The position numbers and the translations under genes are program-made. A stretch of DNA of 64,000 nucleotides from an uncultured Alphaproteobacteria bacterium. Its GTDB lineage: Bacteria > Pseudomonadota > Alphaproteobacteria > Caulobacterales > Caulobacteraceae. Positions within the stretch are counted from its first letter, which is position 1. Every line of letters begins with the position of its first letter. A model generated the notes under the pieces. That model made no database searches, had not been told where the DNA came from, and saw only the letters and a program-made list of their open reading frames with translations. Of the stretch, positions 1-64,000 are shown piece by piece. The DNA is taken from positions 1-64,000 of the forward strand of contig CAIJOB010000006.1 of assembly GCA_903822175.1 (NCBI GenBank). Direction: 5' to 3'.

Positions 1-115
1 ATTCCCGGGCTTGTCCCGGGAACCCATAAACGCGAGCGTTGCAGGCTCATCAAGGCGCCGCCGCGTCCCCTGGACCACCACGGAGTCTATGGGTTCCCGG
101 GACAAGCCCGGGAAT
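1..115. repeat. Intergenic inverted repeat: 28-bp perfect arms ATTCCCGGGCTTGTCCCGGGAACCCATA / TATGGGTTCCCGGGACAAGCCCGGGAAT
   Basis: Arms at 1-28 and 88-115 are exact reverse complements; no coding ORF between them. Confidence 0.85.
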
Positions 116-160
116 GACGAAAAAATATAGGGATTACAGATAGCTGGGGCGCGCTCGCGG

Positions 161-2296
161 CTAGGCCCAGGCGGAGCTCGCGCGTTCGCTGTCGGCGGCG
201 GCGGGTGAAGTCCAATGATCCAGGGCGGCCAGGAGCTGGGGCAGGTTGATCGGCTTGCCCAGGTGGTCGTCCATGCCGGCCTCGCGGCAGCGGGCGACCT
301 GTTCGGGCAGCACATTGGCGGTCATGGCGATGATCGGGGTGGCCGCGGCCTCGCGGTCGGCCAGGTCGCGGATGCGCCTGGTGGCGGTCAGGCCGTCCAT
401 CACCGGCATCTGCATGTCCATCAGGATCACGTCGTAGCGCCCGGCGCTGACCGCCTCGACGGCTTCGGCGCCATCGCAGGCGGTGTCGATCTCGATCGGG
501 AAGGGACTCAAGAGGATGGTGATCAGCTCGCGGTTGACCGCGTTGTCCTCGACCACCAGGCAGCGGATCGGCCGCTCCAGCGCCGCGGCAGCCTCCGGCT
601 CGGCGCCGAGCGCGTCGTCGGCGGTGATCGGCAGATCGACTTCGAGCCAGAAGGTCGAGCCTTGGCCCACGACGCTGTCCACGCCGATGCGTCCGCCCAT
701 GGCCTCGACGATCTGCTTGGAGATCGCCAGGCCCAGGCCCGTGCCGCCGAACTGCCGCGAGACCGAGGCGTCGGCCTGGGTGAAGCGGTTGAACAGGGCG
801 GCGATGTGCGCCTCGTCGATGCCGATGCCGGTGTCGGTCACCGCGATCCGCATGTGGCAGCGGTCGGCCTCGACCCGGCCGGAGAGATTGATCGTCACGC
901 CGCCTTCGCGGGTGAACTTGATGGCGTTGGAGAGGAAGTTGAGCAGCACCTGGCGGAAGCGCGGGGCGTCGCCGATCAGCAGGGGCTCATGCTCGGGCGC
1001 GTCGATCACGGTGGTGAGTGTCAGCCCCTTGCCGGCCGCCTGTTCGGCGACGATCTCGGCGGCCGAGCGCACGGTGGCGGCCGGATCGAAGGGCGCCGGG
1101 TCGAGCTCGAAGGCGCCGGCCTCCAGCTTGGAGAAGTCGAGCACGTCGCCGACCACGCCCAGCAGGGTCTGGCTGGCGTCGTGGATCAGGCCGGCGTGGC
1201 GCGCGTCCTGGCCGGTCAGGGTCTTGGACTGACGCAAGACGCCTGCGAAGCCATGGATGGCGGTGAGCGGCGTGCGCAGCTCGTGGGTCATGTTGGCGAG
1301 GAAGTCGGTCTTGGCCGCCGCCGCGCCTTCCGAGCGGGCGAGCGCGTCCTTCAGCTCGGCCTCCAGGGCCTTGCGGTGGCCGATGTCGCGCGAGACGCCG
1401 AGCAGGCGCCCGGAGCCGTCGTTGAGGCGCGTGAAGGTGGTCTCGGCCCAGATGAACGAGCCGTCCTTGCAGAACACCCGATAGTCGAGGGTCTTGGGGC
1501 CGCTTTCCTCGGTCACCGAGGAGATGAAGGCCTGCACGAGCTCGGTGTCGTCGGGGTGCATGTGCTTGTAGTTCGGCGTCACCATCAGCTCGCCCGGCCC
1601 GAAGCCGAGGATGCGCTCGATGGAGGGCGAGACGTAGAGCCGCTCGCCGCCCGGCGAGGCCAGCGAGATCACGTCGGTGACGTTGTCGGCGAGCAGCCGG
1701 TAGCTCTGCTCGCTTTCCCGCAGGTCCTGGGTCGCCTGCTCGAAGCGGCGGCGCGCGGCCAGGGTCTGATGTGCGCCGGTGACCGCGAAGGCGGCGGTGA
1801 TCAGCAGCATCAGCCAGACCGGCCAGACGCCTGCGATGGCTGGGCTGGGCGAGGCGATCGGCGTGATCAGCATGGCGGCGGCGGGAATGACGCCGGCCAG
1901 CAGATAGCCGGCGCGCGACTGATAGGCGTTGACCTGGGCGAAGCCCATGACGGCCAGCCAGGTGACCGCGCCGCAGACCGCGCCAGCGGCGCTGCCGGTG
2001 CGCCAGAACAGCACACCCAGGCTGACCCAGCCGGCGACGCCGCCCACCAGGCAGGCGACATGAGTGAAGCGGGCGCGGCGGCTGACCGGGCCGCCGGCCG
2101 CCTGCTCGCCGGTCGCGAACCAGCTGAAGATGTCCACCCCGCCGACCAGGGCGCACCAGGCCGCACAGACCGTCCAGGGCAGGAAGTTCAATGAAATCAG
2201 TCCGACGCCGACAATGGCGATCAGGCGCGGGCCGATGCCCGAACGGGCGCCGGCGGCCATCTCGTCGAGACCGGAATCGAAAACGTCCAAGGCCAT
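161..2296 (-). CDS. PAS-containing hybrid sensor histidine kinase with receiver domain
   Basis: N-terminal TM segments, PAS region, H-box HELRTPL, HATPase motifs (NAIKFT, DTGIGI, GTGLGL), C-terminal REC (VVEDNAVNRE...ILMDMQMPVMDG). Confidence 0.93.
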   Translation of the reverse strand: MALDVFDSGLDEMAAGARSGIGPRLIAIVGVGLISLNFLPWTVCAAWCALVGGVDIFSWFATGEQAAGGPVSRRARFTHVACLVGGVAGWVSLGVLFWRTGSAAGAVCGAVTWLAVMGFAQVNAYQSRAGYLLAGVIPAAAMLITPIASPSPAIAGVWPVWLMLLITAAFAVTGAHQTLAARRRFEQATQDLRESEQSYRLLADNVTDVISLASPGGERLYVSPSIERILGFGPGELMVTPNYKHMHPDDTELVQAFISSVTEESGPKTLDYRVFCKDGSFIWAETTFTRLNDGSGRLLGVSRDIGHRKALEAELKDALARSEGAAAAKTDFLANMTHELRTPLTAIHGFAGVLRQSKTLTGQDARHAGLIHDASQTLLGVVGDVLDFSKLEAGAFELDPAPFDPAATVRSAAEIVAEQAAGKGLTLTTVIDAPEHEPLLIGDAPRFRQVLLNFLSNAIKFTREGGVTINLSGRVEADRCHMRIAVTDTGIGIDEAHIAALFNRFTQADASVSRQFGGTGLGLAISKQIVEAMGGRIGVDSVVGQGSTFWLEVDLPITADDALGAEPEAAAALERPIRCLVVEDNAVNRELITILLSPFPIEIDTACDGAEAVEAVSAGRYDVILMDMQMPVMDGLTATRRIRDLADREAAATPIIAMTANVLPEQVARCREAGMDDHLGKPINLPQLLAALDHWTSPAAADSERASSAWA

Positions 2297-2395
2297 AGAA
2301 ATCCCCTTGCCGGGAAATCATCGCAGACGAGGATTAATTCCCGATAAGCACGGCGGCGGTTTGGACCGCCAGAGGCGCCGGATCAGGCGCTCAGA

Positions 2396-3526
2396 TCAGG
2401 CGGCGGCCGCGGCCGCGTCGTCCGCCTCATCAGCGGCGGTGTTCTCACCCAGCGCGGCCTGCAGGGCGGCCAGCAGGTGTTCCGGCTTCATGGGCTTTTC
2501 GACCACCCCGTTCATGCCGGCGGCGAGGTAGCCCTCGGCGTCCTCCGGCTCGGCGTTGGCGGTCAGCGCGATGATCGGCACCTGGCCCGGGAAGCCCGGC
2601 AGGGCGCGGATGGCCCGGGTGGCGGCGACGCCGTCCATCACCGGCATCTTGATGTCCATGAGGATCAGGTCGAAGCGGCCGCCGCGGGCGGCTTCCAGGG
2701 CCTCGGCGCCGTCGTTGGCGCTTTCGCAGGTGCAGTCGAACATTTCGCAGAGCGCCTGGGCGACCATGCGGTTGGTGGCGTTGTCGTCGACCACCAGCAC
2801 ATGGGCGGACCGCTCGGCCTCCTGCGGCTCCTCGGCCGGTGTCTCCGAGGCGATCGGCAGCAGCAGGTCGAAGATCACCGTCTCCGAGCCGCCGCCGGCG
2901 CCTTCGTTGCGCAGCGTGCCGCCCAGGCCGTCGACGATCTGGCGGGCGAGCATGACGCCGATGGCGACTTCCAGGCCAAAGCGGGCCTCCACGTCGCGGA
3001 CGCGGGCCTCAAGGTCCTGGGATTCCCAGGCGGGATCGCGGGCGCCGCGGACGCGGCCTTCGAGGCGGACCCCCTCAGGGGTGACAATGGTGCGGACGCT
3101 GGCCTCGACGGCGCCGCGGCGCATGCTGGCCACAGCCTCGCCGACGAAGCCGCCGAACACCTGCAGCAGGCGGTCGCGGTCGCCGAGCGCGCAGGCGTCG
3201 GGATCGCCGTCGTAGGAGACCAGCAAGGTGACGCCACTCATCGCCGCGGCCGGCTGCCAGCGGCTGTGGACCTCGTCCACCAGCTCGCGCAGGCGCAGCG
3301 GCGCGGGGTTGAGGGTCAGGCCGTCGGTGGTGACTTTGCGCAGGTCGACAGCGGCTTCCAGCATGCGGCGCACGCCGTCGGCCATTTCCGCCGCGCTGGA
3401 GGCGCAGGACTGCGCGTCGGCGGTCAGGCGCTGACGCGCAAGCTGATCGGTCAGCGCGAGGATCCCTTCCATCTGCTGAAAGATCTCGCCAGTGACGCGG
3501 TCGAAGAAAAACGTTTGCAGAGACAT
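2396..3526 (-). CDS. Histidine kinase-like protein with C-terminal receiver domain
   Basis: REC domain [12 protein letters not shown]...[13 protein letters not shown]; ATPase-like region upstream with degenerate motifs; start taken at MSLQTFFF (the ORF extends to 3574). Confidence 0.85.
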
Positions 3527-3664
3527 GAACAGCCGGAGGTTGCGCAACGCGACGTGAGCCCACCATGGCGCCAAGCGCTTGCGGAGAGGTTAAGTGACAG
3601 CGGTGACATGTTGATCGGGGCTCGCGGTCTTCCGATCCGGCCGGCGATCGCGCATATGAGGGCG

Positions 3665-4402
3665 ATGAACGACCCCAACAGCGAGCGTGGGAACGGCGCC
3701 CTGGTGCTGTTCTCGGGCGGGCAGGACTCCAGCGTCTGCCTGGCCTGGGCGCTTGAGCGCTACCCCCATGTGGAAACGGTGGGGTTCGACTACGGCCAGC
3801 GCCATGCCGTCGAGCTGGAGGCGCGGGTGGCGGTGCGCGCCGCGGTCGCCGCGCGGTTCCCGAGCTGGGCGCCCCGGCTCGGCGACGACCACATGATGGA
3901 TATTTCCAGCTTCGGGGCGGTCGCCGAGTCCGCACTGACCGCCGACCGGGCCATTGAGATGACCGCCAAGGGCCTGCCGTCGACCTTCGTGCCGGGCCGC
4001 AACCTGGTGTTCTTCGTCTATGCTGCGGCGCTGGCCGACCGGCGGGGGCTGAAGGCGCTGGTGGGCGGCATGTGCGAGACCGACTTCTCCGGCTATCCGG
4101 ACTGCCGGCGCGACACGCTGGACGCCATGCAGACGGCGCTGAACCTGGGGATGGCGCAGGACTTCGTCATCGAGACGCCGTTGATGAGCCTCACCAAGGC
4201 GGAGACCTGGGCCCTGGCCAAGGGCTTGGGTGGCGAGGCGCTGGTGGAGCTGATCGTGGCGGACAGCCATACCTGTTACCTGGGCGACCGCGAGACCTTG
4301 CACCCCTGGGGCTATGGCTGCGGGACCTGCCCGGCGTGCGAGCTGCGGGCGCGGGGCTGGGAGGGCTGGGTCGCCGAGGATCGGCCGGCGCTGCGCCCAT
4401 GA
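3665..4402 (+). CDS. queC: 7-cyano-7-deazaguanine synthase QueC
   Basis: PP-loop [17 protein letters not shown]-terminal Cys cluster [10 protein letters not shown]. Confidence 0.93.
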
Positions 4403-5034
4403 GCAGCTATGCCGTCAAAGAGATCTTCCTGACCCTGCAGGGCGAGGGCGGCCAGGCGGGCCGGCCGGCGGTGTTCTGCCGTTTCGCCGGCTGCAACCTC
4501 TGGTCGGGACGCGAGCAGGACCGGGCGCAGGCGGTCTGCAATTTCTGCGACACCGATTTCGTCGGCATGGACGGCGTGGGCGGCGGCCGTTTCGCTGACG
4601 CCCAGGCCCTGGCCGACGCGGTCGAGGCCGCCTGGGAAGGCGGGGCGGAGAACCGGCTGGTGGTGCTGACCGGCGGCGAGCCGCTGCTGCAGCTCGATGA
4701 GGCGCTGATCGCGGCGCTGCACGGACGGGGCTTTTCGCTGGCGCTGGAGACCAACGGGACGCTTCCGGTCCCCGAAGGCGTCGACTGGATCTGCGTCAGC
4801 CCGAAGGCCGATGCGCCGGTGGTGCAGACCCATGGCCAGGAGCTGAAGCTGGTCTACCCGCAGTCGAAGGCGCTTCCGGAGCGGTTCGAGAGCCTGGATT
4901 TCCAGCGGTTCCTGCTGCAGCCGATGGATGGGCCGGACCGGGCGGCGAATACCCAGGCCGCGATCGCCTATTGCTTGGCCCATCCCCGCTGGCGGCTGAG
5001 CGTTCAGACTCACAAGTATCTCGGCATCGCCTGA
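4399..5034 (+). CDS. queE: 7-carboxy-7-deazaguanine synthase QueE (radical SAM)
   Basis: [32 protein letters not shown]...[14 protein letters not shown] overlap with queC. Confidence 0.93.
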
Positions 5035-5085
5035 GGAAACGGCTATTGGGGCGCGCTTCTTCCGCTTGATCCCTATCTAGGCCCG

Positions 5086-5457
5086 ATGCGTTCCAGGATT
5101 TTCGAGATCACCAAGGCCGCGACCTTCGACGCGGCGCACCACCTGCCGGACGGCCCGGCAGGCCCCTACACGCGCCTGCACGGCCACTCGTTCAAGGTCG
5201 AGGCGACGGTGCGCGGCGAGGAACAGGGCGCCATCGGCTGGGTGGCGGACCTGGGCGAGCTGGATCGCGTGCTGCGGGCGGCGGCGGGCGAGCTGGACCA
5301 CGGGATGCTCAACGAAAAGCCCGGCCTGGAAAGCCCGACGCTAGAACACCTGTGCCTGTGGTTCGCTGAGCGCCTGACGCCGGCGTTCCCGGGCCTGTCG
5401 CGGATCGTGGTGTCGCGGCCCACGGTGGGCGAAAGCTGCGCGCTGAACCTGGGCTAG
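5086..5457 (+). CDS. queD: 6-carboxytetrahydropterin synthase QueD
   Basis: FDAAHHLPDGPAG...LHGHSFKVEATV, DHGMLNE, SPTLEHL. Confidence 0.92.
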   Translation: MRSRIFEITKAATFDAAHHLPDGPAGPYTRLHGHSFKVEATVRGEEQGAIGWVADLGELDRVLRAAAGELDHGMLNEKPGLESPTLEHLCLWFAERLTPAFPGLSRIVVSRPTVGESCALNLG

Positions 5458-5681
5458 TTGCCGCTTTTGTCGTCTTTTTTTCCGGGGAGGACGGCTCCGG
5501 CGACGTCGCCGACGCCGTGGGCGGTCGCGCCGATGACCTTGCCGGTGACGCCGATGGCGGTTCCGGTGACGGCGACAGCCGCGCCGCCGACCGCACCGGC
5601 CGCGCCAAGCACCAGGCAGCCGGAGAGCATGACAGCGCAGGCGCTGAGCGCGGCGGCGGTCATCAAGGTCTTGTAGGTCAT
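5454..5681 (-). CDS. Small lipoprotein, Gly/Ala/Val-rich, unknown function
   Basis: MTYKTLMTAAALSACAVMLSGC lipobox followed by repetitive GAVGGAAVAVTGTAIGVTGKVIGA. Confidence 0.65.
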   Translation of the reverse strand: MTYKTLMTAAALSACAVMLSGCLVLGAAGAVGGAAVAVTGTAIGVTGKVIGATAHGVGDVAGAVLPGKKDDKSGN

Positions 5682-5744
5682 GGTGGCGGAACTCCCCGGC
5701 GAGGCGGCCAGCATGCGCCGGAAAAGCTTACGAAAGAAGGCGCC

Positions 5745-6260
5745 CTAGAGTTCGTGGATTGCGGCTTTTCGCCCTTGCTTGTCGCCGTCGCGGCGGAAGG
5801 GGCCCGGGTGGTTGGGGTCGTTGCGGCGCCGCCGGTCGGGGCCGAAGTAGGCCTCGGTCTTCACGTAGGAGCGCGGGTTCTCGACGATCTGATTGATCCG
5901 CTCGACCACGCCGCGGCCCGTGAGCGGCTTGGCCAGGAACTCGTTGACGCCGGCGTTCCGCGCCTCGTTGACGCGGGCCATGGTGGAATGGCCGGTGATC
6001 ATGATCACCGGGCACATCTGGTTGGGGCTGTCGGGCGAGCGGCGCAGGAGGCGAACGAAGTCGATGCCGTCCAGGGGCTGCATCGCTAGGTCGGTCATGA
6101 TGATGTCGATGCCCTGGCCCTTCATCATTTTCAGGGCGTGGGCGCCGTCGCTGGCCTCGTAGATGTGGCGCACGCCGACCGCCTTCAGAATCTCGGTCAA
6201 CATCACCCGCATGTGGCGGTTGTCGTCGACAATCAGGATTTTCAGCAGGTCGTAGCGCAA
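5745..6260 (-). CDS. Response regulator (receiver domain)
   Basis: ILIVDDNRHMRVMLTEIL...DIIMTDLAMQPLDGIDF...VIMITGHS...FLAKPLT. Confidence 0.92.
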   Translation of the reverse strand: MRYDLLKILIVDDNRHMRVMLTEILKAVGVRHIYEASDGAHALKMMKGQGIDIIMTDLAMQPLDGIDFVRLLRRSPDSPNQMCPVIMITGHSTMARVNEARNAGVNEFLAKPLTGRGVVERINQIVENPRSYVKTEAYFGPDRRRRNDPNHPGPFRRDGDKQGRKAAIHEL

Positions 6261-6473
6261 AGGCGCTCCAAGGTGAGTCCAGCCGGGGCGGCCGCTATGT
6301 CGGAAACAGGCTTATCAGGGTGCGGCTGATTACGTTCGGGAAATACTAACGGTCAACGACAATCTCGGCTGATCCGTCGTCATCCTAAGTCCCTGTAGAA
6401 ATTCGAATATCCAGTATGCAAACAGCGCGTGCAGATGTCAGCGCTGTCACCAACCTCAGGTCGTCGGCGGGGC

Positions 6474-7565
6474 TCAGGTCCCGCCGGTCTGGCCGCGGTG
6501 ACGCAGGTAGGCGTCGGCCAGCACGCAGGCGACCATGGCCTCGACCACCGGCACGGCGCGGATGCCAACGCAGGGGTCGTGGCGGCCCTTGGTGCGCAGC
6601 TCGATCTCCTCGCCGGCCTCGTTGATCGATTGGCGCGGGGTGAGGATCGAGGAGGTGGGCTTGAAGGCGACGCGGGCCGTCACCGGCTGGCCGGTGGAGA
6701 TGCCGCCCAGGATGCCGCCAGCGCTGTTCGAGAGGAACAGGGGGCCGTCATTGCCGGCGCGCATCTCGTCGGCGTTTTCTTCACCAGTGAGGGCGGCGGC
6801 GGCGAAGCCCGCGCCGATCTCGACACCCTTGGCGGCGTTGATCGACATGAGGGCTGCGGCCAGTTCGGCGTCGAGCTTGCCGTAGATCGGCGCGCCCCAG
6901 CCGGCCGGGGCGCCTATGGCCTCGACCGCGACGATGGCGCCGGTCGATGAGCCGGCCTTGCGGATCTTTTCCAGGTGCTCTTCCCAGACCGGGACCATGT
7001 CCGGGTCGGGGCACCAGAAGGGGTTGTCCTGCGTCGTGCTGAAGTCGATGCGGTCAGGCGCGACGGCGTGCGGGCCGATCTGCACGACGGCGCCCCGGAT
7101 GGTGACGCCCGGGATGATCAGCCTGGCCACTGCGCCGGCGGCGACGCGGGCCGCGGTCTCGCGGGCCGATTGCCGGCCGCCGCCGCGATAGTCGCGCACG
7201 CCGTACTTGGCCCAGTAGCTGTAGTCGGCGTGGCCGGGCCGGAAGGCGGTGGCGATCTCCGAATAGTCGCGGCTGCGCTGGTCGACGTTCTCGATCAGCA
7301 TGGAGATCGGCGTGCCGGTGGTGACCTGATCCGGGTGGCGCTCGTCGGAGAACACGCCGGAGAGGATCTTCACCGCGTCCGGTTCCTGGCGCTGGGTGAC
7401 GAACTTGCCCTGGCCCGGCCGGCGCTTTTCCAGCCACTGCTGGACGTCGGCCTCGGTGAGCTTGATCCCGGGCGGGCAGCCGTCGACCACGCAGCCCAAT
7501 GCCGGCCCGTGGCTCTCGCCCCAGGTGGTCACGCGGAAGAGGTGGCCGAACGTATTGTGCGACAT
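6474..7565 (-). CDS. aroC: Chorismate synthase
   Basis: [62 protein letters not shown]. Confidence 0.97.
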
Positions 7566-7631
7566 GGGGCCCCCTTCAAAGATCGGGCTTGTAGCGGTCT
7601 AGGCGCGCGGCGCCAAACCCAGGTCCGAACT

Positions 7632-8714
7632 CTAAGGGGGCCCCATCACGCGGGCGAAGAAGACCAGGGCGGTCTGCAGGGCGGTGACGTGCGTCGGCCC
7701 TTGTGGCGCCTCAGTCTGGCAGATGGCGATGCGGGCGCGGGCCTGCGGACTGCACGACGCCAGGAAATCGTAGTGGCCGACGCCGGGGAGCGCCTTGAGC
7801 TGGGCGCGGGGGATGGCGCGGGCGGCGGCCCCGCCATTGGTGTGCGGCGAGGCGACCGGATCGGCGTCGCCGAGCACGATCGAGACCGGCGTGGTCATGG
7901 CGTTGAGGCTGGCCGGATCGAGCGCCTGGACGAAGGCCGGCGCCATGGCGAAGACCGCCTTCACGCCGCGGATCGCATGGTCGTCGCCGGCCCGCGCTGC
8001 GTCCGCCGAGAGCTCCGGCGTGGCCAGGGCCTCGGCGGCCTGGGCCTGGGTCACCGGGAATTCCGGCTGCGGCTTGCAGACTCCGTCGTCGGGATGCGCC
8101 GTGCAGAACTCCCGCAGGCGCGCCAGGTCGAACCGCGCGCCGCCGGCCTCCAGCGCGGTCAGGCCGCCGGTGGCGAAGCCGGCGACGCCCAGGCGGCGAA
8201 GGTCCAGGTGCTGGCCGATCACCGGATCGGCCTTGGCCGCCTCCAGCGCCGCCTCGAGATCGCCGGGCAGGTCCCAGAGCAGCACCGCGCCCGGCAGGGT
8301 GGGCTTGCCGAAGTTGTTGTTGCCCGGATTGTCCACGGCGATGACCACATAGCCCTGCTGAGCGAGCACGGTGGTGAACCAGCCCATCATCCGCGCCGAG
8401 CCACCGAAGCCGTGGGCGAACAGGATGACCGGGCGGCGCCGGTCGTCGGCGAAGGCGGCGTTGGGCGCGGAGGCGCCGACGAAGAACAGCGGCTGGCCCG
8501 CCGGCCCAAGATCGAGCGAGGTTTCCTCCGAACCCCCGGCGGCGGGATACCATACGGTGACCTGAACCTGCGGCTTGTGGTCGTCGTTGCGCAGGGCCGC
8601 GGTGGGATTGGTGGCGACCAGATGGCGCTCTCCCGCCGGATAGTCCTCGGCGACGGCGGCGCCCGCCAGGACGAGAGCCGTCGCGGCGGCGGCCAGGAGG
8701 ATCGGGAGGCGCAT
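7632..8714 (-). CDS. Secreted alpha/beta hydrolase (dienelactone hydrolase / PAF-acetylhydrolase-like)
   Basis: Signal peptide MRLPILLAAAATALVLAGAAVAE; PVILFAHGFGGSARMMGWF; start taken at the ATG inside the longer ORF 7632..9734. Confidence 0.85.
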   Translation of the reverse strand: MRLPILLAAAATALVLAGAAVAEDYPAGERHLVATNPTAALRNDDHKPQVQVTVWYPAAGGSEETSLDLGPAGQPLFFVGASAPNAAFADDRRRPVILFAHGFGGSARMMGWFTTVLAQQGYVVIAVDNPGNNNFGKPTLPGAVLLWDLPGDLEAALEAAKADPVIGQHLDLRRLGVAGFATGGLTALEAGGARFDLARLREFCTAHPDDGVCKPQPEFPVTQAQAAEALATPELSADAARAGDDHAIRGVKAVFAMAPAFVQALDPASLNAMTTPVSIVLGDADPVASPHTNGGAAARAIPRAQLKALPGVGHYDFLASCSPQARARIAICQTEAPQGPTHVTALQTALVFFARVMGPP

Positions 8715-8812
8715 GAGAGGAGGCGGTCTTTCGGGGAGCGGTCTTTCGTCGAATCGCGAGCGAACCCTAGGCGAGCGGTCGCCGCGGCGCCCTCTAAATC
8801 CGCTGTGGCCGC

Positions 8813-9904
8813 CTAAGGCGCGCCGAGCGTGCGCTTGAAGAAGGCCAGCGCCATGTCGATCGTCGCCTGGTGCGTCGGGTCCTGCGGGACCTTCGACATG
8901 CAGAGCGGGATCTTGCCGAGGGCGTCGGCGCCACAGGTGGCCAGGAAGTCGTAGTGGCCGACGCCGGGCAGCACCTTCAGCTGCGCGTGCGGGATGGCCT
9001 TGGCGGCGACCAGGCCATTGGTATCCGGCGGGGCTACCTGATCGGCGTCGCCCAGGATGATAGCCACCGGAACCTTGATCCCGGCGAGGCTGGCGGGGGT
9101 CATCTGCTGGATGACCGCTGGAACCATGACGAAGGCGCCGCGCAGGCCGGGGATTGAGTGGTCGTCGCCGGCATGAGCGGCTTCGCCGGCCAGTTCGGGC
9201 GAGGCCAACACCTTGCGGGCGTCGTCCATGGTCAGCGCGAACTCCTTCTGCGGCAGGCAGATGCCGTCCATCGGATGAGCGAGGCAGAAGGTCAGCAGGC
9301 GCTGGATTTCGACCCGCGCGCCGAGCGAGACCAGCGAGGTGTAGCCCCCGGCCGACATGCCGGAAACGCCGACCCGGCGCATGTCCATGTGCGGGCCGAT
9401 GGCCGGATCGGCCTTGGCGGCGTCGAGCGCTGCCCGCAGGTCCTGCGCCCGGTCCCACAGCAGGGTCGCGCCGGCCGCGGTCATCTTGTCGAGGCCGTTG
9501 TTGCCGGGATGGTCGACGGCGACCACCACATAGCCGGCGCGGGCCAGGGGCACGCCGAACCAGCCCATCATCCGCGCCGTGCCGCCATAGCCGTGGGAGA
9601 GCAGGATCACCGGCCGGGGCTTGGAGTCGGCGAAGGCCGCGCCCTGGGCGACGGCGCCGACGATGAACATCGGCTTGCCGGGCGGCCCCAGGTCGATGCG
9701 CTCTTCCTTGGCGTCGGCCGCGGCCGGATACCAAACCGTCACCCGCACCGTCGGCTTATGCTCGGCGTCGCGCAGGGCGGCGGTCGCGTCGGTGGTGGTC
9801 AGATGGCGCTCGCCGACCGGGCCGGCCTGGGCGGCGAGGGCGAAACCGACGGCGACCAGCGTGGCCAGCAGGCCAAGACCCAATCTCATGATCGCCCTCC
9901 GCAT
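8813..9904 (-). CDS. Secreted alpha/beta hydrolase, tandem paralog of the preceding gene
   Basis: PVILLSHGYGGTARMMGWFGVPLARAGYVVVAVDHPGNN; strong end-to-end similarity to 7632..8714. Confidence 0.87.
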   Translation of the reverse strand: MRRAIMRLGLGLLATLVAVGFALAAQAGPVGERHLTTTDATAALRDAEHKPTVRVTVWYPAAADAKEERIDLGPPGKPMFIVGAVAQGAAFADSKPRPVILLSHGYGGTARMMGWFGVPLARAGYVVVAVDHPGNNGLDKMTAAGATLLWDRAQDLRAALDAAKADPAIGPHMDMRRVGVSGMSAGGYTSLVSLGARVEIQRLLTFCLAHPMDGICLPQKEFALTMDDARKVLASPELAGEAAHAGDDHSIPGLRGAFVMVPAVIQQMTPASLAGIKVPVAIILGDADQVAPPDTNGLVAAKAIPHAQLKVLPGVGHYDFLATCGADALGKIPLCMSKVPQDPTHQATIDMALAFFKRTLGAP

Positions 9905-9974
9905 CGTTGCGGCGCGATCCTAGGCGCGTGGCGCCGGGGCGCAGCTTAATTCGCGGTCATTTAGCCTAGGAGGC

Positions 9975-10673
9975 CTAGGCGGCCCAGGCGGCGGCGAAGC
10001 GGCGGAGCAGGGTGCGCGCGGCCGAGTCGGCCTGACCGGCCTTGGCCGGGGCGAGGCGCAGGAACAGGTGGCCCTGGCGGTGGCGGCCGCGGGCGGGGAG
10101 GCCCTGGCCCTGCAGCCGGACCAGCTTGCGCTCGGCGGCCTTCTTGGTCAGCCAGACGACGCGGCGGCCGAGCGGGGTTTCGACGGCGACCCGGCCGCCC
10201 TCGGTCAGCAGGCGCGGCGCGACGCTGGCGGTGATCCACAGGTCATCGCCGCGCACCAGCATCTCCGGCGAGCCGGTCAGCACCACGGCCAGCTCGGATA
10301 CGCCGACCCGCACGGTGTCGCCGCTGCGCAGGCCGGGCGGCAGCTTCACGCGGACATGGCGCCCGTCGCCCAGGACGTGGTCTGCCGAGCCGCCGCGCAA
10401 GGCGATCAGCGGATCGATGCGCAGTTCCGTCGGCTCCGGCGGGCGCGGCGCTGGCGGCTGAATGATGCGGTCGGAGCCGGTCTGGACGATCTGCAGGCGG
10501 TGATAGGCCTCGACCACCTGGCGGAACCGCTCGGCGCCGCCGCCGGCCCGGTCGGGGTGGGCGCGCTTGGCGGCCTCGCGGAAGGCGCGGCGCAGTTCGC
10601 TGGCGGAGAACAGCGGGCCGACGCCCAGCACCTCGCGCGCGGCCTTCAGGGAAATCTTGGTCTCGGACGCCAT
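9975..10673 (-). CDS. J-domain protein with DnaJ C-terminal-like region
   Basis: REVLGVGPLFSASELRRAFREAAKRAHPDRAGG (HPD motif); LPPGLRSGDTVRVG; GHLFLRL. Confidence 0.85.
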   Translation of the reverse strand: MASETKISLKAAREVLGVGPLFSASELRRAFREAAKRAHPDRAGGGAERFRQVVEAYHRLQIVQTGSDRIIQPPAPRPPEPTELRIDPLIALRGGSADHVLGDGRHVRVKLPPGLRSGDTVRVGVSELAVVLTGSPEMLVRGDDLWITASVAPRLLTEGGRVAVETPLGRRVVWLTKKAAERKLVRLQGQGLPARGRHRQGHLFLRLAPAKAGQADSAARTLLRRFAAAWAA

Positions 10674-10744
10674 CGGGGCGGACAGTCGCCGCGACATGGT
10701 CAATGACGCGTTAAATTGGACCCGGATCGGGGTAGAGTCGCGCG

Positions 10745-11563
10745 ATGTCGGACATTTCACAGTTGCTGGAACGCGCCAACCTCGCCCTCCTGGCGCGTCG
10801 CCTGGACGAGGCCGTGCATCTGGCGGCCGGCGTCCTGCAGGCGGACCCGGAGAATGTCGCCGCCGGCCAGATCCAGGGTACGGCGCTCTTGATGCAGGAC
10901 CGCTCCGAAGAGGCCATTGAACCGCTGCAGCGCGCGGCGGCGCGCAGCGGCGACCCCAACATCGAGACCCTGCTCGGCCGGGCGCTCTCCAACGTCGGGC
11001 GCCGAGAGGACGCGCTGAGCACGCTGCGGCAGGCCACGCGGCGGCAGCCGCCGTATCCCCAGGCCTTCCTGGAACTGGGCGATCAGCTGAGCGCGGCGGG
11101 GCGGTTCGAGGAGGCCGCGACGGCCTTCGCCGAAGGCATTGCGCTCAACCCGGACGCCTTGGTCCTGCGGGTCGGTCAGGCCTACCTGCATCTCAAATGC
11201 AACGACCGCGCCCAGGCTCGGAGCCAGTTCGAGGCGCTGCGCGCCGCGGCGCCGGAGCGCTATGACACGCTCGTTGGCCTCGCCTGGGTGCTGGCGGCGG
11301 ATGGGGGCTACGCCCAGGCCGCCGAGCTTTTCCGCCAGGCGCTGGCGGCGCGGCCGACCGATGCGGTGGTGCGGCTGGAGCTCGCCAAGTGCCTGCTGGA
11401 GCTTGGCCAGCGCGCGGCCGGAGAGGCGGAGCTGCGGACCGCGACCGGCGGCGACGCCGCCAGCGCCGGACCGGCCATTCTGGCGCTCACCGCGACGCCG
11501 CATGGCCGGATGTTCCTGCGGCCCAGCGCGGCGATGACGTTCCTGGGGCTCAGCGCCGGCTAG
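10745..11563 (+). CDS. Tetratricopeptide repeat protein
   Basis: Repeated TPR-like helices (NRAL/AGRFEEAATAFAEGIALNPDAL...). Confidence 0.8.
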   Translation: MSDISQLLERANLALLARRLDEAVHLAAGVLQADPENVAAGQIQGTALLMQDRSEEAIEPLQRAAARSGDPNIETLLGRALSNVGRREDALSTLRQATRRQPPYPQAFLELGDQLSAAGRFEEAATAFAEGIALNPDALVLRVGQAYLHLKCNDRAQARSQFEALRAAAPERYDTLVGLAWVLAADGGYAQAAELFRQALAARPTDAVVRLELAKCLLELGQRAAGEAELRTATGGDAASAGPAILALTATPHGRMFLRPSAAMTFLGLSAG

Positions 11564-12276
11564 GCGCGGAACCAGCGGCGGTAGACGCCTTTTTCGCGGG
11601 CGATGGTGGCCATCAGGCCGTGGGCGCGCTGGGCGTCATCGTCGGTGAACACCTCGGTGCGTGCCGTCCAGGTCTCGCGCTTCACCGGGAAGCACTGGGC
11701 GATGGGCGTGCCCTTTGGCAGGACGCCGCAGAAACCCTCGTCGTGCCAGTGAGCCGGGAAATGGATCCAGCTCTCGTGGTAGCGGTCGCTATCGACCAGG
11801 CCGGAGAGCGTCGTGAACGGCAGGTCGAAGCGGTTCACCGGATGGGTGAACATCAGCGCGTAGCCCTCGGGCGCCTGGATCGTCCAAAGATTGTGGAACT
11901 TGACCAGGAAGCGGTCGTCGTCGGCGAGCGGCGTGCCGGTCACCTGGGCGGCGTCGTGGAAGGCGATGGGGCTGCGGGCGAAGCCGACGGCGCCGCCGGG
12001 CGGCAGTTCCTCGTCCCAGCTGAACTCGCCGTTTTCGACGCGGAGATCGCAGATCAGCGGGATCAGGAAGCCGGTGGTCATGGCGTCGATGAACGGCGGG
12101 CAGCGCTTGACCGTGTCGTCGTCCTCGCCGGCCATGGGGCTGAAGGCCTGCTGCGGCATGGTCTTCAGCCAGTCGGGCAGGCCCTGGGCGGCCGGAACCG
12201 GCGGCGGCAGCCAGCCCTCCAGCTCCGCGGGGCAGCGGAAGGTGAGGGTTTGGGCTGGATGATCTGGTGACGCCAT
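11560..12276 (-). CDS. Conserved hypothetical protein, no recognised catalytic motif
   Basis: Long ORF with protein-like composition: [32 protein letters not shown]. Confidence 0.6.
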
Positions 12277-12358
12277 CGCGGCTAGATCCTCTGATCGACG
12301 CGAAACGCCGACGCCCACCCATAGCGACCCCCGGAAGCCCGGGCTATATGCCCTAACA

Positions 12359-13024
12359 ATGACTGACAGGACCCTGATCCCGCCGTCGCCTTCCGAGGAC
12401 GACTACGTCGCCCAGGTGGCGGCCGCCGGAGCCTTGCCGCAGCTGAGCGAGGCCGACCCCTTCGCGCTGTTCAACGAATGGCTGGCCGAGGCGCTGACCA
12501 AGGAGCCCAACGACGCCAACGCCATGTCGCTGGCGACGGTGGATGCGTCGGGGATGCCGGACGTGCGCATGGTGCTGTTGAAGGAGGCCGACCCGCGCGG
12601 CTTCGTGTTCTATTCCCACATCGGGAGCGCCAAGGGGCAGGAGCTGGCCGCCAATCCCAAGGCGGCGCTGCTGTTCCACTGGAAGTCGCTGCGGCGGCAG
12701 GTGCGGGTGCGCGGAACGGTGACGCCCGTGACCGACGCCGAGGCCGACGCCTATTGGGCCACCCGCGCGAGACCGGCGCAGCTGGGCGCCTGGGCGTCGC
12801 AGCAATCGCGGCCGCTGCCGGACCGCCTGGCCTTCGAGAAGAAGATCGCCGAGTTCGGGCTGAAGTTCGGCCTGGGCAAGGTTCCGCGTCCGCCACACTG
12901 GTCGGGCTGGCGGATCGCGCCTGAGGCTATCGAGTTCTGGCGCGACCGGCCGTTTCGGCTGCACGAGCGGCTGGCGTTCACGCGTGTCGGTGAGGGTTGG
13001 ACGACCAGCCGCCTGTTCCCTTGA
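12359..13024 (+). CDS. pdxH: Pyridoxamine 5'-phosphate oxidase
   Basis: [43 protein letters not shown]...SQQSRPL...[19 protein letters not shown]...RLFP. Confidence 0.95.
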
Positions 13025-14511
13025 GTAAGGGACAAGAGGCCGAGATCACCGCCTGGCTCGCGACCCAGTCCGAACGGTCCATCGATACGGCCTGTGCGCA
13101 CGTGTTCCTGTCCAGCGGCGTGGCCTGGAAGCTGAAGCGCAACGTCGACCTGGGCTATGTGGATTTCTCCACGCGGGAGAAGCGCAAGTGGGCGCTGGAC
13201 CGCGAGCTTGAGTTCAACAAGACCGCGGCGCCGGACATCTATCGCTCGGTGCGGACGATCACGCGGGAAGCCGACGGCGGCCTCGCCTGGGACGGCGCCG
13301 GCAAGGCGCTGGAATATGCCCTGGAGATGCGCCGCTTCGACGATGGCGCAGTGCTGTCGGCGGACCCCGGCGTGATCGACGGCGAAATGGCCGAGATGCT
13401 GGGCCGGACGATCGCCGGCTTCCACACCCAGTCGCCCCTGCGGCCGGGCGGCGGCCTGAGCGCGCTCGAGTGGACGATCAACTCCAACGCCAGGCTGCTG
13501 CGCGAGCTGAAGGGCGACCTGGGCGAGGACCGCGTCGAGACGGCGGTCGCGGCGACCTATGACGAGCTGGAGCGGCAACGCCCGCTGCTTGCCGCGCGGA
13601 CGGCCGCCGGCTTTGCGCGGCGCTGCCATGGCGACCTGCATCTGGCCAATATCCTGATCGAGAACGGCGAGCCGGTGCTGTTCGACTGCATCGAGTTCAA
13701 CGACCTCTTGAGCGACATCGACATCCAGTACGACCTGGCGTTCCTGCTGATGGACCTGGATTTCCGCGGCCGCCGCGACGCCGGCGTGCGGGTGCTGTCG
13801 GCCTATATGGATCAGGCGGCGCGTGAGTTCGGGCCGATGCTGTGGGAAGGCCTGGCGGCGCTGCCGCTGATGCTGGCGGTGCGCGCCGGTGTGCGGGCGC
13901 ATGTCTCGATGCACGCGGGCGATGTGGCGCTCTCCAAGGCCTATGTGGACGCCGCGACGGCGCATCTGTCGCCGCCTGAGCCGGTGCTGGCCGCGGTGGG
14001 CGGCTTCTCCGGGACCGGCAAGACGACCTTTGCCCGCGCCATTGCGCCGGGGCTCGGCCGCTCGCCGGGCGCGGTGGTGGTGCGGACCGACGAGGCGCGC
14101 AAGCGCCTAACCGGGGCCGGCCCGGTCGATCGGCTGCCGCCGGAGGTCTACACGCCGCAGTTCTACGCCCAGGTCTATGAGACCGTGTTCGAGACCGCGC
14201 GGGCGGCGTTGAAGGCGGGTCACGCCGTGGTGCTGGACGCCACCTTCACCGAGCCCGATCTGCGGGCCCGCGCCGAGGCCCTGGCGGCCGACTGCGGTGT
14301 CCCGTTCCACGGCGCCTGGCTGACCGCGCCGCTGGCGGCGCTGGAGGCGCGAGTCGCGGCGCGCACCGGCGATGCGTCCGACGCCACCGTCGAAGTGCTG
14401 CGCGACCAGGTCTCGCGGCATGGCGGCGACGCAGTCGCCTGGGGGCAGGTGGACGCGACGGCGCCGAGCGAGACGGCCGCAGAGGGCTGGCTGAAGGACG
14501 TGGCGCGTTGA
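13021..14511 (+). CDS. Bifunctional aminoglycoside phosphotransferase-like / P-loop kinase protein
   Basis: [27 protein letters not shown] (APH-like) and [11 protein letters not shown] (Walker A); TTG start overlaps the pdxH stop. Confidence 0.85.
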
Positions 14512-15728
14512 GCGCTTCGAAGGACGACCATCAGGCCGCGCCGGGCGTCGACGGGACGGTGTTCCGCATCATCCTGGCGATCGGCTTCTGCCACATGTTG
14601 AACGACATGATGCAGTCGCTGCTGCCGGCGATCTATCCGCAGCTGAAGATCAGCCTGGGCCTGAGTTTCGGCGAGATCGGCCTGGTGACGCTGGCCTACC
14701 AGCTCACCGCCTCGATCCTGCAGCCGGTGGTGGGCTTTGTCGCCGACCGGCGGCCGACGCCGCTGGCGCTGCCGGGTGGGACGCTGTTCTCGCTGGCGGG
14801 TTTGGCGGTGCTCTCGATCGCGCACAGCTATGGGCTGGTGCTGTTCGGCGCGGCGCTGCTGGGCCTGGGCTCGTCGGTGTTCCATCCGGAGTCGTCGCGG
14901 GTGGCGCGGATGGCGTCGGGCGGACGGCCGGGCCTGGCGCAGTCAATGTTCCAGGTGGGCGGCAATCTGGGCTCGGCGCTGGGGCCCCTGGCCGCCGCTC
15001 TGGTGGTGGTGCGCTGGGGCCAGTCGAGCCTGGCGTTCTTCGCGCTCTTGGCGCTGCTCTCGTGCGCGGTGCTGTGGAACGTGGCGAGCTGGTACCGCCA
15101 TCACGGCCTGGCGCGGCAGGCGGCCGGCGCCAAGCAGGCCGGCGCGGCGCCGCTGCCGACCGGCAAGGCCCGGCTTGGGATCGCCATCCTGCTGGCGCTG
15201 ATCTTCTCGAAGTACGTCTACCTGGCGAGCCTGACGAGCTACTTCACCTTCTACTTGATCCATCGGTTCGGGGTGTCGGTGCAGGTGGCCCAGGTGCACC
15301 TGTTCATCTTCCTGGCCTCGGTGGCGGCGGGCACCCTGCTAGGCGGGCCGGTGGGCGACCGGGTGGGCCGCAAATATGTGATCTGGGCCTCGATCCTGGG
15401 CGTGCTGCCGCTGACGCTGATGCTGCCGCACGCGAGCCTGTTCTGGACGGGCCCGTTGAGCGTCGCCATCGGCCTGCTGCTGGCCTCGGCCTTCCCGGCC
15501 ATCGTGGTGTTCGCCCAGGAGCTGATGCCCGGGCGGGTGGGGATGATCTCCGGCCTGTTCTTCGGCTTCTCGTTCGGCATGGGCGGCCTGGGGGCCGCGG
15601 TGCTGGGGCGAGTGGCTGACGCGAAGGGGATCGAGACGGTCTATGCGATCTGCGCCTTCCTGCCGGCCATCGGCCTGCTCGCCGGCTTCCTGCCGAACCT
15701 GCCGAAACCCAAGGCTTTCAAGGCCTGA
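14508..15728 (+). CDS. MFS transporter, fosmidomycin-resistance (Fsr)-like
   Basis: CHMLNDMMQSLLPAIYPQLK; multiple TM helices; VFHPESSRVARMASGGRPGLAQSMFQVGGNLGSALGP. Confidence 0.88.
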   Translation: MSASKDDHQAAPGVDGTVFRIILAIGFCHMLNDMMQSLLPAIYPQLKISLGLSFGEIGLVTLAYQLTASILQPVVGFVADRRPTPLALPGGTLFSLAGLAVLSIAHSYGLVLFGAALLGLGSSVFHPESSRVARMASGGRPGLAQSMFQVGGNLGSALGPLAAALVVVRWGQSSLAFFALLALLSCAVLWNVASWYRHHGLARQAAGAKQAGAAPLPTGKARLGIAILLALIFSKYVYLASLTSYFTFYLIHRFGVSVQVAQVHLFIFLASVAAGTLLGGPVGDRVGRKYVIWASILGVLPLTLMLPHASLFWTGPLSVAIGLLLASAFPAIVVFAQELMPGRVGMISGLFFGFSFGMGGLGAAVLGRVADAKGIETVYAICAFLPAIGLLAGFLPNLPKPKAFKA

Positions 15729-15814
15729 GCCCGCCCGCCGCGTTGCGTCTGATCGCCGATAACACTAGCGTCCGCCCAGACTGGGCAAAGTGATCCCGGC
15801 GGGAGGAATTGAAT

Positions 15815-17461
<1,647 letters not shown>

Positions 17462-17465
17462 GCTC

Positions 17466-17990
17466 TTGATAGAGCTGCGCCGGGCGTCGGACGCCGATCT
17501 GGACGAGATCGCTGAGCTGACCAACTGGGCCTATCGCGGGGCCGGCGAGGTGGCGAGCTGGACGGTGGAGAGCTACCTCGAGGGCGAGCGGACGACGCCG
17601 GAAACCCTGCGCGCCGACGTGGCGGCGAACCCTGAGGCCCATCTGCTGACCTGGCGGGGCGAGGCGGGCGAGCTGCTGGGCCACTTTTGGCTGGAGCCGC
17701 TGGCGGACGGGGCGACCTGGTACCTGGGCCTGTTGAGCGTGCGGCCCGACCGGCAGGATCAGCAACTCGGCCGCCGCCTGCTGGCCGCCGGCGAGGATTT
17801 CGCCCGGGCCCAGGGCGCGACCCGGCTGCAGATGACGGTGATCAATGTTCGCGACACCCTGATCGCCTGGTACCAGCGGCGCGGCTATGCGCTGACCGGC
17901 GAGGTGCGCCCGTTCCCCTACGGCGACGACCGCTTCGGCAAGCCGCTGCGCGATGACCTGAGTTTCGTGGTGCTGGAGAAGGCGCTCTAG
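17466..17990 (+). CDS. GNAT family N-acetyltransferase
   Basis: LLSVRPDRQDQQLGRRLLAAGEDFARAQGATRLQM...IAWYQRRGYALTG. Confidence 0.87.
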   Translation: MIELRRASDADLDEIAELTNWAYRGAGEVASWTVESYLEGERTTPETLRADVAANPEAHLLTWRGEAGELLGHFWLEPLADGATWYLGLLSVRPDRQDQQLGRRLLAAGEDFARAQGATRLQMTVINVRDTLIAWYQRRGYALTGEVRPFPYGDDRFGKPLRDDLSFVVLEKAL

Positions 17991-18889
17991 CCGGCCAGGC
18001 GGTAGACGGTGTCGGGGCCCGGCGGGCCGTTGGTCTCGACCTCGCCCTGGTGTTCCAGGTGGATGATGGCGGCCAGCATGGAGCGGGCGGCGGCCGGCCA
18101 CAGCCGGCTGTCGACGTCGGCGTAGAGGCGGGGCGTCAGCTCGCCGATGGTCGCCTGGCCCTGGGCGAGCGCCAGGAGGATCTGGTCCATGCGTTCGCGG
18201 CGGTGCTCGGCATAGGCGTTGATGAACAGCGCCACCTCGCGGATCGGCGGGCCGTGGGTCGGCCAGAGCGTCGTGAAGTTCCGCGCCGCGATGCGCTCAA
18301 GGCTTGCCAGATAGGCGGTCATGTCGCCGTCCGGCGGCGTGATCACCGTGGTCGACCAGCCCATGATGTGGTCGCCGGAGAACAGCGCGTTCTCTTCTTT
18401 CAGGGCGTAGCAGAGGTGGTTGGAGGTGTGGCCGGGCGTCGGAATCGCTTCCAGCGTCCAGCCGGGGCCGGAAATCTCGCCGCCGTCGCAGAGGCTGACG
18501 TCGGGATGGAAGTCGAGGTCGTGGCCGGCCTCCATCCGCGGCGCGCCGGCCTCCTCGGCCTCGTGATGCTTCACTGCGCAGCCGTAGATCGTCGCCCCGG
18601 TGGCGGCCTTCAGCGGGCCGGCGAGTGGCGAGTGGTCGGAGTGGTGGTGGGTGATGGCGATGTGGGTGACGCGCTCACCTTCGACAGCCCGAAGTATCGA
18701 AGAGAGGTGTTCCGGAAGGTCCGGACCGGGATCGATCACGCAGACCTCGCCGCGCCCCACGATGTAGGTGCCGGTGCCCTTGAAGGTGAAGGGGCCAGGG
18801 TTGTTGGCCACCACCCGGCGGATCAGCGGCGAGACCTGGTCGCAGGCGCCGTACTCGAACTCGATCTCGCGGACGTAAGGGATCGCCAT
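17987..18889 (-). CDS. MBL-fold metallo-hydrolase (LACTB2-like)
   Basis: AITHHHSDHSPLAGPL; IPTPGHTSNHLCY; ALFSGDHIMGWSTTVI; winged-helix-like C-terminus. Confidence 0.9.
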   Translation of the reverse strand: MAIPYVREIEFEYGACDQVSPLIRRVVANNPGPFTFKGTGTYIVGRGEVCVIDPGPDLPEHLSSILRAVEGERVTHIAITHHHSDHSPLAGPLKAATGATIYGCAVKHHEAEEAGAPRMEAGHDLDFHPDVSLCDGGEISGPGWTLEAIPTPGHTSNHLCYALKEENALFSGDHIMGWSTTVITPPDGDMTAYLASLERIAARNFTTLWPTHGPPIREVALFINAYAEHRRERMDQILLALAQGQATIGELTPRLYADVDSRLWPAAARSMLAAIIHLEHQGEVETNGPPGPDTVYRLAG

Positions 18890-18897
18890 CCGGCCGC

Positions 18898-19308
18898 TCA
18901 GCCGCCGAGGGCTGCGGTGAGGTCGTAGCCGGCGGCGCGGCCCAGGCTGACCAGCTCGCCGCGCGGCCGGGCGCCTGACATGGCCTGGCCGATCGACCAG
19001 GCGGTGATCGAGCGCGTGCCGGATCGGCAGTAGGCGAGCACTGGGCCATCGGCGGCGTCCACGGCCTGGCGCACCGCCTCCACCTGCGCCGGCCCCGGCG
19101 GTCCGGTGAAGGGAATGTGGGTGTAGGTCAGGCCGTGAGCCTCGGCCGCGCCCTTGATCTCGGCGGCCGAGGGCTGGCCGGGATCCTCGCCATCGGGACG
19201 GTTGCAGATGATCGCCACGAACCCCTGGCGCGCCGCCTCGGCCACGTCGGCGGTGGAGATCTGCGGCGCGGTGGTGAAGTCGTCGGTGACGCGTCGAAAG
19301 TCGCTCAT
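18898..19308 (-). CDS. DUF442/TIGR01244-type phosphatase/sulfurtransferase-like protein
   Basis: FVAIICNRPDGEDPGQPS...VLAYCRSGTRSITAWSIGQ (C-X5-R motif). Confidence 0.85.
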   Translation of the reverse strand: MSDFRRVTDDFTTAPQISTADVAEAARQGFVAIICNRPDGEDPGQPSAAEIKGAAEAHGLTYTHIPFTGPPGPAQVEAVRQAVDAADGPVLAYCRSGTRSITAWSIGQAMSGARPRGELVSLGRAAGYDLTAALGG

Positions 19309-19333
19309 GGGGTTCTTTCCGAAAGAGGGGGTC

Positions 19334-19891
19334 CTATTGCTCCCTGTGGACCTTCACGTCGCGCTGGTTGTTCACGCTCATCGAATAGCTGCCCATGGCG
19401 GCGGACTTGATCTTCACCTTCTGGCCCGGCTTGGGATCTATCGGGATGTCGGTGAGGTCGACCTGCACCCAGCGGGCGCCGTCGGCGAGGGTGATCTCCC
19501 ACTTGCCGGTGGGGAGCTTGCGGGCGCTGGCGACGACGCCGTCGGCCGAGGTGATCTCTTCCGGCTTCTCGCCGCGCGCGAAGATCGACATCGAGGGCAG
19601 GGTGAAGCCGAAGGCCTGGCGGCGGACCTTGCGGGCCTGCTCGCGGTCGACCACCACCACGTCGCCCTTGGCCTCGGCCTGGTCGAGGGCGCCGGCGGCC
19701 TGGTCGAAACAGGCGAGCCGCTGGGTCGCGTCGGTGAGCTTGCGGCAATCGAGGAGCTGCTGCAGTTGGGCCGCGCGGGCCGGCGGCGGCTCGGCCGCCA
19801 GCGAAGGCGCGACGGTCGTGCCCGCGACCGCAAGGGCCGCGATCAGAAGGGTGGCGCCGGCGATACGCGGCTGAGCCCCAAAAGCTGTCAT
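19334..19891 (-). CDS. Hypothetical exported protein
   Basis: Signal-like N-terminus; LLDCRKLTDATQRLACFDQAAGAL motif common in secreted alphaproteobacterial proteins. Confidence 0.7.
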   Translation of the reverse strand: MTAFGAQPRIAGATLLIAALAVAGTTVAPSLAAEPPPARAAQLQQLLDCRKLTDATQRLACFDQAAGALDQAEAKGDVVVVDREQARKVRRQAFGFTLPSMSIFARGEKPEEITSADGVVASARKLPTGKWEITLADGARWVQVDLTDIPIDPKPGQKVKIKSAAMGSYSMSVNNQRDVKVHREQ

Positions 19892-20267
19892 CAATCGATC
19901 CCCGACTCTTGAAAAGGTTGCCTTCAAATAGCGGCCGATTCTTAGCTTGTCCGGTTTTGGGCCGCCCGCCTTTTATCCATGCGCGCCTGCATACAAAACC
20001 GCCCGTGCGGCCGGGGCAAACGACGCATGAACCCTCACGCATTTGCCCTGTCCGGGGGCGCTTTGTGCGCGCATCGCCATCCCCGCGCCCAATCTGTGAC
20101 CAGAATGCGACAGGTCGCCTTCGACAACATTGCCAAAAGCTAATGTTCGTTGACCCCCCGTCAGATAAGCCCGTAACTCCGCCGTAACCGGGGTCGACTG
20201 CGACTCCGGGAGCAATCTTGTTTGGGGGCAGGCGCGCCTTTCGGGGCGGCCGCTGGAGGAATTAGAC

Positions 20268-23246
20268 TTGAAAATTCAAAGCACGCGGGAGCGCCTGTTG
20301 GCCTCCTCGATGATCTGCGGCGTGGCCTTCCTTGGCCTCTCCGCCAGCCAGGCCTTCGCCGCTGCGGCCGACGCCGCCAACGGTGAAGTCTCCGAAATCG
20401 TCGTGACCGGCACCCGGATCCCGTCGCCGAACCTGACCTCCATCGCCCCGATCACCACGGTGGGCAATGCCGACATCAAGTCGCAAGGCATCACCCGGAT
20501 CGAAGACATCACCAACGCTCTGCCGCAGGTGTTCGCCGGCCAGGGTTCCTCGGTCACCAACGGTTCGAACGGCACCGCGACCGTCAACCTGCGTGACCTG
20601 GGCTCCAACCGCACCCTGGTGCTGATCGACGGCCGCCGCTCGCAGCCGACCCCCGCCGACCTGAACTTCATCCCCTCGGCCCTGGTCGAACGCGTTGACG
20701 TGCTGACCGGTGGTGCGTCCGCCACCTACGGCGCTGACGCCATCTCCGGCGTCGTCAACTTCATCATGCTGCACAACTTCGAAGGCGTGCGCATCGACGC
20801 GCAATATTCGGGCTACCAGCACGACAACAACAACAGCACCGGCCAGACCGCTCTGACCGCCGCGGCCAAGACCGCCATCATCCCCTCGCAATACGCGATC
20901 CCGGGCAACCTCTGGGAAGGCGAAACCTCGCAGGTGACGATGATCATCGGCGCCAACGCGCCGGACGGTAAGGGCAACGTCACCGCCTACGCCACCTACC
21001 GCCAGAACAACGCGATCCTCGAAGCCGACCGCGACTTCTCGGCCTGTACGCTGGCCTCCACCGCGGCGGGCTTCACCTGCTCGGGTTCGGGCACGGCCTT
21101 CCCGGCCCGCGTCGGCAGCTTCCTGGTCGACCCGACCACCTACAACACCTTCCGCACCCGCGTGGCGACGGACGTGTTCAACTTCGGTCCGACGAACTTC
21201 TTCGCCCGTCCGGACGAACGCTACAGCCTGGGCGCCTTCGCCCACTACGAGATCGCGCCCTGGGCCGACGCGTACATGGACACCATGTTCATGGACGACA
21301 ACTCGACCGCCCAGATCGCGGCGGGCGGTATCTTCGCCGGCACGTTCAGCGTCGACTGCGCCAACCCGCTGCTGAGCGCCCAGGAAAAGGGCCTGCTGGT
21401 CCCGACCGCGGCCACCGGCGGCGGCACCTGCGCCACCAACCCGGCCGGCACCTTCACCGGCACCATCTCGCGTCGTCTGCTCCCCAATGAGCAGTCCGGC
21501 CGCCTGACCCAGTTCCGTCACAACGACTACCGGGTCGTGCTCGGCCTGAAGGGCGACCTGGGCAAGAACTGGAACTACGACGGCTACATGCAGCTTGGCG
21601 TCGTGACCGTGAACAACAAGCAGTCCGGCAACTTCGACACCACCCGCATCAACCAGTCGCTGAACGCGGTGGCCGGCCCCAACGGTCCGGTCTGCGCCCC
21701 CGGCGCCGACGCGGGCTGCGTGCCGATCAACATCTTCACGGCCCAGTCGATCTCGCCGGCCGCGATCAACTTCCTGTCGATCCAAAGCTTCAACTACGCC
21801 AACGTCAGCGAGCGCGTCGTCAGCCTGGCCTTCACCGGCAAGCTTGGCGACTACGGCCTGAAGAGCCCCTACGCTTCTGAAGGCGTGGGCGTGGCGTTCG
21901 GCGGCGAATATCGCCGTGAACACCTCGATAACGGCGCCGACTTCCTGTCGGTCAACGGCCTGGTGAACGGCAACGGCGGCGCCGCGGCGCCGACCAACGG
22001 CAGCTTCGACGTCTACGAACTGTTCGGTGAAGCCCGCGTGCCGCTGGTCAGCGACATGCCCTTCGCCAAGGACGTGTCCCTGGAACTCGGCTACCGCTTC
22101 TCCGACTACTCCTCGGTCGGCGACACCAACACCTACAAGGTGGCCGGTGAGTGGGAAGTGATCGACGGCCTGCGCTTCCGGGGCGGCTACAACCGCGCCG
22201 TTCGCGCCCCGAACATCACTGAGCTGTACCAGACCCAGACCGTGGGCCTGGACGGCAACTCCGATCCCTGCGCCGGCCTGACCGCCGCCAACCCGCTGGT
22301 CGCCACCTGCGCCTCGCTCTTCCACCTGACCACGGCGCAAGTCCTGGGCATCGAGAAGAACCCGGCCAACCAGTACAACGGCCAAGGCGGCGGCAACCCG
22401 AACCTGAAGCCGGAAACCGCCGACACCTACACCGCCGGCATCGTGTGGCAGCCGAGCTTCGCGCCCGGCCTGAACCTCAGCGCCGACTTCTTCGACATCA
22501 AGGTGGAGTCCTTCATCGGTGGCTACGGCGCCAACCTGATCCAGACTCAGTGCATCAACACCCTGTCGCCGACCTTCTGCAGCCTGATCCACCGCGACGC
22601 CAACGGTTCGCTGTGGCTGAGCAACACCGGCTTCGTGCAGGACACCACGCTCAACACCGGTTCGCTGAAGACCACCGGCGTCGACATCAACGCCTCCTAC
22701 CGGACCGACCTGTCGGCTCTGGGCCTGGGCGACAACGGTTCGGTCTCGGCCAGCATCGTTGGCACGTGGCTCGACACCCTGGTCACCCAGCCGCTGCCGG
22801 GCGGCGCCAGCTACGACTGTAAGGGCCTCTACGGCGCGGTCTGCGGCACCCCGGCTCCGGAATGGCGCCACAAGGCGCGTCTGACCTGGAACACGCCGTA
22901 CGCCTACGGCGACTGGTTCAAGTCGCTGAGCCTCTCGGCTCAATGGCGCTACTTCGGCAAGGTTGACCTGGACGCCTACAACTCGAACCCGCAGCTGAAC
23001 AACCCCGGCAGCCAGTTCACGGACGACAAGACGCTCGCCGCCCAGAACTACATCGACCTGGTCGCGAACGTGACGATCCACAACAACCTGAACCTGCGGA
23101 TCGGCGTGAACAACGTGTTCGACAAGGATCCGCCGATCGCCGACTCCACGGTGGCGCCGGGCCCGTTCGGCAACGGCAACACCTTCCCGAACGTGTATGA
23201 CGCGCTCGGCCGCTACGTGTACGTCGGCCTGACCGCCGACTTCTAA
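20268..23246 (+). CDS. TonB-dependent receptor
   Basis: Signal peptide, VSEIVVTGTRIPSPNLTSIAPITTV TonB box/plug, NLRDLGSNRTLVLIDGRR, C-terminal YVYVGLTADF. Confidence 0.96.
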   Translation: MKIQSTRERLLASSMICGVAFLGLSASQAFAAAADAANGEVSEIVVTGTRIPSPNLTSIAPITTVGNADIKSQGITRIEDITNALPQVFAGQGSSVTNGSNGTATVNLRDLGSNRTLVLIDGRRSQPTPADLNFIPSALVERVDVLTGGASATYGADAISGVVNFIMLHNFEGVRIDAQYSGYQHDNNNSTGQTALTAAAKTAIIPSQYAIPGNLWEGETSQVTMIIGANAPDGKGNVTAYATYRQNNAILEADRDFSACTLASTAAGFTCSGSGTAFPARVGSFLVDPTTYNTFRTRVATDVFNFGPTNFFARPDERYSLGAFAHYEIAPWADAYMDTMFMDDNSTAQIAAGGIFAGTFSVDCANPLLSAQEKGLLVPTAATGGGTCATNPAGTFTGTISRRLLPNEQSGRLTQFRHNDYRVVLGLKGDLGKNWNYDGYMQLGVVTVNNKQSGNFDTTRINQSLNAVAGPNGPVCAPGADAGCVPINIFTAQSISPAAINFLSIQSFNYANVSERVVSLAFTGKLGDYGLKSPYASEGVGVAFGGEYRREHLDNGADFLSVNGLVNGNGGAAAPTNGSFDVYELFGEARVPLVSDMPFAKDVSLELGYRFSDYSSVGDTNTYKVAGEWEVIDGLRFRGGYNRAVRAPNITELYQTQTVGLDGNSDPCAGLTAANPLVATCASLFHLTTAQVLGIEKNPANQYNGQGGGNPNLKPETADTYTAGIVWQPSFAPGLNLSADFFDIKVESFIGGYGANLIQTQCINTLSPTFCSLIHRDANGSLWLSNTGFVQDTTLNTGSLKTTGVDINASYRTDLSALGLGDNGSVSASIVGTWLDTLVTQPLPGGASYDCKGLYGAVCGTPAPEWRHKARLTWNTPYAYGDWFKSLSLSAQWRYFGKVDLDAYNSNPQLNNPGSQFTDDKTLAAQNYIDLVANVTIHNNLNLRIGVNNVFDKDPPIADSTVAPGPFGNGNTFPNVYDALGRYVYVGLTADF

Positions 23247-23381
23247 GACCAGAGACGTCTGTCTCAAGAGATCGGGCGGCGGAGCAATCCGCCGCCCTTT
23301 TTCGTGCCTGGCCTTTTTCGTGGCCGCTTAACCCCGCCGCCGTTAGGGTCGCGGCCCATTCGACGAAGGGCGCCAAAGCCG

Positions 23382-24149
23382 ATGGTGGAATTCAGATCCG
23401 GGCCGATAAAGCTCTCCGTCCCGCCCACGCCCAGTGCAGCGGGGCCGCGCGACGCCGAGGCGGACCGCGCGCAGCTGCAGGCGATGGAACAGGCCTTGGC
23501 GGCCGGCGAGGTCGAGGCGGCGGTGGCGCTCGCCGAGGCGGCGCTGGCCGGCGGCCTGGAGCATCCGCTGGTCTTCAACCTGGCGGCGGAGCGGCTGGAG
23601 AGCGAGGGCCGGTTCGGCGACGCCCTGGCGCTGCTGGACCGCGCGCACAAGCGGTTCCCGGCCGATCTGGGCCTGCGTCAGGCGCTGGGCCTTTGCCTGT
23701 TCCGTCTGCAACGGTTCGAGGCCGCCCTGCCGCATTTCGACGCCCTGATCGCCGCCCAGTCGAGCTTTGGCCACGCCCATGCGGCGCGCGGCGTGATCCT
23801 GGAGGCCCTGGACCGCGCCGACGAGGCCGAAGCCGCTTTCCGCACGGCGCATGATCTGGAGCCGGAGAACCTGCTGGCCATTGCCGGCCTCGCCTCCACC
23901 GCCAGCCGCAAGGACGACCACGCCGCGGCGCGCCGGTTTGCCGAGCAGGTGCTGGCCGCCGAGCCCGGCTATCCGGACGCTGTGCTGGTGCTGGCCCGCG
24001 CCGACCTGGCGGAGCGCGACTTCGCCGCCGGCGAGGCCAGGCTGCAAGCGATGATGGCCGACCCGCGGGTCCCGCCGCCGATGGTCAAGCTGGCGCAGGC
24101 CATGCTCGACCAGTTCGCCGCCGACCGCGACCGCAAGTTCGACGCCTGA
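23382..24149 (+). CDS. Tetratricopeptide repeat protein
   Basis: TPR-like repeats (LALLDRAHKRFPADLGLRQALGLCLFRLQRFEAALPHFDALIA). Confidence 0.8.
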   Translation: MVEFRSGPIKLSVPPTPSAAGPRDAEADRAQLQAMEQALAAGEVEAAVALAEAALAGGLEHPLVFNLAAERLESEGRFGDALALLDRAHKRFPADLGLRQALGLCLFRLQRFEAALPHFDALIAAQSSFGHAHAARGVILEALDRADEAEAAFRTAHDLEPENLLAIAGLASTASRKDDHAAARRFAEQVLAAEPGYPDAVLVLARADLAERDFAAGEARLQAMMADPRVPPPMVKLAQAMLDQFAADRDRKFDA

Positions 24150-24245
24150 TACCACCCCCGTTGCGCGCTTTGGGGGGCGCGTTCGTCGCAATCGCCTTCC
24201 GCTTTGCGAGGCCGCGGCGCAAGTTCGCCGCCAAAGGGAGTCGGA

Positions 24246-25298
24246 ATGACAGGGGAAGGATGGTCCAGGCGCAGCCTCGCCGCCGCGCTGGCGCCCGCGC
24301 TGCTCAGCGCCTGCGTGACGCCTGAAGCGAGGCTGGCCGAGCGTAAGCTGATCTCGATCAACCTCACCGACACCGGCCCGGTCCAGGGGCCGCCGCCGGA
24401 CGCCGGCGCGCAGCTGGAGACCGCGTTTGACCAGGCGCGGCGGATGGTCGTGCCGGTGTTCCTCAACGGCAAAGGGCCCTACCGCTTCGTGGTCGACACC
24501 GGTGCCAACCGCTCCGTGGTCTCGACCGAGGTGGCCGCCGCCTGCGATCTACCGTCGGCCGGCAAGGCGGACGTCCACGGCATCGCCGGCTCCGAGTCCG
24601 CAAATCTCGCCCTGGTCAGCCGCCTCAGCGTGGCGGCGGTGACCTCGCGCGACATGATCCTGCCGGTGCTGGATCGCGACCGCCTGGGCGCCGACGGCCT
24701 GTTGGGCGTCGACATGCTCAAGGGGCGGCATATGTCGCTGGATTTCCTCGACAACCGGTTCGAGATTGCCCCTTCCGGCTACGGCATGGAGGTGGGCCAG
24801 GGGAGCAACACCCGCATCCGCGGCGACACCGATCCGATCCAGGTGGCCGCCGCGATCCGCGACGGACAGCTGGTGATCCTGGACGCGCAGGTGGCCGATG
24901 TGCGGGTCGCCGCCTTTATCGATTCCGGCGCCCAGGTGACGGTGGGCAACCACGCGCTGCGCGACGCCGTCGTGCGCACTCATCCGGATTTCGGGCCGAG
25001 GCTCGCGCCCGTGCCGCTGCTGAGCGCCACCGGCCAGACGATGATGGGCGAATATGCGCCTCTGCCGGTGCTGCGGCTGGGCGGGATGCAGATCTACGAC
25101 GTGCTGGGCATCTTCGCCGAACTGCACATCTTCGACCTGTGGAAGCTGTCGGACCGGCCGGCGATCCTGATCGGGGTCGACGTGCTGCGCCACTTCCAGT
25201 CGGTGACGTTGGATTTCTACCGCAAGGTCGTGGTCTTCCAGCCCGCCCCGCCCGGCGACCCCCGCCTACGCCTGCAGCAGCGGCAGGGCGGCCGGTAG
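24246..25298 (+). CDS. Retropepsin-like aspartic protease family lipoprotein/exported protein
   Basis: Two Asp motifs: YRFVVDTGANRSVV and VAAFIDSGAQVTVG. Confidence 0.85.
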   Translation: MTGEGWSRRSLAAALAPALLSACVTPEARLAERKLISINLTDTGPVQGPPPDAGAQLETAFDQARRMVVPVFLNGKGPYRFVVDTGANRSVVSTEVAAACDLPSAGKADVHGIAGSESANLALVSRLSVAAVTSRDMILPVLDRDRLGADGLLGVDMLKGRHMSLDFLDNRFEIAPSGYGMEVGQGSNTRIRGDTDPIQVAAAIRDGQLVILDAQVADVRVAAFIDSGAQVTVGNHALRDAVVRTHPDFGPRLAPVPLLSATGQTMMGEYAPLPVLRLGGMQIYDVLGIFAELHIFDLWKLSDRPAILIGVDVLRHFQSVTLDFYRKVVVFQPAPPGDPRLRLQQRQGGR

Positions 25299-25319
25299 GG
25301 GTCGGCGCCGCGCGGAAAC

Positions 25320-25485
25320 AAGATTTGGAACCACGGAAAACACGGAAAGAGCACGGAAAGAAGGGAGGCCGCGACGGTCGTGGTTGATGGAATCGCGCGC
25401 TTTGCGCGCAGCGCGATCATCTCTTCGGCCTCGGAAATGAGCGTCTCTTTCCGTGCTCTTTCCGTGGTTCTCTTTTCTTCCGCTA
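25320..25485. repeat. Intergenic palindromic element, family A copy 1 (CACGGAAA-type inverted repeats)
   Basis: Left end AAGATTTGGAACCACGGAAAACACGGAAAGAGCACGGAAAG, right end TTTCCGTGCTCTTTCCGTGGTTCTCTTTTCTTCCGCTA; both ends match copy 2 at 63511-63613 in opposite orientation. Confidence 0.85.
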
Positions 25486-27258
25486 CCGCACCCGGGTCGG
25501 GTCGAGGACCATGGCTCCCTGGCTGCGCAGGCGGGCCTGGCCGAGTTCGTCGATGATGCCCTGAGCGCGTGGGTCGCCGAACACCCAGGCGGCGGCGGCT
25601 AGGGTCTTGGCGGACGAGGCTGAGACGCCCAGAATCTTCTGCACCGCCTCGATCGGCGAGCCGGAGGGGGACATGCGCTTCAGGCGCGCCTCGCCGGTGA
25701 TGCCGGCGAGGGTCTTGGCCTTGGCGACGGCGTCGTAGAAGCCGCCGAGCTGATCGACGAGGCCGAGCTCCTTGGCCTGGGCGCCGGTCCAGACGTGGCC
25801 CTTGGCGATCTCGCGCACCCGGTCAGGCGACAGCTTGCGGCCGGCGGCGACGCGCTGGACGAAGTTGTCGTAGATGCGGTCCATCCAGTGGGAGAAGGCG
25901 GCGCGCTGGGCGGGCGTGAACTCCTTGCCCATGCCAAAGCCGCCGGCGTAGTCGCCACCGACGCTGAGCTGGCGCACGTCGACGCCGAAGCGGCCGAGCG
26001 CGTCGCCCAGCGCGAACTTGCCGCCGAACACGCCGATCGAGCCCGTGAGCGTCGTGGGCTCGGCGATGATGGCCGAGGCTTCCGACGAGATCCAATAGCC
26101 GCCGGACGCGCCATAGGTGCCCATGGAGACCACCACCGGCTTGCCGGCCGCCTTGGCGGCGCGGATGGCGGCGAGGATCTCCTCCGACGCGGTGTCGGAG
26201 CCGCCGGGCGAGTTGAGGCGCAGGACGATGGCCTTCACGTCCTTGGCCTTGATGGCGTCGTAGAAGGCGTCGGCTATGTCGTCGGCGTAGATGCTGGAGC
26301 CGCGGGAGAACGGGTTGCCGCCCCCGTCCTTGCCGTCGACGATGTCACCCTCGGCCTCGATCACCGCGACCGCCGGACCCAGGCCCCGCTCGCGCGGCGC
26401 GCGGCCGTGGGCGTAGTCCTCGAAGTCCATCAGTTCGGCGCCTTCGCCGGCCTGTTTCAGCAGGGCCGCCTGGGCCTCGTGAACCTGGCCCACATGGTCG
26501 ATCAGATGCTTGTCCAGCGCCTCGTCGGAGAGATAGGGGCCGGCCTCCAGGGTGGCTTTGAGCACGGCCGGGTCGAGCTTGCGGTCGGCGGCGGCGGCGG
26601 CGATGTCGGTGGTGTAGACGCTGGTCATCCACGACAGCTCGGCGGACCGGTGGGCAGGCGTGTAGTCGTCGTAGAGGTAGCCGTTGACCGCGTTCTTGTA
26701 CTCGTAGCGCTGCTCGTAGTCGGCATGGACGCCGAACTTGTCGAAGGCGCGCTTGAAGAACAGGTCCTCGTTGGAGATGCCGGTGACCTGGAACGAGGCG
26801 CCGGGCTGCATCCAGAGGTCGTCGGAGGCCGCGCCGATCATGTAGGTCGCGGTCACTACGCCGGAGGGATAGAGCCCCTGGCTGTGGGCGATCATCGGCT
26901 TGCCCGAGGCGCGGAAGTGCCGGATTCCCAAGCGCAGTTCGTCGGCCAAGCCCGGCTCGACGCCGCCTTCGGGGAGGCGGATCAGGACGCCTTTGACCCG
27001 GTCGTCCTTTTCGGCGCGGCGCAGGCCCTCGAGGATCGACATGGCGGAGTGGCCCCGCCGCGCGAAGCCCGCCAGCACGCTCTGCGCCGACTGGTCGGTC
27101 AGCGGGTCGCGCAGGTCGAGCTCCAGCACCGTCTTGGCCGGCGTCGGCGCGGGGCCGGCGGCGGCGGCGGCCATGGAGATCAGCACGAAGGGCACGCCGA
27201 TCAGGAAAATCAGCAGGCCCGCGAAGACCCCGGCCGCGGTGATCAGGAACTGCTTCAT
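25483..27258 (-). CDS. sppA: Signal peptide peptidase SppA, 67K type
   Basis: IVLRLNSPGGSDTASEEI, VVSMGTYGASGGYWISS, TLTGSIGVFGG; N-terminal TM helix. Confidence 0.94.
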   Translation of the reverse strand: MKQFLITAAGVFAGLLIFLIGVPFVLISMAAAAAGPAPTPAKTVLELDLRDPLTDQSAQSVLAGFARRGHSAMSILEGLRRAEKDDRVKGVLIRLPEGGVEPGLADELRLGIRHFRASGKPMIAHSQGLYPSGVVTATYMIGAASDDLWMQPGASFQVTGISNEDLFFKRAFDKFGVHADYEQRYEYKNAVNGYLYDDYTPAHRSAELSWMTSVYTTDIAAAAADRKLDPAVLKATLEAGPYLSDEALDKHLIDHVGQVHEAQAALLKQAGEGAELMDFEDYAHGRAPRERGLGPAVAVIEAEGDIVDGKDGGGNPFSRGSSIYADDIADAFYDAIKAKDVKAIVLRLNSPGGSDTASEEILAAIRAAKAAGKPVVVSMGTYGASGGYWISSEASAIIAEPTTLTGSIGVFGGKFALGDALGRFGVDVRQLSVGGDYAGGFGMGKEFTPAQRAAFSHWMDRIYDNFVQRVAAGRKLSPDRVREIAKGHVWTGAQAKELGLVDQLGGFYDAVAKAKTLAGITGEARLKRMSPSGSPIEAVQKILGVSASSAKTLAAAAWVFGDPRAQGIIDELGQARLRSQGAMVLDPTRVR

Positions 27259-27361
27259 CGTTGATCCAGATTCATGGGTAGCCGGCGCGCGCGCTCGCGA
27301 ATGACGTTTCCGTCTTTAAGTCGAAGCGCGGCGTCTGGCACTGGATTTCGCAGGCGACATC

Positions 27362-28021
27362 CTAAACGCGGGCCGAGGGCTTCTGGACGGGGGTCTTGGC
27401 GACCTTTCGGCGCAGCTTGGCGACATCGCCGGCGCTGACGGCGGGGGCGGAATTGCCCCAGCTGTTGCGGACATAGGTGGCGACGGCGGCGACCTGGGCG
27501 TCGGTCAGCTTCCAGCCGTAGCTCGGCATGGAGAGCGGCGTGGGCCGGGCGTCGGTGGCGACCGTCTGGGTTCCCGACAGGATGAAGCGGATCACCGTCG
27601 TGGGGTCGGTGGACTGGGTCACCGCCGCGCCGGGCAGAGGCGGGAAATAGGTCGGCGCGGCCTTGCCGTCGACGGCGTGGCAGGCGGAACACTCGTCGAC
27701 ATAGATCGCCTGACCGGCGGCCATGACCTTGGGGTTTAGCGTCACCGCGGCGGGTTCGGCAGCGTGGGTCGGCTGAGATTTCAGATAGGCTGCGACGGCG
27801 GCAAGGTCGGGGTCGGCCATCTGCGAGGTGGAGTAGTGGACGACGTCGGCCATGGAGGCCGAGGCGTTGGCGCGGCTGTTGCGGCCGGTCTTGAGATATT
27901 CCGCGACGTCGGGCGCGGACCAGGCGCCGAGACCCCGGCGCGCATCGGCGTTGATCGCTGGCGCGAACCAGTTGTCGAGCTTGCCGCCCTCCAGCGCGTG
28001 GCCGGCCTTGTCGCCGCCCAG
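27362..28021 (-). pseudogene. 5'-truncated cytochrome c (alcohol/aldehyde dehydrogenase cytochrome c subunit-like), C-terminal part only
   Basis: Heme motif CSACH; coding-like frame continues upstream of the called start (LGGDKAGHALEGGKLDNWFAPAINADARRGLGAWSAPDVAEYLKTGRNSRANASASM...) to about 28021, then similarity stops. Confidence 0.75.
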
Positions 28022-28284
28022 GCGACGTGGGCGGGCGGCTCATGCGCGGAGACTTCGCGATCGGCGGCGCCACCCCCGTCAACACCTCCGGCGGCCTGGT
28101 GTCCAAGGGCCATCCAGTGGGCGCCACCGGGATCGCCCAGCTCTACGAGCTGATCGTGCAGCTGCGGGGGGAGGCGGGCGCCCGCCAGGTGGAGGGGGCC
28201 CAGATCGCCATCGCCGAGAATGGCGGCGGTTACCTCCGCGGGGAGGAAGCGGCCTGTGTCGTAACCATCCTGGAGAAGGGGTGA
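28022..28284 (+). pseudogene. 5'-truncated thiolase / acetyl-CoA acetyltransferase, C-terminal ~86 aa only
   Basis: GGATPVNTSGGLVSKGHPVGATGIAQLYELIVQLRGEAGARQVEGAQIAIAENGGG...CVVTILEKG is the canonical thiolase C-terminus; about 300 N-terminal residues are absent. Confidence 0.82.
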
Positions 28285-28420
28285 GGCCCTAGGGCGATCT
28301 GGCCGCAGACGAACTCGGCCGCCGGAGAACCGGATGCGCGGGCGCGCACACGCCTAAGCGTCGGACTTCTTGTGGGTATTGGCGGGAAAGGGTCTCACCC
28401 GAGGTTGGGGGGGAGATGAT

Positions 28421-28497
28421 TGGTCGGAGTGGCAGGATTTGAACCTGCGACCCCTGCGTCCCGAACGCAGTGCTCTACCAGACTGAGCCACACTCCG
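28421..28497 (-). tRNA. tRNA-Pro (anticodon CGG), CCA encoded
   Basis: RC folds as CGGAGTG acceptor, anticodon arm CTGCG-TTCGGGA-CGCAG, T-arm GCAGG-TTCAAAT-CCTGC, CACTCCGACCA. Confidence 0.95.
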
Positions 28498-28682
28498 ACT
28501 TTGGAGGGCGCCTTATAGAGGAGGGGTTGGTGGGCCGCAAGGCGAGGTTGGCGGGCTTTGCGACGGCGTCAAAAACGCGACTTCCGCAATGACTTCCCCT
28601 AAGACTTTCGGGGCGTTGCATCGCAGGGTGTCATACGCTATCTCGACGCCTCCGCGCGGGGACCCCTCGCGGCCGTTCCTGC

Positions 28683-28756
28683 TGGGGAATGGTGTAATGG
28701 TAACACTGCGGTTTTTGGTACCGTCATTCTAGGTTCGAGTCCTAGTTCCCCAGCCA
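28683..28756 (+). tRNA. tRNA-Gln (anticodon TTG)
   Basis: TGGGGAA acceptor, GCGGT-TTTTGGT-ACCGT anticodon arm, CTAGGTTCGAGTCCTAG T-arm, TTCCCCAGCCA. Confidence 0.94.
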
Positions 28757-28851
28757 CTTCCTCCTGAAAGCGCTGTCAGACCGCCGCCTGGGCTTAGCTG
28801 GGCTGGGCGAGGCGCGCCGCGTGATCCGCCGCGCGCCTCCAGCCGTTGGCC

Positions 28852-30681
28852 CTAGGACGCGGGCTTGGGGGCTCCGGGGGCCGAGGGCGCAGCTGGGGCC
28901 TCGTCGCGCTCGAATTCCTCGATGCGGCGCTCCATGCGCTCCATGCGTTCCTTGAACTCCGGCGTGTTGAAGCGGGCTCCGGCTTCGGCGGCGCGGGCGA
29001 TGCGGGCCTTGAACTCGGGTGAATTGACCATCTTCTCTACGTCGGCGGCGTGGGCCTGGATGGCGGCGATGCGCGCCTTGAATTCCGGGGAATTGACCCG
29101 GGCCTCGGCCTCGGCGCCGCGGGCGGCGGCCGCGGCGATCTTCGCCTTGAACTCGGCGGAGTTGACCCTCTTCTCGACGTCGGCGGCGTGGGCCTGGGCG
29201 GCGGCGATCCTCGCCTTGAACTCCGGCGAGTTCACGCGCGCCTCGGCCTCGGCGGCGCGGGCGGTCGCCGCGGCGATCCTGGCCTTGAATTCCGGCGAAT
29301 TGACCCGGGCGACGGCGGCTGCGGCGCGGGCCTCGGCCGTCTTGACCTGGTCTTCCCACGCTTTCTGCTGCTCGGGCGAGGGGTCCTTGGCGTCGTCGGT
29401 GTAGACGGTGAACGTGCGGCCGTCGGAGGCCTTGAAGGTGTGGCGGAAATCGCCGCCGTCGCCGTTCATGATCACGTCGCCGTCGTTGATGATGATGCCG
29501 CGATGCTTGCGGGCGGAAGGCGCGACGGCCTGGGGCTTCACGGCATCCTTCTCCGCTTGGCTGACGGCGGTCTTGGCGGCCGGCGAGGCCGGGGCCAGTG
29601 GCTGGGCGGTCACCGGGGCCGGGCTCGCCGGCTGGGCGAAGACCGGGGTGACGTGCAGCAGGGCGGCTGAGCCCAGCAGGCCGGCGCCGATAGCGGCCAG
29701 GCCGCAGAGGCGGGCGGCGCGCAGAGCCGGGGCTTCGATATCCTTGGGTTTCATCAGGTGCATAAGACGATCCTCCAGATCGCTGCGGCCGAACAGGCCG
29801 ACCGCCAGGGCCGCATGCAGCGGCGCCGGCGTGGTGTTGACGGGACCCCCCAGGGTCTGTGAGCCCAGGCTTTGGGCAAGCGAGACAAGCCGCCTCGCAT
29901 AGGTCTTGGATGAGCCGAGTGCCTCGGCGGCCATGGCGTCGCAGGCCAGTTCGCGGCTCTTGGCGACGCCGGCCTTCAGGGCCATCAGCGCCGGATGCCA
30001 GCAGACCGGCAGGGTGAGCACCTCGCAGGCGAGGTTCACCGCATAGTCGTGGCGGATGACGTGGGCCATCTCGTGCAGCAGGGCGGCGCGCAGGTCTTCG
30101 TCCGTTACGGCGAGGCCGTCTGGGATCAGGATCACCGGCGAGAGCGCGCCGACCACAGCGGGGCTGGAAACCCGCGCGGAGCTGCGGACCGGGGCGGCGA
30201 TGCGGCCATGGCCTTGGGCGAGACGTTCGAGGTCGCGAGCGACGCAGGGCGGCAGGACGACCGGGCGCGACTGGCGGACCAACCGGCGGGCGGCCAGGGC
30301 GGCGAGACTGAGGCGCACGATCAACAACAGCACCACGGCGGCGGAAAGCACGGCCATGGCCCAGGCCGACCCGGCGGAGAGCTCCAGGGCGGGCTTGGCG
30401 GTCGGCAGCAGGACGTCGGGGCTGGGTGTGGCGATCTCGAAGGCCGCGGCGGCGACCGCATCGGCGGGCACGCGGGCCACGCTGGGCGCGGCGTGCGGTA
30501 GGAGCGCCGCCAGCGACACCGCCGGCAGGACCGCGGCGATGCCCAGGAACAGCAGCCACAAGCGATTGCGGGCCTGCGGCGAGAGGCTGCCGAAGCGGGA
30601 GACGAGCAGCGCGCAGAGCGCCACCACCGGGATCTGCCAGGCGGCGTTGACCAGATAGCCCGCGAGAAGCTCACGCATCAC
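28852..30681 (-). CDS. M56 family (BlaR1/MecR1-like) membrane metallopeptidase with repetitive C-terminus
   Basis: Multiple TM helices; HEMAHVIRHDYAVNL zinc site; overlaps blaI-like gene start by ATGA; C-terminal VNSPEFKARI repeats. Confidence 0.9.
   Translation of the reverse strand: MMRELLAGYLVNAAWQIPVVALCALLVSRFGSLSPQARNRLWLLFLGIAAVLPAVSLAALLPHAAPSVARVPADAVAAAAFEIATPSPDVLLPTAKPALELSAGSAWAMAVLSAAVVLLLIVRLSLAALAARRLVRQSRPVVLPPCVARDLERLAQGHGRIAAPVRSSARVSSPAVVGALSPVILIPDGLAVTDEDLRAALLHEMAHVIRHDYAVNLACEVLTLPVCWHPALMALKAGVAKSRELACDAMAAEALGSSKTYARRLVSLAQSLGSQTLGGPVNTTPAPLHAALAVGLFGRSDLEDRLMHLMKPKDIEAPALRAARLCGLAAIGAGLLGSAALLHVTPVFAQPASPAPVTAQPLAPASPAAKTAVSQAEKDAVKPQAVAPSARKHRGIIINDGDVIMNGDGGDFRHTFKASDGRTFTVYTDDAKDPSPEQQKAWEDQVKTAEARAAAAVARVNSPEFKARIAAATARAAEAEARVNSPEFKARIAAAQAHAADVEKRVNSAEFKAKIAAAAARGAEAEARVNSPEFKARIAAIQAHAADVEKMVNSPEFKARIARAAEAGARFNTPEFKERMERMERRIEEFERDEAPAAPSAPGAPKPAS
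28960..29304 (-). repeat. In-frame tandem repeat, 69-bp/23-aa period, five units in exact register (VNSPEFKARIAAA...)
   Basis: V codon of each unit at 29304, 29235, 29166, 29097, 29028 (constant 69-bp spacing), followed by a divergent shorter unit FNTPEFKERM. Confidence 0.9.
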
Positions 30682-31100
30682 TTGGCCTCCGTTTCGTCGG
30701 TTTCACCGTCGGTTTCGTCATCGCCGCGCGCCACCAGTTCGGCGGCGCGGGTGAGCTGTGCGGGGGTGATCTGTTGAGTGTTGACCAGCGCCATCAGCAT
30801 GGCCTCGCCGGAGCCGCCGAACATCCGCGACACCAGGTCCTTCAACGCCGCCCCGGTTGCCCGGTCGCGGGTCACGGCGGCCTCGTAGGTGAAGGCCCGG
30901 CCGATCTGGGTGCGGCGCACCTTCTTCTTGCGCAGCAGGACGTTCAGCATGGTCTGGACGGTGGTGTAGGCGAGGTCGGAGCCGAGCCGCTCCTGCACGG
31001 CGGCGACCGGGCTTGGGCCCGCGGCCCACAGCACCTGCATGATCTCAAGCTCGAGCGGCGTCAGCACGCCGGTGGTCTTGCTGCGGGAAGCTGTGGTCAC
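30678..31100 (-). CDS. BlaI/MecI/CopY family transcriptional regulator
   Basis: LTPLELEIMQVLWAAGPSPVAAVQERLGSDLAYTTVQTMLNVLLRKKKVRR...FTYEAAVTR. Confidence 0.94.
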   Translation of the reverse strand: MTTASRSKTTGVLTPLELEIMQVLWAAGPSPVAAVQERLGSDLAYTTVQTMLNVLLRKKKVRRTQIGRAFTYEAAVTRDRATGAALKDLVSRMFGGSGEAMLMALVNTQQITPAQLTRAAELVARGDDETDGETDETEAK

Positions 31101-31154
31101 GCCTGATCTCCTAAATCGTTCGGAGATGGTGACCCGGCTCCCGGCCAGTGGTCA

Positions 31155-31168
31155 ACTAAACTTTTAGT
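31155..31168. promoter_or_regulatory. Candidate BlaI-type operator ACTAAA-CT-TTTAGT upstream of blaI-M56
   Basis: Perfect 6-2-6 inverted repeat 55-68 nt upstream of the BlaI-like start codon. Confidence 0.5.
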
Positions 31169-31187
31169 AGGAATACGGCGGCTGGCG

Positions 31188-31517
31188 TCAGGCGGGGGCG
31201 GATCTCACCGCCGCGGTTTGCCATGCCGAGGCGTGGGGCGCCGGGGTGCGCGATGCGGAGGCCAGCTTCGGGGCGGGCGCGCCGGCCTTCGGGTCGGCCG
31301 CCTTGGCGACCAGCGGCATGCCGCATTCGGGGCAGGCGCCCGGGGCGTCGAACTCCTTGCCGTCAGCCGCGCAGCCGCAGGGCGGGCAGACGTACTTCTG
31401 GCCAGGCTTGGCGGGCGGGGTTTGGGCTGAGGCGGCGGTGGCGCCGACAGCGGCGCAGGCGCAGGCGACGCCGAAAAAGGCGCCTTGCAGGATGAACCGG
31501 CGGGAGGCGAGGGTCAT
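31188..31517 (-). CDS. Small exported Cys-rich protein with a heavy-metal-binding-like domain
   Basis: TAT-like SRRFILQGAFFG leader; YVCPPCGCAADGKEFDAPGACPECGMPLV. Confidence 0.7.
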   Translation of the reverse strand: MTLASRRFILQGAFFGVACACAAVGATAASAQTPPAKPGQKYVCPPCGCAADGKEFDAPGACPECGMPLVAKAADPKAGAPAPKLASASRTPAPHASAWQTAAVRSAPA

Positions 31518-31623
31518 GGCGGCTCCTTGTTTCGTGAACCGGCAGGCTGAGCCCAACCGTGGCCCGCTCAAATGACTTTTATCGGTCGAAAACGGACACG
31601 CCGCGCCCAGGCTTTGAGGAGGG

Positions 31624-32169
31624 TCAGTGGCCGGTGAGGGTCACGCCACCGCCTGAGGGCGGCAGGCTGTCGCCGCCGTTCAGGGCCTTCTGCATGTGGA
31701 CGATGTCGACCCAGCGGCCGTGCTTGAAGCCGACGCTGCGGCCAACGCCGGTCTGCTCGAAGCCCAGCGCCCTGTGCAGGCCGACCGAGCCGGCGTTGCC
31801 GGTGTCGCCGATCACCGCCATCAGCTGGCGGATGCCCAGCGCCTCGCAGGCCTCGATCACGGCGCTGAGCACCGCGCGGCCGACGCCCTGGCCCTTGGCG
31901 TCGGGGGAGACATAGACGCTGTCTTCCAGGGTGTAGCGGTAGGCGGCGCGCGGCCGGAACGGACCGGCGTAGGCGAAGCCCAGCACCCGGCCGTCGATCT
32001 CGGCGACCAGATAGGGCAGGCCCTTGTCCTGCACCGCGCGGCGGCGGCCATCCATGTCGGCGGCGGTGGGCGGCTCTTCCTCAAAGGTGCCAAAGCCGTG
32101 CAGCACCGCGTCGCCGTAGATCTCGGCGAGGGCGGCGGCGTCCTGTTCGGTCGCGGGTCGGACGATCAT
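31624..32169 (-). CDS. GNAT family N-acetyltransferase (phosphinothricin acetyltransferase-like)
   Basis: MIVRPATEQDAAALAEIYGDAVLHGFGTFEEEPP...YVSPDAKGQGVGRAVLSAVIEACEALGIRQLMAVIGD...GFEQTGVGRSVGFKHGRWVD. Confidence 0.9.
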   Translation of the reverse strand: MIVRPATEQDAAALAEIYGDAVLHGFGTFEEEPPTAADMDGRRRAVQDKGLPYLVAEIDGRVLGFAYAGPFRPRAAYRYTLEDSVYVSPDAKGQGVGRAVLSAVIEACEALGIRQLMAVIGDTGNAGSVGLHRALGFEQTGVGRSVGFKHGRWVDIVHMQKALNGGDSLPPSGGGVTLTGH

Positions 32170-32179
32170 AGGAAAAACC

Positions 32180-32320
32180 TCCCCCGATTTCGGGGGAGGT
32201 GGCCCGAAGGGTCGGAGGGGGCGCTGGGGCCGTGCGGCGGACTCAGTGCGCCGGCAGCGCCCCCTCCACCACTTCGTGGTCCCCCTCGCCCCGCTGCGCG
32301 GGGGAGGTTTTGAAGTCGAA
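32180..32320. repeat. Intergenic hairpin-rich repeat, family B (CCTCCCCC...GGGGGAGG modules)
   Basis: CCTCCCCCGATTTCGGGGGAGG and CCTCGCCCCGCTGCGCGGGGGAGG hairpin modules flanking GGAGGGGGCGC...GCGCCCCCTCC. Confidence 0.75.
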
Positions 32321-32323
32321 GGA

Positions 32324-34411
32324 TCATGCCTGTTCCCAGCCCTTCTCCAGCGCCCAGACGGCGAAGGCGTAGTCCAGCGCGATCTCCTTGAGGAAGTCGA
32401 AGCGGCCGGATGCGCCGCCGTGGCCGGCCTCCATGTTGATCTTGAGCAGCATCGGGGCGCCGCCGGTCGAAAACTCGCGCAGCTTGGCCACCCACTTCTC
32501 CGGCTCCCAGTAGGTGACGCGGGGGTCGGAGAGGCCGCCGGTGGCCAGCACCGGCGGATAGGCCTGGGCTGAGACGCGGTCGTAGGGGCTGTAGCTCTCG
32601 ATCAGGTCGTAGGCGTCGGCGTCCTGCAGCGGATTGCCCCACTCGGGCCACTCGGGCGGGGTGAGCGGAAGCGTCGTGTCGCTCATGGTGTTGAGCACGT
32701 CGACGAAGGGTACGGCGGCGATGATCGCGCCCCAGAGGTCCGGGCGCAGGTTGGCGATGGCGCCCATCAGCATGCCGCCGGCCGAGCCGCCGTAGGCCGC
32801 TATTCTGCCCTTTGCGCCATAGCCCTTGGCGGTCAGGTGCTCGGCGCAGGCGATGAAGTCGGTGAAGGTATTGGGCTTCTTCTCTTTCCTCCCGTCGAGG
32901 AACCAGCCCCAGCCCTTGTCGGAGCCGCCGCGGATGTGCGCGGTCGCCCAGATCCAGCCGCGGTCCACCAGGCTCAGGTTGCGGATCGAAAAGCTGGGCT
33001 CCATGGCGATGCCATAGGCGCCGTAGCCGTAGAGCAGCAGGGGCGCGGAGCCGTCGAGCGGGGTGTCCTTGAGCATCAGGACGGTGATCGGCACGTCCTC
33101 GCCGTCCGAGGCTTTGGCGTAGAGGCGGCGGGCGACATAGCGGGACGGGTCGTGGCCGGAGGGGATCTCCTGGGTCTTGCGCAGCGTCCGCTCGCGGGTC
33201 GCCATGTCGTAGTCGTAGGTCTGACGCGGCGTGGTCGGCGACTGGTAGACGAAGCGGGTCGTGGTGGTGGCGTACTCGTAGCCGCCCTCGATGTGCAGGG
33301 CGTAGGCCTCCTCGTCGAAGGCGACCTCGTGCTCCTCACCGCTGCGGGCGGTGACGACGAGGCGGTCCAGCGCATTGACCCGCTCGGCGCGGACCAGGTG
33401 GCCGGCGAAGGCCGCGAAGCCGGTGATGTAGCGGCCGGGCTGGTGGGCGATCCAGTCGCTCCAGGTGGCCTTGGCCGGGACGTCCGCCGTGCTGACCGCG
33501 AGCTTGAAGTCCACCGCGCCGTCGGCGTTGGTGTGGATCACCCAGCGGTCGCCCCAGTGGTCGAGGTTGTACTTCACGCCCACCTGGCGCGGCTCGGCGA
33601 CCACGGGCGCGGCGGTCGGGTCGGAGGCCGGGATCAGCAGGCTTTCGGTGGTCTCCTGGTTGCCGACGCCGATGACGATGTGGCTGTCGTCGGAGGTGGT
33701 GGAGATGCCTAGGAACATGCCGTCGTCGGCTTCCTCGTAGACCAGCACGTCCTCGCCGCCCTTGGCCGGGCGGCGGAGGACCTTGGCTGGCCGGGCGTTC
33801 TCGTCGCGCCAGATCCAGAACAGCCACTGGCCGTCCGGCGAGAAGGTCAGTGAGCCGTAGGCGCTCTCCGCCGGCGTCCCGAGCTCCTCGCCGGTCGCCA
33901 AGTCCTTGACCCGGATCGTGTAGTACTCCGAGCCCTGCTCATCGGCGGCCCAGGCGTAGAGCGCGTGGTCGGGGCTGTGGCTGGCCGCGCCCACCTCGAA
34001 GAACGGCTTGCCCTTGGAGAGCGCCTCCTCATCCAGCAGGACCTGTTCGCCGTCGGCCGCGCCTTTGGGGCGCCGCGCGTGGATCGGATGCTGCGCGCCA
34101 AGGTCGTAGCGGACGTAGTAGTCGAAGGGACCGTCGGTCGAGGGGACGGACGAGTCGTCTTCCCTGATACGCCCCTTCATCTCCCCGAACATTTCGGCCT
34201 GCAGGACCTCCGTCCCGGCCAGCATGGCCTTGGTGTAGGCGTTCTCCGCGTCCAAGTGCTCGCGCACGTCGCCGCGCAGGGTCTTGGGGTCGCGCAGCAC
34301 CTGCTGCCAGTTGTCGTCCTTCATCCAGGCGTAGTCGTCGGTGCGCACACGGCCGAGCTGCTCGATGCGCTTGGGATGTTTGGTGGCGACGGGCGGGATC
34401 AGCTTACTCAT
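32324..34411 (-). CDS. S9 family peptidase, oligopeptidase B-like
   Basis: RTDDYAWMKDDNWQQVLRDPKTL; AYGGSAGGMLMGA; ARRLYAKASDGEDVPITVLM. Confidence 0.93.
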   Translation of the reverse strand: MSKLIPPVATKHPKRIEQLGRVRTDDYAWMKDDNWQQVLRDPKTLRGDVREHLDAENAYTKAMLAGTEVLQAEMFGEMKGRIREDDSSVPSTDGPFDYYVRYDLGAQHPIHARRPKGAADGEQVLLDEEALSKGKPFFEVGAASHSPDHALYAWAADEQGSEYYTIRVKDLATGEELGTPAESAYGSLTFSPDGQWLFWIWRDENARPAKVLRRPAKGGEDVLVYEEADDGMFLGISTTSDDSHIVIGVGNQETTESLLIPASDPTAAPVVAEPRQVGVKYNLDHWGDRWVIHTNADGAVDFKLAVSTADVPAKATWSDWIAHQPGRYITGFAAFAGHLVRAERVNALDRLVVTARSGEEHEVAFDEEAYALHIEGGYEYATTTTRFVYQSPTTPRQTYDYDMATRERTLRKTQEIPSGHDPSRYVARRLYAKASDGEDVPITVLMLKDTPLDGSAPLLLYGYGAYGIAMEPSFSIRNLSLVDRGWIWATAHIRGGSDKGWGWFLDGRKEKKPNTFTDFIACAEHLTAKGYGAKGRIAAYGGSAGGMLMGAIANLRPDLWGAIIAAVPFVDVLNTMSDTTLPLTPPEWPEWGNPLQDADAYDLIESYSPYDRVSAQAYPPVLATGGLSDPRVTYWEPEKWVAKLREFSTGGAPMLLKINMEAGHGGASGRFDFLKEIALDYAFAVWALEKGWEQA

Positions 34412-34571
34412 GCGGCGTTAGATGCCGTCCAGGCGGGCGGCTGTCTATGCGGTCAAGCCGCGACGCCATAGCGCCTTGCGGAAAAAGCCCGTTCCGATTC
34501 ACTGTACGGCAATCGAGCCCGCGCACTCTAGCGCCGCGATCCGCAGCTAATCGAGTTGGGAACCAGCGACC

Positions 34572-35411
34572 ATGGTCATGGACCTGTCGGCGCAGATGAT
34601 GCAGGCGACCGTGCAGCTGGAGCAGCCGCTGGGCGACGGCACCCGCACCGTCGGCACCGGCTTCCTGATCACCGAGACCACGCCGGACGGCAAGCCGCAC
34701 ACCATCCTGGTCACCGCCAACCACGTCTTCGACAAGATGCCCAAGGCCAATGCGCGGATCGGCTACCGCTTCGCCAACCCCGACGGCAGCTGGAGCTACT
34801 CGCCGCAGAGCCTGAAGATCCGCGATGGCCAGGGCCATCCCCTGTGGACGCACCATCCGTCGCGCGACGTGGCGGCGATCGCCATCACCGCGCCGGCGGC
34901 CTTCGCCAAGGCGGCGATTTCGGAGGACTATCTGGCGGCCGACGACACCTTCGCCAAGTACCAGGTGGGCGCGGGCGACCAGATGATGACGCTGGGCTTC
35001 CCGCGCGGACTGGCGGCCAATTCAGCGGGCTTCCCGATCCTGCGCGCCGGCCGCGTGGCCTCCTATCCGATCGCGCCGGCGAGGATTTTCCCGACCTTCC
35101 TGCTCGACTTCTCGGTGTTCCCCGGCAACTCCGGCGGCCCGGTGTTCATGAGTGGCCCGGCGCGCCACACCGCGACCGGCGATAGCGGTCAGAATGGCCC
35201 GGACGTGGAGTTCATCGCCGGCTTGCTCACCCAGCAGGTCGAGCTGAACAGCGAGCGCCTGGACATCGGCATCGTCACCAATGCGCGGTTCATCCGCGAG
35301 ACCATCGCGCTGATCAAGGACCCGGACGCGCCGGTCACCGAGGTGGCCAGTCAGGAACCGATCTCCGGCGCCAAGGCGGCGTCGGCCGAGGAAGCCGCCC
35401 GTCCGGAATAG
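34572..35411 (+). CDS. Trypsin-like serine protease (S1/DegP-like)
   Basis: GTGFLITETTPDGKPHTILVTANHVF; HHPSRDVAAIAI; FPGNSGGPVF catalytic Ser motif. Confidence 0.85.
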   Translation: MVMDLSAQMMQATVQLEQPLGDGTRTVGTGFLITETTPDGKPHTILVTANHVFDKMPKANARIGYRFANPDGSWSYSPQSLKIRDGQGHPLWTHHPSRDVAAIAITAPAAFAKAAISEDYLAADDTFAKYQVGAGDQMMTLGFPRGLAANSAGFPILRAGRVASYPIAPARIFPTFLLDFSVFPGNSGGPVFMSGPARHTATGDSGQNGPDVEFIAGLLTQQVELNSERLDIGIVTNARFIRETIALIKDPDAPVTEVASQEPISGAKAASAEEAARPE

Positions 35412-35486
35412 GCTTCGGCTCCAGACGCATTGACGGGCCGGCTGGGCGCGGGCGATCACAGACCCTGCTGTGGGTGGGGAAATTCC

Positions 35487-37586
35487 ATGAACCGAATGAT
35501 GGGCGTGAGCGCCTTGGCGCTGGCTGGGGTGTTGTGGGCCGGGCAGGTTGCATGGGCCGCCGAGCCGCCGCTGAACGACAGCGTCCGCAATGTGCGCGAC
35601 CTGCGCGAGATCGCGTTGTCGCCGGACGGCCATCAGGTAGCCGCGGTGATCGCCGCCTCCACCGCCGAGGGCGGCCAGACGCACCTGTGGCTGAGCGGGG
35701 CGGACGGCAAGCCTGCCCGGCAGGTGACCCGTTCGACCGCCGACGATCAGCCCGGCGAGCACGGCCCGGCCTGGGCCAAGGACGGCGCGAACCTGTTCTT
35801 CCTGGCCAAGCGCGACAAGGCCAACCGGCTCTATCGCCTGCCGATGGCCGGCGGCGAGGCGCAGGCCCTGGTGCTGGCGCGGCCGGCGAAGGGCGCGGTG
35901 CAGGCCGGCTGGGAGCTTAAGGGCGACGACGCGGTCGCCGCCGACCTGCGCGCCTATGAGATCGCCCCCAACGACAGATGGATCGCGGTCGTGGCCGCCG
36001 ACGGCGAGACCGCCGCGCGCGCCGGCGAGGTGAAGAAGAAGGACGACGCCGTGCGCGTCGGGCGTGACGACGGCAAGACGGTGCGGCTCTACCTTGTCGA
36101 CGCCGCCACCGGCGCGGCCAGGGCCGTGGAACTGCCGGACAACGTCCAGTCGGCCCGCTGGAACCCGGCGTCCGACCAACTCCTGGTGGTGACCGCGCCG
36201 GAGGACGAGGACCTGGGCCCGGCGGCGCGGCTGTGGATCGTGAGGGCGTCCACCGGGGCGGCGAACCAGGTGGCGGCCGGCGTGCCTAAGACCGTGCGCC
36301 AGGCGACCTGGGCCGGGATCGGCCTAGTATACCTCGCCCAGTGCGAGGAGGACGCGCCTCCGGGATGCGCAGAGCTCTTCGTCCATGACCTGGGAACCGG
36401 CAAGGCGCGCGGCCTGACCAAGGGGCTGACCGGCACGCTGACCGACGCCTATGTGCTGGAGGCCGGCGGCAAGTCGGTGGTCATGCCGATCTTTGTGGGG
36501 GTCGACGAAAAGCTGGCGCGGATCGACCTGGTCAGCGGCGCGATCAACTGGATCGAGGCGCCGCAGCCGGTGGTGGCCGGTGTGGCAGCCAATCCGGCCG
36601 AGACCGCCTGGGCCTTCACCGCCAGCGGGCCGCTGCAGCCGCCGGCGCTCTATATGGCGGCCAGGCTGGGCGAGGCGGCGGTGAAGCTGGACCTGCCGCC
36701 GATCGTCCCCGCCGACTGGCCCGCCGCGCCGAGCGAACGGGTGACCTGGACCAACGGCGCGCTGAAGCTGCAGGGCCTGCTCTATCAGCCGAAGGGCGGC
36801 GAGACGCGCCCACCCCTGGTGGTGATCGTGCACGGCGGCCCGTCGGGGCTCTTCGTGGACCGCTATTCGAACCTGGCGAACCTGCTGGTCGCCCAGGGCT
36901 GGGCGGTGCTGGAGACCAACCCGCGCGGCAGCCAGGGCTATGGCGCGGCCTTCGAGGCGGCCAACAAGAACGATCTGGGCGGCGGCGACTACACCGACAT
37001 CATGACCGGCGTGGACACGGTGCTGGCCAAATACAGCGTCGATCCGGCGCGGATGGCGTTGATCGGCTACAGCTACGGGGGCGAGATGGCGGCCTTTGTC
37101 GAGGGCCGCACCGACCGGTTCAAGGCGCTGGTGTCGGGTGCACCGGTGATCGACCAGTTCAGCGAATATGGGACGGAGGACAGCTCGTTCTACGACCGCT
37201 GGTACTTCGGCAAGCCCTGGGACCGGTTCGCCGACGCCTGGCGGCAGAGCCCGCTCGCCAAGGTGACGCACGGCAAGACGCCGATGCTGCTGCTGCAGGG
37301 TGAGGACGATCCCACCGATCCGCTGGGCCAATCCCAGGAGATGTACCGGGCCCTGCGCCAGGTCGGCGTGCCCGTGGAACTGATCACCTATCCGCGCGAG
37401 ACGCACCGCACCCTGGGCGCGGGCTTTTCGGCGCAGACGACGCGGGAGCCATGGCACGGCCAGGATCTGCGCCGCCGGATGATCGCTTTCATCGCCGACG
37501 CCTTCGCCGGCAAGGATCCGGCGCAGCAATCCTCGCCGGCCCCGGCCAGCGCGGCGGAGAAGCCTCCCGCCGCGCCGCCGAAGTAG
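35487..37586 (+). CDS. S9 family peptidase (prolyl oligopeptidase-type), exported
   Basis: Signal peptide; GYSYGGEMAAFVEGRTDRFKALVSGAPV; LLLQGEDDPTDPLGQSQEMYRALRQVGVPVELITYPRETH. Confidence 0.92.
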   Translation: MNRMMGVSALALAGVLWAGQVAWAAEPPLNDSVRNVRDLREIALSPDGHQVAAVIAASTAEGGQTHLWLSGADGKPARQVTRSTADDQPGEHGPAWAKDGANLFFLAKRDKANRLYRLPMAGGEAQALVLARPAKGAVQAGWELKGDDAVAADLRAYEIAPNDRWIAVVAADGETAARAGEVKKKDDAVRVGRDDGKTVRLYLVDAATGAARAVELPDNVQSARWNPASDQLLVVTAPEDEDLGPAARLWIVRASTGAANQVAAGVPKTVRQATWAGIGLVYLAQCEEDAPPGCAELFVHDLGTGKARGLTKGLTGTLTDAYVLEAGGKSVVMPIFVGVDEKLARIDLVSGAINWIEAPQPVVAGVAANPAETAWAFTASGPLQPPALYMAARLGEAAVKLDLPPIVPADWPAAPSERVTWTNGALKLQGLLYQPKGGETRPPLVVIVHGGPSGLFVDRYSNLANLLVAQGWAVLETNPRGSQGYGAAFEAANKNDLGGGDYTDIMTGVDTVLAKYSVDPARMALIGYSYGGEMAAFVEGRTDRFKALVSGAPVIDQFSEYGTEDSSFYDRWYFGKPWDRFADAWRQSPLAKVTHGKTPMLLLQGEDDPTDPLGQSQEMYRALRQVGVPVELITYPRETHRTLGAGFSAQTTREPWHGQDLRRRMIAFIADAFAGKDPAQQSSPAPASAAEKPPAAPPK

Positions 37587-37589
37587 GGT

Positions 37590-38039
37590 CTAGCCGCCGT
37601 AGACGATCGAAATCGTCTCGGCGATGCAGGCGGGCTTTTCCTCGCCTTCGATCTCGATGGTGCATTCGTTCTTGATCTGCATGCCGCCGGCCTTGGGCTC
37701 GGCGCCGATCAGCTTCTGGCGCATGCGCACGCGCTTGCCGACGCGGACCATGTTGATGAAGCGGACCTTGTCGGAGCCGTAGTTGATGCCGCGCGTCACG
37801 CCCTTCACCGGCAGCATGCCCTGGCCCAGGAACGGGATCAGCGACAGCGTCAGGTAGCCGTGGGCGATCGGGCCGCCGATCTCGCGGGTCGCGCGTTCCA
37901 CGTCGACGTGGATCCATTGATGGTCGCCGGTCGCCTCTGCGAACATGTTGACGCGGGCCTGGTCGATCAGGACCCAGTCCGAGACCCCGACTTCCGTCCC
38001 GACCAGTCCGGCCAGATCTTTGATTTCCACCGCGTCCAT
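37590..38039 (-). CDS. MaoC family dehydratase
   Basis: VSDWVLIDQARVNMFAEATGDHQWIHVD...GPIAHGYLTLSLIP. Confidence 0.92.
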   Translation of the reverse strand: MDAVEIKDLAGLVGTEVGVSDWVLIDQARVNMFAEATGDHQWIHVDVERATREIGGPIAHGYLTLSLIPFLGQGMLPVKGVTRGINYGSDKVRFINMVRVGKRVRMRQKLIGAEPKAGGMQIKNECTIEIEGEEKPACIAETISIVYGG

Positions 38040-38142
38040 CGTTCGCTCCCTCTTGGATTAGCTTAGCTGCGAACCGATCTAGCACCTGCCCACCGGCGAG
38101 CAAGCCGCATGGGAGCAAGTGTGCCGCTTAGAGGGGGCGACG

Positions 38143-38448
38143 ATGGCCGACTTCATTTTCCTGATGCACGAGGCCGAGCCCGCCGACCCGGCGGAATGGG
38201 AGGCCTATATCAGCCGCTTGAACGAGAGAGGTGTTTTGCGCGGCGGCTCGGCGATCGGGCGTGGATTCTGCCTGAAGAAAGACGGCCAGGCGCCGCCGAT
38301 CAGCAGCCACATCGTTGGCTACGTGCGGGTCGAGGTCGAAGACATGGCAGCCGCGCAAGGCCTGCTGGCTGGCAATCCGGTCTATGAGGCCGGCGGCGTC
38401 ATCGAGGTGCGAGAACTGCCCCGTGCGATCGGTCCAGCTCAGGACTAG
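38143..38448 (+). CDS. YCII-like domain hypothetical protein
   Basis: MADFIFLMHEAEPADPAEWEAYISRLNERGVLRGGSAIG...GNPVYEAGGVIEVRELP. Confidence 0.75.
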   Translation: MADFIFLMHEAEPADPAEWEAYISRLNERGVLRGGSAIGRGFCLKKDGQAPPISSHIVGYVRVEVEDMAAAQGLLAGNPVYEAGGVIEVRELPRAIGPAQD

Positions 38449-39026
38449 GCCGGGCGCGCACCTTCGCGCAGCCGGCCGATGATCCCGGCGAGCGCGGCCT
38501 CCGTCGAGGCGGGGTCGAGACCCATGTCGGAAATCTCGCCCTCGGCGAGTACGTCGGCCAGTCGCTCCATCTGGAAGAGCAGGGGGACAATCTCACTCTC
38601 ACTCTGGGCGCGGTCACCCTGGATCATGCGGATCACCTGAATCTGCCGGGCGCGACTTTCCGCGCGGGCGGCCCGCACCTTCGGGTTTTCCTGGGTCAGG
38701 AAATTCAGGCTGCGGCGGAATTTTAGGAAGGCGCGGTGGTGATCGATGGCGGCGCGGACCAGCTGGGCGTCAGGGGCGTTTTCACGCAGCAGGGCGTTGA
38801 GGGTTCCGGCCTCCTGCATCTGCCAGGCGTGATAGACGCGGATGAAGATCTCGGTCTTGTCCTCGAACCAGCGATAGAAGGTCTGTGGCGCAAAGCCGGC
38901 GCGGCGGGCGATCCGGTTGGTGTCGGTGCCCGCGAAGCCGTGCGCGTTGAACTCATCCGCCGCCGCGTCCAGCAGCCGTTGCGCGGTGTCGCCGGACTTG
39001 TCCTTGGGGGCGTCATTTCCAACCAT
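38445..39026 (-). CDS. TetR/AcrR family transcriptional regulator
   Basis: TAQRLLDAAADEFNAHGFAGTDTNRIARRAGFAPQTFYRWFEDKTEIFIRVY helix-turn-helix. Confidence 0.93.
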   Translation of the reverse strand: MVGNDAPKDKSGDTAQRLLDAAADEFNAHGFAGTDTNRIARRAGFAPQTFYRWFEDKTEIFIRVYHAWQMQEAGTLNALLRENAPDAQLVRAAIDHHRAFLKFRRSLNFLTQENPKVRAARAESRARQIQVIRMIQGDRAQSESEIVPLLFQMERLADVLAEGEISDMGLDPASTEAALAGIIGRLREGARPA

Positions 39027-39074
39027 TCCAGCCCATATCGCGAGCGGCCCGCCGGGCCGTCAATGGCCGTCGCC

Positions 39075-39467
39075 CTAGACAATCGCCGTGCTGGCAAGCA
39101 CGAGCAGGCCGCCGGCGATCGCCAGGTCCTTCACGAACAGGGTGCGTTCGGCCTTGTCGGCGAAGTTGCTGTGGAAGATCAGCGCGGTCGCCACGCAGAA
39201 GGCGGCCAGTGCTCCGGCGGTGAAGGGCAGCTTCCAGCCGATCAGCACGCAGATCCCCGCGCCCAGCTCCAGCGCGATGACCCCGATCAGCAGGAAGGCC
39301 GGCACGCGATGCTCGGCCATGTGGGCCAGGAACGGCGCCGGGCCGATGATCTTCAGCGCGCCGGCCAGAATGAACAGCGCCGCCAGCAGCAAGCGGCCGG
39401 CGATCAGGACGTATCTGGCGGCGCCGCTCTGGACGGCGGGCGCGAGGCTCTGGGCGACTTGGCTCAT
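39075..39467 (-). CDS. DoxX family membrane protein
   Basis: RLLLAALFILAGALKIIGP...MAEHRVPAFLLIGVIALELGAGICVLIGWKLPF. Confidence 0.88.
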   Translation of the reverse strand: MSQVAQSLAPAVQSGAARYVLIAGRLLLAALFILAGALKIIGPAPFLAHMAEHRVPAFLLIGVIALELGAGICVLIGWKLPFTAGALAAFCVATALIFHSNFADKAERTLFVKDLAIAGGLLVLASTAIV

Positions 39468-39499
39468 GCGGCGATCTCCGGCTCGGCTCGCGGCCTCGT

Positions 39500-39515
39500 G
39501 TGATAGATCAATCAC
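39500..39515. promoter_or_regulatory. Candidate TetR-type operator O1: GTGATAGATCAATCAC
   Basis: GTGAT...ATCAC dyad 33-48 bp upstream of the doxX start. Confidence 0.5.
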
Positions 39516-39554
39516 TTGGAGGACGCGGGCGTTTCAGGTTGGGGACTCCCAACT

Positions 39555-39585
39555 ACGGTAAGGTGATATATCTATCACTTACCGT
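39555..39585. promoter_or_regulatory. Candidate TetR-type operator O2 in an extended palindrome ACGGTAAGGTGATATATCTATCACTTACCGT
   Basis: GTGATA-TATC-TATCAC core with ACGGTAA/TTACCGT outer arms. Confidence 0.55.
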
Positions 39586-39623
39586 CAAGCCACGTCGGCG
39601 ACAGGGCCAGCCAGTAAGCGATT

Positions 39624-41165
39624 TCAGGCTATGCGCGCGCCGTCCTTGGCCCAGTAGGCGTCGCGGATCAGGCGCTTGTAGAGCTTGCCGGTGGCGTGGC
39701 GCGGCAGCTCGGCCATGAAGTCGATGACCCTGGGTGATTTCACGTGGCTGAGGTGCGCCCGCGCGTAGGCCATAAGCTCGGCGCGCAGCTCGTCGCCGGC
39801 GTCGGCCCAGTCCATCGGCTGGATGACCGCGACGACCTTCTCGCCCATCTCCTCGTCGGGGGCTCCGACCACCGCGGCGTCGGCGACCTTGGGGTGGCCG
39901 ATCAGCACGTTCTCAAGCTCCTGCGGATAGATGTTCACCCCGCCGGAGATGATCATGAAGCTCTTGCGGTCGGTGAGGTAGAGGAAGCCTTCCTCGTCCA
40001 CCCAGCCCACGTCGTTCAGCGTGGTCCAGCCGTGCTTGTTGCGGCTCTCGGCGGTCTTGGCGGGGTCGCCGTGATACTCGAACTGGCCGCCGCCTTCGAA
40101 GAACACCATGCCCTCGGCGCGGGGCGGAAGGACGTTGCCCTCGTCGTCGCAGATGCGCACCTGGGCGGTCATGCCCCGGCCGACCGAGCCCCTGTGGGCC
40201 AGCCACTCTTCCGAGTTGATGATGCAGAAGCCGTTGCCCTCGGTGCCGGCGTAGTACTCGTGCACGATCGGGCCCCACCAGGCGATCATCTGCTCCTTGA
40301 CCGGCACGGGGCAGGGCGCGGCGGCGTGGAACACCGACTTCAGGGATGAGTGATCGTAGCGGGCGCGGGCCTCCGGCGGCAGCTTCAGCATCCGCACGAA
40401 GTGGGTCGGCACCCACTGGGCCGAGGTGATCTTGTACTGCTCGATGAAGCGGAGCGCGTCGGCGGCGTCGAAGTGCTCCATCATGACCACCGTTCCGCCG
40501 AGCGCCTGGACCGCCATGGACCAGCCCAAGGGGGCCGCGTGATAGAGCGGCGCGGGCGACAGATAGACCGTGTCCGACGTCCAGCCGTAGAGCGCCTGGC
40601 CGATTATCCCCAGGCCGTTGGGCGCATCGATCGCCGGATCGATGGCGGCTGCGCGGCGCACGCCCTTCGGCCGCCCGGTGGTGCCGGAGGAATAGAGCAT
40701 GGCGCTGCCGGCCGTCTGGTCGGCGACGGGCGTTGTGGGGAAGGCCGCGCGGGCCGCTTCGAGACTTTTGAACGGCCCGGCTTCGCCGCCGACCATGTAG
40801 AGCGTCACGCCGGGGATCAGCGGCGCCACAGCCAGCGCCAGTTCGGTGAGGGCGGCGGAGGCCACGAACACCTTCGCCTCGCAGTCCTTCACGATGTATT
40901 CGACCTCGCCGGTGGTGAGCTTGGTCGACAGACAGGTAAACCGCAGGCCCGACCGCTGCGCGGCCCACAGCAGTTCGTAGTAGCGCGGGTTGTTGTCAAT
41001 GCAGAAAGCGACGGCGTCCCCGGCCTTGAGGCCCAGGCTCTGGAACAGGTGCGCGCCCTGGTTGGATCGCGCATCGAGCTCGCCGTAGGTCACCGTCTCG
41101 CCGGACGACGCCATGATCAGGGCGGCCTTGTCCGGGGTCGCCGCGGCGTGGAGGTAGGGATGCAT
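39624..41165 (-). CDS. Acyl-CoA synthetase (AMP-binding)
   Basis: AMLYSSGTTGRPKGVRR; YLTDRKSFMIISGGVNIYPQELENVL; HATGKLYKRLIRD. Confidence 0.93.
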   Translation of the reverse strand: MHPYLHAAATPDKAALIMASSGETVTYGELDARSNQGAHLFQSLGLKAGDAVAFCIDNNPRYYELLWAAQRSGLRFTCLSTKLTTGEVEYIVKDCEAKVFVASAALTELALAVAPLIPGVTLYMVGGEAGPFKSLEAARAAFPTTPVADQTAGSAMLYSSGTTGRPKGVRRAAAIDPAIDAPNGLGIIGQALYGWTSDTVYLSPAPLYHAAPLGWSMAVQALGGTVVMMEHFDAADALRFIEQYKITSAQWVPTHFVRMLKLPPEARARYDHSSLKSVFHAAAPCPVPVKEQMIAWWGPIVHEYYAGTEGNGFCIINSEEWLAHRGSVGRGMTAQVRICDDEGNVLPPRAEGMVFFEGGGQFEYHGDPAKTAESRNKHGWTTLNDVGWVDEEGFLYLTDRKSFMIISGGVNIYPQELENVLIGHPKVADAAVVGAPDEEMGEKVVAVIQPMDWADAGDELRAELMAYARAHLSHVKSPRVIDFMAELPRHATGKLYKRLIRDAYWAKDGARIA

Positions 41166-41306
41166 GGTCTCAACTCCCACTGGGGCCACCTCTTGCGGGC
41201 CGCCGCCAACTTATCTTCGTTCAGTCGCTATAGCGGGCCTTGACCTACTGTCCGTCAAGCAGGCGGCATGGGCCAAAATTCGCGCTCAAAAAAACGGGAG
41301 AACGCC

Positions 41307-42203
41307 ATGGCCGCCGCGCCGACCTTCGAGACCCTGCTCTATGCCGTCGAGGATGGCGTCGCGACCATCACGCTGAACCGGCCGGAGAAGCTCAACGCCT
41401 TCAACACCCAGATGATGAAGGACATGATCGACGCCTTCGATGTGACCGACGGCGACGACGCGGTGCGGGCGGTGATCGTCACCGGCGCGGGCCGGGCGTT
41501 CTGCGCCGGCGCGGACCTGTCGGCCGGGGCGCAGACCTTCGACTATTCGAGCCGCGCCGGGGATGGCCAGGCCGACCTGAGCGCGCGCACCCGCGACGGC
41601 AAGCAGCGGGATGGCGGCGGCCTGCTGACCCTGAGGATCTTCGAGAGCCTGAAGCCCGTGATCGCGGCGGTGAACGGCGTGGGCGTCGGCGTGGGCGCGA
41701 CCATGCAGCTGGCCATGGACATCCGGCTCGCCTCCACCGAAGCGCGCTATGGGTTCGTCTTCGCGCGGCGAGGCTTGAACCCGGAGGCGGCGTCCTCGTG
41801 GTTCCTGCCGCATCTGGTGGGCGTCCAGACGGCGCTGGAGTGGTGCTACACCGGCCGCGTCTTCCCGGCGCAGGAGGCCTACGACCGCGGCCTGGTGCGT
41901 TCGCTGCACGCGCCGGACGACCTGCTGCCTGCGGCCCGCGCGCTGGCCCGCGAGATCGCCGACAACACCGCGCCTGTTTCGATCGCCCTGACCCGCCAGC
42001 TGATCTGGCGCAACGCCGGCGCGGCGCATCCCATGGACGCGCACCGTGCCGATAGCCGCGGCATCCAGGCGCGCGGCAGGTCGGGCGACGCGCGCGAGGG
42101 GGTGACCTCGTTCCTGGAAAAGCGCCCCGCGGTCTATCCCGACAAGGTGTCCAGCGAGCTGCCGGACATCTGGGACCACTGGCAGGCGCCGGATTTCCGT
42201 TGA
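41307..42203 (+). CDS. Enoyl-CoA hydratase/isomerase family protein
   Basis: ATITLNRPEKLNAFNTQM...GAGRAFCAGADLS...AAVNGVGVGVGATMQLAMDIRLASTEARYGFVFARRGL. Confidence 0.93.
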   Translation: MAAAPTFETLLYAVEDGVATITLNRPEKLNAFNTQMMKDMIDAFDVTDGDDAVRAVIVTGAGRAFCAGADLSAGAQTFDYSSRAGDGQADLSARTRDGKQRDGGGLLTLRIFESLKPVIAAVNGVGVGVGATMQLAMDIRLASTEARYGFVFARRGLNPEAASSWFLPHLVGVQTALEWCYTGRVFPAQEAYDRGLVRSLHAPDDLLPAARALAREIADNTAPVSIALTRQLIWRNAGAAHPMDAHRADSRGIQARGRSGDAREGVTSFLEKRPAVYPDKVSSELPDIWDHWQAPDFR

Positions 42204-42432
42204 GAACAGCCGCTTAGGCAGTGGCCACCCAGGTAGAGACATTGGCGCTTACTCGGCGAAACCGGTTCTTTGAACTCAACTGCCTGTTTCCACCTCAATT
42301 TTGGCGCCGTTACGCTGAAATAATCTCTATTTGTGTGCTTGTGCCGGGCATAACTTCCAGATAAGCAACGCGGTACTGATGTTGTGAATCAACTCAGCGC
42401 CCTCGACGGCGCGCTTCCTATGGAAAACAAGA

Positions 42433-42852
42433 ATGGATGAGAAGTCGGAAGTCATCGAGATGACGGCGGATATTGTCTCCGCTTATGTGGGCAACAATTC
42501 CGTTACGGCAGCTGACCTGCCTGCGCTGATCCAAAGCGTGCACCGGGCGTTGGCCGGAATCTCCACCGGCGGCGAGACGGCCGAGGTGGCTCCGAAGGAG
42601 CCGGCGGTGCCGATCCGCCGCTCGATCACACCCGATTTCCTGATCTGCCTGGAAGATGGCCGCAAGTTCAAGTCGCTGAAGCGGCACCTGCGCACCAAGT
42701 ACAACATGAGCCCCGAGGAATATCGCGCCAAGTGGGGCCTGCCGAAGGACTATCCCATGGTCGCCCCGAATTACGCCAAGGCGCGTTCGGACCTGGCCAA
42801 GCAGATGGGCCTGGGCCAGGGCGGCCGCCAGGCGCCGCGCAAGAAGCGCTAG
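42433..42852 (+). CDS. MucR/Ros family transcriptional regulator
   Basis: SITPDFLICLEDGRKFKSLKRHLRTKYNMSPEEYRAKWGLPKDYPMVAPNYAKARSDLAKQMGLG. Confidence 0.96.
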   Translation: MDEKSEVIEMTADIVSAYVGNNSVTAADLPALIQSVHRALAGISTGGETAEVAPKEPAVPIRRSITPDFLICLEDGRKFKSLKRHLRTKYNMSPEEYRAKWGLPKDYPMVAPNYAKARSDLAKQMGLGQGGRQAPRKKR

Positions 42853-43058
42853 GCTTCTACATTCAGTTTCGAGTTCGGGACGCCCGCCGGCTTCGGCGGG
42901 CGTTTCCGTTTGTGGGGCCAGCCCCAGCGCCACCGATTCATTTGTGCACGCATTGCGCGAATTCGGCCCGCGTTAACCCTTTTCCGCTTGCCGCCGATTC
43001 GCGCAATCAGCGATAAGTGATTCGTTGTGAATCCAACCGGTTGTCGGGGTATCTGCAC

Positions 43059-43556
43059 ATGGCGGCGCAGATAGGGGCTCCCGGCGCGGCAGTACGCGCG
43101 CACGAGGAACTCTTCGCCTATTGGGCCTCTTTGCGGGATGGCGCCCGGCTGCCCGGACGCGCCCATCTGGACCCGGGCGGGATCAAGCGCCTGTTGCCCA
43201 CCATCAGCCTGATCGAGGTGGCCGCGGACGCGTCGGGCGCGGCGGCGGACTTCCGCATGCGGCTGGCCGGCACGGCCCTCTACGGCGTCTATGGCCGCGA
43301 GATCACCGGCAAGCGGCTTGGCGACATCTACAACACCGCGGCGGCCGACTACTGGCGCGTGGAACTGGGCAAGGTGGTCACGCAGAAGCGCCCGGCGGTG
43401 GGCCTGCACAGCCTGGCCTGGCGCGGGGCCTCGCACCTGTCGATCCTGTGGCTGCGCCTGCCGTTGGCGTCGGACGGCGATCAGGTGGACATGATCCTGG
43501 GCTTCGACGCCGTGGTCGGCATGAGCCAGGGTATAAGCGGTATCCGCGCGGCCTAG
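43059..43556 (+). CDS. PAS_5-type PAS domain protein
   Basis: FAYWASLRDGARLPGRAHLDPGGIKRLLPTISLIEVA...FRMRLAGTALYGVYGREITGKRLGDIY. Confidence 0.85.
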   Translation: MAAQIGAPGAAVRAHEELFAYWASLRDGARLPGRAHLDPGGIKRLLPTISLIEVAADASGAAADFRMRLAGTALYGVYGREITGKRLGDIYNTAAADYWRVELGKVVTQKRPAVGLHSLAWRGASHLSILWLRLPLASDGDQVDMILGFDAVVGMSQGISGIRAA

Positions 43557-43567
43557 CCGCCCGGCTT

Positions 43568-43987
43568 CTAGGCCCGGACCTCGGCGTCCCGGCGGATGCG
43601 GGCGACCATCGAGGCCAAGCCATTCGATCGCTGCTGCGAGAGCGCACCCTTGAGGCCGAGGGTCTCGAAGGCGGCCTCTGCGTCGAAGGCGAGGATTTCG
43701 GCCGGCTGCCGCCCGGAGAACAGCCGCAGCACGATGGCGATCAGGCCCCGCACAATATGGGCATCGCTATCGCCACGGAACTTGAGCGCCCCGTCACTCT
43801 GGGGCTCGGTCACCAGCCACACCTGGCTGGCGCAGCCGCGCACCTTGTTGGCGTCGGAGCGCTCGGCGTCGGTCAGGGGCGCGAGGTCCTTGCCCAGGTC
43901 GATGACATAGCGGTAGCGCTCTTCCCAATCGCCCAGGATCTCGAACTCGGCGGAGAGCTCGGCGAGTTCGTCTTGGATGGCGCCCAT
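43568..43987 (-). CDS. sufE: SufE family protein
   Basis: DWEERYRYVIDLGKDLAPL...NKVRGCASQVWLV...GDSDAHIVRGLIAIVL. Confidence 0.92.
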   Translation of the reverse strand: MGAIQDELAELSAEFEILGDWEERYRYVIDLGKDLAPLTDAERSDANKVRGCASQVWLVTEPQSDGALKFRGDSDAHIVRGLIAIVLRLFSGRQPAEILAFDAEAAFETLGLKGALSQQRSNGLASMVARIRRDAEVRA

Positions 43988-44028
43988 GGCCGCGACTTAG
44001 GGGGCGTAGCGGCGGCGCGCAACCGCTG

Positions 44029-44814
44029 CTAAGCGCGCTTGAGGCGAACTTGGGCGGTCATGCCCTGGCCGGGCGCGGAGGTGAGCGTCAGGCGCGCGCC
44101 CATGGCGCGGCAGGTGAGCTCGCAGATCGCGAGGCCCAGGCCCGCGCCTTCGGTGCGGCGGACCAGCGCATTCTGGCCCTGCTCGAAGGGCAGCAGCAGG
44201 CGGGGCAGGTCGGTCGGATCGACGCCCTCGCCGTCGTCCTCGACCAGGACGTCGATGTGCCGCTCGCTGACCACGGCGCGCAGGCGGACCTCGCCGTCGT
44301 CAGGCGCGAACATGGCGGCGTTCTGCAAAAGGTGGCTCAGCACCGTGCGCAGGCCCCAGGGGTCGGCCAGCACCAGCGGTAACTCGTCTGCCTCGATCAC
44401 CACCGGGCGGACGCCGCGGACGAAGTCGGTCGCAGACGCCGCGATGGCGGAGTCGAAGGCCGGCTCCAGCGCTTCCGCGCCCACCTCGAGCTCGACGCCC
44501 TCCAGGCGGCCGATCTCCAGCACCTGGTTCACCAGGCGCAGCAGCTTCTTGCCGCTGCCGCGGATGATCTCGGCGTATTCCCTGTACTGCGGGGCGCCGA
44601 GCGGGCCGTAGAGCTCAGCGGCGAGGATTTCGGAGAAGCCGAGGATCGAATTGAGCGGCGTGCGCAGCTCGTGGCTGACCAGCCGCAGGAAGGCGCGCTT
44701 CTGGTCCTCCAGAGCGGCGATGCCCCCGGTCTTGCGCCCGCGGCGCGAGGCGGCAGCGGGCGCTGGCGGCGCGGACGCCGGGGTGTTGGGCGCGGGTTCG
44801 GCCTCTGGCGGCAT
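44029..44814 (-). CDS. Soluble sensor histidine kinase
   Basis: LRLVSHELRTPLNSILGFSEILAAELYGPLG; EDDGEGVD; GAGLGLAIC. Confidence 0.92.
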   Translation of the reverse strand: MPPEAEPAPNTPASAPPAPAAASRRGRKTGGIAALEDQKRAFLRLVSHELRTPLNSILGFSEILAAELYGPLGAPQYREYAEIIRGSGKKLLRLVNQVLEIGRLEGVELEVGAEALEPAFDSAIAASATDFVRGVRPVVIEADELPLVLADPWGLRTVLSHLLQNAAMFAPDDGEVRLRAVVSERHIDVLVEDDGEGVDPTDLPRLLLPFEQGQNALVRRTEGAGLGLAICELTCRAMGARLTLTSAPGQGMTAQVRLKRA

Positions 44815-44992
44815 GGGAGGCGCTTAGCCCTCGTTCGAAGAGGCTGTATTTTGGCCCCTGCCGCTTACGATTTCCTTTCGCAACCGGCTCTCGCCTGTGG
44901 AGCAACGATCGCCCGCTGGGCGAGCACACTTACCTGGACTCACCTCAGACGCTAAACTAGCCGGCCATGTCACGCGCACAGATCATCCAGGC

Positions 44993-46647
<1,655 letters not shown>

Positions 46648-46651
<4 letters not shown>

Positions 46652-47553
46652 CGCCCCGACACCGTCAGGAAGGCTCGGCCGGCGGCGAAGTCGCCGACTT
46701 CGACGTAGGCGCGGCGGGTGACGTCGCCGGGGAACAGGAAGTCGACGGCGACGGACTCCCGCGGGTCCAGGCTCGCGAGTTCTTTGGCGGCGGTGTCCGG
46801 GAAACGGAAAGCCCAGCCGGACGTAGCGCCCTTCGGGAGGATGTCGGGGCCGGCCGGGGCGCGGGCGGCGGCGGCGTAGGCTTTCTGGGCGCCGGCCGGC
46901 GGCAGTCGCTGGGCCAGCGGCAGGCCGGCGGTCGAGCCGCCGGTCAGGCGGGCGAGATAGGGCCGGTCGCTGCGGGTCCCGTCGCGCAGCACCAGGCGCG
47001 CGGCGTAGGGCTCGGCGCCGTCGGCGAAGCGGGCGACGGCCACCAGGGCGCCGGGGCCATCCTTGCCGATCAGGCCAAAGGCCATCCGGTCGGCGCCGAA
47101 GCTGGTGTCCTGCGACAGCTGCCAGCGGGCGCTGCGGTAGATGTTGCGGTCGGCCTGCCAGCCGGCGACGTCGCCGGCGTAGGTTAGCCGAGTAAGCTTC
47201 GCGAAGCCTGAGAAGGCGCTGCGAACCCGAGCGGCGGCGGTCTGGATGTCCGACGAGCGGCAATCGGCGGTGGCGGCGCGGGCCTGGGCCATACGTTCGG
47301 TCTGGCGCAGCACTTCGCCGGAGGTCCCGGCGCGCAAGGCGGCGCCACGCGCCTGCGCGGTCGCGGCGGCCAGGGCCGCGCCGACTTCCGGGGCGAACAG
47401 TCCGCAGCGCTGATCCGCCGCCGACATCACCGCGCGCTCGTAGAACAGGTCCGCCGGTTGCGCGTGCGCAACAGCGGGCGAAAGGGCAAGAGCCCCCCAC
47501 AACAACCCCATCCACCGAGACGCCGGCTTCGCGCTTCTGCGCGAGCTTTTCAT
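46648..47553 (-). CDS. Hypothetical exported protein
   Basis: Signal peptide WMGLLWGALALSPAVAHA; no recognised domain. Confidence 0.7.
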
Positions 47554-47644
47554 GCGTCTTCTTTCGCTATGGCCTTGCGACCAGCCGGTGGAGTAGCGCA
47601 GTCAGCGTTGCCACTCCGTTATCGAGACCGGAACAAAAGCTTAA

Positions 47645-47977
47645 ATGCTGCTCTCCACCGACATCTGGGTCTCGGCCCTGATCCGCAGGGCGGAGCTCTC
47701 CGGCGCCTTTGGCATGGTGATCCGCAAGGGCGACGCCCGCGCCGGCGCGGTGCTGGTCAAGGTGCTGAACCGCCCCGAGGGCACCGCGAAACTTTATGCC
47801 GAGGCGACCCGGCTCGATGGCGAGCGGGTGTGGATGCAGCCGGCCAACTCGGAGCTGGAGCCGGAGCTCGACGCCTATATCGAGCGGGCCGTGCGCGTCG
47901 ACCCGGACGTCTGGGTGGTGGAGATCGACGACCGCCAGGGCCGCCATTTCCTCACCGAGCCGGTGGAGAAGGGCTGA
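47645..47977 (+). CDS. DUF1491 family protein
   Basis: MLLSTDIWVSALIRRAELSGAFGMVIRKGDARAGAVLVKV...DPDVWVVEIDDRQGRHFL. Confidence 0.82.
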   Translation: MLLSTDIWVSALIRRAELSGAFGMVIRKGDARAGAVLVKVLNRPEGTAKLYAEATRLDGERVWMQPANSELEPELDAYIERAVRVDPDVWVVEIDDRQGRHFLTEPVEKG

Positions 47978-48052
47978 GAAACTTTAGGGTTTTTCGCCGG
48001 TTAACCGCCTTCGTGAACGGGCATGAAAGCCTGCCTATGCGATCAAGGCGTC

Positions 48053-48433
48053 ATGCTCTTCCTGCTCAACGATGTTGTCCTTCGCCTCGACTGCGTCGCC
48101 ATGGACGCCCAGCTGGACGGCCAGCGGATGCTGCGCCTGAGCTTTCCCTCGATCCTGCGCATGGGCCAGGAGCTGTTCGCCCGCGAGCCGCTGCTGGCGC
48201 GGACCAATCCTGAACGGGCGCGCAGGCTCTGCGCCCTGATCACCGCCAAGGCGCCGATGATCAACGCCGCCCTGTTCATCGCCCCCACGCTCGATTGCTC
48301 GCCCAATGAGGTGACGGTGCGGTTCGTCGCCTGCCAGTTCGAGGTGATGGCCGAACTGCATAACCTGCAGCGTGACGGCGATCTCGACGCCGTGGTCGCT
48401 GACCGCAAGATCTGGCGACGGCTGGCGGCCTGA
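48053..48433 (+). CDS. Conserved hypothetical protein
   Basis: MLFLLNDVVLRLDCVAMDAQLDGQRMLRLSFPSILRMGQELFAREPLLA; start choice uncertain. Confidence 0.65.
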   Translation: MLFLLNDVVLRLDCVAMDAQLDGQRMLRLSFPSILRMGQELFAREPLLARTNPERARRLCALITAKAPMINAALFIAPTLDCSPNEVTVRFVACQFEVMAELHNLQRDGDLDAVVADRKIWRRLAA

Positions 48434-48516
48434 CGCCGCAATCCCCCTAGCGGCGGGCGCGCGAGTCCGCTTAGCTGCCCTCAGGTATGCGTGATCCGCT
48501 TGGGGGAGCGGCTTCC

Positions 48517-48633
48517 ATGGACATCCACAAGCCCAAGCCCTGGCATGGCCTTCGCGAGTTCGCGAAGGAGCCGGGCGCCATCGTGCTGAAGGCCGCTAAG
48601 CCTTGTGGGCGCACCATGCATGGACTAAGTTAG
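48517..48633 (+). pseudogene. N-terminal remnant of a MDIHKPKPWHG-REF-KE family membrane protein
   Basis: 38-codon ORF MDIHKPKPWHGLREFAKEPGAIVLKAAKPCGRTMHGLS*; the start resembles the conserved N-terminus of small alphaproteobacterial membrane proteins, then loses the expected TM helix. Confidence 0.55.
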
Positions 48634-48638
48634 TCCAT
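48620..48638. promoter_or_regulatory. Perfect 19-bp palindrome ATGGACTAA-G-TTAGTCCAT, candidate antitoxin operator
   Basis: 9-bp arms, 1-nt centre, 16 nt upstream of the antitoxin ATG. Confidence 0.65.
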
Positions 48639-48654
48639 ATCGGGAGTGAACCGC

Positions 48655-48894
48655 ATGGCGACCGTAAACGTCCACGCCGCGAAGACCCATTTCTCCAGCC
48701 TGCTCGACCGTGTGGCGGCGGGCGAGGAGATCGTGATCGCCAAGGCTGGCAAGCCGGTGGCGCGGCTGACGGGCCTTGCCTCCGGTGACCGACCCAGACG
48801 CCGGCTGGGGAGCCTGGCAGGCCGGGCGGTGGTGCCCCCGGACTTCGATGCGCCGCTGCCGGATGATCTCCTCGACGCCTTCGAAGGCCGCTGA
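48655..48894 (+). CDS. Type II antitoxin, Phd/YefM family
   Basis: MATVNVHAAKTHFSSLLDRVAAGEEIVIAKAGKPVARL. Confidence 0.92.
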   Translation: MATVNVHAAKTHFSSLLDRVAAGEEIVIAKAGKPVARLTGLASGDRPRRRLGSLAGRAVVPPDFDAPLPDDLLDAFEGR

Positions 48895-48897
48895 CCC

Positions 48898-49284
48898 CTG
48901 CGGCTGCTCGTCGACACCCACTTGCTGATCTGGGCGGTGATTGACCCGGACCGGCTGACGCCGCAGGTGCGAGCTCTGCTGGAAGACCCGGACCAGGATG
49001 TCCTGTTTAGCGCGGCGAGCATCTGGGAGATCTCGATCAAGGCCGCCCTGGGCCGTGCGGACTTCAGGGTCACGCCGCGTGAAATCCTCGAGGCCGCGCT
49101 GAGGGACGGCTTCGTCGAATTGCCGGTGACGTCCGCCGCAGCCCTGACCGTCGCCGACCTGCCGCTCATCCATCGCGACCCCTTCGACCGGCTGCTGGTC
49201 GCCCAGGCCCTGACGGAGCCGGCCCGGCTCTACACAGTTGACGCGACCCTTCAGGCCTATTCCGAACTCGTCGTCCTCATCTGA
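48898..49284 (+). CDS. Type II toxin, PIN domain (VapC-like), probable CTG start
   Basis: (L)RLLVDTHLLIWAVIDPDRL...IWEISIKAALGRADF...LPLIHRDPFDRLLVAQAL; first catalytic Asp lies upstream of the earliest ATG/GTG/TTG start in frame (TTG 48922). Confidence 0.88.
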   Translation: MRLLVDTHLLIWAVIDPDRLTPQVRALLEDPDQDVLFSAASIWEISIKAALGRADFRVTPREILEAALRDGFVELPVTSAAALTVADLPLIHRDPFDRLLVAQALTEPARLYTVDATLQAYSELVVLI

Positions 49285-49300
49285 CCCCGGAGCTCACGCC

Positions 49301-49702
49301 ATGGTCGACAAGGTCACCCCGTTCCTGATGTTCCAGGGCGACGCCGGCGCGGCGATCGCGCTCTACCGCGAGTTGATCCCGGGCGCTGAGCTCAAGCGGA
49401 TCGTCCACTACGGCCCCGGCGAGCCGGCGCCCGAGGGCCAGGTCAGCCGCGCGGTGCTGGTCATCGCCGGGCAGGAGCTGATGATCATCGACAGCCCGCC
49501 GGTGCACGATTTCAGCTTCACGCCTTCGATCTCGCTGTTCGTGGACTGCGCCGACGAGCTGGAGATCGAGCAACTGTTCGCCGGCCTTTCCGAAGGCGGC
49601 GTCGTGCGGATGCCGCTCAACAACTACGGCTTTTCCCTGCGGTTCGGCTGGGTCGACGACCGGTTCGGGGTGTCGTGGCAGCTCAATCTGCCGGCGTCCT
49701 GA
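49301..49702 (+). CDS. VOC/PhnB-like (3-demethylubiquinone methyltransferase-like fold) protein
   Basis: VTPFLMFQGDAGAAIALYRELIPGAELKRI...FGWVDDRFGVSWQLNLP. Confidence 0.87.
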   Translation: MVDKVTPFLMFQGDAGAAIALYRELIPGAELKRIVHYGPGEPAPEGQVSRAVLVIAGQELMIIDSPPVHDFSFTPSISLFVDCADELEIEQLFAGLSEGGVVRMPLNNYGFSLRFGWVDDRFGVSWQLNLPAS

Positions 49703-49750
49703 CGCGCCTGCATTTGCGGAAAGCCGGCGCACACGCTACCTGCCGCGCCC

Positions 49751-51358
49751 ATGACCCTTTCCCTCGCCGCCGAGGCCGCCCGCCGGCGGACCTTCGCGAT
49801 CATCTCCCATCCTGACGCCGGCAAGACGACGCTGACTGAGAACCTGCTGCTGGCCGGGGGCGCGATCCGCGCGGCGGGGCAGGTGCGGGCGCGGGGCGAG
49901 AACCGGCGCACGCGGTCGGACTGGATGAAGATCGAGCGCGAGCGGGGGATTTCGGTCTCAGCGTCGGTGATGACGTTCGACCACGCCGGCCTAATGTTCA
50001 ACCTGCTGGACACGCCCGGGCACGAGGACTTCTCTGAAGACACCTACCGGACCCTGACCGCCGCGGACGCTGCCATCATGGTGCTGGACGCGGCCAAGGG
50101 GATCGAGCCGCAGACGCTGAAGCTGTTCGAGGTCTGCCGCCTGCGCGACATCCCGATCATCACCTTCATCAACAAGATGGACCGGGAAGCCCAGGACCCC
50201 TTCGCGATCCTGGATGAGATCGCCGGCAAGCTGGCGCTGGACCCGGCGCCGCTCTACTGGCCGGCCGGCTCGGGCGGTCGCTTCAAGGGCATGCTGGACC
50301 TGGCCAGCGAGCAGTTCATCCCCTTCGCCAAGAAGGGCGGCGGGCCCGCGGGGCAGGAAGACGGCCATCCGGACGCCCAGGCGTTCAAGGGTAATTCGAT
50401 CTCGAACTATCTGGACGCCGACGAGCTTTCCGAACTCACCGACAGCGCCGAACTGGTGCAGGGCGCGTCCAAGCCCTTCGATCCGCAGTCGTTCCTGGAA
50501 GGGCACATGACGCCGGTGTTCTTCGGCTCGGCGCTGCGCCATTTCGGGGTGGACCAGCTGCTGCAAGGGATCGGCGCCTATTGCCCGCCGCCGAAAGCGG
50601 TGGCGGCGGTGCGGGGCGGCCAACCGACGCCGGTGATCCCCGGCGACAAGGAGGTCTCCGGTTTCGTGTTCAAGGTCCAGGCGAACATGGATCCCAACCA
50701 CCGCGACCGGATCGCCTTCCTCAAGCTCTGCTCGGGCCAGTTCACCCGCGGCATGAAGCTGAAGGTGCAGAACACCGGCAAGCAGCTCAGCGTCAACGCG
50801 CCGATGATGTTCTTCGCCTCCGACCGCGAGCTGGCCGAAGACGCCTACGCGGGCGACGTGATCGGCATTCCGAACCATGGCGTGCTGCGGGTCGGTGACA
50901 GTCTTTCCGAGAGCGGTGGCCTGCGGTTTGCCGGTCTGCCCAACTTCGCCCCGGAAATCCTGCAGCGGGTGCGGGTGAAAGATCCGCTGAAGGCCAAGCA
51001 CCTGAAAAAGGCGCTCGAGAGCCTGGCGGAGGAGGGCGTGACCCAGCTGTTCCGCCCGACCATGGGCGCGGACTTCATCGTCGGCGCGGTGGGGCAGCTG
51101 CAACTTGAGGTGATGGCCGACCGGCTGGCCAACGAATACCAGCTGGAGGTGATCTTCGAGCCCAGCCCCTATGCCGAGGCGCGCTGGACGCTTGGCGACA
51201 AGTCCGACCTGGAAGACTTCATGGGCAAACACCGCATGCAGATGGCCACCGACATCGACGACCAGCCGGTGTTCCTGGCCAAGACCGCCTGGGAGACCGG
51301 CTACGTCGGCGAGCGCTATCCCAAGGTCCGCTTCGAGCGGTCGAAGGAACGGGCCTGA
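49751..51358 (+). CDS. prfC: Peptide chain release factor 3
   Basis: FAIISHPDAGKTTLTENLLL; LLDTPGHEDFSEDTYRTLTAADAAIMVLDAAKGIE; FINKMDREAQDP. Confidence 0.96.
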   Translation: MTLSLAAEAARRRTFAIISHPDAGKTTLTENLLLAGGAIRAAGQVRARGENRRTRSDWMKIERERGISVSASVMTFDHAGLMFNLLDTPGHEDFSEDTYRTLTAADAAIMVLDAAKGIEPQTLKLFEVCRLRDIPIITFINKMDREAQDPFAILDEIAGKLALDPAPLYWPAGSGGRFKGMLDLASEQFIPFAKKGGGPAGQEDGHPDAQAFKGNSISNYLDADELSELTDSAELVQGASKPFDPQSFLEGHMTPVFFGSALRHFGVDQLLQGIGAYCPPPKAVAAVRGGQPTPVIPGDKEVSGFVFKVQANMDPNHRDRIAFLKLCSGQFTRGMKLKVQNTGKQLSVNAPMMFFASDRELAEDAYAGDVIGIPNHGVLRVGDSLSESGGLRFAGLPNFAPEILQRVRVKDPLKAKHLKKALESLAEEGVTQLFRPTMGADFIVGAVGQLQLEVMADRLANEYQLEVIFEPSPYAEARWTLGDKSDLEDFMGKHRMQMATDIDDQPVFLAKTAWETGYVGERYPKVRFERSKERA

Positions 51359-51363
51359 AGGCC

Positions 51364-52269
51364 GTGGCGGCGCTGCTCTATGGGACGCCGGCGCCGGGGT
51401 TAATCGAGGTCCCGGCTGGCGCGGTGCAGCTGTCACCGCTGGTCCCGGGTTCTGCGGATATCGCGAGCCTTGCCGACGCGTCGGCCGATGGCGCCACGGT
51501 GCTGGCGCCGCCTGGGACGCTGGAGCGGGACTATGTACTGGCCCAGGCGCTGCGGGCGCTGAAGCCCGGTGCGCCTATCACCGCCTTCGCGCCCAAGGAC
51601 AAGGGTGGCTCGCGGCTAAAGAAGACGTTGGAGGCCTTTGGCTGCAAGGTCACCGAGGACGCGCGCAAGCATCACCGGTTCTGCAGCGCGCCGCGGCCGG
51701 CGGAGCTCGTGGGCGTCGACGAGGCCATCTCCGCCGGCGCGCCGCGGATCGTGCCGTCGCTCGCTCTGTGGTCGCAGCCGGGCGTGTTCAGCTGGGATCG
51801 GCCCGATCCCGGCAGCCTGCGGCTGCTGGAGGTCCTGCCGGCGCTCTATGGCGAGGGCGCGGACCTGGGCTGCGGCATAGGGCTCCTGGCGCGCGCGGTG
51901 CTGACCTCGCCGAAGGTGAAGGCGCTGACCTGCGCCGACATCGACGGGCGCGCGATCGCCTGCGCCGAGCACAATCTGGACGCTGAGCGGGCCAAGCTCA
52001 TCTGGGCCGATCTGCGCCGCCCGCTGGAGGGCGTGGACGATCTCGACTTCGTGGTGATGAACCCGCCGTTCCACGACGGCGGCCTGGAGAACCAGGCGCT
52101 GGGCGTGGCCTTCATCGAGACGGCGGCGAAGATGCTGGGCAAACGCGGGGTCTGCTGGCTCGTGGCCAACCGGCACCTGCCCTACGAGGCGGCTCTGGCC
52201 AAGGCGTTCGAGACGGTGACCGTGCGCGGCGACGCGGGCGGCTACAAGATCTTTGAGGCGCGCAAGTGA
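51364..52269 (+). CDS. Class I SAM-dependent methyltransferase, RsmC-like
   Basis: LGCGIGLLARAVL; DFVVMNPPFHDGG (NPPF motif); GTG start. Confidence 0.9.
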   Translation: MAALLYGTPAPGLIEVPAGAVQLSPLVPGSADIASLADASADGATVLAPPGTLERDYVLAQALRALKPGAPITAFAPKDKGGSRLKKTLEAFGCKVTEDARKHHRFCSAPRPAELVGVDEAISAGAPRIVPSLALWSQPGVFSWDRPDPGSLRLLEVLPALYGEGADLGCGIGLLARAVLTSPKVKALTCADIDGRAIACAEHNLDAERAKLIWADLRRPLEGVDDLDFVVMNPPFHDGGLENQALGVAFIETAAKMLGKRGVCWLVANRHLPYEAALAKAFETVTVRGDAGGYKIFEARK

Positions 52270-53000
52270 GCAAGCTGCCCCTCGCTCGCTTGGATCGCCT
52301 GCTGGCCAACCTCGGCTACGGCTCGCGCCGCGACGTCACCGACCTGATGAGCCGCAAGCAGGTGCTGCTGGACGGCGTGGCGGTGAGGGATGGCGGCCTG
52401 AAGGTCCCTATCGGCCCCGACCTGCCGACCCGGCTCACCGTCTCCGGCCAGCCCCTTGACCCGCCGGCCCCGCTGACGCTGCTCATGCACAAGCCCCTGG
52501 AGGTGGTCTGCTCGCACCGCGAGCCGGGACGATCCGTCTACGAACTCCTGCCGCACCGCTGGCGCGCGCGCATCCCGGCCCTGTCGAGCATCGGACGGCT
52601 GGACAAGGACACAACGGGCCTGCTGCTCATCACCGACGACGGCCCGTTCCTGCATCGGGTGATCTCGCCCAAGAGCAACATCGCCAAACGCTATGTCGCG
52701 ACCCTCGACCGGCCCCTGAAGGGCGATGAGGCTGAGGTCTTCGCCGCCGGGACCCTGATGCTGGAGAGCGAGACTGATCCCCTGGCGCCGGCGGTCCTCG
52801 AACCGCTCGGCGAGCGCGAGGCGCGCCTGACCATCACCGAAGGCCGCTATCACCAGGTGCGCCGGATGTTCGCCGCGGTGGGCAATCACGTGACCGGCCT
52901 GCACCGCGACCGGATCGGTGGGCTGGCCCTGCCGGAGAGCCTCGCGCCAGGTGACTGGCGCATCCTCACCGCCGACGAGCAGGCCGCGATCTTCGGCTAA
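52266..53000 (+). CDS. 16S rRNA pseudouridine synthase, RsuA-like
   Basis: S4 domain LARLDRLLANLGYGSRRDVTDLMSRKQVLLDG; GRLDKDTTGLLLITDDG; EGRYHQVRRMFAAVGNHV. Confidence 0.94.
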   Translation: MSKLPLARLDRLLANLGYGSRRDVTDLMSRKQVLLDGVAVRDGGLKVPIGPDLPTRLTVSGQPLDPPAPLTLLMHKPLEVVCSHREPGRSVYELLPHRWRARIPALSSIGRLDKDTTGLLLITDDGPFLHRVISPKSNIAKRYVATLDRPLKGDEAEVFAAGTLMLESETDPLAPAVLEPLGEREARLTITEGRYHQVRRMFAAVGNHVTGLHRDRIGGLALPESLAPGDWRILTADEQAAIFG

Positions 53001-53205
53001 GCGCGGTCACGGCGTTAACGAATTCAAGTGCGGCCGCCACGGAACTCCTGAATCCGTCGCGCTTTACTGTGGATCGTAAGACACGGTTAACCATACTTAG
53101 GAAATTAACCACTTGTTTACGATCCCGGCTCCGGCTTTGCTCTTATCCGTCAAAGCGCGCGGCCTTCGTCTCATACCGGGACGCAAGGTCGCCGGGAGTG
53201 GCGGA

Positions 53206-54585
53206 ATGTTCGAGTTGGGTCGTGAGTTGATGCGGCTGTTGGGCGCGGAGCGGGTGCGCCCGCACGCCGATGGCCTGACCGGCGGCGACACGACCCTGCT
53301 GGAACTGCTCGACCTCAACCTGCTGCAACAGGAAGCCAAGGCCGCTGACGTGGCCGCCGGCCGGATCAGCGCCCACGACCGCGCGCAGCGCCGCCTGGAC
53401 GCCGCCATGGTCTGGCGCGAAGTGGCGCGGCGTTCGGGCGACGCTGTGGCGCTACGCAAGGCCGCCTGCGCCGCCGAGACCGCCTGCGCCGCCTTCGATC
53501 CCGTCCGCCGCCCCGACGCCTGGGCCCGCGCCCGCTGCGAGCAGGCCTTCGCCGGCCTGCTGGGCGCTGAGCTGTTCGGCGATCCCGGCCTCGACGCCGC
53601 CGCCGCCGCCACCTTCCGCGAAGCGCGCGGCGTGGCCCGCGGCGGCATCGCCGCGCCGCTGGCCGACGTCGGCCTGGCCCTGGTCGAGGGCCGCGAGGGC
53701 CTGGGCAAGGGCGATGCGCAGGCCGCCTGGGCCGCCGTCGCCCGCTTCAACGCTCCGATCGCGGCGCTGGACGCCATGACGCGTCGCTCGCCGGCCGCCC
53801 GGCCGCTGGCCGCCGAGGCGCGGCTGATGCGCGCCGACCTGCTCTGCGGCTGGGGCGCGCGGCTGAAGGACGAGGCGCTGTTGCGCGCGGCCATCGATGA
53901 CGCCGCCGCCGCCGCCGACCGCGTCGACCTGGCCTATGAGCCGTTGACCTGGGCTCGCGCCGAGATCTTGCGCGGCCAGGCGCTCGCGCTGTGGGGCGAG
54001 GCCTCGGGCGACATCGACGCGGTGGCCGCCGGCGCGACGACGCTGGCGGGCGCGCTGGACCACCTCAGCAAGGACCACAGCCCGCTGGACTGGGCCCGCA
54101 CCCAGATTGCGCTGGCGCACGCCCTGCAGACGCTCGGCGACGCCAGCGCTGACGAGCGCGCCTACGAGCAAGCCGTCACCTGCTACGACCGCGCCAACCT
54201 GGTGCTGAAGGACGCGCCGGCGACCCCGCTGCGCGGCCTGGCGGCCGGCGAGCGGGCCATGTGCCTGGCGCGCTCCGCCGAGCTGACCGGCGACCTCGCC
54301 GTGCTGGACACCGCCCAGGCGGCGCTGAAGATCGAGCTTTCCACGCTCCAGCCGCGCCGCGATCCTGTGGCCTGGGCGCTGGTGCAGCTGCACCTGGCCC
54401 GGCTCTACGAGGCTCGCGTCGACATCACCGGCAAGGATCGCGGCGAGCGCGCGGCGGGCGTCATGGCGCTGGACGCCGCCCTCGACGTCTTCGCCGATCA
54501 CGGCCTGCGCTCGCTGACCATCATGGCGACCGAAGCCCTGGAACGGCTGCGCGCCGGCCCGGCGGCCAAACGCACCGCCGTCTAG
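53206..54585 (+). CDS. Tetratricopeptide-like repeat protein
   Basis: Long Ala-rich TPR-like helical repeats (DWARTQIALAHALQTLGDASADERAYEQAVTCYDRANLVL). Confidence 0.75.
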   Translation: MFELGRELMRLLGAERVRPHADGLTGGDTTLLELLDLNLLQQEAKAADVAAGRISAHDRAQRRLDAAMVWREVARRSGDAVALRKAACAAETACAAFDPVRRPDAWARARCEQAFAGLLGAELFGDPGLDAAAAATFREARGVARGGIAAPLADVGLALVEGREGLGKGDAQAAWAAVARFNAPIAALDAMTRRSPAARPLAAEARLMRADLLCGWGARLKDEALLRAAIDDAAAAADRVDLAYEPLTWARAEILRGQALALWGEASGDIDAVAAGATTLAGALDHLSKDHSPLDWARTQIALAHALQTLGDASADERAYEQAVTCYDRANLVLKDAPATPLRGLAAGERAMCLARSAELTGDLAVLDTAQAALKIELSTLQPRRDPVAWALVQLHLARLYEARVDITGKDRGERAAGVMALDAALDVFADHGLRSLTIMATEALERLRAGPAAKRTAV

Positions 54586-54644
54586 GTCTTCTCAAAGTCC
54601 GCCGGACCGTGGCAAGGTCGCCCCCAACACCGGGAGCGTTTGTT

Positions 54645-55328
54645 ATGTCTCTGAAAATCCCCGCCTTGATGATCGTTGGCGCCGCCGCTGTGGCCGCCTG
54701 CGCTGTCGCCGCCCAGGCCGACCCGCAGGTCGACGGCGCGTCCTGGGTCGAGGCCCCGACCGTCGCCGACATCGCCGCGGCCTATCCGGCCAAGGCCAAG
54801 GCCGCCAACATCGGCGGGACGGTCACGCTGACCTGCGAGATCGGCCGCGACCTGCGCCCGCGCGACTGCGAGGCGTTGAAGGAAAAGCCCGGCCTCTATG
54901 GCTTCGCACCGGCGGCCCGCAAGCTGGCCGAGAAGCTGAAGGCCGGCGAGTCCGACATGATCGGCCGCAACGTCTTCATCCCGGTGACCTTCGACCCCGC
55001 CGTGCTGACCGGGGCTGCGGTGGTGACCAAGCCCGCCTGGACCGCGGCGCCGGGCATCGACGACTATCGCGCGACCTTCCCCACCACCCAGAACGGCGTC
55101 AACGACGTGCGCGTCGTGCTGGGCTGCACGGTGGCCTCCGACGGGTCCCTGAGCGGCTGCGCGGTGGCGCAGGAGACGCCGGCCGGCCAGGGCTATGGCG
55201 CTGGCGCCCTGGCGCTGACCACGAAGTTCCGCATGGCGCCCTGGAGCACCGACGGCGAGCCGACGGTCGGCGCGAAAATCCGGCTGCCGATCCACTACGT
55301 CCTGACGCCGGTCCCGCCGGCGAAGTAG
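54645..55328 (+). CDS. Exported protein with TonB C-terminal-like repeats
   Basis: Signal peptide; two GGTVTLTCEIGRDLRPRDCEAL / VRVVLGCTVASDGSLSGCAV modules. Confidence 0.75.
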   Translation: MSLKIPALMIVGAAAVAACAVAAQADPQVDGASWVEAPTVADIAAAYPAKAKAANIGGTVTLTCEIGRDLRPRDCEALKEKPGLYGFAPAARKLAEKLKAGESDMIGRNVFIPVTFDPAVLTGAAVVTKPAWTAAPGIDDYRATFPTTQNGVNDVRVVLGCTVASDGSLSGCAVAQETPAGQGYGAGALALTTKFRMAPWSTDGEPTVGAKIRLPIHYVLTPVPPAK

Positions 55329-55332
55329 GGTC

Positions 55333-56100
55333 CTAGCGGCCGCGCCACCAGCGCAGGCCGGCCTTTTCCAGGGCGCGAAGGGCGGTGTTCAGGCCCGCGC
55401 CCATCAGGCCCAGGACCACGACCGCGGCGAACATCTTGGCCGTCTGCATGCGGTGGCTGGCCTCGAGGATGCGCCACGCCAGACCCTGGGCGCCGCCCGA
55501 GCCCGCGACGAACTCAGCCACCACCGCGCCGATCAGCGCCAGGCCGGCGGCCACCTTGTGACCCTCCAAAAGCTGCGGCACGGCGGATGGCAGGCGCAGC
55601 TTGACCAGCCGCTGCAGGGGGCTTGCGCCATAGAGGTCGAACAGGCGCTCCAGGTCCGGATCGGCGGCCTTCAGGCCCGCCACGGCGCCCGAGAAGATCG
55701 GGAAGAAGGCGACGATGGTCGCCAGCGCCATGATCGCCCGGTCCGCGTGATCGAGGCCCGCCCAGATCACCACCAGGGGCGCGATGGCGACGACCGGCGT
55801 CACCTGCAGGACGACGGCCAGCGGCCACACCGTCCGCTCGATGGTGACGCTGAGGCTGACGGCGAGCGCCAGGGCCTGCGAGATCAGGCTGGCGAGCAGG
55901 AGCGCGATCAACGCCATCGAGAGCGTGCTCCAGGCGGACTGCAGCAGCTCGCGCCAGTCGGCGGCCATGGCGACGACGATCGCCGACGGCGGCGGCAGGA
56001 AAAACAGCGGCACCTGCAGGGCGCGGCAGGCGATCTCCCAGGCGGCGAGCAGCAGCGCGATCAGCACGACGGGCGCCAGCGCGCGGAGGAGCCTAGTCAC
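55333..56100 (-). CDS. ABC transporter permease (nitrate/sulfonate/taurine type)
   Basis: EAA-like region, multi-TM, LPSAVPQLLEGHKVAAGLALIGAVVAEFVAGSGGAQGLAWRI. Confidence 0.92.
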   Translation of the reverse strand: MTRLLRALAPVVLIALLLAAWEIACRALQVPLFFLPPPSAIVVAMAADWRELLQSAWSTLSMALIALLLASLISQALALAVSLSVTIERTVWPLAVVLQVTPVVAIAPLVVIWAGLDHADRAIMALATIVAFFPIFSGAVAGLKAADPDLERLFDLYGASPLQRLVKLRLPSAVPQLLEGHKVAAGLALIGAVVAEFVAGSGGAQGLAWRILEASHRMQTAKMFAAVVVLGLMGAGLNTALRALEKAGLRWWRGR

Positions 56101-56834
56101 GCGGCCATCCCCTTCACCAGCAGGGCCGAGACCGCCTCCACCTGGGCGCGGAAGGCCTGGGTGGTGCGGAAGCCCGGCGCGCGTGGAAGGGCGCCTTCGA
56201 CCGCCACCTCGCCGACGGTGCGGCCCGGCCCCTTGCTCATCACCACGACGCGCGAGGCCATGTAGACGGCCTCCTCGACATTGTGGGTGACGAAGACGAT
56301 GGCGGGCCGGGTCTCCGCCCAGAGCGCCAGGATGTCGTCGGCGAGCGCGCGCCGGGTGATCTCATCCAGGGCGGCGAAGGGCTCGTCGAGCAGCAGCAGT
56401 TTGGGGTTGGTGACCAGGGCGCGGGCCAGCGACACCCGCATGGCCATGCCGCCGGAAAGCTGCGCCGGCCGCGCGGCCTCAGCGCCCTTTAGCCCGACGC
56501 GGGCGAGCGCCGCGTCGGCGCGTGCGCGGGCTTCAGAGCCGTCGACGCCGGCCAGCTCCAGCGGGAGCGCGGCGTTGGCGCGGGCGGTGCGCCAGGGCGC
56601 CAGCGTCGGGGCCTGGAACACCACGGCGGTCTCACCCCGGCCGGGTGTCCGCGAAACCTCGCCCCGCGTCGGCGCCTCCAGCCCGGCCAGCAGGCGCATG
56701 GCCGTCGACTTGCCGCAGCCGGAGGGCCCCACCAGCGCCACGATTTCGCCCGCCGCCAAGGCCAGGCCGAACGGCCCCAGCGCCGGCCCCCGCGGGTAGT
56801 CGACCTCGACGTCGGTCAGGGCCGCGGTGGTCAC
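56097..56834 (-). CDS. ABC transporter ATP-binding protein
   Basis: GPSGCGKSTAMRLLAGL; QLSGGMAMRVSLARAL; LLLLDEPFAALDEITR. Confidence 0.95.
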   Translation of the reverse strand: MTTAALTDVEVDYPRGPALGPFGLALAAGEIVALVGPSGCGKSTAMRLLAGLEAPTRGEVSRTPGRGETAVVFQAPTLAPWRTARANAALPLELAGVDGSEARARADAALARVGLKGAEAARPAQLSGGMAMRVSLARALVTNPKLLLLDEPFAALDEITRRALADDILALWAETRPAIVFVTHNVEEAVYMASRVVVMSKGPGRTVGEVAVEGALPRAPGFRTTQAFRAQVEAVSALLVKGMAA

Positions 56835-57844
56835 TTGGCCGCCGGCGCCGGGGGCAGGAACTCCAGCGAATAGCCCTTCCTGTAGTCCAGGGTCTTGGGG
56901 AACACGCCCTGGTCCGAGGCCATGTCGAAGAAGGCCTTCCAGCCGGCGTCAGTCATGGCGCCGGTCCCGCCCGTCTTGGCATCGCCGCCGTTGACGATGG
57001 CATAGGACTTCAGCTTGGCGCGGGCCTGGTCGAGGACGTCCTGAGTCATCTCCGGATTGTCCTTGAGGATCAGGGCGTCAGCGGGCTTGGGGTCGCCGTT
57101 CAGATAGTCGTCCCACCCCTTGGCAGTGGCCTCGACGAAGGCCTTCACCGCCGCCGGGTTCTTGGCGATCAGGGCCTCGGGCGCCAGCAGCATGTTGGCA
57201 TAGCCGGGGTAGCCGTTGTCGGCGAGCAGGAAGACCACCGGTTTGAGGTGAGCCTCTTTCTCGATGGTGTAGGGCTCGCTCGTGACATAGCCCTGCTGGG
57301 CGGCGCGTTTGTCGGCCAGGAACGGGCCGTTGTTGAAGGCGTATTTGCGCACCTGGGCGTCGGTGAAGCCGTACTTGGCCTTCAGCCACACCCAGAACCC
57401 GGTCACCGAGGCGTCGCCCAAGAGGATCGGGTGGCCCTTGAGGTCGGCCAGGGTCTTCACCCCGGCGTCGGGGTGGGCCAGCAGCACCTGCGGGTCCTTC
57501 TGGAAGACGGCGGAGACCGCCTTCACCGGCACGCCCTGCTGCACCATGTTCATGACGATGAAGGGGTTGGAGCCGACGCCCATCTCCACGGCGCCGGCGG
57601 CCAGCAGCTGGGGCACGTTCACGCCTGGGCCGCCCTGGATGATCTTCACGTCCAGGCCGCGCTTGGCGTACTCGCCCTCGGCCAGCGCCTCGTAGAAGCC
57701 ACCCTGTTCGGCCTCTGCCTTCCAGTCGGTGGCGAAGCGGATCGCGGTCCGGCCCGAGGGGTTGGCGGCCTCGTCCTTCTTGGCCGGCGAGCAGGCGGCC
57801 AGGAGCGCGAGGGCCAGGACGGCGGCGGCAGGCAAGGCTTTCAT
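56831..57844 (-). CDS. ABC transporter substrate-binding lipoprotein (NMT1/SsuA-like)
   Basis: MKALPAAAVLALALLAACSPAKK lipobox; TDWKAEAEQGGFYEALAEGEYAKRGLDVKIIQGGPGVNVPQLLAAGAVEMGVG. Confidence 0.92.
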   Translation of the reverse strand: MKALPAAAVLALALLAACSPAKKDEAANPSGRTAIRFATDWKAEAEQGGFYEALAEGEYAKRGLDVKIIQGGPGVNVPQLLAAGAVEMGVGSNPFIVMNMVQQGVPVKAVSAVFQKDPQVLLAHPDAGVKTLADLKGHPILLGDASVTGFWVWLKAKYGFTDAQVRKYAFNNGPFLADKRAAQQGYVTSEPYTIEKEAHLKPVVFLLADNGYPGYANMLLAPEALIAKNPAAVKAFVEATAKGWDDYLNGDPKPADALILKDNPEMTQDVLDQARAKLKSYAIVNGGDAKTGGTGAMTDAGWKAFFDMASDQGVFPKTLDYRKGYSLEFLPPAPAAK

Positions 57845-57899
57845 GAGGACCCCCGAATACGGAGGACGAGGGTAGGGTGCTACGGCTCCGGTTGGAAGA

Positions 57900-57965
57900 G
57901 GAGGGCGGCGCTGGCCCCCTCCGTCGGCTTCGCCGACACCTCCCCCGCTTCGCGGTGGAGGATAC
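57900..57965. repeat. Intergenic family B repeat, second partial copy
   Basis: GGGCGGCGCTGGCCCCCTCCGTCGGCTTCGCCGACACCTCCCCCGCTTCGCGG resembles the 32180-32320 modules. Confidence 0.6.
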
Positions 57966-57970
57966 ATAGC

Positions 57971-58010
57971 AAGAGGGCGGCGCTCCGGTTTCCCGGGGCC
58001 CCGCCCTCTC
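57971..58010 (-). terminator. Strong GAAA-capped hairpin, candidate intrinsic terminator or 3' end of a minus-strand transcript
   Basis: RC: AGAGGGCGGGGCCCCGG-GAAA-CCGGAGCGCCGCCCTCT; immediately follows the TGA of ORF 58009..58353. Confidence 0.55.
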
Positions 58011-58382
58011 ATCCAGATCCGTTGGGGGATCTGTGCCTTCCAGGTCGATCGCGCCTTCGGTTCTCGGGGTCGCCCCCGATGGTTTTCCGTCGCGGCCGGT
58101 GTCTCTTGGAAGTCTGTCCCGGGTCGCCCCGGTCCTCGCCTCTAGAAACCTTCTGCTCGTCTGACTTCTGGGTCCGCCGTTTCCGGCCTCTCCGTCCGCC
58201 CGCGCCGCAGTCCCTCTCGGCAAGTGAACGGTGCTCCTCGAACTGAAATCCGGCAAGCGGCTGTTTGGGCCGGGGTGTGACTCGACCATCGAGAAGCGGT
58301 GGAGAACCGGTGTAGAACCTGGGATCAAAGTCGAATTTCCCAGGTGTTTTCAATGGGAAAATCTATCCACAGGAAAGCGGGT

Positions 58383-60191
58383 CTATGTCGAGCGGGCGGC
58401 TTCCAGGGCCTCGCGGCGCTCTTCCAGGGCGAGCCACTCCTCTTCGCCGGAGGCCAGCTGGGTACGGACGAATTCGAGGTTCTTGGTGAGGCGCTGGAAG
58501 GCGGCGGGATCGCGGCTGTAGAGGCCGGGGTCGGCGAGGCTGGTTTCGAGGGCGGCGATCTTGGCGGGGGCCTGCGCGATCAGGGCGTCGAGCTCCTCGA
58601 GGCGGCGCTGATCCTTGTAGGTGAGCTTGGCGGCGGGCCCGGGTTTGGGGGCGGGCGGCGGCGCCGCGGCCTTGGGCGCGGTGAAGGCGGCGACCGGGAG
58701 GCGGGCGAAGAAGCCGGGGTTCTGGGAGATGAAGTCCTGCCAGCCGCCGGGCGTTTCGATGGCGTTCCCCTTGCCGTCCAGGCCGATGGTCGAGGTGGCG
58801 AGGCGGTCGATGAAGTCGCGGTCGTGGCTGACCAGGATCAGGGTGCCTTCATAGTCGGCCAGCAGGTCCTCGAGCAGGTCGAGGGTGTCCATGTCCAGGT
58901 CGTTGGTTGGCTCGTCCAGCACCAGGACGTTGGCCGGGTTGGCCAGCGCCTTGGCCAGCAGCAGGCGGTTGCGCTCACCGCCGGAAAGCGTGCGCACCGG
59001 CTGGCGCAGCTGGGCGTCGGTGAACAGGAAGTCCTTGGCGTAGGAAGCGATGTGCTTGGGCTGGCCGCGGACCATGATCTGGTCGCCGCCCTTGGGCAGC
59101 AGCACTTCGCGCAGGGTGGTTTCGGGTGAGAGCGTGGCGCGGGCCTGGTCGATGTAGCTGATCTCCAGATTGGTCCCGAGCTTCACCTCGCCGGCGTCGG
59201 CGGGGATCTGGCCCAGCAGCACCTTCACCAAAGTGGTCTTGCCGGCCCCGTTGGGGCCGACGATCGCCACCCGGTCGCCGCGCAGGATGCGGGTGGAGAA
59301 GTTCTTCAGCAGGACCTTGTCGCCGAACGCCTTGGACAGGCCCTTGGCCTCGACCACGCGCTTGCCGGAGACGCCGGAGCTGGCGATGCCCATGTTGAGT
59401 TCGCTGCGGGTGTCCTTCAGCCGGTCTCGGCGGTCCTGGCGCAGGCTTTCGAGGCGGCGCTTGCGGCCTTCGTTGCGGGCGCGCCTGGCGGTGACGCCCC
59501 GGGCCATCCAATGGGCTTCGCGCTGGATGAAGCGGTCGAGGCGCCGCGCTTCTTCCGCCTCCTGGGCGGCGATCTTCTCGGCCCAGTCCTCGAAGCCGGC
59601 GAAGCCCTCGTCCAGCCGCCGCACCAGCCGGTATTCCAGCCAGAAGCAGCGCTTGGTCACCCGCTCCAGGAAGGCGCGGTCGTGGCTGACGATCAGGGCT
59701 GCGGCCTTGGAGGCGGCGAGTTCCTCCTCCAGCGTCTCGATAGCCAGGATGTCGAGGTGGTTGGTGGGCTCGTCCAACAGGATGACGTCGGCATCCTCGG
59801 CGAAGGCGCGGGCCAGCGCCGCGCGGCGGATCTCGCCGCCGGAGAGGCCCTGCGTGCTCTTGGCCGGATCGAGGCCGAAGTCGGTGAGCCGCGCTTCGGC
59901 CTGATAGTCCTGTGCGCCGCCGGCGATGACGTAGTCCAAGAGGGTCGCGCCGGTGATCTCCGGCTCCTGCGGCACGAAGGCGATGTGGGTCCCGGTGGTC
60001 AGGTTGCGCTCGCCGCCGTCCGGCTCGATCTGGCCGGCCAGGATGCGCAGCAGCGTCGACTTGCCCGCCCCGTTACGCCCGACCAGGCAGGCGCGGACCC
60101 GCGCATCCAGGGCGAGGTCGACGCCGTCGAACAGCATCAGCGGACCGTCCGCCAGGCGGACGTCCTTCAGGGCGAGTATGGGAGCGCGCAT
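58383..60191 (-). CDS. ABC-F family ATP-binding protein (Uup-like)
   Basis: Two ABC cassettes (GRNGAGKSTLL, GPNGAGKTTLV; two LSGGE signatures; LDEPTNHLD, LDEPTNDLD) and C-terminal coiled coil. Confidence 0.95.
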   Translation of the reverse strand: MRAPILALKDVRLADGPLMLFDGVDLALDARVRACLVGRNGAGKSTLLRILAGQIEPDGGERNLTTGTHIAFVPQEPEITGATLLDYVIAGGAQDYQAEARLTDFGLDPAKSTQGLSGGEIRRAALARAFAEDADVILLDEPTNHLDILAIETLEEELAASKAAALIVSHDRAFLERVTKRCFWLEYRLVRRLDEGFAGFEDWAEKIAAQEAEEARRLDRFIQREAHWMARGVTARRARNEGRKRRLESLRQDRRDRLKDTRSELNMGIASSGVSGKRVVEAKGLSKAFGDKVLLKNFSTRILRGDRVAIVGPNGAGKTTLVKVLLGQIPADAGEVKLGTNLEISYIDQARATLSPETTLREVLLPKGGDQIMVRGQPKHIASYAKDFLFTDAQLRQPVRTLSGGERNRLLLAKALANPANVLVLDEPTNDLDMDTLDLLEDLLADYEGTLILVSHDRDFIDRLATSTIGLDGKGNAIETPGGWQDFISQNPGFFARLPVAAFTAPKAAAPPPAPKPGPAAKLTYKDQRRLEELDALIAQAPAKIAALETSLADPGLYSRDPAAFQRLTKNLEFVRTQLASGEEEWLALEERREALEAARST

Positions 60192-60239
60192 CGGGGGCGG
60201 GACATATAGGCCCGGGCGAAGAGCGCAAGGGTGTGGCGG

Positions 60240-60962
60240 TTAACGACCCAGCTGGAGGTCGACCAGGCGGTCGAGATCGAGGTGGCCGGTGTCGTTGTCC
60301 CGGTGGCTGTTCACCGGGCTGCGGAACTCGGCGACCACCAGGGGGCCGGCGGTCGGGCCCTTGGCAACATAGCCGACGGCGCGATAGCCCGACGAGTAGC
60401 GATGGCTGCCGGCCAGCACATAGACCAGCGACGCATTGTTGCGTCCGACCTTGTCGGCGACCACTTCGGCGCCGTGCAGGCCGGCGTGGACCGAGGTGTG
60501 CTCCTGCCCGCGGTCCTTATCGAAGTCGCTGTCGTGGTCGTGGCCGACGATGTGGAAGATGCCGAACAGCCGCACGTCCGCCCGGTCGCCGTCCTTGTGG
60601 ACGTGGACGAAGGGCACATCGACGTCGGCGCTGTCGCCGCCGCTGTAATTGATCGGCATCGGCTGGTGGTAGACGGGCACCAGGCCATGCAGCTGGGCCC
60701 GCATCGGCGCGAGCGCGTCGGACGGCGTCTGGCCGTTCAGGGGCGTGAGCCGCAGGCGGACGGTTTCCCCGTGCTGGCCGGCGTAGTCGCACCATTGGCC
60801 ATCGGGCGACTGCACGGTGCGGGTCAGGTCGGCGGCGTTGGCGGGGCAATCGAGCCTGGCCGGGGCGTGCAGCGGTGGGCCGTCGGACAGCACGCCCGCG
60901 TGGGCCAGGGTCGCGGCGGAGGCCAGCGCGGCGGCCGCGACCAGGGATAGGGTTTTGCGCAT
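60240..60962 (-). CDS. Hypothetical exported protein
   Basis: Signal peptide MRKTLSLVAAAALASAATLAHA; no recognised domain. Confidence 0.7.
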   Translation of the reverse strand: MRKTLSLVAAAALASAATLAHAGVLSDGPPLHAPARLDCPANAADLTRTVQSPDGQWCDYAGQHGETVRLRLTPLNGQTPSDALAPMRAQLHGLVPVYHQPMPINYSGGDSADVDVPFVHVHKDGDRADVRLFGIFHIVGHDHDSDFDKDRGQEHTSVHAGLHGAEVVADKVGRNNASLVYVLAGSHRYSSGYRAVGYVAKGPTAGPLVVAEFRSPVNSHRDNDTGHLDLDRLVDLQLGR

Positions 60963-61053
60963 CGGTCGGCGTCTTCCATGAGTATTCGTTGTCTTCAGCC
61001 TCGGTCCTGGCGAGGGCGGAGTCCAATGAACTCGCGGTAAGGCGCGGGCGCGC

Positions 61054-61392
61054 TCAGTCGGCCCTGTCGCCGCTCGGGCTATTGCCGCCGTTGAAGCGGC
61101 CGAACCGCTGGGACAGCGGATAGGCCAGCACCAGGGCCCCGGCGAGGGCGGCGGCGAAGTGCTCCGGCGCGCGAATGTCGAAGGCGCCGACCTTGGCCAG
61201 CAGCAGCCAGGCCGCCACGACGTTCGCCGCGCCCCAGAGTGTGTTGACGCGCGAGCTGGAGAGCCCCTGGCCCGGCGGCTTGGCGAAGGGCGACTGGAAG
61301 CCCTTGCCTTGCAGGCCGGCGACCACGTGCGGCAGGGCGTTGATCAGGAAGGCGCCGCCGAAGAAATAGGCGACCTCGTGCAGCCAGTTCAT
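61054..61392 (-). CDS. Small hydrophobic membrane protein
   Basis: [65 protein letters not shown]; several TM helices. Confidence 0.75.
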
Positions 61393-61463
61393 GTGCGCTC
61401 TCTCCCCAGGCGCGCGACCCGCGCCCCTCGACCTGTCGATGCGGGCAGCCTAGATCAAGCCGC

Positions 61464-61928
61464 ATGGCTGGCGAACCCTTCTGGCGGCGCAAGACGCTGC
61501 AGCAGATGACCGCCCAGGAATGGGAGAGTCTCTGCGACGGCTGCGGCCTCTGCTGCCTGGTGCGCTTCGAGGAGGAGGACACCGGCGAGGTCACGCCGAC
61601 CCGGGTGCACTGCAAGCTGTTCGACGCACAGGCCTGTGTCTGCACTGACTACGCCAACCGCCAGGACTATGTGCCCGATTGCGTGAAGCTGACGCCGGGC
61701 AATATCGAGCAGTTGGCCTGGATGCCGCTCTCCTGCGCCTACCGCCGCCTGCACGAGGGCCGCGATCTGGCCGACTGGCACCCGCTGATCAGCGGCGACC
61801 CGGAGAGCGTGCACCGCGCCGGAGTGTCCGTGCGCGGCCAGACGATCAGCGAGAGCGTTCTGGCCGAGGCCGAGGACGCGCTGGACTTCGCCGCGCCGGA
61901 CCTGATCGCGGAGCGGGGGCGGCGTTAG
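61464..61928 (+). CDS. YcgN family cysteine cluster protein
   Basis: [61 protein letters not shown]. Confidence 0.95.
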
Positions 61929-62371
61929 GTCGCCGGCGAGGGCGCGGCCGTGGGCAGATCTCCGAAGCGATTGGTGGCGGGATCTCCGCGCAGGAATCCG
62001 ATGATCAGCAGGAACGCGAGTGGCGCCAGCAAGCCCAGTCCCTCCGAGGCGAAGGCGCCGTCGGAACCTCGTCCGAATTTCGCCACGCCCAGCCCGGTCA
62101 CCAGGAGCGCAACCGCCATCGGAAGCAGCATCCACCAGCCGCTTCGACTCAGGTCGTGTAGGCGCTTGGCCATGTTGAACACACCAACCGCCAAGGACGC
62201 GACGTGGAGCAGCAAGGCGAACAGCATCACAGGCGTAGCCGGAAACAGCGCCACCATGGCTTGTAGGCACGCCTCGAAGACGGCCAGCAGAAGCTGCACG
62301 GTCCAAAATGTGGTCCGATCAATCCGGCCTTTGCCGGAAAACAGGCTCTTCAAATCGAGCGCCATGTTCAT
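61925..62371 (-). CDS. DUF805-like membrane protein
   Basis: [25 protein letters not shown]...[26 protein letters not shown]. Confidence 0.85.
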
Positions 62372-62527
62372 TCCTAGACTGTCCAGGAACAAACTAAGAA
62401 CGATCTCGCCTGGCTTGGCAACCGCTGTCTCTGTGTCTTTTCCGCCACACAAACCCTTGCGTGCGGAACCGAACCGACCAATCTAAAGCTAGTCTCACTA
62501 TCAAGAGTTTGAAGGGCTGAATCCAAG

Positions 62528-63478
62528 TTGGCGAGCGACCCCTATCAGGTCCTGGGCGTCCCGCGCACGGCGAGCGCGGACGAGGTCCGCAAGGCGTTCC
62601 GCAAGCTCGCCAAGGCCAATCACCCCGACACCAACCCGGACAACAAGGCCGCCGAGGAGCGCTTCAAGCAGGTCTCCGGCGCCTTCGACATCGTGGGCGA
62701 CGCGGCCAAGCGGAAGAAGTTCGACGCCGGCGAGATCGACGCCGACGGTCGCGAGACGTTTGGCGGCTTCGCGCGCGGCGGCGGCCAGGGCGGTCCCTGG
62801 GGCCCTCCGCCCGGCGGCGGACCGTTCGGCGCGGGCGGCCCTCACGGGCAGAGTTTCGAGGGCGTCGACCTGGGCGACATCCTGGGCGAGATGTTCGGCG
62901 GCGGGCGCGGCGGCCCGCGGGGCGGCGGCGCGGGCGGCGGCTTCGGCGGCTTTTCGCAGCGCGGCTCGGACGTGCGCGCGCGGCTTGAGATCGACCTGGA
63001 AGACGCGATCAAGGGCGGCAAGAAGCGCATCTCGTTCTCCGATGGCCGCACCATCGACGTGACCATCCCCAAGGGCGCGCAGGAGGGCCAGACGCTGCGC
63101 CTGAAGGGCCAGGGCTCGCCCGGCCGCTCTGGCCCCGGCGACGCCTTCATCGAGCTCTCCTTCGCCCCGCACGCCGTGTTCCGCCGCGAGGGCGATGTGC
63201 TGGTGATGGACGTGCCGATCCCGGTCTATGACGCGGTGCTGGGCGGCAAGGTCGAGGCGCCGACGCCAGATGGGCCGGTGACGCTGACCGTGCCCAAAGG
63301 CGCCAATTCCGGGACGCGCCTGCGCCTGAAGGGCCGCGGACTGTCCGACGCCAAAGGCCACCGCGGCGACCTCTTCGCGCGCCTGGTGGTGACCTTGCCG
63401 GACACGCCGGACGCGGCGCTCGACGCGTTGGCCGAGACCTGGAAGCGCGAGCGGCCCTATTCGCCGAAAAAGAAGTAG
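62528..63478 (+). CDS. DnaJ-like co-chaperone (J domain plus DnaJ_C, no zinc finger; CbpA-like)
   Basis: DPYQVLGVPRTASADEVRKAFRKLAKANHPDTNPDNKAAEERFKQVSGAF; G/F-rich linker; DVLVMDVPIPVYDAVLGGKVEAPTPDGPVTLTVP; start may lie at TTG 62528. Confidence 0.93.
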   Translation: MASDPYQVLGVPRTASADEVRKAFRKLAKANHPDTNPDNKAAEERFKQVSGAFDIVGDAAKRKKFDAGEIDADGRETFGGFARGGGQGGPWGPPPGGGPFGAGGPHGQSFEGVDLGDILGEMFGGGRGGPRGGGAGGGFGGFSQRGSDVRARLEIDLEDAIKGGKKRISFSDGRTIDVTIPKGAQEGQTLRLKGQGSPGRSGPGDAFIELSFAPHAVFRREGDVLVMDVPIPVYDAVLGGKVEAPTPDGPVTLTVPKGANSGTRLRLKGRGLSDAKGHRGDLFARLVVTLPDTPDAALDALAETWKRERPYSPKKK

Positions 63479-63510
63479 CCAAGGGCTCCGCTTCTCGCTG
63501 CGCGTCCGCA

Positions 63511-63613
63511 TAGCGGAAGAAAAGATAACCACGGAAAACACGGAAAGAGCACGGAAAGGGAATTGGCCCGGCTTCCGTGTTCTTTCCGTGCTCTTTCCGT
63601 GGTTCCAAATCTT
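63511..63613. repeat. Intergenic palindromic element, family A copy 2
   Basis: TAGCGGAAGAAAAGATAACCACGGAAAACACGGAAAGAGCACGGAAAG...CTTTCCGTGCTCTTTCCGTGGTTCCAAATCTT; same termini as 25320-25485 in reverse orientation. Confidence 0.87.
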
Positions 63614-63714
63614 TCTTGCCGCTGACGCGGCGGTCGCGTGACAGTGTCGGCGACCCGCCGCATAAGCGGAGGCGTTCAGCCCCGGTTCAGTCGGGGCCGC
63701 CTAGGTCCTGGCCC

Positions 63715-64000
63715 ATGAAACGCACGCTCCTCGCCGCCGCTCTGGTGCTCGGCCTCGCCGCCGCCGAGGCTTCGTGGGCGCAGCCGCCGGGCGCCGACCA
63801 TGGCCAGGCCTCGGCCCGCGAAGCCGTGAAAGAAGGGCGCCAGGCGCCGCTTTCAAGCGTTCTGAAGATGATCGCCAAGAGTCACCCGGGCCGGCAGTTG
63901 AACACCACCATGGGGCAGTCGGGCGGTCGCGCCGTCTATCTCGTGCAATGGCAGCTCGCCAACGGGCAGATCAAGGTCTTCACCGTGGACGCTCAGAGCG
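63715..64000 (+). CDS. Exported PepSY-like protein, truncated by window end
   Basis: MKRTLLAAALVLGLAAAEASWAQPPG...LSSVLKMIAKSHPGRQLNTTMGQSGGRAVYLVQWQLANGQIKVFTVDAQS; absent from the ORF track because no stop lies in the window. Confidence 0.75.
   Translation, partial: MKRTLLAAALVLGLAAAEASWAQPPGADHGQASAREAVKEGRQAPLSSVLKMIAKSHPGRQLNTTMGQSGGRAVYLVQWQLANGQIKVFTVDAQS

Follow-up and report, generated by a model that had tools for sequence, protein, structure and literature searches.

Organization of the Locus

The window analyzed here is a stretch of 64,000 nucleotides, comprising bases 1-64000 of a 73.7-kb contig in an assembly of 4.02 Mb (42 contigs, 96.5% complete, 0.02% contamination). Between an intact gene for an sppA-like signal peptide peptidase and a pair of tRNA genes lie the 3' ends of two further genes, one encoding a three-haem cytochrome c subunit on the minus strand and the other an SCP2-type thiolase on the plus strand (Table 1). 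The two meet at a junction in the interior of the contig, 397 bp from the tRNA-Pro gene, in agreement with the original prediction of about 400 bp.

Table 1. Features between sppA and the tRNA-Pro/tRNA-Gln pair of the window.
Feature	Position	Strand	Basis
sppA-like signal peptide peptidase (S49), intact, conserved left neighbor	25483..27258	-	Peptidase_S49 PF01343, E 2e-68
3' remnant of three-haem cytochrome c subunit gene	27362..28022	-	Last 219 codons, one CxxCH; full-length homologs in L080, L081, L082, L083
Junction	28018..28022		CCAGG common to both homologies; position-by-position comparison and alignment
3' remnant of SCP2-type thiolase gene	28018..28284	+	Last 88 codons and stop
Tail between thiolase stop and tRNA-Pro flank	28285..28350		No similarity found in 390 family genomes
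Conserved 3' flank of tRNA-Pro	28351..28420		Common to G002 and G019
tRNA-Pro (CGG), conserved right neighbor	28421..28497	-	tRNA-Pro/tRNA-Gln region matched in 95/101 genus genomes
tRNA-Gln (TTG)	28683..28756	+	Same tRNA pair region

The Cytochrome c Remnant and Its Operon in Relatives

The minus-strand frame had been proposed to encode a cytochrome c and to run open to about 28021. It is open from the junction to its stop at 27362 with no internal stop codon, it matches the Cytochrom_C profile (PF00034, E 2e-18), and its homology ends at 28022, which bears the proposal out. A query covering positions 27855-28180 gave four strong matches among 101 genomes of the genus, all stopping at the junction. 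Those in G065 (85% DNA identity), G071 (80%) and G088 (80%) end at 28022, and that in G061 (78%) at 28018. The full-length cytochromes of relatives are 427-435 residues long (427 in G061, 435 in G065) and contain three CxxCH motifs. The window copy consists of the last 219 residues with the last of the three haems, one CxxCH being kept, and has lost its N-terminal part, the region of the export signal included, along with the first two haem sites. Its dN/dS relative to G065 is 0.30 (0.129/0.43), and values among all compared pairs range from 0.23 to 0.39. As the ratio of the remnant is not raised and its frame contains no stop, the truncation is probably recent on the time scale of species divergence, or else the fragment is still under some constraint.

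In genus relatives the cytochrome gene closes an operon for a three-subunit GMC dehydrogenase, located next to sppA. Genes for a 247-residue Gluconate_2-dh3 protein and a 589-residue GMC oxidoreductase come before it, on its own strand, in both G061 and G065, and tblastn also found the three genes in G071 and G088. The full-length operon adjoins sppA in G061, G065 and G088. The complete copies in G061 and G065 occupy positions 3197-6998 of locus L083 and 7814-11634 of locus L080, respectively. A more distant version (47-71% amino acid identity) occurs at other places in G019 and G064. In sequence, the cytochrome and GMC subunits are related to the cytochrome and large subunits, respectively, of fructose, glucose and alcohol dehydrogenases of solved structure. 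Because of these structural relatives and the GMC_oxred and Gluconate_2-dh3 matches, the intact genes are assigned to a three-subunit, FAD-dependent, cytochrome-linked dehydrogenase operon.

All three subunits of such sugar or alcohol dehydrogenases (the fructose, glucose and gluconate type) are present in the intact operon of G061 and G065, and a GMC FAD protein, a Gluconate_2-dh3 protein and a three-haem cytochrome are encoded together in L083. The window, in contrast, keeps only the C-terminal half of the cytochrome. It lacks the GMC subunit, the small subunit and two haem sites, and so does the genome as far as sequences as close as this family are concerned. The remnant cannot give rise to a dehydrogenase.

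The Thiolase Remnant

The plus-strand piece belongs to the SCP2-type thiolase family (PRK08256 lipid-transfer protein/SCP2-thiolase type 1, PDB 6hsj). Its 88 codons match these proteins well, including the GHP motif, whereas the first 319 residues are absent. Its alignment with a 408-residue thiolase from locus L091 covers residues 320-406 of that protein, and it matches only positions 71-137 of the 144 in Thiolase_C_1 (PF22691, E 2e-20) and positions 320-392 of the 394 in PRK08256, the latter scoring 84.9 bits where the cut-off is 436. The homology had been expected to cover only the last part of the gene, and it does so, extending over the last 88 of about 408 codons. The window does not encode a complete, two-domain thiolase but the C-terminal end only; the piece lacks the N-terminal domain, which in this family bears the nucleophile cysteine.

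The closest sequences lie in genus g15 of the same family (77-79% DNA identity), and the thiolase of a Brevundimonas MAG has 80% amino acid identity to the window piece. Within the genus of the window the best match is in G058, with 76% identity over 198 bp. For the ~66 bp that follow the stop codon (28285-28350), a search of 390 family genomes gave no match, the surrounding matches either ending at 28275 or beginning at 28345.

The Junction

Full-length homologs exist for both remnants, and the homology of each stops at the same point, as had been claimed for two genes truncated at their 5' ends. One detail of the earlier description is to be refined, the start of the thiolase homology at about 28024: it begins with the Pro-Gly codons at 28018-28023. 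With the cytochrome homology ending at 28022, the two overlap by 5 bp (CCAGG). In a position-by-position comparison that leaves aside the G061 row, which was out of register, 5/5 of these bases fit the closest cytochrome relatives (G065 and G071) and 4/5 fit the five thiolase relatives. At the level of sequence comparison, the loss of the 5' part of the operon, the loss of the 5' part of the thiolase gene and the exact position of the junction are all demonstrated.

Such junctions resemble those of bacterial illegitimate (short-homology) recombination, in which unrelated sequences are joined at a few common bases and the intervening DNA is lost. The window differs from these in that its ancestral state is deduced from relatives rather than observed, and its overlap of 4-5 bp is at the short end. 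Work on Salmonella had to set cut-offs of at least 7-9 bp to tell real junctions from chimeric reads (PMC3411829), so an overlap of this size does not by itself exclude an artifact. It is in keeping with illegitimate recombination and too short to exclude a chimera.

The same junction in close relatives would have pointed to short but complete genes, and a DNA search of 101 genus genomes, including the window's own, found it in none of the other 100. The idea of head-to-head short genes conserved in relatives was accordingly discarded. An IS- or repeat-mediated event was also rejected, the repeats near the junction being weak and short and none being positioned to explain it, as was a break in composition, GC lying at 0.60-0.76 throughout without a clear step.

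The Interval Between sppA and tRNA-Pro

Both outer flanks of the locus are conserved. The sppA product has 82-87% amino acid identity to those of the closest relatives (G065, G064, G088, G104, G085, G061 and G083). In G011 the equivalent gene (G011:C1:2035987-2037745) is read in two frames, which suggests a frameshift or a sequencing error. The gene order in G061 is sppA, cytochrome, GMC oxidoreductase, small subunit, tRNA-Pro, tRNA-Gln and M56 peptidase, with the same flanks as the window and a complete operon filling the gap from sppA to tRNA-Pro. In the window the 5' part of the operon is gone, and ~330 bp with the thiolase end stand in its place. On the other side of the tRNA pair, the window's M56 peptidase (BlaR1-type, 28852-30681, minus strand) contains a C-terminal run of repeats at 28996-29340, of the type VNSPEFKARIAAA, whose DNA copies are about 70% identical among themselves and to the copy in G061. 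The window's tRNA-Pro reads CCCTGCG...CGCAGTG where five aligned relatives have CCCCGCG...CGCGGTG; both sides of one stem position differ, which looks like a paired compensatory change.

The two flanks lie on one contig in 63 genomes of the genus, the window included, and in all 63 the order and orientation of sppA relative to tRNA-Pro/tRNA-Gln are constant. The gap between them ranges from 102 bp to 117 kb; it is at most 400 bp in 11 genomes, between 400 bp and 6 kb in 29, larger in 23, and 1142 bp by the same measure in the window. The contents vary as well: G083 has a sensor kinase here, G064 a TonB receptor, a sulfotransferase and other genes, and G112 an acyl-CoA dehydrogenase and a large oxidoreductase. 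Because the gap differs so widely in size and content between conserved flanks, it is a variable, cargo-bearing site at which genes have often been gained and lost in the genus.

In its conserved flanks and range of sizes the interval is like the hot-spot regions known beside tRNA genes. Unlike in those regions, the tRNA 3' end was not seen to be duplicated in any locus examined, and the few interval genes that were scanned included no integrase. A second copy of the 3' half of tRNA-Pro (an att repeat) longer than 11 bp was absent from 14 loci, some of which cover the interval only in part, and no integrase was found among 10 proteins from intervals of up to 12 kb. An island inserted at the tRNA-Pro 3' end was consequently rejected for the loci examined, which carry no att-like second copy. 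It may be, and we offer this tentatively, that the tRNA-Pro(CGG)/sppA interval is a genus-wide hot spot in which one metabolic cargo after another is acquired and lost again, with no recognizable integrase or tRNA att repeat involved, the double remnant of the window being one record of this turnover.

Origin of the Double Remnant

How did the ends of two unrelated genes come to face each other at this site? The reading that we consider quite likely is that of an in-place deletion, in which a thiolase-bearing segment was acquired beside the operon and a single illegitimate deletion then removed both 5' ends. The ancestor would have carried the genes for the small subunit, the GMC-type FAD subunit and the three-haem cytochrome c as an operon on the minus strand beside sppA. 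A plus-strand segment with the SCP2-type thiolase would have lain between the operon and tRNA-Pro; this resident step is inferred, the search having turned up no relative so arranged, and no genus genome has cytochrome and thiolase matches close together on one contig. One illegitimate recombination at 4-5 bp of microhomology (CC.GG) may then have deleted one continuous stretch that began at codon 208 of the cytochrome and reached codon 319 of the thiolase, taking with it the genes for the GMC and small subunits and any further DNA that lay in between. With the thiolase directly next to the operon, the deletion would measure at least about 4.1 kb, and what remains would be two non-functional 3' fragments.

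The original prediction had left the choice between a deletion or rearrangement and an assembly misjoin, and the evidence favors the former: the flank order is constant in 63 genomes and the missing halves occur nowhere in the assembly. That the cytochrome gene comes from a three-gene operon, with two more genes lost, and that the site varies across the genus went beyond the original prediction. The N-terminal part of the cytochrome was not found elsewhere in the 42 contigs (only a paralog with 44% identity on contig C4), nor was that of the thiolase (at most a 34% match). A search with the G065 operon DNA yielded nothing beyond the remnant, the C4 paralog and a weak hit of 62 bp. The missing parts are thus absent from the rest of the genome as assembled (96.5% complete). 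Since both outer flanks are neighbors in relatives, it is unlikely that distant contigs were joined into a chimera, and with the missing halves also absent from the assembly this was rejected as the main reading. More generally, a misjoin or collapse of a real genome in which both genes are intact appears improbable. The assembly is a draft in 42 contigs at 96.5% completeness and the microhomology at the junction is short, which would suit such an artifact, but the outer flanks are true neighbors, stated contamination is 0.02%, and a misjoin would also have to lose both 5' halves together with two further operon genes. Somewhat less improbable, though still unlikely, is that the thiolase was never resident and that a foreign piece of ~270-330 bp was captured as filler DNA during repair of a break in the operon, in one step with the loss of the operon 5' part. 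The shortness of the thiolase-derived segment (28018 to at most 28350), its nearest relatives in genus g15 and the Brevundimonas MAG (77-80% identity) and the lack of any other SCP2-type thiolase in the genome are all in keeping with such a capture. However, the piece ends at a natural stop codon at a site of whole-gene turnover, which fits a resident gene and one deletion, and filler DNA needs two new junctions where the deletion needs one.

That 27362-27853 (minus strand, 163 residues) and 28027-28284 (plus strand, 85 residues) are functional genes expressed as small proteins is very improbable indeed. Both frames are open and the dN/dS of the cytochrome fragment is not raised, as such genes would have it, but the same junction occurs in no other of the 101 genus genomes and a promoter-like site was not found, albeit in a weak test. 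Neither fragment is expected to function, because the cytochrome is without its export region and two of its three haem motifs, and the thiolase is without the N-terminal domain with the nucleophile cysteine, as judged from knowledge of the family. Overall, the locus has the look of a real but ordinary deletion scar, set in an interval of variable size and content next to a tRNA gene.

Implications

The locus matters mainly for annotation: the labels cytochrome gene and thiolase gene would be wrong for the two frames, which should be entered as pseudogene remnants, and this three-subunit dehydrogenase should not be listed among the capacities of the strain. The site may also serve to illustrate how genes turn over next to a conserved pair of tRNA genes.
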